Part shown: one piece after another, positions 1-39,393 of the stretch
Layout: every line of letters starts with the position of its first letter
Numbering within the stretch: the first letter of the stretch is position 1
NCBI GenBank assembly: GCA_902793325.1
Contig: CADBCY010000027.1
Location: 1-39,393, forward strand
Origin: an uncultured Eubacteriales bacterium
GTDB taxonomy: Bacteria > Bacillota > Clostridia > Christensenellales > Aristaeellaceae
DNA length: 39,393 bases
Direction: 5' to 3'
The notes under the pieces: generated by a model
The model's input: the letters and a program-made list of their open reading frames with translations, nothing else
The model's database searches: none
Told to the model about the DNA's origin: nothing
Program-made: the position numbers and the translations under genes

Positions 1-140
1 TTCACGCTGCCCGCGGGATTGAAGTACTCCAGCTTCGCCAGCACGCGGGCGTTGAGGTTTTCTTCCTTTTCGATATGGGTCAGCTCCAGCAGGGGGGTCT
101 TTCCGATCAGTTGATCCGCGCCGGTATAGATGTTCGACAT
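1..140 (-). CDS. cysK: cysteine synthase A (O-acetylserine sulfhydrylase), N-terminal part
   Basis: This is the first 46 codons of a gene that runs off the left edge. The reverse strand reads MSNIYTGADQLIGKTPLLEL and later EYFNPAGSV, then an AA-starting codon at the edge. This matches the N-terminus of CysK-type PLP enzymes: the IGxTPLxxL substrate-loop start, followed by the NPAGSVK block whose lysine binds PLP. The lysine codon itself is cut by the window edge. The family makes L-cysteine from O-acetylserine and sulfide in the cytosol. The start codon at 140 follows a GGAG Shine-Dalgarno. The gene lies 35 nt downstream of metY on the same strand, so the two are probably cotranscribed. The family call is firm; the split between CysK, CysM and cystathionine beta-synthase cannot be settled from this fragment. 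Confidence 0.88.
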   Translation of the reverse strand, partial: MSNIYTGADQLIGKTPLLELTHIEKEENLNARVLAKLEYFNPAGSV

Positions 141-175
141 GGTGCTTTGCTCCTTTCAATGCTCCGAAACGTCGT

Positions 176-1480
176 TTACTTTATGGCTTCAAAGGCGGTG
201 TCCAGCGCCGCGATCAGGTCGTCCGCGCTCTCGATGCCGATGGACAGGCGAATGGTGTTGGGCTTGATGCCCTGCTGCAGCAGCTCCACCTCGGTGAGCT
301 GGCTGTGGGTGGTGCTGGCCGGGTGGATCACCAGGCTCTTCACGTCCGCCACGTTCGCCAGCAGCGAGAAGATGGGCAGGTGGTCGATGAATTTCTGCGC
401 CGTGGCCGCGTCGCCCTTCACCTCGAAGGTGAAGATACTGCCGCCGCCGTTGGGCAGGTACTTTTTGTACAGCCCGTGGCTGGGCTCCGAGGCAATGGAC
501 GGGTGGTGCACCGCCTCTACCTGCGGATGCTTCGACAGGTAGCCCACGATCTTCAGCGCGTTCTGCACGTGGCGCTCCACGCGCAGCGAGAGCGTCTCCA
601 GCCCCTGCAGGAACAGGAAGGCGTGGAAGGGCGAGAGCGTCGCGCCGGTATCGCGCAGCAGGATCGCCCGGATGTAGGTCACGAACGCCGCCGGGCCGAC
701 CGCGTCGGCGAAGGACACGCCGTGGTAGCTGGGGTTCGGATCGGCGATCCAGGGGTACTTGCCGCCCTGCTTCCAGTCGAACCGGCCGCCCTCCACGATC
801 ACGCCGCCGATGGCCGTGCCGTGGCCGCCGATGAACTTGGTGGCGCTGTGCACCACGATGTCCGCGCCCCACTCCAGCGGGCGCACGAGGTACGGCGTGG
901 CGAAGGTGGAGTCCACCACCAGCGGGATGCCGTGCCGGTGGGCGATGGCGGCAATGCCCTCAATGTCCGCCAGGTTCGAGTTGGGGTTGCCCAGCGTCTC
1001 CACGAAGATGGCCTTGGTCCTGTCGGTGATGGCGTCCTCGAAGCTGCCGGGGAGGTCCGGGTCGACGAAGGTCGTGGTGATGCCGGCGGTCAGCGGCAGC
1101 GTGTGCGCCAGCAGGTTGTAGGTGCCGCCGTAGATGGTCTTGCTGGCCACGATGTGCTCCCCGGCCTTCGCCAGCGCCTGGAAGGCGTAGCTGATGGCCG
1201 CCGCGCCGGAGGCCACCGCCAGCGCCGCCGAGCCGTTCTCCAGCGCCGCGATGCGCTTTTCAAAGACGTCGTTGGTGGGGTTGGTGAGCCGGCCGTAGAT
1301 GTTTCCGGCGTCCCGCAGGCCGAAGCGGTCGGCGGCGTGCTTGCTGTCGTGGAACACGAAGCTGGTCGAAGCGTAGATCGGCACCGCGCGGGCGTCGGTG
1401 GCGGGGTCGGCGGCCTCCTGGCCGACGTGCAGCTGCTTGGTTTCAAACGCCCAGTTGGCGGAAGAGCGGATGTCAGACAT
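176..1480 (-). CDS. metY: O-acetylhomoserine sulfhydrylase (OAH aminocarboxypropyltransferase)
   Basis: The 434-residue protein is a Cys/Met-metabolism PLP enzyme (fold type I). It converts O-acetylhomoserine plus sulfide to homocysteine. Family marks are the YGR motif (residues 62-64), the NPT turn, ASGAAA (90-95) binding PLP phosphate, the VVDST strand with Asp190, and the PLP lysine in HSATKFIGG (Lys215). The length is typical of OAH sulfhydrylases and longer than MetB/MetC. The ATG at 1480 has a strong AGGAGG Shine-Dalgarno. It sits 21 nt after the stop of a short cysteine-containing leader ORF and heads a probable operon with cysK. The two enzymes would let the cell fix sulfide into both homocysteine and cysteine. 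A methionine gamma-lyase role is less likely given the length and context. Confidence 0.93.
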
Positions 1481-1501
1481 GTTTATACCTCCTGTATTGT
1501 G

Positions 1502-1594
1502 TCAATATGTGCTGGGTTCCGGGAACGTCCCGCGACACATTCGATTGACATTCAGGCATACCGCCAGGAGAAGCCGGTTCCGTCGCCTGCTCAT
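1502..1594 (-). CDS. candidate 30-aa cysteine-responsive leader peptide
   Basis: This short ORF lies between the metY promoter and metY. It starts at ATG 1594, 9 nt after an AAGGAG Shine-Dalgarno, and begins MSRRRNRLLLAVCLNV. Cysteine codons are at positions 13 (TGC, 1558-1556) and 20 (TGT, 1537-1535). It ends in TGA at 1502, leaving only 21 nt to the metY start. An in-frame ATG three codons upstream lies too close to the Shine-Dalgarno. Arg-rich short peptides with cysteines before sulfur genes are known as attenuator leaders in actinobacteria. Here the position and spacing suggest translational control of metY-cysK by cysteine supply, which is an inference. Codons 9-10 (CTCCTG, 1570-1565) are complementary to CAGGAG in the metY Shine-Dalgarno. 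It could also be a chance ORF. Confidence 0.6.
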   Translation of the reverse strand: MSRRRNRLLLAVCLNVNRMCRGTFPEPSTY

Positions 1595-1627
1595 CAATGT
1601 CATCTCCTTTGTCCTGTCGATGGGAAC

Positions 1628-1656
1628 AGCATACACGATTTGGCGGCGCTTGTCCA
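1628..1656 (-). promoter_or_regulatory. sigma-A-type promoter of the leader-metY-cysK operon
   Basis: On the minus strand the -35 is TGGACA (1656-1651), one mismatch from consensus. After a 17-nt spacer, the -10 is TATGCT (1633-1628), four of six matches. Transcription would start near 1621, giving a 5' leader of about 140 nt that contains the short cysteine ORF. Confidence 0.6.
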
Positions 1657-1660
1657 ATAC

Positions 1661-1696
1661 ACTATAGATATAGTATGTTATAGGAGAAAACTATAG
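1661..1696 (-). promoter_or_regulatory. CTATA repeat array / perfect palindrome upstream of metY promoter
   Basis: ACTATAGATATAGT (1661-1674) is a perfect 6-2-6 inverted repeat ending about 4 bp upstream of the -35 box. CTATAA-like and CTATAG copies follow on the minus strand, up to 1696. The position just upstream of -35 suits an activator site. Sulfur genes of Bacillota are commonly controlled by LysR- or Rrf2-type regulators, but which protein binds here cannot be told. Confidence 0.5.
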
Positions 1697-1834
1697 CGTG
1701 GCTTGTTCGACGGCATGTCGCCGCGGCGAAGGGGCGGACCCGACCTGCCCGTCGGGGGTCGGCGGCGCCCGCGGAGGGGCGTGGCGCGCGGGCGATGGCG
1801 GACTGAAATGGCTGTATAAATGAAGGGGAACCCC
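1697..1834. other. GC-rich intergenic spacer between divergent promoters
   Basis: This spacer separates the divergent metY and lacI-type promoters. Its only visible structure is an imperfect GC-rich inverted repeat, GACCCGAC (1737-1744) against GTCGGGGGTC (1751-1760). I see no Shine-Dalgarno plus ORF that I would call a gene. Confidence 0.4.
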
Positions 1835-1864
1835 TTGACATGCGATTAAAGAATCTGTTATAAT
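1835..1864 (+). promoter_or_regulatory. consensus sigma-A promoter for the LacI regulator/transport operon
   Basis: TTGACA (1835-1840), an 18-nt spacer, then TATAAT (1859-1864). Both hexamers are perfect. The start site should fall near 1871, just before the palindrome at 1880-1891. Confidence 0.85.
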
Positions 1865-1879
1865 ATTTACAGAATATAG

Positions 1880-1891
1880 GGGAACGTTACC
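1880..1891 (+). promoter_or_regulatory. probable LacI-type operator (autoregulation)
   Basis: GGGAACGTTACC is a 12-bp palindrome with one mismatched pair, centred on the CpG step typical of LacI/GalR operators. It lies about 10-20 nt downstream of the predicted start site and upstream of the regulator gene. It is therefore placed to block the strong promoter when the downstream regulator is bound. Confidence 0.55.
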
Positions 1892-1931
1892 ACAGGCGGT
1901 TGCGCGCGTGTTTCCCCGCGGAGGTGGTCGC

Positions 1932-2939
1932 TTGGCGGAGAGAGTGACCATTCGCGAGGTCGCCCGGGCGGCGGGCGTATCCCGCACGACCGTGTCCCGC
2001 TATTTCAACAACAACGGCTACCTGAGCGACGACGCGCGGGCCCGCATCGAGGCGGCGATCCAGCGCGTCGGCTATGAGCCCAACATGGTCGCGCGGGGGC
2101 TGAAGTCCGGGACGAGCCGCATGATCGTGCTGTCAGTGCCGGACATCGGCAACCCGTACTACGCGCGGATGGCCAAGACCGCGCAGATGCTCTGCAACCG
2201 GCACGGCTACGCGCTGGTGCTGATGGACACCGGGGACCGCGAGGGCTGCGAGGCCGAGATGATCGCGCTGGCGCAGCGGGTCTGCGCCGCCGGGATACTG
2301 AACGCCTCCGTCGGCACCTGCGGCCACATCCCGCCCTGCGGCATACCGATGGCGGGCATGTGCGCCTACGAGGAGCCGACGATCCACGACGTGGTCACCG
2401 TGTCCCGCGCGGGCGGCGTGTGCCTGGCGGTGCGGTACCTGGCGTCGCTGGGGCACGGGCGCATCGCCTTCATCGGCGGCCGGCGGGAAGCGGCCATCGA
2501 GCGGGGGCGGCTGGACAGCTACCTCAGCCAGATGGCGCTGGAGGGCCTGCCGGTGCGCGCGGAGCTCATCCGGGAGCGTGGATTCGGCGAGGAAGACGGC
2601 TACGCCGCGGCGAAGGCGCTCATGCAGTTGTCCGCGCGGCCCACGGCGATGTGCTGCGCCAACGACCTGATCGCCTTCGGCGTGATGCGCGCGCTGAACG
2701 AGCTGGACGTGGACATCCCGGGGGAGGTTTCCGTCACCGGCATGGACGATCTGCCCTATGCGCCGATCACGCGCGCGAAGCTGACCACGGTCAGCAACGA
2801 CAGCGTCGCGTTCGTCACGGAGGCGTTCGGCATGCTGATCGAGCGCATCGAGGGCCGGTACGACGGCCCGGGCCGCCGGGTGGAGATCCCGAACCGGCTG
2901 ATCGTGCGCGAGTCTGCCTGTCCGCCCCGAACCCTGTGA
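1932..2939 (+). CDS. LacI/GalR-family transcriptional regulator
   Basis: The 335-residue protein starts with an N-terminal LacI helix-turn-helix (VTIREVARAAGVSRTTVSRY, with the hinge motif around VGYEPNMVARGLKSG). A periplasmic-binding-protein-like effector domain follows to the end, including the conserved near-C-terminal SVTGMDDLPYAPITRAKLTTV segment. I place the start at TTG 1932, which has GGAGGTG about 7 nt upstream. A longer frame back to 1908 lacks a good Shine-Dalgarno. It sits first in a run of co-oriented genes encoding a BMP-type ABC transporter and hydrolases, 54 nt upstream of the binding protein. It is the likely ligand-dependent repressor of that operon and of itself, through the operator at 1880. 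The ligand is unknown. Confidence 0.92.
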   Translation: MAERVTIREVARAAGVSRTTVSRYFNNNGYLSDDARARIEAAIQRVGYEPNMVARGLKSGTSRMIVLSVPDIGNPYYARMAKTAQMLCNRHGYALVLMDTGDREGCEAEMIALAQRVCAAGILNASVGTCGHIPPCGIPMAGMCAYEEPTIHDVVTVSRAGGVCLAVRYLASLGHGRIAFIGGRREAAIERGRLDSYLSQMALEGLPVRAELIRERGFGEEDGYAAAKALMQLSARPTAMCCANDLIAFGVMRALNELDVDIPGEVSVTGMDDLPYAPITRAKLTTVSNDSVAFVTEAFGMLIERIEGRYDGPGRRVEIPNRLIVRESACPPRTL

Positions 2940-2993
2940 ATGATTGTGGAGGCAGGGCCTTCACCGATCATATATTTAAGGAGGTAATACCCA

Positions 2994-4022
2994 ATGAAGA
3001 AGCTCGTTTCTCTGCTGATCGTGCTGGTGCTGGCCCTCGGCCTCGTGTCCGCCGCGTGCGCGGAAGAACCGGTGAAGGTTTGCATCGTGTTCTCCGGCCT
3101 GCTGGGCGACAAGTCCTACAACGACTCCTGCATGGAGGGCGCCAACCGCGCCGTCGAGGACTTCGGCATTGAGCTGAAGACCCTGGAGGGCACCGAGGCC
3201 ACCGAGTGGGAGCAGAACTTCCTGTTCGCCTGCGAAGAGGGCTACGACCTGGTCATCTGCTCCTCCTCCAACTTCGAGGAGTACATGAAGGAGCACTGCG
3301 CCAACTATCCCGACGTGAAGTTCGCCATCATCGACACCACCGTGCCCGGCGACAACATCTGCTCCATCTCCTTCGCCCAGAACCAGGGCTCCTTCCTGGC
3401 CGGCGCCTGCGCCGCGCTGCTGACGCAGCACACCGAGATCCCGGGCATCAACGAGGACAAGATCATCGGCTGGGTCGGCGGCATGGACATCCCGGTGCTG
3501 CACGACTTCTTCGTCGGCTACGAGCAGGGCGCGAAGTACATCGATCCCGACATCCAGGTGCTGCAGTCCTTTGCCGGCACGTGGGTCGATCCGCTGAAGG
3601 GCAAGGAGCTGACCCTGAGCCAGTATGACCTGGGCGCCGACGTCGTCATGAACGTCGCCTCCGGCACCGGCAACGGCGTCCTCGAGGGCGCCAAGGAAGC
3701 CGGCCACTTCGCCATCGGCGTCGACCTGAACCAGGATGCCGACCAGCCCGGCGCCGTGTTCACCTCCATGGTGAAGCGCGTGGATACCGCCTGCTACCTG
3801 CTGATCGAATCCGTGGTGAAGGACACCTTCGCCGGCGGCACCACCGAGTACCTCGACCTGGCCAAGGGCGGCGTCAGCCTGACCGACATGGCCGTGATCC
3901 GCGAGGCCCTGGGCGACCAGTTCCCGGAGGACATCCCCGAGAAGATCGCCGAGCTGAACGACAAGATCGTCTCCGGCGAGATCGTCGTCGAGAACTACGA
4001 GGGCTTTGGTCCCGCCAAGTAA
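2994..4022 (+). CDS. BMP-family ABC transporter substrate-binding protein
   Basis: The 342-residue secreted protein has a signal peptide (Lys-Lys, hydrophobic stretch, then SAACAEEP around residues 20-27). Cleavage by signal peptidase I after ACA fits best. The Cys at 23 makes a lipoprotein form possible, but the lipobox is poor. The mature part resembles the BMP/Med (PnrA, YufN) family, with a GLLGDKSYNDSCMEGANRA start, the EQNFLFACEEGYDLVI region and SFAQNQGSFLAGACAALLT. This family usually binds purine nucleosides for import. It lies directly before the matching ATPase and permeases and follows a strong AAGGAGG. The hairpin after its stop may raise its mRNA level relative to the membrane components. 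The exact substrate is not visible. Confidence 0.93.
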   Translation: MKKLVSLLIVLVLALGLVSAACAEEPVKVCIVFSGLLGDKSYNDSCMEGANRAVEDFGIELKTLEGTEATEWEQNFLFACEEGYDLVICSSSNFEEYMKEHCANYPDVKFAIIDTTVPGDNICSISFAQNQGSFLAGACAALLTQHTEIPGINEDKIIGWVGGMDIPVLHDFFVGYEQGAKYIDPDIQVLQSFAGTWVDPLKGKELTLSQYDLGADVVMNVASGTGNGVLEGAKEAGHFAIGVDLNQDADQPGAVFTSMVKRVDTACYLLIESVVKDTFAGGTTEYLDLAKGGVSLTDMAVIREALGDQFPEDIPEKIAELNDKIVSGEIVVENYEGFGPAK

Positions 4023-4043
4023 TCCATCGAAATCGCACGCGCT

Positions 4044-4066
4044 GCCGGGGCCCGAAAAGCCCCGGC
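4044..4066 (+). terminator. intercistronic hairpin after the binding-protein gene
   Basis: A perfect 8-bp stem, GCCGGGGC (4044-4051) against GCCCCGGC (4059-4066), with a 7-nt loop, is followed only by GCGTTTC. It lies between the binding-protein gene and the ATPase gene. It is probably a partial terminator or 3' stabiliser rather than the end of the operon. Confidence 0.5.
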
Positions 4067-4100
4067 GCGTTTCAATATTCTGTTGGGAGGATGTGGTCGT

Positions 4101-5627
4101 TTGAACAGCCCTATCATTGAAATGCGCTCCATCGTGAAGAACTTCGGCGATGTGAAGGCGGTTCGCGGGGCGAGCTTTGATCTGCGTCAGGGTGAGATTC
4201 ATTCGCTGATCGGCGAAAACGGCGCGGGCAAGTCCACCATGATGAAGCTGCTGTACGGCATGTACGACCGCGACGGCGGCGACATCAGCGTGGGCGGCGC
4301 GCAGATGGGCAGGATCACGCCGAAGCTCGCCATCGAGAAGGGCGTCGGCATGGTGCACCAGGAGTTCATGCTGGTGCCGGAGCTGACGGTGCTGGAGAAC
4401 ATCATCCTCGGCTTCGAGCCCAGGAAGGGCATGGTGCTCGACCTGCCCAAGGCCCGCGCGATGGTCCAGCGCTACATCGATCAGTACGACATGGACGTGC
4501 AGATGAACAAGCGCGTGAACCAGATCTCCGTGGGCGAGGCGCAGCGCGTGGAGATCATCAAGATCCTGTCCCGCGGCGCCAATGTGCTGATCCTGGACGA
4601 GCCCACGGCGGTGCTCACGCCCCAGGAGGCGAGCCACCTGTTCGAGATCCTGGAGAACCTGCGCCGGGACGGCAAGTCCATCGTGTTCATCTCCCACCGG
4701 CTGAACGAGGTCATGGAGATCTCCGACCGCGTGACGGTCATGCGGCGCGGCGAGACCATCGGCACGCTGTCCCGCGGCGAGTGGGACTACGGCAAGCTTG
4801 CGCGCATGATGATCGGCCGCGAGGTCTTCCTGAACGTGGACAAGAAGGCGTCCGAGCCGGGCAAGCCGGTGCTGCAGGTGGAGCACCTGTGGACCTCCGG
4901 CGAGAAGGAGATCAGCAAGATCCGGGATCTGTCCATGGAGGTGCGCGCGGGCGAGATCGTGGGCATCGCGGGCATCGACGGCAACGGTCAGTCCGAGCTG
5001 ATCGAGGCGATCACCGGCCTGCGCCGGGTGGAGAAGGGGCGGATACTGCTCGACGGCACGGACGTGACCAACGGTTCGCCCGAGGCCGTGCGCAGGGCGG
5101 GGCTGGCCCACATCCCGGAGGACCGCAACCTGCGCGGCCTGAACCGCAGCATGTCCATCGAGGACAACATGGTCGCCACCAAGCTGCGCGAGTTCACGAA
5201 GGGCGGCATGATGGACCGCTCGGCCATCCGCCGCTACGCGGAGGAGCTGGTGCAGCGCTACGACGTGCGCCCGGGCAACCCGCAGATGCCCACGTCGTCG
5301 CTGTCCGGCGGCAACGCGCAGAAGGTGGTCGTGGCGCGCGAGGTGGAGATGGGCGCGAAGCTGCTGGTGGCGTCCCAGCCCACGCGCGGCGTGGACATCG
5401 GCGCCATCGAATCCATCGAGGCCATCCTGGAGGAGGTCAAGGCCCAGGGCGTGGCCGTGCTGCTGGTGTCGGCGGACCTGCGGGAGATCCTGTCGCTGTC
5501 CGACCGGATCCTCGTCATGTACGAGGGCCGGATCACCGGCTCGATGCCCGTGGACGAGGCCAATGAGAACACGCTGGGCATCCTGATGATGGGCGGCAGC
5601 CTGGAAGGAAAGGAGGAAGCGCGATGA
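4101..5627 (+). CDS. Nup/Yuf-type ABC transporter ATPase (two nucleotide-binding domains)
   Basis: The 508-residue ATPase is of the sugar/nucleoside importer type (NupO/YufO, RbsA-like), with two ABC domains in tandem. Domain 1 has Walker A GENGAGKS (38-45), a signature-like ISVGEAQRVEI, and Walker B VLILDEPTAVLTP. Domain 2 has a degenerate Walker A (GIDGNGQSEL), a good signature LSGGNAQKVVVAREV, and a degenerate Walker B region (ASQPTRGVD). Such degeneration in one half is usual in this family. The start is TTG 4101 after GGAGG with about 9 nt spacing; the upstream TTG at 4083 lies within the leader. The stop overlaps the start of permease 1 by 4 nt, indicating translational coupling. It energises import of the ligand bound by the BMP protein. 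Confidence 0.94.
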   Translation: MNSPIIEMRSIVKNFGDVKAVRGASFDLRQGEIHSLIGENGAGKSTMMKLLYGMYDRDGGDISVGGAQMGRITPKLAIEKGVGMVHQEFMLVPELTVLENIILGFEPRKGMVLDLPKARAMVQRYIDQYDMDVQMNKRVNQISVGEAQRVEIIKILSRGANVLILDEPTAVLTPQEASHLFEILENLRRDGKSIVFISHRLNEVMEISDRVTVMRRGETIGTLSRGEWDYGKLARMMIGREVFLNVDKKASEPGKPVLQVEHLWTSGEKEISKIRDLSMEVRAGEIVGIAGIDGNGQSELIEAITGLRRVEKGRILLDGTDVTNGSPEAVRRAGLAHIPEDRNLRGLNRSMSIEDNMVATKLREFTKGGMMDRSAIRRYAEELVQRYDVRPGNPQMPTSSLSGGNAQKVVVAREVEMGAKLLVASQPTRGVDIGAIESIEAILEEVKAQGVAVLLVSADLREILSLSDRILVMYEGRITGSMPVDEANENTLGILMMGGSLEGKEEAR

Positions 5628-6685
5628 AACGCTTTTCGGGCTCCCTGAAGGGTGTGCTCCGCATCCTTCTGATCCTGCTCATGGCGATGGGCGTCGGGGC
5701 GCTGATCATCCTGCTGATCGGCGAGAACCCGCTGGAGGCCTACGGCGCGCTGCTGCGCGGCGCCTTCAACGGCAAGCGCAACTTCGGCACGACGCTGGCG
5801 AACTTTACGCCGCTGCTGCTCACGTCCTTCGCCTTCGCCATCGCGTCGAAGGCGGGCGCGTTCAACGTCGGCGTGGAGGGCGAGGTCTTCCTGGGCGGCA
5901 TCGTGGCGGCGTGGATCGGCATCAACGTCCACGCGCCCGCGGCGGTGCTGATCCCGCTGTGCTTCCTCGGCGCGGCGCTGGTCGGCGCGCTGTGGGCGTT
6001 CCTGCCCGGCGCGCTGAAGGCCTACTGGAACGTCAACGAGGTCTGCGTGACCATCCTGATGAACTACGTGGCGCAGTTCATTACTTCTTACCTCGTGTCC
6101 GGCCCGATGAGCGCGGGCAAGGCCAACGCGCAGTCGGACTACGTGCAGGTGACGCTGACGCAGTTCATGAAGCCCTCCAGCGTCAACACCGGCCTGTTCG
6201 TCGCCATCGTCATCGCGGCGGTGATGATCTGGATGCTCTCGCGCACCAGCTTCGGCTACAAGGTGCGCATGGTGGGCACCAACGCCGCCTTCGCGGAGTA
6301 CACGGGCATCTCGCCCCGGCGGGTGCTGATCCAGGCGATGATGGTCTCCGGGGCCATCGGCGGCGTGGCGGGCTGCATCGAGGTGCTGGGCGTGCACGGC
6401 TACTTCCTGAACAACTTCGCCACCGGCCTGGGCTCCAACGGCATGCTGGCGGCCCTGATCGTGAAGTGCGACCTGCGCACGGTGCCGATCATCGCGCTGT
6501 TCCTGGGCGTGCTGAAGTCCGGCGCCATGGGCATGCAGCAGTCCACGGGCGTGCCGAAGTCCATCGTCGATACCATCACGGCGCTGTTCATCATCTTCGC
6601 CACGATGGAGACGCTGTTCAGCTTTAACCGGGCCAATCGGCGCCAGAAGCGCGGCAACCCCGATTCCAAGGAGGTGAAGAAGTGA
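5624..6685 (+). CDS. ABC transporter permease 1 (NupP/YufP type)
   Basis: The 353-residue polytopic membrane protein belongs to the branched-chain amino acid/ribose-type permease superfamily (BPD_transp_2). Many hydrophobic helices are visible, such as the start after residue 10, TNFTPLLLTSFAFAIASKAGAFNVGVEGE, and the middle region around FVAIVIAAVMIWML. The NVGVEGEVFLGG segment is characteristic of this family and contacts the ATPase. The Lys/Arg-rich C-terminus (NRANRRQKRG) is cytosolic. Its ATG overlaps the ATPase stop (ATGA) and its own stop overlaps the next permease start. The two permeases would form the heterodimeric channel of the nucleoside-type importer. Confidence 0.93.
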   Translation: MKRFSGSLKGVLRILLILLMAMGVGALIILLIGENPLEAYGALLRGAFNGKRNFGTTLANFTPLLLTSFAFAIASKAGAFNVGVEGEVFLGGIVAAWIGINVHAPAAVLIPLCFLGAALVGALWAFLPGALKAYWNVNEVCVTILMNYVAQFITSYLVSGPMSAGKANAQSDYVQVTLTQFMKPSSVNTGLFVAIVIAAVMIWMLSRTSFGYKVRMVGTNAAFAEYTGISPRRVLIQAMMVSGAIGGVAGCIEVLGVHGYFLNNFATGLGSNGMLAALIVKCDLRTVPIIALFLGVLKSGAMGMQQSTGVPKSIVDTITALFIIFATMETLFSFNRANRRQKRGNPDSKEVKK

Positions 6686-7623
6686 TGTTGGGCCGAATCT
6701 TTACGCCTTCCCTGATCTACGCGACGATTCGCTCCGCGACGCCGATCCTGTACGCGGCGCTCTGCGCCTCCATCACGCAGCAGGCGAACATTCTGAACAT
6801 CGGCACCGAGGGCATCATGCTGATGGGCGCCTTCTTCGGCGTGGCCGTCAGCTACCTGACCGGCTCCTGGCTGCTGGCGGTGCTGGTGGCGATGGCGTCC
6901 GGCGCGGCGATGGCCATGATCATCGCGGTGGGCCACATCAAGTACCAGGCGGACAACTGCGCCATCGGCATGGGCGTCAACCTGTTCGCCGTGGCCATGA
7001 CCAAGTTCCTGCTGAATTCCGTGCTGGGCAAGAACGGCACGTTCACCGACCCCAACCTGGCCGGCATTCCCAAGCTGCACTTCGGCTTTTTGAGCGGCGA
7101 CGGATTCCTGAACACCGTGCTCAACGACTGGTCGATCACCGAGTGGTTCGTCATCGCGCTGGTGCTGCTGATCAGCTTCCTGTTCTACAAGACCGCCTGG
7201 GGCCTTCGCCTGCGCGCCGTGGGCCGCATGCAGCAGGCCGCGCAGACGGCCGGCATCAACGTCAACTCCATGAAGTACCAGGCCATACTGATCGCGGGCC
7301 TGATCGGCGGCCTCGCCGGCGCGCACCTGTCGCTGGGGTATTCCAAGATGTTCACGGAGAGCATGACCAACGGCCGCGGCTTCATGGGCGTCGCCGCCAT
7401 GTACTTCGGCGCGGCGAACCCGCTGCTGACGGCGGTCGGCTGCCTGGTGTTCGGCCTGGCGGACTCCGTGGGCGCGCGGCTGCAGCCCTTCGGCGTCCCC
7501 TCGCAGGTCATCCTGCTGATGCCCTACGTGGTCACCGTCACGGTGCTGGCCATCTCCCTGATCATCGACAAGAAGCGCCGCGACGCGCGCAAGAGCTCCC
7601 TGGTGAGCGCGGGCGTGAAGTAA
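6685..7623 (+). CDS. ABC transporter permease 2 (NupQ/YufQ type)
   Basis: This 312-residue polytopic permease is the partner of permease 1. It contains the family block NIGTEGIMLMGAFFGV near residue 35, several transmembrane helices, and a cytosolic Lys/Arg-rich tail (DKKRRDARKSS). ATG 6685 overlaps the upstream TGA by one base and stands about 10 nt after GGAGG. The GTG at 6682 is the other possible start. It has the same arrangement as the yufOPQ/nupOPQ permease pair known for guanosine import. No gene-specific feature reveals the substrate. Confidence 0.92.
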   Translation: MLGRIFTPSLIYATIRSATPILYAALCASITQQANILNIGTEGIMLMGAFFGVAVSYLTGSWLLAVLVAMASGAAMAMIIAVGHIKYQADNCAIGMGVNLFAVAMTKFLLNSVLGKNGTFTDPNLAGIPKLHFGFLSGDGFLNTVLNDWSITEWFVIALVLLISFLFYKTAWGLRLRAVGRMQQAAQTAGINVNSMKYQAILIAGLIGGLAGAHLSLGYSKMFTESMTNGRGFMGVAAMYFGAANPLLTAVGCLVFGLADSVGARLQPFGVPSQVILLMPYVVTVTVLAISLIIDKKRRDARKSSLVSAGVK

Positions 7624-7683
7624 CCGCCCCGCGCGGGGAGCGGAGCGCCGCCGGCCACATCATTGGAGAGGGGATTCCACGCT

Positions 7684-8970
7684 ATGATTGATCGACTGAA
7701 ACAGGTCCTGGACGCGCACCGGGCGGCGTACCTGCAGCCGCTGCTGGACTTGGCGCGGCTGGATACCCACTGCATCGGCCACGGCATCGACGGCGGGCTG
7801 GAGAAGGCCGGCCAGGATTACGTGGCGCGGCTCATGCGGGACATGGGCGCCGAGGTGCGCGTGGCGCCGATGAAGGAGGAGGACATCGCCGCCGCCATCG
7901 AGCGCTACCACGACGGCAACCCCGGCCACAACTACGAGGACCGCGCCAACGTCTACGGCCGCTTCGCCGGGAACGGCGGCAGGAGCATCATGTTCAACGG
8001 GCACATGGACACCATGCCCGCCGCGGCGGAGCTGTGGAGCACCGACCCCTGGACGCCCACCGAGAAGGACGGCAAGCTGTACGGCTTGGGCATCTGCGAC
8101 ATGAAGAGCGGCATCGCCGCGGCCATCATGGCGGTGCAGCTGCTCCGCGACGCCGGCATTGAGCTGCCCGGCGACGTCGTCATCACGTCCGTCGCGGACG
8201 AGGAGGGCGGCGGCAACGGCTCCATCGCCGCGGCCATGCAGGGGGAGCGCGCCGACGCCGTGGTGGTGTGCGAGGGCACGAACTACGAGCTGATCGCCGC
8301 CCACATGGGCTTCGTGTTCTTCCGCGTGGAGGTCGAGGGACTGGCGGTGCACTCCGGCATCAAGTGGCAGGGCGTGAGCGCCATCGAGAAGGCCGTAAAG
8401 CTGATCGCCGCGCTGGACGCGCTGGAGCACGGCTGGCTGCTGCGCTACAAGCACCCGCTGCTGCCCGCGCCGAACCTGAACGTGGGCACCATCCACGGCG
8501 GCACCGCGGGCTCCACCACGGCGGGGCGCTGCACGTTTGAGCTGTGCGTGCACTACCTGCCGGGGCAGATGAGCTACGAGCAGGTGGTGGGGGAGGTCGG
8601 CGAGGCCATCGACCGCGCCTGCCGCGGCGACGCCTGGCTGGACGGACACCGCCCGAAGGTGAGCGTCTACCAGTCGGGCAACGCCTTCGAGATGGAACTC
8701 GACCATCCCTTTACCGAGGCGTTCCGCAAGTCCTGGGCGGCGGCGCACGGCCGGCCGGTGCCGGTGGTGGGCAGCCCCGCGGGCTGCGACAGCCGCACCT
8801 GGCGGAACATCGCCGGCTGTCCCACGCTGCAATACGGGCCGGGCGAGCTCTCCCAGTGCCACTCCGTGGACGAGCACATCGACCTGGACATGTACTACGA
8901 CGCCATACTGACTTATGCCGCGCTGATCCTGGAGTGGTGCGGCGACGAAGGAGGACATCATCTTGAGTAA
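7684..8970 (+). CDS. M20-family metallohydrolase (ArgE/DapE-type deacylase), first copy
   Basis: The 428-residue cytosolic protein of the M20 di-zinc family contains the full set of expected metal and catalytic motifs. These are FNGHMDT (first His ligand and Asp), GICDMKSG (bridging Asp), DEEGGG (general base Glu and ligand Glu), VVCEGTNYE, and a C-terminal QCHSVDEHID histidine. A lid/dimerisation domain sits in the middle (around HMGFVFFRVEVEGLAVHSG). The family cleaves amide bonds of N-acyl amino acids, small peptides or formamides such as thiamine-pyrimidine derivatives. The start is ATG 7684 after GGAGAGG. It follows the permeases by 60 nt and overlaps the next gene by 8 nt, so it probably processes the imported compound. 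Exact substrate unknown. Confidence 0.88.
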   Translation: MIDRLKQVLDAHRAAYLQPLLDLARLDTHCIGHGIDGGLEKAGQDYVARLMRDMGAEVRVAPMKEEDIAAAIERYHDGNPGHNYEDRANVYGRFAGNGGRSIMFNGHMDTMPAAAELWSTDPWTPTEKDGKLYGLGICDMKSGIAAAIMAVQLLRDAGIELPGDVVITSVADEEGGGNGSIAAAMQGERADAVVVCEGTNYELIAAHMGFVFFRVEVEGLAVHSGIKWQGVSAIEKAVKLIAALDALEHGWLLRYKHPLLPAPNLNVGTIHGGTAGSTTAGRCTFELCVHYLPGQMSYEQVVGEVGEAIDRACRGDAWLDGHRPKVSVYQSGNAFEMELDHPFTEAFRKSWAAAHGRPVPVVGSPAGCDSRTWRNIAGCPTLQYGPGELSQCHSVDEHIDLDMYYDAILTYAALILEWCGDEGGHHLE

Positions 8971-9712
8971 GAAGATACTGCTTGCGGGCGAGAGCTGGAC
9001 CAGCTACACCACCCACGTGAAGGGCTTCGATCCGTTCTACACCTCCGTGTACGAGGAGGGCGCCGAGACGCTGATCGCCGCGCTGGAGAAGTCCGGCTAC
9101 GAGGTGACCTACCTGCAGAACCATCGGGCCATCACCGAGTTCCCGTTTACCGTGGAGGAGATGAACCGCTACGACCTGGTCATCCTGTCCGACATCGGCT
9201 CCAACACGCTGCTCCTGCACCCGGACACCTTCAACCGCAGCCTGCGCAAGCCCAACCGCTGCCAGACCATCCGCGACTACGTGCGCGCGGGCGGGGCGTT
9301 CATGATGGTGGGCGGCTACATGGTGTTCTCCGGCGTGGACGCCAAGGCGAAGTACGGGCGCACGGCGGTGCAGGAGGTACTGCCGGTGAAGTGCCTGGAT
9401 TACGACGACCTGATGGAGCACCCCGAGGGCGTGACGCCGGTGGTGCTGCACGATCATCCCGCGCTGAAGGACGTGCCGAAGGACTGGCCCTTCTTCCTGG
9501 GCTACAACCGCGTGGAGCCCATCGAGGGCATGGATGTGGTCATGACCATCGAGGGCGATCCCTTCCTGGCGTTCGGCGACTTCGGCGAGGGCCGCGCCTG
9601 CGCGTTCATGTCCGACTGCGCACCGCACTGGGGCCCGCCGGAGTTCGTCAACTGGGAGGGCTATGTGCCGCTGTGGAAGGGCATCGCCGACTACCTGACG
9701 GAGAAGCGCTGA
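8963..9712 (+). CDS. class-I glutamine-amidotransferase-like / ThuA-like protein (PF07090 type)
   Basis: The 249-residue protein resembles the putative glutamine amidotransferase family PF07090 (ThuA-like flavodoxin fold). Visible marks are KILLAGESWTSY at the N-terminus, YDLVILSDIGSNT, the glycine-rich RAGGAFMMVGGYMVFSG, HPALKDVP, and the C-terminal SDCAPHWGPPEF followed by LWKGIADYL. A canonical GATase cysteine nucleophile elbow is not obvious, so glutaminase activity is doubtful. The start is TTG 8963 after GGAGG, overlapping the upstream hydrolase by 8 nt. Its stop overlaps the next M20 gene (TGATG). Tight coupling between two hydrolases indicates a shared pathway; the reaction is unknown. 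Confidence 0.8.
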   Translation: MSKKILLAGESWTSYTTHVKGFDPFYTSVYEEGAETLIAALEKSGYEVTYLQNHRAITEFPFTVEEMNRYDLVILSDIGSNTLLLHPDTFNRSLRKPNRCQTIRDYVRAGGAFMMVGGYMVFSGVDAKAKYGRTAVQEVLPVKCLDYDDLMEHPEGVTPVVLHDHPALKDVPKDWPFFLGYNRVEPIEGMDVVMTIEGDPFLAFGDFGEGRACAFMSDCAPHWGPPEFVNWEGYVPLWKGIADYLTEKR

Positions 9713-10839
9713 TGGAAAAGCTGCTGTACGACATACTGAATATCGACACCCAGAATCCGCCCGGCAACGAGCGGATTCTGGCTGAATACGTGCGCGACGC
9801 ACTGGCGGGCACGCCGTGCGAGGTCGCGCTACAGGACCTGGGGGACGGCCGCGCGAATGTCATCGCGCGCCTGCGCGGGCGGGCGTCCGGCCACGCGCTG
9901 ATGCTGAACGGCCACCTGGACACCGTGCCCAACGGCAGCGGCTGGGACACCGACCCGCAGCGCGCCGAAGTGCGGGACGGCCGCGTCTACGCCCGCGGCG
10001 CCAGCGACATGAAGAGCGGCCTGGCCGCCATGCTGTGCGCGTTCCGGGAGCTGGCGGCGTCGGGCCGCCGGCCGGCGCACGACGTGCTGTTCGCGGGCAC
10101 GTGCGACGAGGAGTCCGGCGGGCGCGGCGCGCAGGCGGTGGCCGAGGCCGGGCTGCTGGAGGGCGTGGACGCCATACTGATCGGCGAGCCCACGGACCTG
10201 GGGCTGGGCCTGGCGGCGAAGGGCTGCCTGTGGCTGCGCATCACGGCGGAGGGCAGGACCAGCCACGGCGCGTACCCGGAGCGGGGCGTGAACGCCGTGG
10301 AGGGCCTGTACGAGTGCACGCGCCGCCTGAAGCGGGCGTTCGAGGGCGGGTCGCACCCGCTGCTGGGCGCCGCGACCGCCACGCTGACGCGCATCGAGGG
10401 CGGCGTCAAGGCCAACATGGTGCCGGATCGCGCCGAGGCCGTGATGGACGTGCGCACGCTGCCGGGCACGGACCACGGCGCGCTGCTGAGCCGCGCGGAG
10501 GCGCTCGCCGCGGAGCTCTGCGCGGAGCGGGCGGGGCTGCGCGTCGCCGTCGCCGCGGAGAACAACCGCCTGCCCGTGGAAACGCGACCCGATTCCCGCT
10601 TCGCCCGGGCGATGGACCGCCTGTGGACGGCGCGGCACGGCCGACCGATGCAGCGCGTGGGCACCGCGTTCTTCAGCGACGCCTCCGTGTTCCTGCGCTA
10701 CGCGGACTGCGACGTGGTGCAGTTCGGCCCCGGCGAGCGCGCGCTGGCGCACACGCCCAACGAATCCGTGTCGCTCGCCGCCTGCGCGGACGCGCTGGCG
10801 CTGTGGCGCGCGCTGCTCGCCGACGACTGCGTGATGTGA
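9712..10839 (+). CDS. M20-family metallohydrolase (ArgE/DapE-type), second copy
   Basis: The 375-residue protein is of the M20 ArgE/DapE type. Motifs are NPPGNE near the N-terminus, LNGHLDTVP (His and Asp), GASDMKSGLAAML (bridging Asp), CDEESGGRGA (catalytic and ligand Glu), IGEPTDL, and the C-terminal FGPGERALAHTPNESV histidine. A lid domain spans the GRTSHGAYPERGVNAVEG region. ATG 9712 overlaps the previous stop; an open frame extending back to 9391 is read-through of the other frame. It is not a duplicate of the first M20 protein, being 50 residues shorter and clearly different. Having two distinct M20 enzymes in one operon suggests sequential amide hydrolyses. It is the last gene before a strong hairpin. 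Confidence 0.88.
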   Translation: MEKLLYDILNIDTQNPPGNERILAEYVRDALAGTPCEVALQDLGDGRANVIARLRGRASGHALMLNGHLDTVPNGSGWDTDPQRAEVRDGRVYARGASDMKSGLAAMLCAFRELAASGRRPAHDVLFAGTCDEESGGRGAQAVAEAGLLEGVDAILIGEPTDLGLGLAAKGCLWLRITAEGRTSHGAYPERGVNAVEGLYECTRRLKRAFEGGSHPLLGAATATLTRIEGGVKANMVPDRAEAVMDVRTLPGTDHGALLSRAEALAAELCAERAGLRVAVAAENNRLPVETRPDSRFARAMDRLWTARHGRPMQRVGTAFFSDASVFLRYADCDVVQFGPGERALAHTPNESVSLAACADALALWRALLADDCVM

Positions 10840-10855
10840 CCCCGAGGCCGTACAA

Positions 10856-10886
10856 AAAGCCTGCATCCGATGCGGATGCAGGCTTT
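10856..10886. terminator. bidirectional rho-independent terminator
   Basis: A perfect 13-bp stem, AAAGCCTGCATCC (10856-10868) against GGATGCAGGCTTT (10874-10886), has a 5-nt loop. It lies between the convergent second M20 gene and degV. The T-run is better on the minus strand (TTTTTG), so it ends degV strongly and the transport operon moderately. Confidence 0.85.
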
Positions 10887-10914
10887 GTCATGGGTATGCG
10901 CCGGGCCTCGCCGG

Positions 10915-11766
10915 TCAAGCCTTTCGGAACACGCCCATCGCCAGCGTGCCGGGGCCGGTGTGGCAGGCGATGGAGATGGGCAGCGGGTCGCCGGTGACCT
11001 CGAATTCGGGGAACAGCGCCTGGATGCGCTCGTTCCACGCCGCGCCGACCTCCGGGTCGCCCGCGAAGGCGGTGCGCAGGCAGACGGGCATGTCCCGAAA
11101 GCGGGTGTCGAGATCGGCGCGGATGGCCTCGATCATGGCATTCTGCGCCGCCTTCAGGCCGCGAACCTTCTTGTAGGTGTCCAGCTTGCCGCCCTGGATG
11201 GTGATGACCGGCTTCAGGTTCAGCACCGTGCCGATGGCCGCCAGCGCCGGGGTGATGCGCCCGCCGCGCTTGAGGTATTGCAGGCTCTCCACCGTCAGGT
11301 AGATGCTGGCGTCCAGCGCGGTGTCCAGGAGGCGCTGCTCGATCTCCGCGGCGCTCAGCCCCTCGTCGCGCCACTTGAGCGCGTCGTAGGCGGATTGCTT
11401 TTGCGTGATGGAGATGCGCCGGTTGTCCACCACGCGCACGCGGCCGCCGAAGTCCTCGGCGAACAGCTTCGCGCTCTGGCAACTGCTGCTCAGCGCGCTG
11501 GACATGGGGATGTAAACGATCTGGTCGTAGGTTTTGAGCGCCTCTTTCCAGCAGTGGATCACGGTGTCGGGGGAGGGCATGGAGGTGGCCACGGCGGCGC
11601 CCTCCGCGAGCCTGCGGAAGAACTCCCCGCTGCTCAGGTTGACGTTTTCGACGTACTCCCTGCCGTCCACGGTGACGGGCATGGGCATCAGCAGGATGCC
11701 GCTGGCCGCCGCTTCCGCCGCGCTCAGGCCGGAGTTGGTGTCGGTGATGATGCCGATGTTCTGCAT
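10915..11766 (-). CDS. DegV-family (FakB-like) fatty-acid-binding protein
   Basis: The 283-residue DegV-family protein begins MQNIGIITDTNSGLS, the N-terminal motif of these lipid carriers. It has the conserved ATSMPSPDTVIHCWKEAL segment and IPMSSALSSSCQSA, whose Ser/Ser pair binds the fatty-acid carboxylate. LKRGGRI, NLKPVI and the C-terminal CHTGPGTLA are also typical. Such proteins hold a fatty acid so that a FakA kinase can phosphorylate it for phospholipid synthesis. No fakA is in this window. I use ATG 11766, with GAGG close upstream. The longer frame to 11826 would start within the promoter leader. It has its own promoter and terminator, so it is monocistronic. Confidence 0.92.
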   Translation of the reverse strand: MQNIGIITDTNSGLSAAEAAASGILLMPMPVTVDGREYVENVNLSSGEFFRRLAEGAAVATSMPSPDTVIHCWKEALKTYDQIVYIPMSSALSSSCQSAKLFAEDFGGRVRVVDNRRISITQKQSAYDALKWRDEGLSAAEIEQRLLDTALDASIYLTVESLQYLKRGGRITPALAAIGTVLNLKPVITIQGGKLDTYKKVRGLKAAQNAMIEAIRADLDTRFRDMPVCLRTAFAGDPEVGAAWNERIQALFPEFEVTGDPLPISIACHTGPGTLAMGVFRKA

Positions 11767-11830
11767 AATTCCTCGACGCGCCCGTTCGGGCGTCTTTCCT
11801 AGCATTGCGCGCACATAAATGCACACGTTA

Positions 11831-11859
11831 ATTTTACGTCAAAACGCGGCGTTCGTCAA
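11831..11859 (-). promoter_or_regulatory. promoter of degV
   Basis: On the minus strand, TTGACG (11859-11854), a 17-nt spacer, then TAAAAT (11836-11831); each hexamer is one mismatch from consensus. The predicted start leaves a leader of about 60 nt before ATG 11766. Confidence 0.75.
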
Positions 11860-11906
11860 CGCCCTTCATAAGAGCATAACGTGAAAAATACCTTGGCGCC
11901 ATGCTT

Positions 11907-11934
11907 TCAAAAAATACCCCCGCCGGAGCGGGGG
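11907..11934 (-). terminator. rho-independent terminator of rhaA
   Basis: Read on the minus strand, a 7-bp stem CCCCCGC/GCGGGGG with a 4-nt loop (11934-11917) is followed by TATTTTTTG. It begins about 16 nt after the rhaA stop. Confidence 0.88.
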
Positions 11935-11949
11935 ATATGGCGGGGCGGA

Positions 11950-13227
11950 TCAGGCGCGGCGGGACAGCACGTCCTTCTCGTAGGCTTCGATCTGCGGGAA
12001 CCACTCGCCGTCCGCGGGCTTTCCGCAGGCGCGGCAGTACTCGTCCCACACGGCGCCGAAGGGCAGCGTCTTCAGCTCCTCCTGGCAGACCATCAGCTTG
12101 GTGAAGTTGCCCTCGTCCTGGAGGCGCTTCAGGTCCTCGTTGGGCTGCAGCAGCGCGAACAGCAGCGCCTTCTGCAGGTTGCGGTAGCCGGTCACCCACG
12201 CGGAGATGCGGTTGATGGAGGCGTCGAAGTAATCCAGCGCGATGTCCACGCGCCCGTCCAGGCCGCCGCAGCGCACGATCTCGCGGGCGATCTCCTTCGT
12301 CTCGTCGTCGAACAGCACCACGTGGTCGCTGTCCCAGCGGATGGGGCGGGTGATGTGCAGCGCGATCTCCGGGAAGAAGGCCAGCAGCGCGGGGATCTTG
12401 TCGCTGACCACCTCGGTGGGATGGTAGTGGCCGTTGTCCATCAGCGGCAGGCACTTGTCCCTGTTGAACGCGGCGTAGCTGAGGGAGAACTCGGCGCTGC
12501 CCACGGTGTAGGCCTCCACGCCGATGCCGAACACCTTGCTCTCCACGCAGGGCTTGACCTTCTTGAAATCATAGGGCTCGGAGAGGATCTCGTCGATGGA
12601 TTCGCGGTAGCGCTCGCGGGGGCCGATGCGGTCGGCGGGCACGTCCTTGAAGCCGTCGCCGGTCCAGATGTTCATGACGCAGGGCTGGCCCAGCTCCTCC
12701 GCCAGGTAGGTGGAGATGCGGATGCAGGCCTTGCCGTGCTCGATCCAGAACCTGCGGGTCTCGGGGTCGGGGGAGGCCAGCGTCAGCGGGTCGCACTTGG
12801 GGTGGGAGAAGAACGTGGGGTTGAAATCGCAGCCCAGGCCGCGGGCCTTGCAGAACTCCACCCACTTTTTGAAGTGCTTCGGCTCCAGCTTGTCGCGGTC
12901 GGCCCAGTCGCCGTCCTCAAAGATGGCATAGGAGGCGTGCAGGTTCATCTTGGGCGCGCCGGGGATCAGCTTCAGCACCTCGTCGATGTCCGCCATCAGC
13001 TCCTCGGGCGTGCGGGCGCGGCCGGGGTAGTTGCCGGTGGTCTGGATGCCGCCGGTCAGGGGCTTGGAGGGGTCGGTGTCGAAGCCGCGCACGTCGTCGC
13101 CCTGCCAGCAGTGCAGGGACACGGGCACGTTCTTCAATTTCGCGATGGCGGCGTCCACGTCCACGCCGACGGCCGCGTAGGCTTCCTTGGCCAGGGCAAA
13201 GGCCTGTTTACGGGTATCGTTGCTCAT
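11950..13227 (-). CDS. rhaA: L-rhamnose isomerase
   Basis: The 425-residue protein is a close full-length match to RhaA, a TIM-barrel metal enzyme that converts L-rhamnose to L-rhamnulose. Recognisable segments are VPVSLHCWQGDDVRGFD, LTGGIQTTGNYPG, KMNLHASYAIF, GLGCDFNPTFFSHP, NIWTGDGFKD, LMDNGHYHPTE and RPIRWDSDHVV. These contain the His/Glu/Asp metal ligands. ATG 13227 follows AGGAGG. It stands alone between its own promoter and terminator, without rhaB, rhaD or a rhamnose transporter nearby. It may cooperate with kinase and aldolase genes elsewhere, or act on another sugar. The function is highly likely from sequence; the pathway context is missing here. Confidence 0.95.
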   Translation of the reverse strand: MSNDTRKQAFALAKEAYAAVGVDVDAAIAKLKNVPVSLHCWQGDDVRGFDTDPSKPLTGGIQTTGNYPGRARTPEELMADIDEVLKLIPGAPKMNLHASYAIFEDGDWADRDKLEPKHFKKWVEFCKARGLGCDFNPTFFSHPKCDPLTLASPDPETRRFWIEHGKACIRISTYLAEELGQPCVMNIWTGDGFKDVPADRIGPRERYRESIDEILSEPYDFKKVKPCVESKVFGIGVEAYTVGSAEFSLSYAAFNRDKCLPLMDNGHYHPTEVVSDKIPALLAFFPEIALHITRPIRWDSDHVVLFDDETKEIAREIVRCGGLDGRVDIALDYFDASINRISAWVTGYRNLQKALLFALLQPNEDLKRLQDEGNFTKLMVCQEELKTLPFGAVWDEYCRACGKPADGEWFPQIEAYEKDVLSRRA

Positions 13228-13271
13228 GGGTGTTCCTCCTTATGTCGGGGCCTGGTATTGCGTACACAGCC

Positions 13272-13300
13272 ATTATAACAGATTTCGGGCGAAATGTACA
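13272..13300 (-). promoter_or_regulatory. rhaA promoter with internal palindromic operator
   Basis: On the minus strand the -35 is TGTACA (13300-13295) and the -10 is a perfect TATAAT (13277-13272), with a 17-nt spacer. The spacer is mostly a perfect inverted repeat, ATTTCG-GG-CGAAAT (13282-13295). A second palindrome, TACATATGTA, covers 13297-13306. A repressor bound here would occlude RNA polymerase. Confidence 0.65.
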
Positions 13301-13356
13301 TATGTAAAGTGTCGGCTTCGGCCATTTTGCGGGGCGGGGGAAGGGTGCGGGCCAAG

Positions 13357-13385
13357 TTGACAAAACACATCCGCGCCACTATAAT
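13357..13385 (+). promoter_or_regulatory. consensus sigma-A promoter of the O-antigen-ligase-like gene
   Basis: TTGACA (13357-13362), a 17-nt spacer, then TATAAT (13380-13385): a perfect consensus promoter with ideal spacing. The leader to the gene is under 35 nt. No operator is obvious. Confidence 0.88.
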
Positions 13386-13420
13386 GTTGGGGATTACTCG
13401 CGGCGGAGGCGCATGTTTTG

Positions 13421-14776
13421 ATGGAGAGAATTGCCCGGCTGGACGACATGAGGGCCAGGAAATGGCTGATCGCCGCCAGCCTGTTCGCGATGGTATTCGT
13501 CTACAAGGCGTCGGAGCCGCTGTTCAACGCGCTGATGTTCGCGCTGCTGATGCCGGTCATCACCTATGCGACGCTGCGCAACCTGCGCCGGGGCGAGGCG
13601 TTGGGCACGGCGATCTTCCGCGTGATGCTGTTCGCGGCGGCCTGGACGGTAATGACGACGATCCTCCACCGGCGCGCCGACCTGGAGTGGGTGGTCCGCT
13701 TCTGGTTCATTGGCTTCTGCTGGTTCTACCTGCTGTTCGTACCCCGGGACACGCCCCGCGCCGAGCTGAAAAAGCAGTTGGGCTACGCCGGGGCGGTGGT
13801 CGTCGCGGGGTGCCTGCCGCTGTTCCTGATCGCGCTGGCGAGCGTGTTCACCGGCCGGGTGATGCGCGTGCCCTTCTTCAACAGGCCCGTGGGCATCCAG
13901 AGTGCCGGCAGCATCGGCGATCCGTTCATCATCTTCGCCCAGCGCAACGTGGAGGGGCGCTTCGCCAGCTACTGCATACTGTTTGCGCTGTACGGCATGC
14001 TGTCGACGAAGAAGGCGTGGCTGCGCGCATTCCTGGGCTTCGACCTGCTGGTGAGCTTCATGACGCTGGCCCATTGCCAGTCCCGCGCGGCGTACATCGG
14101 CGTGAGCGTCGCCCTGGGGCTGGTGGCCTTCCGCGCGGTGTTCCTGCATTTGCCGCGCCGCGGGCGGCGCGTGGCAGCGGGCGCGCTGGCGACGGCGCTG
14201 GCGTTCTTCGCGGTGATGGGCGGGCTGAAGCTGCTGTTCAAGGCGGACATCGCCATCGCCCGCGGGCTGGGCGCCGACCGCGTGACGGTGCAGGCCGGGG
14301 AGATCGTCAGCCGCGTGGAGTCGGCCGGCGAGTTTGCCATGTTCAGCAACGGCCGCGCGGACATCTGGCTGTCCTCGCTGGACTACCTCAAGCGCCATCC
14401 CCGCATCCTGCTGACGGGCACCGGCGGCACCACGGATCGCGCCTTCCGGCTGGTGAAGAAGGCGTACCCGGCCATGCGGGAGTTCGTCGGCTTTCACAAT
14501 TCCTACCTGAACGCGCTGTTCCTGGGGGGCATTCCGCTGCTGGCCGCCATGCTGGCCTTCCTGTGCGGCATGGTGCCGCCCTGCCTGCGGGTGTTCCTGC
14601 GGAGGGAGGGGGCGGAGAACCGCGGGCTGTTCGTCGTGCCGGTGTTCATACTGATGCAGCTCATCATGGCCGTGCCCGAGAACGTGCTGCTGGCCATCGC
14701 CAACTACGCGAACCTGATCTTCTTCCTGCTGTGCGGCGCGGTGCTGCACGACGACCGGCTCGACCGGCAATCGTAA
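13421..14776 (+). CDS. O-antigen ligase/polymerase-like membrane protein
   Basis: The 451-residue polytopic protein has roughly ten or more hydrophobic helices. A large soluble loop lies between about residues 270 and 370, the layout of the Wzy/WaaL (O-antigen ligase) superfamily. The loop contains FSNGRADIWLSSLDYLKRHPRILLTGTGG and EFVGFHNSYLNALFLGGI, which match the conserved GR..W and HN.yL motifs of these ligases. Family members join or polymerise lipid-linked glycans outside the membrane. ATG 13421 is 11 nt after GGAGG; TTG 13418 with 8 nt spacing is equally possible. It stands alone, with no glycan genes beside it, so its substrate (a cell-surface polysaccharide or teichoic-acid-like polymer) is unknown. 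Confidence 0.82.
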   Translation: MERIARLDDMRARKWLIAASLFAMVFVYKASEPLFNALMFALLMPVITYATLRNLRRGEALGTAIFRVMLFAAAWTVMTTILHRRADLEWVVRFWFIGFCWFYLLFVPRDTPRAELKKQLGYAGAVVVAGCLPLFLIALASVFTGRVMRVPFFNRPVGIQSAGSIGDPFIIFAQRNVEGRFASYCILFALYGMLSTKKAWLRAFLGFDLLVSFMTLAHCQSRAAYIGVSVALGLVAFRAVFLHLPRRGRRVAAGALATALAFFAVMGGLKLLFKADIAIARGLGADRVTVQAGEIVSRVESAGEFAMFSNGRADIWLSSLDYLKRHPRILLTGTGGTTDRAFRLVKKAYPAMREFVGFHNSYLNALFLGGIPLLAAMLAFLCGMVPPCLRVFLRREGAENRGLFVVPVFILMQLIMAVPENVLLAIANYANLIFFLLCGAVLHDDRLDRQS

Positions 14777-14792
14777 AATTCCGTGGATCACA

Positions 14793-14821
14793 TTGTGTTT
14801 TGGCCCGGGACGTGCTACAAT
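14793..14821 (+). promoter_or_regulatory. promoter of the pheST T-box operon
   Basis: TTGTGT (14793-14798), a 17-nt spacer, then TACAAT (14816-14821). It lies just after the upstream gene stop and places the start site near 14828, at the base of T-box stem I. Confidence 0.7.
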
Positions 14822-14827
14822 AATCAG

Positions 14828-15077
14828 GCGATGAGGGAGAGAGTACCCCGGCACGCCACCCCCGAGAGAGCCGCGCCATGGCTGGAAGCGCGGCGGGCGC
14901 GCGGCGCGGGCGAAGTTCACTCCGGAGCATCCGGGCTGAAGGAAGGCGCTTCTGCGTAGGTCCGGACGGGTTCATTTCCCGTTACCAGGATGAGAGGCCG
15001 GCGGTCGCGCCGGTGAATATGGGTGGTACCGCGGAGCATGTACGGCTTCGCCCCTGGCATGGGGCGGAGCTTTTTTC
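14828..15077 (+). promoter_or_regulatory. T-box leader, phenylalanine specifier, before pheST
   Basis: This is a tRNA-sensing T-box riboswitch. Stem I opens with GATGAGGGAGAGAGTACC (K-turn region). The specifier is TTC (14916-14918) in the context CGAAG-TTC-ACTCC, which decodes Phe. The T-box core GGGTGGTACCGCGG (15021-15034) can pair with the uncharged tRNA acceptor end. The terminator stem GCTTCGCCCC (15045-15054) against GGGGCGGAGC (15061-15070) is followed by TTTTTTC. Uncharged tRNA-Phe should favour the antiterminator and permit pheST transcription. The open frame running through this region from 14878 is not a gene. Confidence 0.95.
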
Positions 15078-15124
15078 TGCCCTTATCACACATTCCGACA
15101 GAGCTGAAGGAGAGAGCGCATCTT

Positions 15125-16231
15125 ATGGAAAAGACATTGCAGGAGATCCGCGAGCGGGTGCTCCGGAACATCGAGGAAGCCCGGGCCAGCAGCAGTCTGG
15201 AGCAGATTCGCGTGGGCATACTGGGCAAAAAGGGCGAGCTGACGGGCATCCTCCGCGGCATGGGCAAGCTCCCGCCCGAGGAGCGCCCGAAGATGGGCCA
15301 GATGGTCAACGACGTGCGCGCCGCCCTGGAGGCGAAGCTGGCGGAGCGCGCGGCGGAGCTGGCGGAGAAGGAAAAGGCCGCGCGCCTGGCGGAGGAGGCC
15401 ATCGACGTCACCCTGCCCGGCCCCGAGCGCGCCGCCGGCAGCCTGCACCCGATGAACATCGCGCTTTCGCGGATGGTGGAGATCTTCGTGGGCATGGGCT
15501 ACGAGGTCGTGGAGGGCCCAGAGGTGGAGTACGACCACTACAACTTCGAGCTTCTGAACCTGCCGAAGAACCACCCCGCGCGGGACGCCCAGGACACGTT
15601 CTACGTCGACGACAACATCGTGCTGCGTACCCACACCTCCCCGGTGCAGGCCCGCATCATGACCACCCGCAAGCCGCCCATCCGCATCGTGTGCCCGGGC
15701 CGCGTGTACCGCGCCGACGAGGCCGACGCCACGCACAGCCCGGTGTTCCACCAGATGGAGGGCCTGGTGATCGACGAGAACATCACCATGGGCGATTTGA
15801 AGGGCACGCTGGACGAGTTCGCCCGGCAGATGTTCGGCGAGGGCATCCGCACCCGCTTCCGCCCGTCGTTTTTCCCGTTCACCGAGCCCTCCGCCGAGGT
15901 GGACCTGACCTGCGCGAACTGCCGCGGCAAGGGAGTTTTGCCTTTGGCAAAACTCTCCCAGGCAGAGCCTGGGATGGCGACCTCACAAATCAAAGATTTG
16001 GGAGGCGCCACCTGTGGCTGCCGCATGTGCAAGGGCACTGGCTGGATCGAGGTGCTGGGCGCGGGCATGGTGAACCCCAAGGTGCTGGAGATGTGCGGCA
16101 TCGATTCCCACAAGTACTCCGGCTTCGCCTTCGGCATGGGCGTGGAGCGCATGACGCTGCTGAAATACAACATCCCGAACCTGCGCTACCTGTACGAAAA
16201 CGACCTGCGTTTCCTGACGCAGTACAGATAA
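15125..16231 (+). CDS. pheS: phenylalanyl-tRNA synthetase alpha subunit with a 28-aa in-frame insertion
   Basis: The 368-residue class II synthetase subunit charges tRNA-Phe together with PheT. It has an N-terminal coiled-coil arm (residues 1-85), HPMNIALSRMVEIF, motif 2 around RIVCPGRVYRADEADATHSPVFHQMEGL, and motif 3 GFAFGMGVERMTLLKYNI. In relatives the CxxC pairs form a continuous run (CxxCxGKG-CxxCKGTGW). Here the first pair is CANC and the second CRMC, with 28 extra residues (Val271-Gly298) between. The extra 84 bp at 15935-16018 are lower in GC and consist of hairpins. The frame is kept and all downstream motifs are intact, so the gene is probably functional. ATG 15125 follows a GGAG Shine-Dalgarno. 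Confidence 0.95.
   Translation: MEKTLQEIRERVLRNIEEARASSSLEQIRVGILGKKGELTGILRGMGKLPPEERPKMGQMVNDVRAALEAKLAERAAELAEKEKAARLAEEAIDVTLPGPERAAGSLHPMNIALSRMVEIFVGMGYEVVEGPEVEYDHYNFELLNLPKNHPARDAQDTFYVDDNIVLRTHTSPVQARIMTTRKPPIRIVCPGRVYRADEADATHSPVFHQMEGLVIDENITMGDLKGTLDEFARQMFGEGIRTRFRPSFFPFTEPSAEVDLTCANCRGKGVLPLAKLSQAEPGMATSQIKDLGGATCGCRMCKGTGWIEVLGAGMVNPKVLEMCGIDSHKYSGFAFGMGVERMTLLKYNIPNLRYLYENDLRFLTQYR
15931..16018 (+). repeat. palindromic element inserted in frame in pheS
   Basis: Three hairpins stand in series. (1) GGGAGTTTTGCC (15931-15942) pairs with 15946-15959 around a TTT loop, with a 2-nt bulge. (2) CCCAGGC-AGA-GCCTGGG (15957-15973) is a perfect 7-bp stem. (3) 15975-15991 pairs with 15995-16010 around an AAA loop: 15 pairs, one mismatch (15985/16001) and one bulge (15980). 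The 84 bp relative to normal pheS (15935-16018) is 56% G+C, below its surroundings, and uses TTG, AAA and GTT codons rare in the flanks. It encodes 28 residues without stop. This resembles selfish palindromic elements known to be translated inside genes, such as the Rickettsia palindromic elements. No second copy was seen in this window. Confidence 0.8.
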
Positions 16232-16250
16232 GAAGGGGAGGCAACGCGAT

Positions 16251-18641
16251 ATGAAAGTGCCGATGAAATGGCTGAAGGAATATGTGGACGTCAACATGAC
16301 GGCGGAGGAATACGCCGCCCGCATGGTGATGACCGGCACCGGCGTCGAGGGCATCGACCGGACCGGCGACCAGTTTGACAAGGTCGTGGTGGGCATGGTG
16401 GTATCCTGCGTGCCCCATCCCAACTCCGATCACCTGCACGTGTGCATGGTGGACGTGGGCGGCGAGGAGCCCATCCAGATCGTGTGCGGCGCGCCCAACG
16501 TGCGCGCCGGCATGCGGGTGGCGGCGGCGCTGGACGGCGCGCACCTGCCGGGGGGCAAGATCAAGAAGGGCAAGCTGCGCGGCGAGCTGAGCTGCGGCAT
16601 GCTGTGCTCCGGCCCCGAGTTGGACGTGCCCGCCGGCCTGTACCCCCACATCGGCGACGAGGGCATCCTGGAGATCTTCGAGGACGTGGCCCCCGGCACC
16701 GACGTGAAGGAGGTCTTTGGCCTGGGCGACGACGTCGTGGACTTCGAGATCCTCGCCAACCGCCCGGACTGCCTGAGCGTGTGGGGCCTGGCGCGGGAGT
16801 CGAGCGCGGTGCTGGAGGAGCACTTCGTGATGCCGGAGATCGCCGTGGAGGAGACCGGCGAGGGCTGCTTCGACGACTACGCGAAGGTGCAGGTGCAGGA
16901 CGATGCGCTGTGCCCGCGGTACTGCGCCAGGGTCGTCACCGACGTGAAGATCGGCCCGTCCCCCAAGTGGATGCGCGAGTACCTGTACGGCGCGGGCGTG
17001 CGGCCCATCAACAACATCGTGGACATCACCAACTTCGTCATGCTGGAGACCGGCCACCCGATGCACGCCTTTGACCTCAGCAAGGTGAAGGAGCAGACCA
17101 TCGTGGTGCGCCGCGCCCGCCCCGGCGAGCACCTGGTGACGCTGGACGGCAAGGAGCACGTGCTGGACGAGACGATGCTGGTCATCGCCGACAACGAGAA
17201 CGCCACAGGCCTGGCGGGCATCATGGGCGGCGAGGAGTCGGAGATCGTGGGCGACACCGCGAGCGTGCTGTTCGAGTGCGCCGCCTTCGAGCGCGCCAAC
17301 AACCGCGTCACCGCGCGCAAGCTGGGCATTCGCACCGAGTCCAGCGGCCGCTTTGAGAAGGGCGTCTGCCCCGCCACCGCCATGGAGGCCCTGAACCGGG
17401 CCTGCATGCTGGTGAACATGCTGGAGTGCGGCAGGGTCGTGCCCGGCGCGTTCGACCACTATCCCAATCCCGCCCGGCCGGTGGAGATCGACGCCAGCGT
17501 GCGGCGCATCTGCCGCCGCATCGGCGTGGACGTGCCCGCCGAGGATATGGAGGATATCCTGAACCGGCTGTACATCGACACCACCGTCGCCGGCGACAGC
17601 CTGCACTGCGAGATTCCCGCCTTCCGCCAGGACATGGAGGGCGAGGCGGACATCTCCGAGGAAGTGCTGCGCATGTACGGCTACGACCACATCCCCTCCA
17701 CGCTGATGAACGCCGTGACCATGCCCGGCTTCCGCGGCGCGCGCGCCGTGTTTGAAGACCGGGTGAAGGCCGCGCTGGTGGGCATGGATCTCTACGAGGT
17801 GCTGAACTACTCCTTCATCAGCCCGAAGTGGGTGGAGAACCTGGGCCTTCCCGAGGACGACGCCCGCCGCAGCGCCGTGGTGATCCGCAACCCGCTGGGC
17901 GAGGATACGTCCGTGATGCGCACCACGCTCGTGCCCAGCATGCTGTACACCGTGGCGAACAACCTGAACCGCGGCAACGCCGAGGGCCGGCTGTTCGAGC
18001 TCTCCAAGGTGTTCCTGCCCGCGGCGAAGCCCGGCGACCTGCCCGAGGAGAAGCACGCGCTGTGCCTGGCCGTGTTCGGCGAGGACGCGGATTTCTACAC
18101 GCTGAAGAACGTCGTGGTGGGCCTGTTCGCCAAGTTCGGCGTGACCGCGCAGATCGAGGCCGCGGGCGACGGCTACTACCATCCCGGCCGCAAGGCCGTC
18201 ATGCGCGCGGGCGGGGTCAGGCTGGCCGCGCTGGGCGAGATCCACCCGGACATCGCGGAGAAGTTCGACCTCAACCGCCGCGTGTACCTGGCCGAGATCG
18301 ACCTCGACGCGCTGATGCCGCTCGAGAAGGATTTCTACGGCATCAAGCCCCTGCCGAAGTTCCCCGCCGTCAGCCGCGACATCGCTCTGGTGGTGGACGA
18401 AACCGTCGGCGCGGGCACGATGATGGACTGCATCCGCGAGGTGGCCGCGAAGACGCTGGAGGACGTGAAGCTGTTCGACATCTACCGCGGGGACAAGCTG
18501 GGCAAGGGCAAAAAGTCCGTGGCCTACGCCATCACCCTGCGCGCCGCCGACCGCACGCTCACCGACGAGGAGATCACCGGCACCATGAACAAGGTGCTGG
18601 ACGCGCTCCGGAATCGCTTCGGCGCGGAGCTGCGCGCGTAA
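16251..18641 (+). CDS. pheT: phenylalanyl-tRNA synthetase beta subunit
   Basis: The 796-residue PheT begins MKVPMKWLKEYVDVNMTAEE. The N-terminal tRNA-binding (EMAP/OB) domain includes VVSCVPHPNSDHLHVCMVDVG and VCGAPNVRAG. The B3/B4 editing domain covers about residues 200-390 (NIVDITNFVMLETGHPMHAFD; the region up to ESSGRFEKGV). B5 and catalytic-like core modules follow (DEVLRMYGYDHIP-type segment EEVLRMYGYDHIPSTLMN), then the C-terminal anticodon-binding FDX-ACB domain (FPAVSRDIALVVD to TLTDEEI). It starts 19 nt after pheS and shares its T-box control. The length is usual for bacterial PheT. I see nothing broken. Confidence 0.97.
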   Translation: MKVPMKWLKEYVDVNMTAEEYAARMVMTGTGVEGIDRTGDQFDKVVVGMVVSCVPHPNSDHLHVCMVDVGGEEPIQIVCGAPNVRAGMRVAAALDGAHLPGGKIKKGKLRGELSCGMLCSGPELDVPAGLYPHIGDEGILEIFEDVAPGTDVKEVFGLGDDVVDFEILANRPDCLSVWGLARESSAVLEEHFVMPEIAVEETGEGCFDDYAKVQVQDDALCPRYCARVVTDVKIGPSPKWMREYLYGAGVRPINNIVDITNFVMLETGHPMHAFDLSKVKEQTIVVRRARPGEHLVTLDGKEHVLDETMLVIADNENATGLAGIMGGEESEIVGDTASVLFECAAFERANNRVTARKLGIRTESSGRFEKGVCPATAMEALNRACMLVNMLECGRVVPGAFDHYPNPARPVEIDASVRRICRRIGVDVPAEDMEDILNRLYIDTTVAGDSLHCEIPAFRQDMEGEADISEEVLRMYGYDHIPSTLMNAVTMPGFRGARAVFEDRVKAALVGMDLYEVLNYSFISPKWVENLGLPEDDARRSAVVIRNPLGEDTSVMRTTLVPSMLYTVANNLNRGNAEGRLFELSKVFLPAAKPGDLPEEKHALCLAVFGEDADFYTLKNVVVGLFAKFGVTAQIEAAGDGYYHPGRKAVMRAGGVRLAALGEIHPDIAEKFDLNRRVYLAEIDLDALMPLEKDFYGIKPLPKFPAVSRDIALVVDETVGAGTMMDCIREVAAKTLEDVKLFDIYRGDKLGKGKKSVAYAITLRAADRTLTDEEITGTMNKVLDALRNRFGAELRA

Positions 18642-18660
18642 AGAGCGTTTGACAAGACAG

Positions 18661-18688
18661 GACGGGCCGCCCAAAAGGGCGGCCCGTC
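18661..18688. terminator. hairpin between convergent pheT and tRNA-Leu
   Basis: A perfect 12-bp GC-rich stem, GACGGGCCGCCC (18661-18672) with GGGCGGCCCGTC (18677-18688), has an AAAA loop. No T-run follows on either strand, so intrinsic termination would be weak. It sits where transcripts from both sides should end. Confidence 0.6.
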
Positions 18689-18710
18689 GATGCTCATGGA
18701 TCCGATCCAG

Positions 18711-18790
18711 TGCCGGTGGCCGGACTCGAACCGGCATGGTTTCCCGCCGCATTTTGAGTGCGGTGCGTCTGCCAATTCCGCCACACCGGC
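18711..18790 (-). tRNA. tRNA-Leu (anticodon CAA)
   Basis: The minus-strand sequence folds into a class II tRNA. It has acceptor GCCGGTG/CACCGGC with discriminator A, a GCGGAATTGGCAGACGC D-arm, and an anticodon stem CCGCA/TGCGG around loop CTCAAAA (anticodon CAA, reading UUG). The variable arm is short for class II (about 11 nt), and the T-arm is GCCGG-TTCGAGT-CCGGC. The length is 80 nt without CCA, which is not encoded. Anticodon and arms fit leucine. Confidence 0.95.
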
Positions 18791-18841
18791 GCGCGGAAAT
18801 GCCTCGCGGCGCATGGAACGCACCGCTGTCAGACAACAATT

Positions 18842-18870
18842 AGTATATCGTATCCCGGGGGAAAAATCAA
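18842..18870 (-). promoter_or_regulatory. promoter of tRNA-Leu
   Basis: On the minus strand, TTGATT (18870-18865), a 17-nt spacer, then TATACT (18847-18842). It lies about 50 nt upstream of the mature tRNA 5' end. Confidence 0.65.
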
Positions 18871-18890
18871 GCATTTTTTTCGTCGGTGGG

Positions 18891-18919
18891 TTTGCAAACA
18901 GGCGGCTTTGGTGTATAAT
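18891..18919 (+). promoter_or_regulatory. promoter of the ECF sigma operon
   Basis: A weak -35, TTTGCA (18891-18896), is followed by a 17-nt spacer and a perfect TATAAT (18914-18919). The start site would be about 28 nt before the GTG start. This looks like housekeeping transcription; a separate ECF-type promoter could also exist. Confidence 0.65.
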
Positions 18920-18953
18920 GGGTGCAGTATGACGCGATACGGAGGTGGGCGCT

Positions 18954-19526
18954 GTGGAGGAGAACCGTCTGATCCAGCGGGCGGCGCAGGGCGACGCGGA
19001 GGCGTTCAACGCGCTGCTCGGCGCGCACGAGCGGCGCATGTACGCCGTGGCGCTGCGCATGTGCGGCAATCCCGAGGACGCCCAGGACTGCCTGCAGGAA
19101 GCCATGCTGCGGGTGTACCGGGCCATCGGCGGGTTCAAGGCCCAGTCCTCCTTTTCCACCTGGGTGTATCGGATCACGATGAACACCTGCCTGGACGAGC
19201 TGCGCCGACGCAAGAGCCGCCCCGGTACGTCGCTGGACGGGCTGCTGGACGCGGGCTGGGCACCGGTGGACGCCGGGGAATCCCCGGAGCAGCACGCGCT
19301 CAGGGGCGAGACGCGCGCCGGCCTGGAGGCCTGCATCCGGGAGCTGCCCGACGACATGCGCGCGGCGCTGGTGCTGCGGGACATCCAGGGCCTGTCCTAC
19401 GATGAGATCGCCGAGGCGCTGAACGTGAACGTGGGCACCGTCAAGTCCAGGATCAGCCGCGCGCGCGAGCGCCTGCGCGAAAAAATCTCGGCCAGGCCGG
19501 AACTATTTGACAAGTGGAACGTCTAA
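18954..19526 (+). CDS. ECF-type RNA polymerase sigma factor (SigW/RpoE-like)
   Basis: The 190-residue sigma-70 family protein contains only regions 2 and 4. Region 2 spans about residues 10-80 (AFNALLGAHERRMYAVALRMCGNPEDAQDCLQEA; -10 binding around FSTWVYRITMNTCLDELRRRK). Region 4 spans about 125-180 (LPDDMRAALVLRDIQGLSYDEIAEALNVNVGTVKSRISRARERL). The start is GTG 18954, 8 nt after GGAGG; the GTG at 18945 lies inside that Shine-Dalgarno. The gene is followed by a zinc-finger membrane anti-sigma factor, the usual partner, 32 nt downstream. The pair probably senses an envelope signal. Targets are unknown. Confidence 0.94.
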   Translation: MEENRLIQRAAQGDAEAFNALLGAHERRMYAVALRMCGNPEDAQDCLQEAMLRVYRAIGGFKAQSSFSTWVYRITMNTCLDELRRRKSRPGTSLDGLLDAGWAPVDAGESPEQHALRGETRAGLEACIRELPDDMRAALVLRDIQGLSYDEIAEALNVNVGTVKSRISRARERLREKISARPELFDKWNV

Positions 19527-19558
19527 CTACCAGACAGTGGGAAAGGAGGGGCTTTTGC

Positions 19559-20509
19559 ATGAGATGTGAAGATTTTATCCGGCTGCTGGATCCGCTGGTG
19601 GACGGCGCGCTGGACGAAGCGCAGCGGGCGGAAATGGAAGCGCACGCGCGCGACTGCCCGGCGTGCGCCGCGGAGCTGCGGACCGCGCTGCAATTGCAGG
19701 CCATGCTGAAGTCGCTGCCTGAGGAGGCGGACGTGCCCCTCGCGGCCCAGGCGGGCTGGAGGAAGGCGGTTCGCGCGGAGTCGAAGCGCGCCGGACGGCG
19801 GCGCTACACGCGGATGATCGCCGCGGCCGCGGCCGTGCTGGTGGCGCTGCTGGCCGTGCGCCTGGCGAAGCCCCCGGCCAGGGCGCCGAAGCTCGCGGAG
19901 AACGCCGCGGTGCAGGCGGACGAGGTCGCCTACGAAGCCGACGAGGCCGCGGAAGCGGTCGAGGAGGCCGAGGCGCCGATGCTTTCCGTCGCGTCGTCCG
20001 CCGGGAAGAGCGCGGAGCGCGAGGCGGTCGCGGAGGACGCGATGGGCTTTGAAGAGGACGCCGCGGACTTCGAGGAGGCGTTCGTGGAGAGCGCGGAGGG
20101 CGAGAACTTCACCTACGACGCCGGCGCGCCGATGCCCGGCGATGCGGCGGGCGCGGACGGTGCCGACGGGGAGGACGCCGCGTTTGCCGGCGAGGTGAGC
20201 CTGGCGGCGGACAGCGTGATGGCGGCGGGGAACGCCGCTTCCGCGGAGCTCCATGCCGTGACGATCCGCGTGGAGGACGCGGCGTCCGCGGGGCGGAGTA
20301 TCCTGGACACGGCGCTGGAGTTCGACGGCGAGGCGACCCTGAGCGACACCGAAGACGGCGCGCAGCTTGAGGCGACGCTCTCGGCGGAGGACGCGCGGGA
20401 GCTGCTGGAGGCCGTTCGCCAGTGGGACGAGAACCCCGACGGACTGACCCTGCCGGAGCTGGCGGGGGAGGCGCGCGTTACGCTGCTGATCCACATCGCG
20501 CAGCGATGA
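19559..20509 (+). CDS. zinc-finger (ZAS) membrane anti-sigma factor
   Basis: The 316-residue protein starts with a ZAS-type domain (MRCEDFIRLLDPLVDGALDE, then HARDCPAC near residues 29-36 giving the HxxxCxxC zinc motif). A basic stretch (RAESKRAGRRR) precedes one transmembrane helix at about 82-100. The outer half is about 215 residues long. Its first part is very rich in Ala, Glu and Asp (about 120-230) and looks disordered; the end (AVTIRVED to the C-terminus) looks folded. It follows the ECF sigma gene. It should hold the sigma factor at the membrane until a signal or proteolysis frees it. ATG 19559 follows AAGGAGGGG. Confidence 0.9.
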   Translation: MRCEDFIRLLDPLVDGALDEAQRAEMEAHARDCPACAAELRTALQLQAMLKSLPEEADVPLAAQAGWRKAVRAESKRAGRRRYTRMIAAAAAVLVALLAVRLAKPPARAPKLAENAAVQADEVAYEADEAAEAVEEAEAPMLSVASSAGKSAEREAVAEDAMGFEEDAADFEEAFVESAEGENFTYDAGAPMPGDAAGADGADGEDAAFAGEVSLAADSVMAAGNAASAELHAVTIRVEDAASAGRSILDTALEFDGEATLSDTEDGAQLEATLSAEDARELLEAVRQWDENPDGLTLPELAGEARVTLLIHIAQR

Positions 20510-20510
20510 A

Positions 20511-20526
20511 GGGCGGTTCACCGCCC
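20511..20526 (+). terminator. short GC hairpin after the anti-sigma gene
   Basis: GGGCGG (20511-20516) pairs with CCGCCC (20521-20526) around a TTCA loop, just after the anti-sigma stop. No T-run follows, so at most it attenuates or stabilises the transcript. Confidence 0.35.
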
Positions 20527-20587
20527 GGATTTCCGGATTCCACCGAGATTCCCACTGTCCATACTGTGAATATCGGAGGATAAGACC

Positions 20588-21295
20588 ATGATGAAGAAGC
20601 TGTTTTGCTGCGTGTTGGCGCTGGCGCTGCTGATGACCTGCGCGCTGGCGGAGGGTGCGACGCTGACCGTGAAGGGCGCGGGCTCGGTGAGCCTGAAGTC
20701 CGATACCGCCACCATCATGCTGGGCGTGCGCAAGTACGCCACCGACGTGAAGGCCGCCCAGCAGGCGGTGAACCGCAACATGGACGCCGTCATCGCGGCG
20801 CTGGTGGAGGCCGGCGTGGCGGAGGAGGACATCTACACCAACTCCCTGTACATCTACCCCGAATACAACTACGATTCCAACGACGGCGAGGACAACATCA
20901 AGGGCTACAACGCCAGCAATTCGCTGACCGTCGTCACCACGAACATCGAGAACGTGGGCGCTTACATCGACGCCGCCTTCGACGCCGGCGCGAACAACCT
21001 GGACGACGTGTCCTTCAGCGCGGCCGATACGCTGGAGGCCTCCAACCAGGCGCTGAACCTGGCCATCGAGAGCGCGCGCGAGAAGGCCGCCGTGATGGCC
21101 GAGGCCGCGGGCATGAAGCTGGGCGCGGTGGTGAGCCTGCAGGAGGAGGACAGCTTCTCCTACGACGCCTCCATTCCCTACGCCCGCAACAGCGTGGCCA
21201 CCGGGGACGCCGGCGAGGCGGACACCAAGGTCATCGCCGCCAAGCAGCAGGTGACCGCCACCGTGTGCATGCAGTTCGAGCTGCTGGAGAAGTAA
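20588..21295 (+). CDS. secreted SIMPL-domain (DUF541) protein
   Basis: The 235-residue protein has a signal peptide ([21 protein letters not shown], cleavage after ALA at about residue 21). One SIMPL/DUF541 domain follows. Typical features are the [23 protein letters not shown] opening, the repeated helix [34 protein letters not shown], and [27 protein letters not shown] near the end. Such domains occur in exported or envelope proteins of ill-defined function (for example BP26/OmpL-like oligomers). GGAGG precedes the ATG. It lies 78 nt after the anti-sigma gene and 1 nt before DUF896, so it is probably part of the sigma operon. Confidence 0.9.
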
Positions 21296-21296
21296 C

Positions 21297-21500
21297 ATGG
21301 AGAAGCACCACATCGAGCGCATCAACGAACTGACCCGCCTCTCCCGCGAGCGCGCGTTGACGGCGGAGGAACAGGCCGAGCGCGCGGTGCTGCGCAGCAA
21401 CTACCTGAAGGCCATGCGCGGCCAACTGACCGCGCAGCTGGAGAACGTGGTGATCGAGTACCCCGACCATCGCCGCGAACCGCTGCGCAGAAAGAAATAA
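21297..21500 (+). CDS. DUF896-family (YnzC-like) small protein
   Basis: The 67-residue cytosolic protein has the DUF896 pattern: IERINELTRLSRERALTAEEQAERAVLRSNYLKAMRG, a two-helix hairpin, then a basic tail (RREPLRRKK). In Bacillus the family member YnzC is SOS-linked, but its role is not established. It starts 1 nt after the SIMPL gene stop, without a strong Shine-Dalgarno of its own, so it is translationally coupled. Family assignment is confident; function is unknown. Confidence 0.88.
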   Translation: MEKHHIERINELTRLSRERALTAEEQAERAVLRSNYLKAMRGQLTAQLENVVIEYPDHRREPLRRKK

Positions 21501-21523
21501 CATCCCGCGACGGGCTTTCTCCC

Positions 21524-21552
21524 TTGCGCTTTCGCCCCAAATACGCTATAAT
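21524..21552 (+). promoter_or_regulatory. promoter of the DUF1292 gene
   Basis: TTGCGC (21524-21529), a 17-nt spacer, then a perfect TATAAT (21547-21552). It gives the DUF1292 gene its own transcript with a leader of about 45 nt. Confidence 0.7.
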
Positions 21553-21603
21553 GGCGGGGCGAAAGCGCTTTATTTCTGTTTGCAACAGGAGGCTGTGAAG
21601 GAT

Positions 21604-21897
21604 ATGGAGGACGAGAGGGATCTGGTCGTCTTTGAGGACGATGCAGGCAACGAGCTGACCATGGAAGTGCTGGACTACCTTGCCTACGAGGGCAAGGAGT
21701 ATGCCCTGCTCACCGAGCTGAACGAGGACGAAGACGCCGACGAGGATGAGCCCGTGGAGGTGTTCATCATGGAGGTGCGTCCCGTGGGCGAGGATCAGGA
21801 GGAGTTTGTGCCCGTGGACGAGGATCTGGCCGAGACGCTGATCCAAATCTTCGAGAGCGACGACTTCGACGACGAGATCTTCGACGACGGGGAATGA
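21604..21897 (+). CDS. DUF1292-family (YrzB-like) acidic protein
   Basis: The 97-residue, very acidic protein matches the DUF1292 family. It shows VVFEDDAGNELTMEVLDYLAYEGKEYALLTEL, then an Asp/Glu-rich stretch, VEVFIMEVRP, and a C-terminal TLIQIFESDDFDDE. In many Bacillota this family sits beside Holliday-junction resolvase yqgF/ruvX, but not here. ATG 21604 is 11 nt after AGGAGG; the frame is open back to 21580. It lies between its own promoter and terminator, so it is monocistronic. No biochemical role is known. Confidence 0.88.
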   Translation: MEDERDLVVFEDDAGNELTMEVLDYLAYEGKEYALLTELNEDEDADEDEPVEVFIMEVRPVGEDQEEFVPVDEDLAETLIQIFESDDFDDEIFDDGE

Positions 21898-21910
21898 TCG
21901 ACTCGCATCC

Positions 21911-21939
21911 AAAACGGCAGGCAGGCGCCTGCCGTTTTT
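21911..21939 (+). terminator. rho-independent terminator of the DUF1292 gene
   Basis: A 12-bp stem, AAAACGGCAGGC (21911-21922) with GCCTGCCGTTTT (21927-21938), has loop AGGC and a T5 run. It starts 13 nt after the stop. Confidence 0.92.
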
Positions 21940-21964
21940 CTGCGATTTCAGAGGAGGATACCCC

Positions 21965-23338
21965 TTGAATATGACTGCGCCGGAAAGGCGCGCGCCCTAC
22001 GGGCGCATCATCCGGCTGACCGTGCCCATCGTGCTGCAGAACCTGCTGAGCACGGCGGTGTACTCCGCGGACGTGGTCATGCTGAACTTCGTGGGCCAGG
22101 CCCACATCTCCGCGGTGTCGCTGGCCTCCCAGTATGCCAGCGTGCTCTTCATGGTGTTCTACGGCCTGGGCACGGGCGTGACCATGCTGAGCGCCCAGTA
22201 CTACGGCAAGGGCGATTTGCGGGCGGTGGACGCCGTGCAGGGCATCGCGCTGCGCTTCTCGCTGATCCCCGGCGCGCTGCTGGCGCTGCTGGCGCTGCTG
22301 GCGCCGCGGGCGATGATGCGGGTGTTCACGCCGGACGCGGAGCTGATCGCCATCGGCGCCCAGTACCTGAGCAACGTCTCCATGGCCTACCTGTGCTGGA
22401 GCGTCATCGAGATCTACCTCGCCAGCCTGCGCAGCGTGGGCAGGGTGGCCGTGGCCACGGCGCTCAACGTGGTGGCCTTCACGCTGAACATCCTGCTGAA
22501 CGCGGTGTTCATCTTCGGGCTGTTCGGCGCGCCGAAGCTGGGCGCGGCGGGCGTGGCGCTGGCCACGTCCATCTCCCGGCTGGTGGAGCTGGCGCTGGTG
22601 CTGGTCGTCTCCGCCCGCAGCAGGGACGTGAAGCTGCGCATCTCCAGCCTGTTCGTGCGCAACGCCCTGCTGTTCCGCGACTTTTTGAAGATGGCCGTCC
22701 CCGCGCTGCTGAACGACGTGTCCTGGGGCCTGGCGTTTTCGATGTACTCGGTCATCATCGGCCAGTTCCTGGGCAAGGACATGGTGGCGGCCTACTCCTT
22801 CGCCGGCCTGGCGCGCAGCTTCGGCACCATACTGTGCTTCAGCGTCGCCAGCGGCGGCAGCATACTGCTCGGCCAGCTCATCGGCGACGACCGCATGAAG
22901 GAGGCCGACGACGCCGCGAAGGCGCTGATGAGGCTGACGGTGCTGTCCGGGCTCATCGGCGGGGCGATCATACTGGGCGCCATGCCCTTCGTGCTGCGCT
23001 TTGCGGACCTGACGGCGGCGGGCAAGGGCTACCTGCGCACGATGCTGCTCATCAACTCCTACTACGTGATGGGCGCGGCGGTGAACACCACGCTGATCGC
23101 CGGGGTGTTCCGCGCCGGGGGCGACAGCCGCTTTGGCTTCGTGTGCGACACCATCGACATGTGGTGCTACGCGGTGCCCCTGGGCTTCCTGGCCGCGGCG
23201 GTGCTGAAGCTGCCGGCGATGTGGGTGTACTTCCTGCTCTGCACCGACGAGTTCGTGAAGTGGCCCTGGGTCATCGGGCATTACCGGAGCAAGAAGTGGC
23301 TCAGGAACATCACGCGGGACGGGCTGTTTGAGGAATGA
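21965..23338 (+). CDS. MATE-family efflux transporter
   Basis: The 457-residue protein has about twelve transmembrane helices in two homologous halves. It matches the MatE (MOP superfamily) exporters: RLTVPIVLQNLLSTAVYSADVVMLNFVGQ at the start of half 1, GLGTGVTMLSAQYYGKGD, and the second-half FLKMAVPALLNDVSWGLAFSMYSVIIGQFLGKD. These Na+ or H+ antiporters export drugs or metabolites. The start is TTG 21965, 7 nt after GGAGG; ATG 21971 is the alternative. It stands alone between the DUF1292 terminator and the lon promoter. No regulator is adjacent, and the substrate is unknown. Confidence 0.93.
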   Translation: MNMTAPERRAPYGRIIRLTVPIVLQNLLSTAVYSADVVMLNFVGQAHISAVSLASQYASVLFMVFYGLGTGVTMLSAQYYGKGDLRAVDAVQGIALRFSLIPGALLALLALLAPRAMMRVFTPDAELIAIGAQYLSNVSMAYLCWSVIEIYLASLRSVGRVAVATALNVVAFTLNILLNAVFIFGLFGAPKLGAAGVALATSISRLVELALVLVVSARSRDVKLRISSLFVRNALLFRDFLKMAVPALLNDVSWGLAFSMYSVIIGQFLGKDMVAAYSFAGLARSFGTILCFSVASGGSILLGQLIGDDRMKEADDAAKALMRLTVLSGLIGGAIILGAMPFVLRFADLTAAGKGYLRTMLLINSYYVMGAAVNTTLIAGVFRAGGDSRFGFVCDTIDMWCYAVPLGFLAAAVLKLPAMWVYFLLCTDEFVKWPWVIGHYRSKKWLRNITRDGLFEE

Positions 23339-23343
23339 GCCCG

Positions 23344-23369
23344 CGGCGGGCGGCGCGAAGCGCCCGCCG
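23344..23369 (+). terminator. GC-rich hairpin after the MATE gene
   Basis: CGGCGGGCG (23344-23352) pairs with CGCCCGCCG (23361-23369), a 9-bp stem with an 8-nt loop, shortly after the stop. A T-run (TTTTTC) occurs only some 35 nt later, so intrinsic termination is uncertain. Confidence 0.5.
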
Positions 23370-23438
23370 TTCGCCGCGATCGCGCCGGCCGCGCGGCGAC
23401 TCAGTTTTTCCCATTCCCCCAATTTCCCCGTGCGACCC

Positions 23439-23466
23439 TTGTAACTTAACATATTTCCTGTATACT
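23439..23466 (+). promoter_or_regulatory. promoter of lon
   Basis: TTGTAA (23439-23444), a 16-nt spacer, then TATACT (23461-23466) in an AT-richer stretch. I see no CIRCE or CtsR-type direct repeat that would indicate classical heat-shock control. Confidence 0.65.
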
Positions 23467-23500
23467 TATCTCCATCAATCCACCCTTGGAGGATACCGCT

Positions 23501-25831
23501 TTGAGCAAAGAGAACCGGAACGGCGATTCCGTCCAGCTGCCGCTGCTGGCCCTGCGCGGGCTGGTGATGTTCCCCAACACGGTCATGACCATTGACGTGG
23601 CCCGGGAGCGCTCCGTGGCGGCGGTGCGCCGCGCGGTGGCCGCCGAACAGCAGCTGTTCGTGGTGGCGCAGCGGGACAGCCTGGTGGAGCATCCGGGGCT
23701 CACGGACCTGTTCACCATGGGCACGCTCACGGTGGTCAAGCAGGTGCTGCACCTGCCGGACCAGACCATCCGCGTGCTGCTGGAGGGCCACGAGCGGGCG
23801 CTGCTGCTGGACGTGCTGGAGGGCGACGGCTTCCAGCGGGGCAGGGTCTATGCGATCCACCGCGCGGACGACCGGTTCACCGACGCCGAACAGCGGGCCA
23901 TGATGCGCGCCATCCGCGGGCTCGCGACGCAGTCGCTGCGCGCCCGGGGCGAGCACATGCCGGAGCTCATGCAGGGCATCGAGGGGGAACGCGACCCCGG
24001 CGTGCTGTGCGACGTGATCGCCTCCAACCTGCTCTCGCGGGTCGAGGACAAGCAGGCCGTGCTGGAGTGCGTGGACACGGACCAGCGCCTGAAGCTGACG
24101 CTGGAGAAGCTGGCCGACGAGATCCGGATCGGCGAGCTGGAGGAGCGCATCCACGCCCGCGTGCGGGAGTATATGGACAAGGCCAACCACGAATACTACC
24201 TGCGCGAGCAGATTCGGGCCATCCAGGAGGAGCTGAACGAGGACGAGGACGAGGAGGTCGCCGAGCTGCGCCGCCGCGTCGCCGCGTCCAAGCTGCCCCC
24301 CGCCGCGCGGGAGCACGTGGAGAAGGAGCTCAAGCGCCTGGCGCGCAGCACCGTGCACGCGCCGGAGAGCGCCGTGAGCCAGAACTACATCGAGTACATG
24401 CTGGAGCTGCCCTGGGGCGTGTACGATACCTCCAACATCGACATCGCCAAGGCCCGCAGGGTGCTGGAGGCCGACCACTACGGCATGGAGGACGTGAAGC
24501 AGCGCCTGATCGAGTTCCTGGCGGTGCGCTCCGTGGCCTCGGACAAGCTGAAGAGCCCCATCCTCTGCCTGGTCGGCCCGCCCGGCGTCGGCAAGACCAG
24601 CATCGCGCAGTCCATCGCCAAGGCGCTGGGCCGCAAGTTCACGCGGCTCTCGCTGGGCGGCGTGCACGACGAGGCGGAGATCCGCGGGCACCGCAAGACC
24701 TACGTGGGCGCCATGCCCGGCAGGATCGTGTCCGCCATCCGCCAGTCGAAGACCATGAACCCGGTGTTCCTGCTGGACGAGATCGACAAGATGAGCCGCG
24801 ATATGCGCGGCGACCCCGCCTCCGCCATGCTGGAGGCGCTGGACCCCGCCCAGAACAGCACCTTCCTGGACCATTACCTGGAGGTGCCCTTCGACCTGTC
24901 CGACGTGCTGTTCATCACCACGGCCAACACGCTGGACACCATCGACCGAGCGCTGCTCGACCGCATGGAGGTCATCGAGGTGCCCAGCTACACCGCAGAG
25001 GAGAAGCTGGAGATCGCGAAGCGCCACCTGCTGCCCAAGCAGCGGGAGGCCCACAACCTCAAGCCCGGCCAACTGCGCATATCGCGCAAGACCCTCGCGG
25101 CGGTCATCGACGGCTACACGCGGGAATCCGGCGTGCGCACGCTGGAGCGGCAGATCGGCAAGCTGTGCCGCCGGGCGACGCTCAAGCTGGTGGAGGACGG
25201 GGACCTGCGGTCCGTGTCCGTGAAGCCCGGCGACCTGAAGGAGTACCTGGGCGCGCCCCGCTACCTGCGACAGCCCGGCGCTGCGCGCGAAGAGGTCGGC
25301 GTGGTGAACGGCCTGGCCTGGACCCAGGTGGGCGGCGAGCTGATGCCCGTGGAGGCGATCACGTTCCCCGGCAAGGAGGGCATGCGCCTGACCGGCCAGC
25401 TGGGCGACGTGATGAAGGAATCCGCCGAGCTGGCCCGCAGCGTCGTGCGCGCGCGCCACGCCGCCTATCGGCTGGAGGAGGACTTCTTCGAGAAGTACAC
25501 CGTGCACATCCACGTGCCCGAGGGCGCGGTCCCCAAGGACGGCCCGTCCGCGGGCGTGGCGCTCGCCTGCGCGCTGATGTCCGCCGTCACGGGCCGCAAG
25601 GCCAGCGGCGCCTGGGCCATGACCGGGGAGATCACGCTGCGCGGCCGGGTGCTGCCCATCGGCGGCGTGAAGGAAAAGCTGCTGGCGGCCTACCGCATGG
25701 GGGTCACGAACATCCTGCTGCCCAGGGAGAACGAGCCGGACCTGGAGAAGCTCGACCCCGGCATCCGCGAAAAGCTGAACATCGTGCTGATGGACAGCGT
25801 GGACGACGCGCTGGAGCGGGTGCTGCTGTAG
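23501..25831 (+). CDS. lon: ATP-dependent protease Lon (LonA type)
   Basis: The 776-residue cytosolic LonA has an N-terminal substrate-recognition domain (residues ~10-200, from [21 protein letters not shown]). A coiled-coil linker follows ([20 protein letters not shown]). The AAA+ module has Walker [20 protein letters not shown] and the arginine-finger region. The C-terminal serine protease has catalytic Ser in [15 protein letters not shown] and Lys in [13 protein letters not shown]. It degrades misfolded and regulatory proteins. The start is TTG 23501 after GGAGG (spacing about 8); TTG 23486 lies upstream of that Shine-Dalgarno. The next gene engB is 69 nt downstream, a gene order widely conserved in Bacillota. 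Confidence 0.97.
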
Positions 25832-25900
25832 GGCAGGGCCCCGGCGCTTCCATCCGCCCCGCGACCCAGACGCCCCGGCAGGGGGCGGACGACTGATTCC

Positions 25901-26536
25901 ATGATTATCAAGAAAGCAAGATTCGTGTGCTCGATGAGTGCGTTCGGGGAGTTCCCCGGCCAGGGGCTGCCGGAGGCGGCCATGGTGGGGAAGTCCAACG
26001 TGGGCAAGTCCTCGCTGATCAACAGCCTGACCCGGAACGGCCGGCTGGCGCACACCTCCTCCGAACCGGGCAAGACGCGGCTGGTGAACCTGTACGAGAT
26101 CAACGAGGCGTTCTTCCTGGTCGACCTGCCGGGCTACGGCTTTGCAAAGGCGCCCAAGCAGGAGAAGGAAAAGTGGGCCGCGATGATCGAGGGCTACCTC
26201 ACCGGGTCGAAGCACCTGCGGCACGTGTTCCAACTGGTGGACCTGCGCCACGCGCCCACCGGGGACGACGCCATGATGGTGCGCTACCTGAGGCACTACG
26301 ACATACCGTTCACCGTGGTGGCGACCAAGGCCGACAAGCTGAGCAAGGCGCAGCGGGGGCAGAACATCCCGGTCATCTGCCGCACGCTGGAGGTGCAGCC
26401 CTGGGAGGTACTGACCTGCTCGTCCAGGGACGGCACCGGCCGCGAGCAACTGCTGGACCGGATGGAGCGGGAGCTGTTCGGCCCGCCGCCGGAGGCGCAG
26501 GATGCGCCCGCGCAGCCGCAGGCGCCCGGCGAATAG
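25901..26536 (+). CDS. engB: ribosome biogenesis GTPase EngB (YsxC/YihA)
   Basis: The 211-residue TRAFAC GTPase carries G1 GKSNVGKSSL, G2 around SSEPGKTRLVN, G3 DLPGYGFAK and G4 TKADKL, with a G5-like TCSSRDG. It is needed for assembly of the large ribosomal subunit. It follows lon as in many Bacillota and is probably cotranscribed. The last ~20 residues (PPPEAQDAPAQPQAPGE) are a Pro/Ala-rich tail beyond the usual end of the family, probably disordered. ATG 25901 lacks a strong Shine-Dalgarno, but the N-terminus aligns with the family. Confidence 0.95.
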   Translation: MIIKKARFVCSMSAFGEFPGQGLPEAAMVGKSNVGKSSLINSLTRNGRLAHTSSEPGKTRLVNLYEINEAFFLVDLPGYGFAKAPKQEKEKWAAMIEGYLTGSKHLRHVFQLVDLRHAPTGDDAMMVRYLRHYDIPFTVVATKADKLSKAQRGQNIPVICRTLEVQPWEVLTCSSRDGTGREQLLDRMERELFGPPPEAQDAPAQPQAPGE

Positions 26537-26588
26537 GGGACGGCGTCAAAGCACAAGCGTTATTCCAAGCATCCAAGGGGGAGTTACA

Positions 26589-27920
26589 TTGGGTATTAAG
26601 GTGGCAAAATTTGGCGGTTCCTCACTGAGCGACGCGACGCATTTTCGCAAGGTGAAGGCGATCATCGAGAGCGACCCGGATTACCACTACGTGGTGCCCA
26701 GCGCGCCCGGCAAGCGCTTCGGCGAGGATACCAAGGTCACCGACATGCTGTACCAGTGCTACCGGCTGGTGGAGCGCAACAAGAGCCACGAGGAGGTCTT
26801 CCGCAGGATCGCCGAGCGCTACCTCGAGATCGCCCACGAGCTGGACATCGCCCTCGACCAGGACTTCGATTTCATCGGCCTGCTGAACGAGACCAGCGAC
26901 GCCATTCGCCGCCACAACAGCCCGGACTTCGCCGCCAGCCGCGGCGAGTACCTGAACGGCGTTCTGCTGGCGCGCTACCTGGGCTGGGACTTCGTGGACG
27001 CCCAGGAGGTCGTGAAGTTCGACCGCCAGGGCAGCTTTGCCTCGGAGTGGACGAACGAGATCATGCGCACCAAGCTGGCCGAGCACGAGCGCGCGGTCGT
27101 CCCCGGCTTCTACGGTTCCTTCCCCGACGGCGAGGTGCACACCTTCTCCCGCGGCGGCAGCGACATCTCCGGCGCCATCGTCTCCCGGGCGGTGGAAGCG
27201 GACATGTACGTGAACTGGACGGACGTGAACGGCTTCCTGATGGCCGACCCGCGCATCGTGGACAACCCGCGCTGCATCCGCGAGCTGACCTATTCGGAGC
27301 TGCGCGAGCTCTCCTACATGGGCGCGACGGTGCTGCACGAGGACGCCATCTTCCCGGTGCACAAGGCGGGCATCCCCACCAACATCCGCAACACCAACGA
27401 CCCCGCCGACCCCGGCACCATGATCGTGCCCCAGATGACGGCGAACCGCCCGGACATGGCCATCACCGGCGTGGCGGGGCACAAGAACTTCACGCTCATC
27501 ACCATCGACAAGGCCATGATGAACGCGGAGCTCGGCTTCGGCCGCCGGGTGCTCTCGGCGCTGGAAGACTTCGGCGTCAGCTTCGAGCACATGCCCTCCG
27601 GCATCGACACGCTGTCCGTGGTCATCTCCGACAAGGACCTGGTGACCCGCAAGGACCAGATCATCCAGCGCATCCAGCAGCTCTGCCAGCCGGATTCCAT
27701 CGAGGTCAGCGGCGGCATCGCGCTGATCGCCACCGTGGGCCACGGCATGGTTCGCACCCCCGGTACCGCGGCCAAGCTGTTCACCGCCCTCTACCAGGCG
27801 GGCGTGAACATCCGCATGATTGACCAGGGCTCCAGCGAAATGAACATCATCGTGGGCGTGAACGTGGAGGACTTCGAGACTGCAATGAACGCGATTTACC
27901 GGGCGTTCGTGAAGGACTAG
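26589..27920 (+). CDS. lysC: aspartate kinase
   Basis: The 443-residue aspartokinase phosphorylates L-aspartate, the first step to lysine, threonine and methionine. It starts LGIKVAKFGGSSLSD (KFGGSS nucleotide/aspartate motif) and has VVPSAPGKR and FSRGGSDISGAIVSRAVEAD of the kinase domain. Two C-terminal ACT domains follow from about residue 300 (GHKNFTLITIDKAMMN; GHGMVRTPGTAAKLFTALYQAGVNIRMIDQGSSEMN). These usually bind lysine or threonine for feedback inhibition. The start is TTG 26589 after GGGGGAG; an upstream frame to 26502 overlaps engB and is rejected. No other aspartate-pathway gene is adjacent. The choice between lysC, thrA-type and dapG-type names is uncertain. Confidence 0.93.
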   Translation: MGIKVAKFGGSSLSDATHFRKVKAIIESDPDYHYVVPSAPGKRFGEDTKVTDMLYQCYRLVERNKSHEEVFRRIAERYLEIAHELDIALDQDFDFIGLLNETSDAIRRHNSPDFAASRGEYLNGVLLARYLGWDFVDAQEVVKFDRQGSFASEWTNEIMRTKLAEHERAVVPGFYGSFPDGEVHTFSRGGSDISGAIVSRAVEADMYVNWTDVNGFLMADPRIVDNPRCIRELTYSELRELSYMGATVLHEDAIFPVHKAGIPTNIRNTNDPADPGTMIVPQMTANRPDMAITGVAGHKNFTLITIDKAMMNAELGFGRRVLSALEDFGVSFEHMPSGIDTLSVVISDKDLVTRKDQIIQRIQQLCQPDSIEVSGGIALIATVGHGMVRTPGTAAKLFTALYQAGVNIRMIDQGSSEMNIIVGVNVEDFETAMNAIYRAFVKD

Positions 27921-27956
27921 GCCCGCCCGGAGCGCGCGGAACCGCGAGAACAAAAC

Positions 27957-28023
27957 AACTCCTTCGCACCCCGTGGGGCGGCGGCGAGATTGCCTGCCGT
28001 CCGGGGGAGGCGAAGGAGTTTTT
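27957..28023 (+). terminator. long-stem terminator after aspartate kinase
   Basis: AACTCCTTCGC (27957-27967) pairs with GCGAAGGAGTT (28010-28020), 11 bp, enclosing a GC-rich internal structure. The run TTTTT occupies 28019-28023. It begins about 35 nt after the gene. Confidence 0.8.
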
Positions 28024-28064
28024 GTCGCGCTGTCGCGATGCGGCGTCCGGGGGCGTGTACGGAA

Positions 28065-28088
28065 AGGGGCGATGCTTGCATCGCCCCT
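28065..28088 (-). terminator. terminator of the AAA ATPase gene
   Basis: AGGGGCGATG (28065-28074) pairs with CATCGCCCCT (28079-28088) around CTTG, a perfect 10-bp stem. On the minus strand it lies about 25 nt after the AAA gene stop and is followed by TTTCC, a weak T-run. Confidence 0.7.
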
Positions 28089-28111
28089 GATTGTCGGTCA
28101 TGGATGGTCGG

Positions 28112-29284
28112 TCATTCCTCCGGCGTCGGATCGTCCAGCTTGACGGGGATGTCCTTTGACAGGCGCTGGAGCTCCGCGAGCGTGTCCTCGGCGGAGCGGA
28201 GCAGCTCGGCCTGGGCCTTCTCGGCGGCCTGGAGCTTTTCATCGCTCTCGCGAGTCTTCTGAACATCCTCGGCGGTGATGGTCATGAGCTCTTCCTTGGT
28301 GATGTCCGGGTCGTCCGCCAGGCGGTTGGCCTGGGCCACCAGCAGGCGTTCGAAGATGTTGCGCACGCCGCGGGCGTTGCCGAAGGCGATGGAGCCGGTG
28401 TTCGCGGCCTCGATGTAGGCGCGCGCGGCTTCGCGGGCGTCCTCGGTGAGCTGGTACTGGCCCTTCTTGAGGCGCAGGTCCAGAATGCCCATCATCTCGT
28501 CGGTGGTGTAGTCGTCGAAGTGCAGGTAGCGGTTGAAGCGGGACTCCAGGCCGGGGTTGGAGTGGATGAAGTCGTCCATCAGCCCGTCGTAGCCCGCCAC
28601 GATCACCACCAGGTCGTCCCGATGATCCTCCATGGCCTTGAGCAGCGTGTCGATGGCCTCCTGGCCGAAGTCGTTCTCGCCCTTGCCGTTCAGCGCGTAG
28701 GCCTCGTCGATGAACAGCACGCCGCCCAGCGCCTTCTCGATGGCGGCGCGGGTCTTGGTGGCCGTTTGGCCCACGTAGCCCGCCACCAGCCCGGAGCGGT
28801 CCACCTCGACCAGATGGCCCTTCTTCAGCATGCCCAGGCTCTTGTAGATGCGCGACATCAGCCGCGCGATCATGGTCTTGCCCGTGCCGGGGTTGCCGGA
28901 GAACACCATGTGCAGCGACATGTCCACCGTCTTGAGCCCCGCCTCCGCGCGCAGCTTGTGCACGGTGACGATGTTGATGAGGTTGTTGACTTCCTTCTTG
29001 ACGCCCGCCAGCCCGATCAGCTCGTTCAGCTCCGCCTTCAGGTCGTCGATGTTCTCCGGCGGGGCGTCCTCCTCGACGGCCTCCCCGCTCGCGGCGGCGG
29101 CCTGCGGGGCCGGGGCGGCCTCGGGCTTTTTGGCGTTGTCCGACGGCGCGGCGGGCTTCGGCGCGGCGGGGGTGGCCGGCTTCTGCGGGCCCCACAGGTC
29201 GTCGGCGATGCGGCCCAGGTTGTTGTTGATGAGCGTGCTGATGACGTCCATCTGCGTGCGGATGATTTCGTCGCGATTGTCCAT
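28112..29284 (-). CDS. SpoVK/CbbX-type AAA+ ATPase
   Basis: The 390-residue AAA+ protein is of the CbxX/CfxQ-SpoVK type. Residues 1-30 (MDNRDEIIRTQMDVISTLINNNLGRIADDLWG) form a helical start. A Pro/Ala-rich linker follows to about 85. LIGLAGVKKEVNNLINIV leads into the AAA module with Walker A SGNPGTGKTM, the pore-like GYVGQTATKT, Walker B VLFIDEAYAL, and the arginine-finger region GLESRFNRYLHF. The C-terminus is a charged coiled coil (residues ~345-375). Relatives remodel proteins, such as red-type Rubisco activase and a sporulation factor; no Rubisco or sporulation gene is nearby. It is 117 nt downstream of glgA on the same strand, so a tie to glycogen metabolism is possible but unproven. 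Confidence 0.87.
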   Translation of the reverse strand: MDNRDEIIRTQMDVISTLINNNLGRIADDLWGPQKPATPAAPKPAAPSDNAKKPEAAPAPQAAAASGEAVEEDAPPENIDDLKAELNELIGLAGVKKEVNNLINIVTVHKLRAEAGLKTVDMSLHMVFSGNPGTGKTMIARLMSRIYKSLGMLKKGHLVEVDRSGLVAGYVGQTATKTRAAIEKALGGVLFIDEAYALNGKGENDFGQEAIDTLLKAMEDHRDDLVVIVAGYDGLMDDFIHSNPGLESRFNRYLHFDDYTTDEMMGILDLRLKKGQYQLTEDAREAARAYIEAANTGSIAFGNARGVRNIFERLLVAQANRLADDPDITKEELMTITAEDVQKTRESDEKLQAAEKAQAELLRSAEDTLAELQRLSKDIPVKLDDPTPEE

Positions 29285-29316
29285 GGCTGCTGCTCCTATA
29301 CGATCGTGCCTACAAA

Positions 29317-29347
29317 GGAATAACCGATGGGCTGCATCGGTTATTCC
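29317..29347 (-). terminator. hairpin between glgA and the AAA gene
   Basis: GGAATAACCGATG (29317-29329) pairs perfectly with CATCGGTTATTCC (29335-29347), 13 bp with a 5-nt loop. On the minus strand it is followed by TTTG only. It probably terminates or attenuates the glg transcript before the AAA gene. Confidence 0.65.
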
Positions 29348-29401
29348 GGCGGATTTGGAATCGACCCCGGGTCGGCGCTGCCGCGGCAGGCCCGACGCGG
29401 G

Positions 29402-31063
29402 TTATACTTTGGGTTCGTCGGCCTTTTTCCTGGGCGCGGGCTTTTTCGCGGGCGCGTCCGCCTTGGGCTCGGCCTTCTTGCGCGGGGCGCGCTTCTTCGG
29501 CTCGGGCTTGGGCGCTTCTTCAACGGGTGCGGACGCTTCCTCTGCGGGCGCGGGCGCTTCTTCGGTGGGGGCGGGCGCTTCTTCGACAAAGAGCGGGTCG
29601 CGGGCCTCCAGGGTCACGACCTCGGGCCCGGCCGTCAGCTTCTCGTACAGCTCGACGTACTGCTTCGCGGACTGGTCCCAGCCGTACTGCCCGCGCATGG
29701 CGCGGATGGCCAGGCCGTTGAACACGTCGCGCTCCTCGTGGTACATGCGCACGGCGTTCTCGATGACGTGCAGCATGTCGTGGGCGTTGTAGTACAGGAA
29801 GGTGAAGCCGTTGCCGTCGCCGGTGTACTGGTTGTAGGCCAGCACCGTGTCGCGCAGGCCGCCCGTCTCGCGGGTGATGGGCAGCGTGCCGTAGCGCAGC
29901 GAGATGAGCTGGCTGAGGCCGCAGGGCTCGAACAGCGAGGGCATCAGGAACAGATCCGCCGCGGCGTACAGCTTGTGCGCCAGGTTGTGGTTCATCTGGA
30001 AGTTGGCGGAGACCCGGTTCGGATACTTCCACTGTGCCCAGCTGAACAGGTCCACGTAGCGGCTCTCGCCCATGCCCAGCACCACGAGCTGGCAGCCGGT
30101 GTTCATGATCTCATTGAGCACGCACTCCACCAGGTCCAGGCCCTTCTGGCCGGACAGGCGGGTGATCATGGCGATCATGGGGGCGTCGGCGTCCACCGTC
30201 AGGCCCAGCTCCCGCTGCAGCGCCAGCTTGTTGCCGACCTTGTCCACGAAGCTGTCCGCGGTGTAATTGCGCGCCAGCGCGGGGTCGTGCTCGGGGTCGT
30301 ACTCGACGGTGTCGATGCCGTTCAGTATGCCCGTCAGGTGATCGACCCGGCTGCGGAGCAGGCCGTCCAGCCGCTCGCCGTAGTAGGCGGTCTGGATCTC
30401 CTCGGAATAGGTGGGGCTCACGGTGGTGATTTCATCCGCGAACACCAGGCCGCCCTTCATGCAGGAGCACATGCCGAAGAACTCCAGCGCGTCGCTGGTG
30501 TAGGCCAGGTCGCCCAGGTACAGCAAATCCTCGATCGTGTGGATGGGGAACAGGCCCTGGTATTGCAGGTTGTGGATGGTGTACACCGTGCGAATGTTCT
30601 TGAAGGCTTCCAGCTGCTTGTATTGCAGCTTGTACAGCACGGGGATGAGGCCCGTCTGCCAGTCGTGACAGTGCAGCACGTCGGGGATGAAGTCGATCTT
30701 TTGCAGCGTCTCCATCACGGCGCGGCAGAAGTAGGCGAAGCGCTCGCCCTCGTCGCCGCCCGCGCCGTAGATATAGCTGCGGCCGAAGTACTGCTCGTTG
30801 TCCACGAAATAGAAGGGGATGCCGGCGTAGGTGAGCTTTTCGATGCCCACGTACTGCCGCCGCCAGCCCAGGTTTACATAGAAGTGGAGCACGTGCTCCA
30901 TCTGCTCCCGCCATTCGGGGGCGATGGCCTTGTACAGCGGCAGGATGACGCGAATGTCCTCGCCCGCCTTTAACAGCTCCTTGGGCAGCGCGCCGACGAC
31001 GTCGGCCAGGCCGCCGGTTTTGACAAAGGGTACGCACTCCGAGGCCGCAAACAGGATTTTCAT
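29402..31063 (-). CDS. glgA: glycogen synthase (ADP-glucose type) with charged C-terminal tail
   Basis: The 553-residue GT5 glycosyltransferase transfers glucose from ADP-glucose to glycogen. The N-terminal KTGGLADVVGALPKEL holds the Lys-Thr-Gly-Gly ADP-glucose loop. Other marks are VLHCHDWQTGLIPVL, TIHNLQYQG, NGID, ITRLSGQKGLDLV, PSLFEPCGLSQLISLRYGTLPI and ETGGLRDTV. The catalytic part ends near residue 485, the normal length. About 62 extra residues follow (492-553). An acidic EEAPAP-type repeat comes first, then a Lys/Arg/Ala/Pro-rich stretch (KKRAPRKKAEPK, KKPAPRKKAD) like histone H1 tails. It follows glgD after an intercistronic hairpin. The tail is probably disordered; its role is unknown. 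Confidence 0.95.
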   Translation of the reverse strand: MKILFAASECVPFVKTGGLADVVGALPKELLKAGEDIRVILPLYKAIAPEWREQMEHVLHFYVNLGWRRQYVGIEKLTYAGIPFYFVDNEQYFGRSYIYGAGGDEGERFAYFCRAVMETLQKIDFIPDVLHCHDWQTGLIPVLYKLQYKQLEAFKNIRTVYTIHNLQYQGLFPIHTIEDLLYLGDLAYTSDALEFFGMCSCMKGGLVFADEITTVSPTYSEEIQTAYYGERLDGLLRSRVDHLTGILNGIDTVEYDPEHDPALARNYTADSFVDKVGNKLALQRELGLTVDADAPMIAMITRLSGQKGLDLVECVLNEIMNTGCQLVVLGMGESRYVDLFSWAQWKYPNRVSANFQMNHNLAHKLYAAADLFLMPSLFEPCGLSQLISLRYGTLPITRETGGLRDTVLAYNQYTGDGNGFTFLYYNAHDMLHVIENAVRMYHEERDVFNGLAIRAMRGQYGWDQSAKQYVELYEKLTAGPEVVTLEARDPLFVEEAPAPTEEAPAPAEEASAPVEEAPKPEPKKRAPRKKAEPKADAPAKKPAPRKKADEPKV

Positions 31064-31116
31064 GGTGGAAGCCCTCCTTTCGCCGAGGAAATGAAAAGAT
31101 CGGATAAACAGGCATA

Positions 31117-31143
31117 GGGAGAACGGGAAGACCCCATTCTCCC
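31117..31143 (-). terminator. intercistronic hairpin between glgD and glgA
   Basis: GGGAGAACGGG (31117-31127) pairs with CCCATTCTCCC (31133-31143), 11 pairs in the minus-strand RNA including one G-U, with a 5-nt loop. No T-run follows. It probably tunes glgA expression or mRNA decay rather than ending the transcript. Confidence 0.5.
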
Positions 31144-31162
31144 ATCCCCGGTCGGTTTTTGC

Positions 31163-32295
31163 TTACAGCGTCACGTTCTTGCCGATGACGATGGGATACT
31201 GCTTCGGACCGACGAGCCGCTCGCCCTTGCGGATGGTGACGGCCTTGTCGAAGATGACGTTTTCGAGCTCCACGCCGTCCTCGATGTAGCAGTCCTGCAG
31301 GATGACGCAATTCTTCAGCTTCGCGCCCTTGCCCACGACCACGCCGCGGAACACGACGCTGTCCTCCACCGTGCCGTCGATCACGCAGCCGTCGGCGATG
31401 AGGGAGTTGGCCACCTTCGCGCTCTCGCGGTAGATGGTGGGCACGGAGTCGCGGGTCTTGGTGTAGACCGGCGTCTTGCCGAACACTTCCTCGAACACGC
31501 CCTGCTTCAGCAGGTCCATGTTCAGGTTGAAGTAGCCGCGGATGGTCTCCACCCTGCGATAGTAGCTCTTCTCCTCATAGCCCAAGATCTTCATGGAGCC
31601 GGAGTGGGCCGCGGGGCGCAGCACGTCGGCCTCCAGGTCGTGCAGGCCCTGGGAGATGGCCTGGTCCACCAGGTAGATCAGCAGCGTGCGCTTGATCATG
31701 ATGACGTTCAGCGCCATGTTGCCGTAGGAGGCGGCGTTGGGGTTGATCTCCAGGTCCTTCACCGTGCCGTCCTCGGCGATGTCCATGTACACGTGGTTGT
31801 TTTTCGAGGAGGCGGAGAACTCGGTCAGCTGCGGGGTGACCTGCTGGTACATGATGGTGATGTCCGCGCCGGACTTGATGTGCTGCTGGATCATCGGCTC
31901 CAGGCTGGTGGTCATCACGTAGTCGCTGGTGGTCAGTATGGCGTACTCCTGGGTGGAGCGGCGCAGGTAGTCGAAATTGGCGCGCAGCGCGTCCAGGATG
32001 CCGGCGTACTCGCCGCCGTTCTCGCGGGTCAGGTAGGGGGGCAGTATGAACAGGCCGTTGTTGCGGGTGTGCAGGTCCCACTCCTTGCCGGAGCCCAGGT
32101 GATCCATCAGGGACTGGTAGTTTTTCTGGGCGATGATGCCCACGTTGCGGATGTTGGAATTGACCAGGTTGGAAATGACGAAGTCAATGATGCGGTAGCG
32201 GCCGGCAACGGGCACGGCGGCCACGGCGCGCTGACTGGTCAGCTCGCGCAGGGTGAGGTCGTCCTTTGAGGTATAGACAATGCCCATCACGTCTT

Positions 32296-32299
<4 letters not shown>
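31163..32299 (-). CDS. glgD: GlgD subunit of glucose-1-phosphate adenylyltransferase
   Basis: The 378-residue GlgC paralog has a nucleotidyltransferase-like N-terminal domain ([44 protein letters not shown]). The GGGxGxRL catalytic loop is missing, replaced by [14 protein letters not shown]-terminal left-handed beta-helix of hexapeptide repeats follows ([35 protein letters not shown]). In Bacillota, GlgD joins GlgC as a partly non-catalytic subunit that raises activity. Its ATG at 32299 overlaps the glgC stop by 4 nt, which fits a 1:1 complex. The loss of the loop is normal for GlgD. Confidence 0.95.
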
Positions 32300-33498
<1,199 letters not shown>

Positions 33499-33528
33499 GT
33501 TATCCCTACTTTCATATTATTCGCAACC

Positions 33529-33544
33529 GGTGTAACTTTACACC
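33529..33544 (-). promoter_or_regulatory. perfect palindromic operator upstream of glgC
   Basis: GGTGTAACTTTACACC is a perfect 7-2-7 inverted repeat. It is extended imperfectly on both sides (GTTAC/GTTGC-like) to about 28 bp. It lies about 12-28 nt downstream of the start site predicted from the -10 at 33563-33568. It suits repressor roadblock or an RNA hairpin at the transcript 5' end. Confidence 0.6.
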
Positions 33545-33562
33545 TGTTACCAAATCATAATA

Positions 33563-33568
33563 AGTATA
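33563..33568 (-). promoter_or_regulatory. -10 element of the glg operon
   Basis: The minus strand reads TATACT here, in an AT-rich stretch between the convergently placed signals of ackA and the divergent region of glgC. No good -35 hexamer stands 16-18 nt upstream, so the promoter may need an activator. Confidence 0.5.
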
Positions 33569-33616
33569 CAACACTTTTTCGGAAAAATCTATAGTTTTGC
33601 GCACGATTTTTGTTTT

Positions 33617-34789
33617 TTATTTCTCCGTGAGCAGCGCATAGGCGGCGTCCGCCACCATCAGCTCCTCGTTGGCGGGGATCACGTGCACCTCCACCTTCGA
33701 TTCCGGCGCGGAAATCAGGCCTTCGCGGACGGTTTCGTTCGCCTGCGCGTCCAGCGCCGCGCCCATGTGGGCCATGGCCTCCACGATCCTGCGGCGCAGC
33801 GGCGGGTAGTTTTCGCCGATGCCGCCGGTGAAGGCCAGCGCGTCCAGCCCGCCGAGCTCCATGGTGTACGCGCCGATGTAGCGCAGGATGTGGGTCACGA
33901 ACACGTCCAGCGCAAGCTGCGCACGCGCGCTGCCCGCGCGGATGGCCGCGTCCACGTCCCGCAGGTCGCCGCTGGTGCCGGAGAGGCCCTTCAGGCCGCC
34001 GTTTTTGCCGAGGCCGTCGAAGATCTCCTCCAGCGTCAGCCCCTGCTCCAGCAGGAAGGGGATGAGGTAGGCGTCCACGTCGCCGGTGCGGCTGGCGTTG
34101 GGAATGCCCATCTGCAGCGAGAAGCCGAAGCTGTTGTCCACGCTCTTCCCGTCCAGTATGGCGCACAGCGAGGCGCTGCCCCCCAGGTGGCAGGACACCA
34201 CGCGCCGCCGCCCCGCCAGCTTCCGGGCGACGTAGCCGTGGCTGGCGCCGTGGTACCCCATGCGCATGCAGCCGTAGCGCTCGTACCATTCGTAGGGCAC
34301 GGGGAATATGCGGCGCGCCTGCGGGATGGTGCGGTGGAAGGCCGTTTCGAACACGCCGATGCGCGGCGCGTCCGGCAGCAGCTTCTCGAACACCTCGATG
34401 GCCTCCAGGTAGGGCCCGTTGTGCGCGGGCGCCACGGAGAAGAACGCCCGCATGCCGGCCTTGACCTCCTCGGTGAGGAAGTGCACGCCGTAGTGATCCT
34501 TCGACAGCACCGTCTTGAAGCCCACGGCGTCGATCTCGCACAGGCTCGCGACGGCGCCGCCCTCCGCGCCGGAGAGCCGGTCAAGGAAGCGGCGGATGCC
34601 CGCGGTGTAGTCCGGGACGGACAGGCCCTCCTCCCGGACGGACGCGCCGGCGGCGTTCGCGTAGTGGAAGACGGCGCGGTCGGAGCCGACGCGCTCCACC
34701 TTGCCCTCGGCCAGCACCGTTCGCGCCGGCATCGCCCAGAGCTTGAACTTCAGCGAGGTGCTCCCCGCGTTGCAAATGAGGATTTTCAT
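33617..34789 (-). CDS. ackA: divergent acetate kinase family protein
   Basis: The 390-residue ASKHA-fold kinase of the AckA family has length and register matching acetate kinases. ILICNAGSTSLKFK carries Asn7, Ser10, Ser12 and Lys14. APAHNGP has His123, and MGYHGASHGYV has His180. SRTGDVD carries the Arg matching R241 of the Methanosarcina enzyme, and IPANEELMVAD carries the Glu matching E384. Two key sites differ: the GHRVVHGG block with Arg91 reads GFKTVLSKDH (Lys92), and the catalytic Asp148 is Glu (VFETAFH). It may use acetate poorly or prefer another acid. The family role is ATP plus acetate to acetyl phosphate, reversibly. No pta is adjacent; a Nudix gene is upstream on the same strand. 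Confidence 0.85.
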   Translation of the reverse strand: MKILICNAGSTSLKFKLWAMPARTVLAEGKVERVGSDRAVFHYANAAGASVREEGLSVPDYTAGIRRFLDRLSGAEGGAVASLCEIDAVGFKTVLSKDHYGVHFLTEEVKAGMRAFFSVAPAHNGPYLEAIEVFEKLLPDAPRIGVFETAFHRTIPQARRIFPVPYEWYERYGCMRMGYHGASHGYVARKLAGRRRVVSCHLGGSASLCAILDGKSVDNSFGFSLQMGIPNASRTGDVDAYLIPFLLEQGLTLEEIFDGLGKNGGLKGLSGTSGDLRDVDAAIRAGSARAQLALDVFVTHILRYIGAYTMELGGLDALAFTGGIGENYPPLRRRIVEAMAHMGAALDAQANETVREGLISAPESKVEVHVIPANEELMVADAAYALLTEK

Positions 34790-34960
34790 GGCAAACGAAC
34801 CTTTCGCGGTTGGATTCGGGGTGGGGAAGCGGGGCGGGATGCTTCGGGGCGGGGGCGACCGTGGCGGATGGGACGGGGACCTCGCAGGGCGCGACGCCCC
34901 GCCCGGGCGCGGCCGACGGCGCGGCGCCGGGGAAAGCCCGCCCGTCCCGCGCCTGGCCGG
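34790..34960. other. GC-rich spacer between Nudix and ackA-like genes
   Basis: The 171-nt gap is strongly GC-rich, with C-runs on the minus strand and several short possible stems (for example around 34890-34920). I see no promoter hexamers or small gene I would support. Whether the two genes share a transcript is unclear. Confidence 0.35.
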
Positions 34961-35521
34961 TCAGTTCCCGCGCAGCGCGTGCTCCGCCATCATCACCGCG
35001 CAGACGGTCTTGGCGTCGGCGATCTCGCCGCGCAGCACCGCGGCCACGGCGTCGGCCAGGGGCAGTTTGACCACGTTCAGGAACTCGTCCTCGTCGGGGT
35101 GGCTCTGGCCGGAGGTGAGCTCCGTGGCCAGGTAGAGGCCGATCTTCTCGTCGCTGAAGCCGGGGGTGGTCACGATGTCCGTCAGGTGCGTCCACTTCCC
35201 GGCGGTCAGCCCGGTCTCCTCGGCCAGCTCCCGCTGCGCGGCCTCCAGCCGGTCCTCGCCGGCGTAGTCCAGCTTGCCCGCGGGGATCTCCAGCAGCACG
35301 CGGTCGATGGGCGCGCGGAATTGCTTCACCAGCCACACGTTGCCCTCGGCGTCCACGGGGATCACCGCCGACGCGCCGATGTGCCGCGCGACCTCCCGCG
35401 GCGCGGTGTGGCCGTTGGGCAGCTCGTTCACCAGATGGTCGATGTGCAGTATGATGCCGTCGAACACGCGCTCGCTCGACAGCGTCTTTTCCAGGATGCC
35501 CGCGTTGTCATGGATGTCCAT
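34961..35521 (-). CDS. Nudix hydrolase, ADP-ribose pyrophosphatase-like
   Basis: The 186-residue protein contains a complete Nudix box starting at GKLDYAGED and continuing RLEAAQRELAEETGLTAG (G-x5-E-x7-REUxEExGU pattern, about residues 82-104). The N-terminal RVFDGIILHIDHLVNELPNGHTAPREVARHIGASAVIP and QFRAPIDRVLLEIPAGKL segments are typical of ADP-sugar/ADP-ribose pyrophosphatases (NudF/YqkG). These cleave ADP-ribose to AMP and ribose-5-phosphate. The C-terminal half has the TTPGFSDEKIGLYLATEL block of this subfamily. ATG 35521 follows GGAGG. It precedes the ackA-like gene by 171 nt. Substrate specificity within ADP-sugars is inferred only. Confidence 0.92.
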   Translation of the reverse strand: MDIHDNAGILEKTLSSERVFDGIILHIDHLVNELPNGHTAPREVARHIGASAVIPVDAEGNVWLVKQFRAPIDRVLLEIPAGKLDYAGEDRLEAAQRELAEETGLTAGKWTHLTDIVTTPGFSDEKIGLYLATELTSGQSHPDEDEFLNVVKLPLADAVAAVLRGEIADAKTVCAVMMAEHALRGN

Positions 35522-35675
35522 ATTCTACCTCCGTAGCGTTGGATTGAGGGTCGGCTTGCGGCGACGGCCGTCGGCGTTCGGTCGGCGGCCGACTGAGCGT
35601 TTATTTCTCCGCGCGACCCCGGAATTCCTGCCTGGCGCGCGATTTCAGTTCACGCACATTTTGCAAACCCCGTCC

Positions 35676-35704
35676 TTGACAAACCGGGCGGGGGATGGTA
35701 TCAT
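35676..35704 (+). promoter_or_regulatory. promoter of the Tyr T-box operon
   Basis: TTGACA (35676-35681), a 17-nt spacer, then TATCAT (35699-35704). The predicted start is near 35711, shortly before T-box stem I. Confidence 0.85.
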
Positions 35705-35710
35705 CTGATT

Positions 35711-35967
35711 ACAGTTTCATAGCTTGCGATGATGGGAACAAGTAGTCCGTGCATACCGGATGCAGAGAACCGCCGGCGGGTGCGAGGCGGCGATGGCGCG
35801 CGGATGAATACCTCCCGGAGCTGGCCGCTGAACAGGAGGAAGCCCTCCCCACTAGGCCGCCCGGCCGACGCCCGAAACCGCGTCTCCGAGGCCCCGCCCG
35901 CGCGGGGTAAATGGAAGTGGTACCGCGGTCAAACCATCGCCTTCCCCGTCGGGGAGGGCGTTTTTTT
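35711..35967 (+). promoter_or_regulatory. T-box leader, tyrosine specifier, before an aminotransferase-tyrS operon
   Basis: A T-box riboswitch. Stem I opens GATGGGAACAAGTAGTCC with the AGTAGT K-turn-like motif, and the GAGA motif follows near 35764. The specifier is best read as TAC (35809-35811) in GATGAA-TAC-CTCCC, i.e. tyrosine. The T-box core AGTGGTACCGCGG spans 35916-35928. The terminator stem is 35939-35947 with 35951-35959 (9 bp, loop GTC), followed by seven T. The base after the specifier is C rather than the more usual A, so the codon assignment also leans on tyrS downstream. Confidence 0.92.
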
Positions 35968-35999
35968 GAGCGATGAAACGAGAGAAAGGAGCGATGCGC

Positions 36000-37202
36000 A
36001 TGCAGTTCACCGAGGCGATGTTTGCCCGGCACATGCGGGACATCAACGGCAGCGCCATTCGCGAAATCTTCAAGCTGCTGGCCAAGCCCGGCATGATCTC
36101 CTTCGCCGGAGGCAATCCCTCCATGTCGGCGCTGGAGCCGGAGGTGATCTCCGAGCTCAGCGGGGAGGTGCTGGCGAAGTACGGCGCGACCCTGCTGCAA
36201 TACGGCGCGACGGACGGCTTCGGGCCGTTCCGGGAGAGCGCGGCGGAATTCCTGCGGGGCGACGGCGTTCGCTGCGAGGCGGCGGACATCCTGCCCGTAC
36301 AGGGCGGCTCCCAGGCGTTCGACCTGCTGCTGAAGGCGCTGGTGGACCCCGGCGACGTGGTGCTGTGCGAGAGCCCCACCTTTCTGGGCGCGATCCAGGC
36401 CATGCGGGAGTACAACGCCCGGCTCGTGGACATTCCCACCGACGAAAACGGCGTGATCGTGGAGGCGGCGGAGGCGCTGATCCGGGAGCACCGCCCGAAG
36501 CTGATGTACGTCATCCCCACCTTCCAGAACCCCACGGGCATCACGCTGGCCCTGGAGCGCAGGAAGGCGCTGGCGGCGCTGGCGTCGAAGTACGGCGTGG
36601 TCATCGCCGAGGACGACCCCTACCGCGACCTGCGCTATACGGGCGAGGCCCTGCCGCCGATCCAGTCCTTCGACGAGGAGGGCTGGGTGGTGTACATGTC
36701 CAGCTTCTCCAAGTACATCTCCCCCGGCATGCGGCTGGGCGCGGCGGCGGTCAGGAACCCGCTGCTGCTGCGGAAGATGGTCATTGGCAAGCAGTCGGTG
36801 GACGTGCACAGCCCGCTGCTGAACCAGGCCATCGTGGACGCCTACCTCCGGAAGGGCCTGATGGCCGACCACCTGCGGCGCATCTGCGGCGACTACCGCG
36901 TGCAGTTGAACGCCATGCTGGACGCCTTCAGCTTCTTCCCCGCGGGCGCCGCGCACACCGTGCCCCAGGGCGGCCTGTTCGTATGGGCGGAGCTGCCGGA
37001 GGGCGTGGACGCCATGCGGGTGTTCGAGCGCGCGGTGGAGCAGAACGTGGCCTTCGTGCCCGGCACGCACTTCTACCCCGACGGCGGGCACGCGAACACC
37101 CTGCGGCTCAACTTCTCGATGAGCGACGTACCCACCATCCGGGAGGGCATGGCGCGGCTGGGGAAGGTCATCGCGGAGACGGCGGACGGGAGAACCGTTT
37201 AG
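36000..37202 (+). CDS. PLP aminotransferase (class I/II, aromatic/2-aminoadipate type)
   Basis: The 400-residue fold-type I aminotransferase of the LysN/AroAT (PLP-dependent, MocR-C-like) group transfers an amino group from glutamate to a 2-oxo acid. It shows [63 protein letters not shown] and [13 protein letters not shown]. The PLP lysine lies in [14 protein letters not shown] (about residue 243), with the C-terminal NTLRLNFSM arginine. ATG 36000 is 8 nt after AAGGAG; ATGs at 35973 and 35994 are poorly placed. It stands under a Tyr-type T-box and before tyrS, which suggests a role in making tyrosine from 4-hydroxyphenylpyruvate. 2-aminoadipate or branched-chain substrates remain possible. 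Confidence 0.9.
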
Positions 37203-37309
37203 CCGCCCCGCGCACCGGCGCCCCCGAGAGGAAAACCGGGCGGCCGCGCGGCCGTTTCGGGCCGCGCCATAACAGCGACAAAGTCAACACAAGGAAAGGA
37301 AATGCCACC

Positions 37310-38545
37310 ATGAATGCACTGGACCTGTTGAGAGAACGCGGATTTGTCAAGCAGATCACCTTCGAGGACGAGCTGTACAAGGCCTTTGACGACGGCATGG
37401 TGTCCTTCTACGTGGGCTTTGACCCCACGGCGGACAGCCTGCACATCGGCCACTACATCCCGATCATGGCCATGGCGCACCTGCAGAAGGCCGGCCACAA
37501 GCCCTTCGCGCTGATGGGCGGCGGCACCGGCATGATCGGCGACCCCTCCGGCAAGTCGGACCTCAGGAAGGTGCTGACCGTGGAGGACATCGACAACAAC
37601 GTCGCGCACATCAAGGCGCAGATGGAGTCCTTCCTGGACTTCGACGAATCCAAGCCCAACTGCGCGAAGATCGTCAACAACGCCGACTGGCTGCGCGACC
37701 TCAACTACATCGCCTTCCTGCGCGATGTCGGCGCGCTGTTCTCCGTCAACCGCATGCTCACCGCCGAGTGCTACAAGCAGCGCCTGGAGCGCGGCCTCAC
37801 GTTCCTGGAGTTCAACTACATGCTCATGCAGAGCTATGACTTCCTGGAGCTGAACCACCGCTACGGCGTCAGCCTCCAGTGCGGCGGCGACGACCAGTGG
37901 TCGAACATGCTCTCCGGCGCGGACCTGATCCGCCGCAAGGACCAGAAGCCCGCGTTCGCGCTGACGTTCCAGCTGCTGTTGACCCACGACGGCCGCAAGA
38001 TGGGCAAGACCGAGAAGGGCGCGCTGTGGCTCGATCCCAACAAGTGCAGCCCCTACGACTTCTACCAGTACTGGCGCAACGTGGACGACCAGGACGTGGA
38101 GAAGTGCCTGGGCCTTTTGACCTTCCTGCCGATGGACGAGGTGCGCCGCCTGGGCGCGCTGGAGGGCAGCGCCATCAACGAAGCCAAGCGCGTGCTGGCC
38201 TACGAGGTCACCAAGAACGTGCACGGCGAGGAGGAGGCCCGCAAGGCCCAGCAGGCCGCGGAGGCGCTGTTCGGCGGCGGGGCCATGCAGGGCAGCGTGC
38301 CCACCACCGAGGTCGATCCCGCGGAGCTGGAGGCGGAGAACCGCCTGCTGGCGTGGATCGCCAGGGTCGGGCTGTGCAAGAGCAACAAGGAGGCCCGGCA
38401 GAACATCACCGCCGGCGCGGTGAGCGTGAACGACGAGAAGGTCACCGACACCGAGTTCCGCATCACGCCCGAGATGCTGGCGGGCGACGGCCTGCTCATC
38501 CGCAAGGGCAAGAAGAGCTACCACAAGCTGGTGGCGAAGGGATAG
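37310..38545 (+). CDS. tyrS: tyrosyl-tRNA synthetase
   Basis: The 411-residue class I synthetase charges tRNA-Tyr. It has [18 protein letters not shown] (HIGH motif), [41 protein letters not shown] and the KMSKS-equivalent [15 protein letters not shown]-terminal S4 RNA-binding domain begins about residue 345 ([23 protein letters not shown]). The KxGKT form is normal for this TyrS type. ATG 37310 has AAGGAAAGGA upstream; the open frame extending back to 35729 is not coding. It lies 107 nt after the aminotransferase and is probably cotranscribed under the tyrosine T-box. Confidence 0.97.
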
Positions 38546-38648
38546 GCCCGATCACCGCGAGGGGGCGGCGCTTGCCGTCCCCTTGACATTTTCCCCGAAG
38601 CGCCTGCCGTGACAGCGCAGGGCCGGGACAGGGAATGAGGCTGCGACC

Positions 38649-39221
38649 ATGCAGAATGCCTTTGATACCGCCTACATGCCCGAGCTGCGCACGCCGCGGC
38701 TGCGGCTGCGCAAGCTCGCCATGCGGGACGCGGCGGACATCTACCGCTACGGCCGGGACCCCGAGGTGGCGCGCCACGTGCTGTGGGACGCCTACCGCAG
38801 CGTGGGGGAGGCCCGGTCCTACCTGCGCTACATGCTGCGCAAGTACCGCGCCCGCGAGCCCGCGAGCTGGGGCATCGAGTACGCGCAGACGGGGGAGATC
38901 ATCGGCACCATCGGCTTCATGTGGATCCAATCGGACAACGCCTCCGCCGAGGTGGGCTACTCCCTCGGCAGGGATTACTGGAACCGCGGGCTCATGACCG
39001 AGGCGCTGCGCGCGGTGATCGACTTCGGCTTCGGCCGGATGAACCTGAACCGCATCGAGGCCCAGCACGAGACCGACAACCCCGCGTCCGGCGCCGTGAT
39101 GCGCAAGTGCGGCATGTGCCGCGAGGGCACCCTGCGCCAGCGCCTGTACAACAAGGGCCGGTACGTGGACGTGGATCTGTACGCCATACTGCGCTCGGAC
39201 TACAGGGCGGCAAGGAAATAG
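38649..39221 (+). CDS. GNAT-family N-acetyltransferase (RimJ/RimL-like)
   Basis: The 190-residue GNAT protein begins with the RimJ/RimL-like LRTPRLRLRKLAMRDAADIYRYGRDPEVARHV. It has the central SWGIEYAQTGEIIGTIGFMWI strand pair, the SAEVGYSLGRDYWNRGLMTEALRAVIDFGF acetyl-CoA-binding helix, and NRIEAQHETDNPASGAVMRKCGM near the C-terminus. All are diagnostic of the Acetyltransf_3 group. Relatives acetylate ribosomal protein N-termini or small amines; the target here is unknown. ATG 38649 has a poor Shine-Dalgarno (AATGAGGCTGCGACC). It is 103 nt after tyrS on the same strand. Confidence 0.92.
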   Translation: MQNAFDTAYMPELRTPRLRLRKLAMRDAADIYRYGRDPEVARHVLWDAYRSVGEARSYLRYMLRKYRAREPASWGIEYAQTGEIIGTIGFMWIQSDNASAEVGYSLGRDYWNRGLMTEALRAVIDFGFGRMNLNRIEAQHETDNPASGAVMRKCGMCREGTLRQRLYNKGRYVDVDLYAILRSDYRAARK

Positions 39222-39223
39222 AT

Positions 39224-39257
39224 ACGGAGCGCGCTTCAGCTTTGAAGCGCGCTCCGT
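39224..39257 (+). terminator. hairpin after the GNAT gene
   Basis: ACGGAGCGCGCTTCA (39224-39238) pairs perfectly with TGAAGCGCGCTCCGT (39243-39257), a 15-bp stem with loop GCTT, 3 nt after the stop. No T-run follows, only CAGAGCG. The position fits a terminator or a 3' stabiliser. Confidence 0.65.
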
Positions 39258-39309
39258 CAGAGCGTCGATAAAGGCCGCAACCGCGGAGATTCCCAATACT
39301 ATTCTCAAT

Positions 39310-39381
39310 CTAAAATGCAAATATCTGCGGGCATCTTTTCCGCCCTGCCTTTGCCTCACTGCGGTCAACGATGCGCTGCAT
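39310..39381 (-). CDS. possible 23-aa small ORF at the right end
   Basis: On the minus strand GGAGG lies 6 nt upstream of ATG 39381. The ORF begins MQRIVDRSEAKAGRKR and ends in TAG at 39310. The strong Shine-Dalgarno and lower GC of this segment are the only support. I do not recognise the peptide. It could be the start of a gene interrupted by a frameshift, part of a repeat, or chance. Confidence 0.25.
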   Translation of the reverse strand: MQRIVDRSEAKAGRKRCPQIFAF

Positions 39382-39393
39382 CGCCTCCCTCCG

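Follow-up and report, generated by a model that had tools for sequence, protein, structure and literature searches.

An in-frame triple-hairpin repeat in pheS and its dispersed family in a Clostridia genus

The pheS insert and its empty relatives

The window analysed here, a stretch of 39,393 nucleotides forming contig C27 of its genome, carries pheS on the plus strand at 15125..16231 (368 codons and a stop codon), followed on the same strand by a gene at 16251..18641 which, from gene order and general knowledge, we take to be pheT. Just past this putative pheT lies a tRNA gene on the minus strand (18711-18790). Upstream of pheS, at 15022-15034, stands GGTGGTACCGCGG, which resembles a T-box antiterminator motif; Rfam called no T-box there at the gathering score. 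Across the window tRNA was the sole Rfam family reaching that score, weaker matches looking like chance, and a search of 10 loci with copies of the element described below gave no gathering-score match, so that membership of a known RNA family was rejected.

Within pheS an 83 nt unit running from AGG to CACC (15930..16012, plus strand) folds into three hairpins with no spacer between them. Hairpin 1 (15933..15955) has a perfect 10 bp stem with arms at 15933-15942 and 15946-15955, hairpin 2 (15956..15974) a perfect 8 bp stem with arms at 15956-15963 and 15967-15974, and hairpin 3 (15975..16010) a long stem interrupted by one bulged A and one mismatch; all three have a 3 nt loop. In the window fold the outer AGG (15930..15932) is the partner of 16011..16013, the last base of which lies beyond the 83 nt model, and because the start of the unit pairs in this way with its end, the whole constitutes a closed four-way junction. 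The closing helix comprises three pairs in this fold and two in the covariance model, which scores the element at 96.4 bits (E 4.1e-18 in the window). The RNA fold of 15920-16030 has an energy of -62.5 kcal/mol (z -6.06) and the DNA fold of 15929-16013 a z-score of -8.76, with none of 200 dinucleotide shuffles as low in either case; together with the covariation reported below these values rule out chance hairpins as the origin of the element. A preliminary description of the locus had recognised the three consecutive hairpins, which the folds and arm positions bear out, but had set the ends at 15931-16018, one base off on the left and six on the right. Coordinates apart, the remainder of that description holds. 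The net insertion is 84 nt or 28 codons (the 83 nt unit and one adjoining base), and both the open reading frame, free of stops and frameshifts, and the alignment to homologues confirm the excess of 28 residues it had reported. The lower GC content and unusual codons are likewise present, at 55.4% GC against 66.0% in the remainder of pheS and with a codon score that ranks third lowest among 341 windows of 28 codons.

In the protein the insert corresponds to residues 270-297 of the alignment. Residues 12-270 of the query match residues 11-268 of the solved chain 4p71_C and residues 298-368 match 268-338, with nothing missing on either side of the insert, and in a 15-row PheS alignment the 12 rows without the element are 28 residues shorter at that point. 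Confidence in the AlphaFold structure predicted for PheS is low (mean pLDDT 56, and below 50 for residues 260-309), and the putative placement of the insert in a loop therefore rests on the homologues. Among the 27 same-genus relatives searched, two (G001 and G007) carry the insert, 24 have rows in which the two parts of PheS meet without it, and one (G017) gave no PheS match; the genomes are largely metagenome bins, and some of this presence or absence may reflect binning error. Relatives lacking the insert had been put forward as support for a mobile element, and these 24, with the 12 of 15 alignment rows, rule out a clade-wide part of PheS. Across the genus the empty alleles read GGx-GAR (or GCG)-GGx and the filled ones GGC-AAGG...CACC-NNN-GGC.

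A structure-conserved repeat family

The pheS element belongs to a repeat family that is dispersed in this Clostridia genus and conserved in structure. A PheS search gave weak matches near residues 266-300 which proved to be further copies of the element, and a DNA search with one such copy gave matches in 19 of 60 genomes, that of the window included, all of them from this genus. The covariance model at E 1e-4 matched 27 of the 28 genus genomes (again including that of the window), in line with the earlier expectation of many copies at unrelated loci. The richest were G006 with 79 matches, G008 with 38 and G007 with 35, out of 150 candidates scored per genome and the best matches listed; these are matches rather than checked copies, and since the palindromic form lets one copy be matched on each of the two strands, as was seen, the counts may exceed the number of copies. 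The genome of the window (G000; 3.23 Mb, 67 contigs) has five strong and two weak matches, among which the pheS copy is the one seen in a conserved gene, besides a weak match on contig C4. This last (G000:C4:52603-52666, L115; E 0.005) sits in an uninterrupted coding frame, presumably that of an ABC transporter ATPase, and may be either a decayed copy or chance.

In broader samples searched at E 1e-6, three of 297 genomes in an order sample were matched, two from this genus and one from another genus of the family, and one of 398 in a phylum sample, which was the genome of the window; these scans considered 15 and 11 candidates per genome, respectively, under stricter filters that still returned the five matches of the latter genome. 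A pattern drawn from hairpin 3 found at least 119 stretches in named genomes and, among the 80 of these listed, 79 come from bins titled Clostridiales or Clostridia and one from Eubacteriales bacterium OttesenSCG-928-N13; the RUG prefix of many of these genomes presumably denotes rumen bins. Several copies in G006 (L069-L081) are nested in a second palindromic repeat with the ends CCTTCCCCTTGAGGGGAAGGTGGC ... GCCGGATGAGGTG or close variants, a nesting which suggests layered repeat families.

The conservation of structure was assessed in a MAFFT alignment of 25 copies, made up of 23 of 29 collected copies and two added by hand, one of which starts 3 nt early; rows containing N or lacking a near-perfect hairpin 1 had been left out of the collection. 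Pairing is found in 98.0% of 845 cells, a figure that for hairpin 1 leans towards pairing because a near-perfect hairpin 1 was required when most starts were set, while hairpins 2 and 3 are free of that selection, although the anchor pattern did require parts of the hairpin 3 sequence. Changes on both sides are seen in 21 of the 34 pairs, covariation reaches 0.441 against a shuffled mean of 0.139 with none of 500 shuffles as high, and shifting the partner by one column lowers pairing to 43-45%. The unit measures 82-86 nt in 24 copies and 79 in the remaining one, and its ends in the alignment are AGG (or AG) and CACC or CACT. The sequences of hairpins 1 and 2 differ greatly between copies with their pairing kept, while hairpin 3 is the least variable in sequence, retaining CAAATC...GATTTG in 21 of the 25 copies. 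The three forward frames of the element are open in 12, 22 and 13 copies respectively.

Host genes, insertion sites and same-site copies

Seven proteins carry the insert in frame and match solved homologues on both sides of it: PheS, GltB, PurB, GlgP, Lon, a phosphohexomutase-like protein and GltD. Pfam supports the identities of the proteins that host in-frame copies. The net gain is 28 residues in PheS, GltB, PurB, GlgP and Lon, 28 in GltD when compared with its relatives, and 30, by a weak alignment, in the phosphohexomutase-like protein. One frame of the element is used by pheS, gltB and purB and another frame, judged on the shared 3' part, by gltD, lon and the phosphohexomutase-like gene. 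Empty and filled sites are found side by side in genomes of the genus, absence in relatives having been checked for the in-frame sites of pheS and gltD. A further in-frame copy, in G027, has a host protein without a Pfam match. A wider survey of flanks took in 80 and 41 rows from two collections, which share duplicates and cover 56 of the 112 matches of one listing; flanks that were open and coding-like on one strand were seen in 14 of the 80 rows and, counting cases in and out of frame alike, in six of the 41, rows by contig ends or runs of N being beyond judgement and some of the open-flank rows (e.g. L186, L125 and L037 on the plus strand) being probably spurious.

Other copies break genes. 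A conserved gene of G001, which we take to be DUF362-like, holds two copies at sites that are empty in relatives, the first reading CTGCGC-AAGG...CACC-CCGGCG against an empty CTGCGC-CCGGCG. At this one clean site with empty relatives there is no target duplication of two bases or more, a duplication of one base being possible, and small local changes are present at other insertion sites. Copies also disrupt transposase-like genes and one reductase-like gene, presumably an IS21-like and an IS256-like transposase and an aldo/keto reductase. An out-of-frame copy occupies the same site in G005:C24 (L247) and G018:C26 (L270), in divergent backgrounds, within a gene that has a PHROG match to phosphoadenosine phosphosulfate (PAPS) reductase and of which both halves are open; G005 also possesses an uninterrupted paralogue. 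Many copies lack a frame that runs through and some break genes, for which reason insertion is probably undirected; the mixture of in-frame and gene-breaking copies is a prediction of undirected insertion followed by selection. In essential genes in-frame, stop-free insertions alone would survive, and the length of about 84 nt, with two or more open frames in many copies, would make such insertions frequent. PheS would in this way have gained a stretch, presumably tolerated, between its two CxxC pairs.

The three pheS carriers (G000, G001 and G007) share both site and subfamily. Compared with the copy in the window, the insert of G007 is 99% and that of G001 93% identical, while the next full-length copy in the genus stands at 83% and partial matches at no more than 87%. 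With the insert excluded, the AU test rejects the three carriers as one clade (p 8.6e-10) as well as G000 and G007 as a clade (p 9.1e-7), in a PheS tree of 28 rows without G003 (split over contigs), G017 (no match), G028 and G057; an earlier tree had 30 rows and was without G003 and G017. The immediate flanks are not common to the carriers, the first mismatch lying five bases to the left and one or two to the right. The inserts of G000 and G007 share an identical 27-residue core, and those of G000 and G001 differ at six of 84 positions, two in loops and four in stems. The four stem changes form two complete compensatory pairs, with a chance probability of 7e-4, and two of the four alter an amino acid. 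Outside the stems one or two of 15 positions differ, approximately the rate of the flanks, so that an old insertion with constrained stems and subsequent losses is also possible.

At gltD, the copies of G006:C45 and G007:C47 lie in an identical tract of 116 bases (17+83+16), and 95 of the 600 bases flanking it differ. In the gltD tree (24 rows, without G024, G011 on a short contig, and G012, G013 and G021, which gave no match) the AU test did not reject a single clade of the three carriers (p 0.074) or of G006 and G007 (p 0.16), and none of 200 bootstrap trees united the three carriers. The copy of G001 shows stem changes without compensation. One simple insertion does not account for pheS and gltD copies that occupy a common site in genomes without a common grouping. 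The copies may have re-entered the site specifically, have been exchanged as very short tracts, or go back to an old insertion that was lost exactly several times. From the pheS carriers not forming one clade and the gltD identity of G006 and G007 inside differing flanks, a homing-like behaviour can tentatively be drawn, in which a site-bound copy passes from species to species into the same codon of essential genes, takes along hardly any or none of the DNA around it, and has its stems restored to pairing after insertion even where this alters the protein; we regard this as possible but on balance doubtful.

Mobility, rival origins and known systems

We consider it very probable that the pheS segment represents a family of palindromic repeats in this genus that are mobile but non-autonomous. 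The element would be mobilised in trans and, as its stems are conserved more than its sequence, the machinery responsible probably recognises the folded strand; insertion would proceed without a visible target duplication, as at the one clean site. No mobilising enzyme emerged from the analysis, in which Y1_Tnp (PF01797) was the family searched for. Phages may act as carriers, given copies on two contigs of a viral collection, the scans of which gave no further contig with copies. One (L235) has terminase, portal and minor-head family matches and copies at 1038-1117, 1243-1325 and 3045-3137, one of them within the portal gene's open frame, before the stretch that matches portal. The other (L236) has a copy at 1311-1388, antisense inside an open frame of 310 codons, downstream of which lies what we take to be a major capsid protein.

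Several other origins have to be weighed against a mobile family of this kind. The insert could be an old functional addition to PheS, whether a clade-specific part or a regulatory mRNA structure, that is kept by selection and does not move, an account to which the identical core of G000 and G007 and the two loop changes and two compensatory pairs between G000 and G001 would lend themselves. It is nevertheless extremely improbable, as 24 of 27 same-genus relatives do without the insert and the element recurs at numerous unrelated sites and, in different frames, in six or more further conserved genes; because neither a peptide nor the pheS mRNA explains the existence of copies so dispersed, it is already refuted as a complete account. 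That ribosome skipping or RNA excision, in the manner of translational bypass, keeps the element silent in genes is very unlikely. The PAPS-reductase-like gene of G005 and G018, open in both halves around an out-of-frame copy, would suit such a process, but bypass would not need the insert to be in frame and open as it is in seven well-matched genes, further copies that are out of frame or contain stops seem simply to have broken their genes, and G005 has its intact paralogue.

The two remaining candidates concern the class of mobile element. A classical MITE, derived from a DDE insertion sequence by deletion and moved by the transposase of that sequence via terminal inverted repeats, would agree in size and dispersal and with the copies inside what we take to be insertion-sequence transposase genes; with a terminal helix of just 2-3 bp, a clean site devoid of a target duplication of two or more bases, and no parent element seen in an analysis whose transposase search covered PF01797, we judge this origin unlikely. 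Membership of the REP/RAYT systems, in which hairpins are moved by a Y1 (HUH) tyrosine transposase, appears more unlikely again. Such repeats are also small hairpin units, some of them intragenic, and 16 of the 28 genomes, including that of G007, encode Y1_Tnp (PF01797) proteins. Against this, the unit is one of about 83 nt with three stems, the 25 copies show no GTAG or CGTC at their ends and their flanks no constant tag, and PF01797 gave no match in G006 (79 covariance-model matches), G008 (38) or G000, which are incomplete bins; the presence of Y1_Tnp thus does not track the number of matches, and a Y1 transposase as sole mover is doubtful.

Palindromic insertions lying in frame within conserved genes are best known from Rickettsia, their usual setting being reduced genomes under weak selection. 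The mobile repeat family favoured here displays the same habit in a genus of gut Clostridia whose genomes measure 2.4-3.9 Mb and in which empty and filled sites make its origin, its movement and its cost to proteins testable. Its strong covariation also makes it well suited to asking how stems stay paired within coding sequence; a mobilising enzyme that recognises them, selection by the host on the RNA, and templated hairpin correction in replication are candidate answers. A search of titles and the opening lines of abstracts in open-licence PubMed Central found no description of elements of this type from Clostridia, a result that speaks only weakly for their absence from the literature.

Among other known systems, the double-hairpin elements of fungal mitochondria are mentioned in PMC7218506 as very short mobile hairpin units; they are organellar and have, by their name, two hairpins, whereas the Clostridia element is bacterial and has three. 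The REPs (GTAG and CGTC families, with RAYT) resemble it as hairpin repeats that in part lie inside genes. They are given as 20-40 bp long. As outlined in PMC3733652, they bear a tetranucleotide tag at one end and have intragenic members in several species, including recB of X. campestris and X. oryzae at approximately the same site; the Clostridia element differs from this outline as a triple unit without a tag, the abundance of which does not follow Y1 transposase genes. ERIC, RUP and Correia/NEMIS, MITEs that are likewise non-autonomous and of similar size, are listed in PMC2229807 as duplicating their target and ending in inverted repeats of 7-24 bp, and some MITEs provide open frames fused to genes. 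The element described here has a closing helix of 2-3 bp in place of terminal inverted repeats of at least 7 bp, and no duplication of two or more bases at the one clean site. Closest in behaviour are the Rickettsia palindromic elements (RPEs), described as stem-loops of 105-146 bp with 12 bp terminal repeats (PMC2229807) which reside in frame within proteins of Rickettsia, where one enzyme that was tested kept its activity (PMC2229807, PMC10969869). Like them and their Wolbachia counterparts, the Clostridia element is small, dispersed and strongly paired, and occurs both between genes and in frame within conserved ones. None of the 25 copies, however, is a stem-loop of 105-146 bp with terminal repeats of about 12 bp, and the unit of about 83 nt, a four-way junction of three hairpins with a closing helix of 2-3 bp, is set apart by that RPE description. 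The comparison with RPEs in the preliminary description accordingly stands for behaviour, in dispersal and in-frame residence in conserved genes; in its architecture and its lack of a long terminal repeat the Clostridia element is of a different family. The evidence thus supports an in-frame palindromic repeat family in Clostridia that combines RPE-like behaviour with an architecture of its own.
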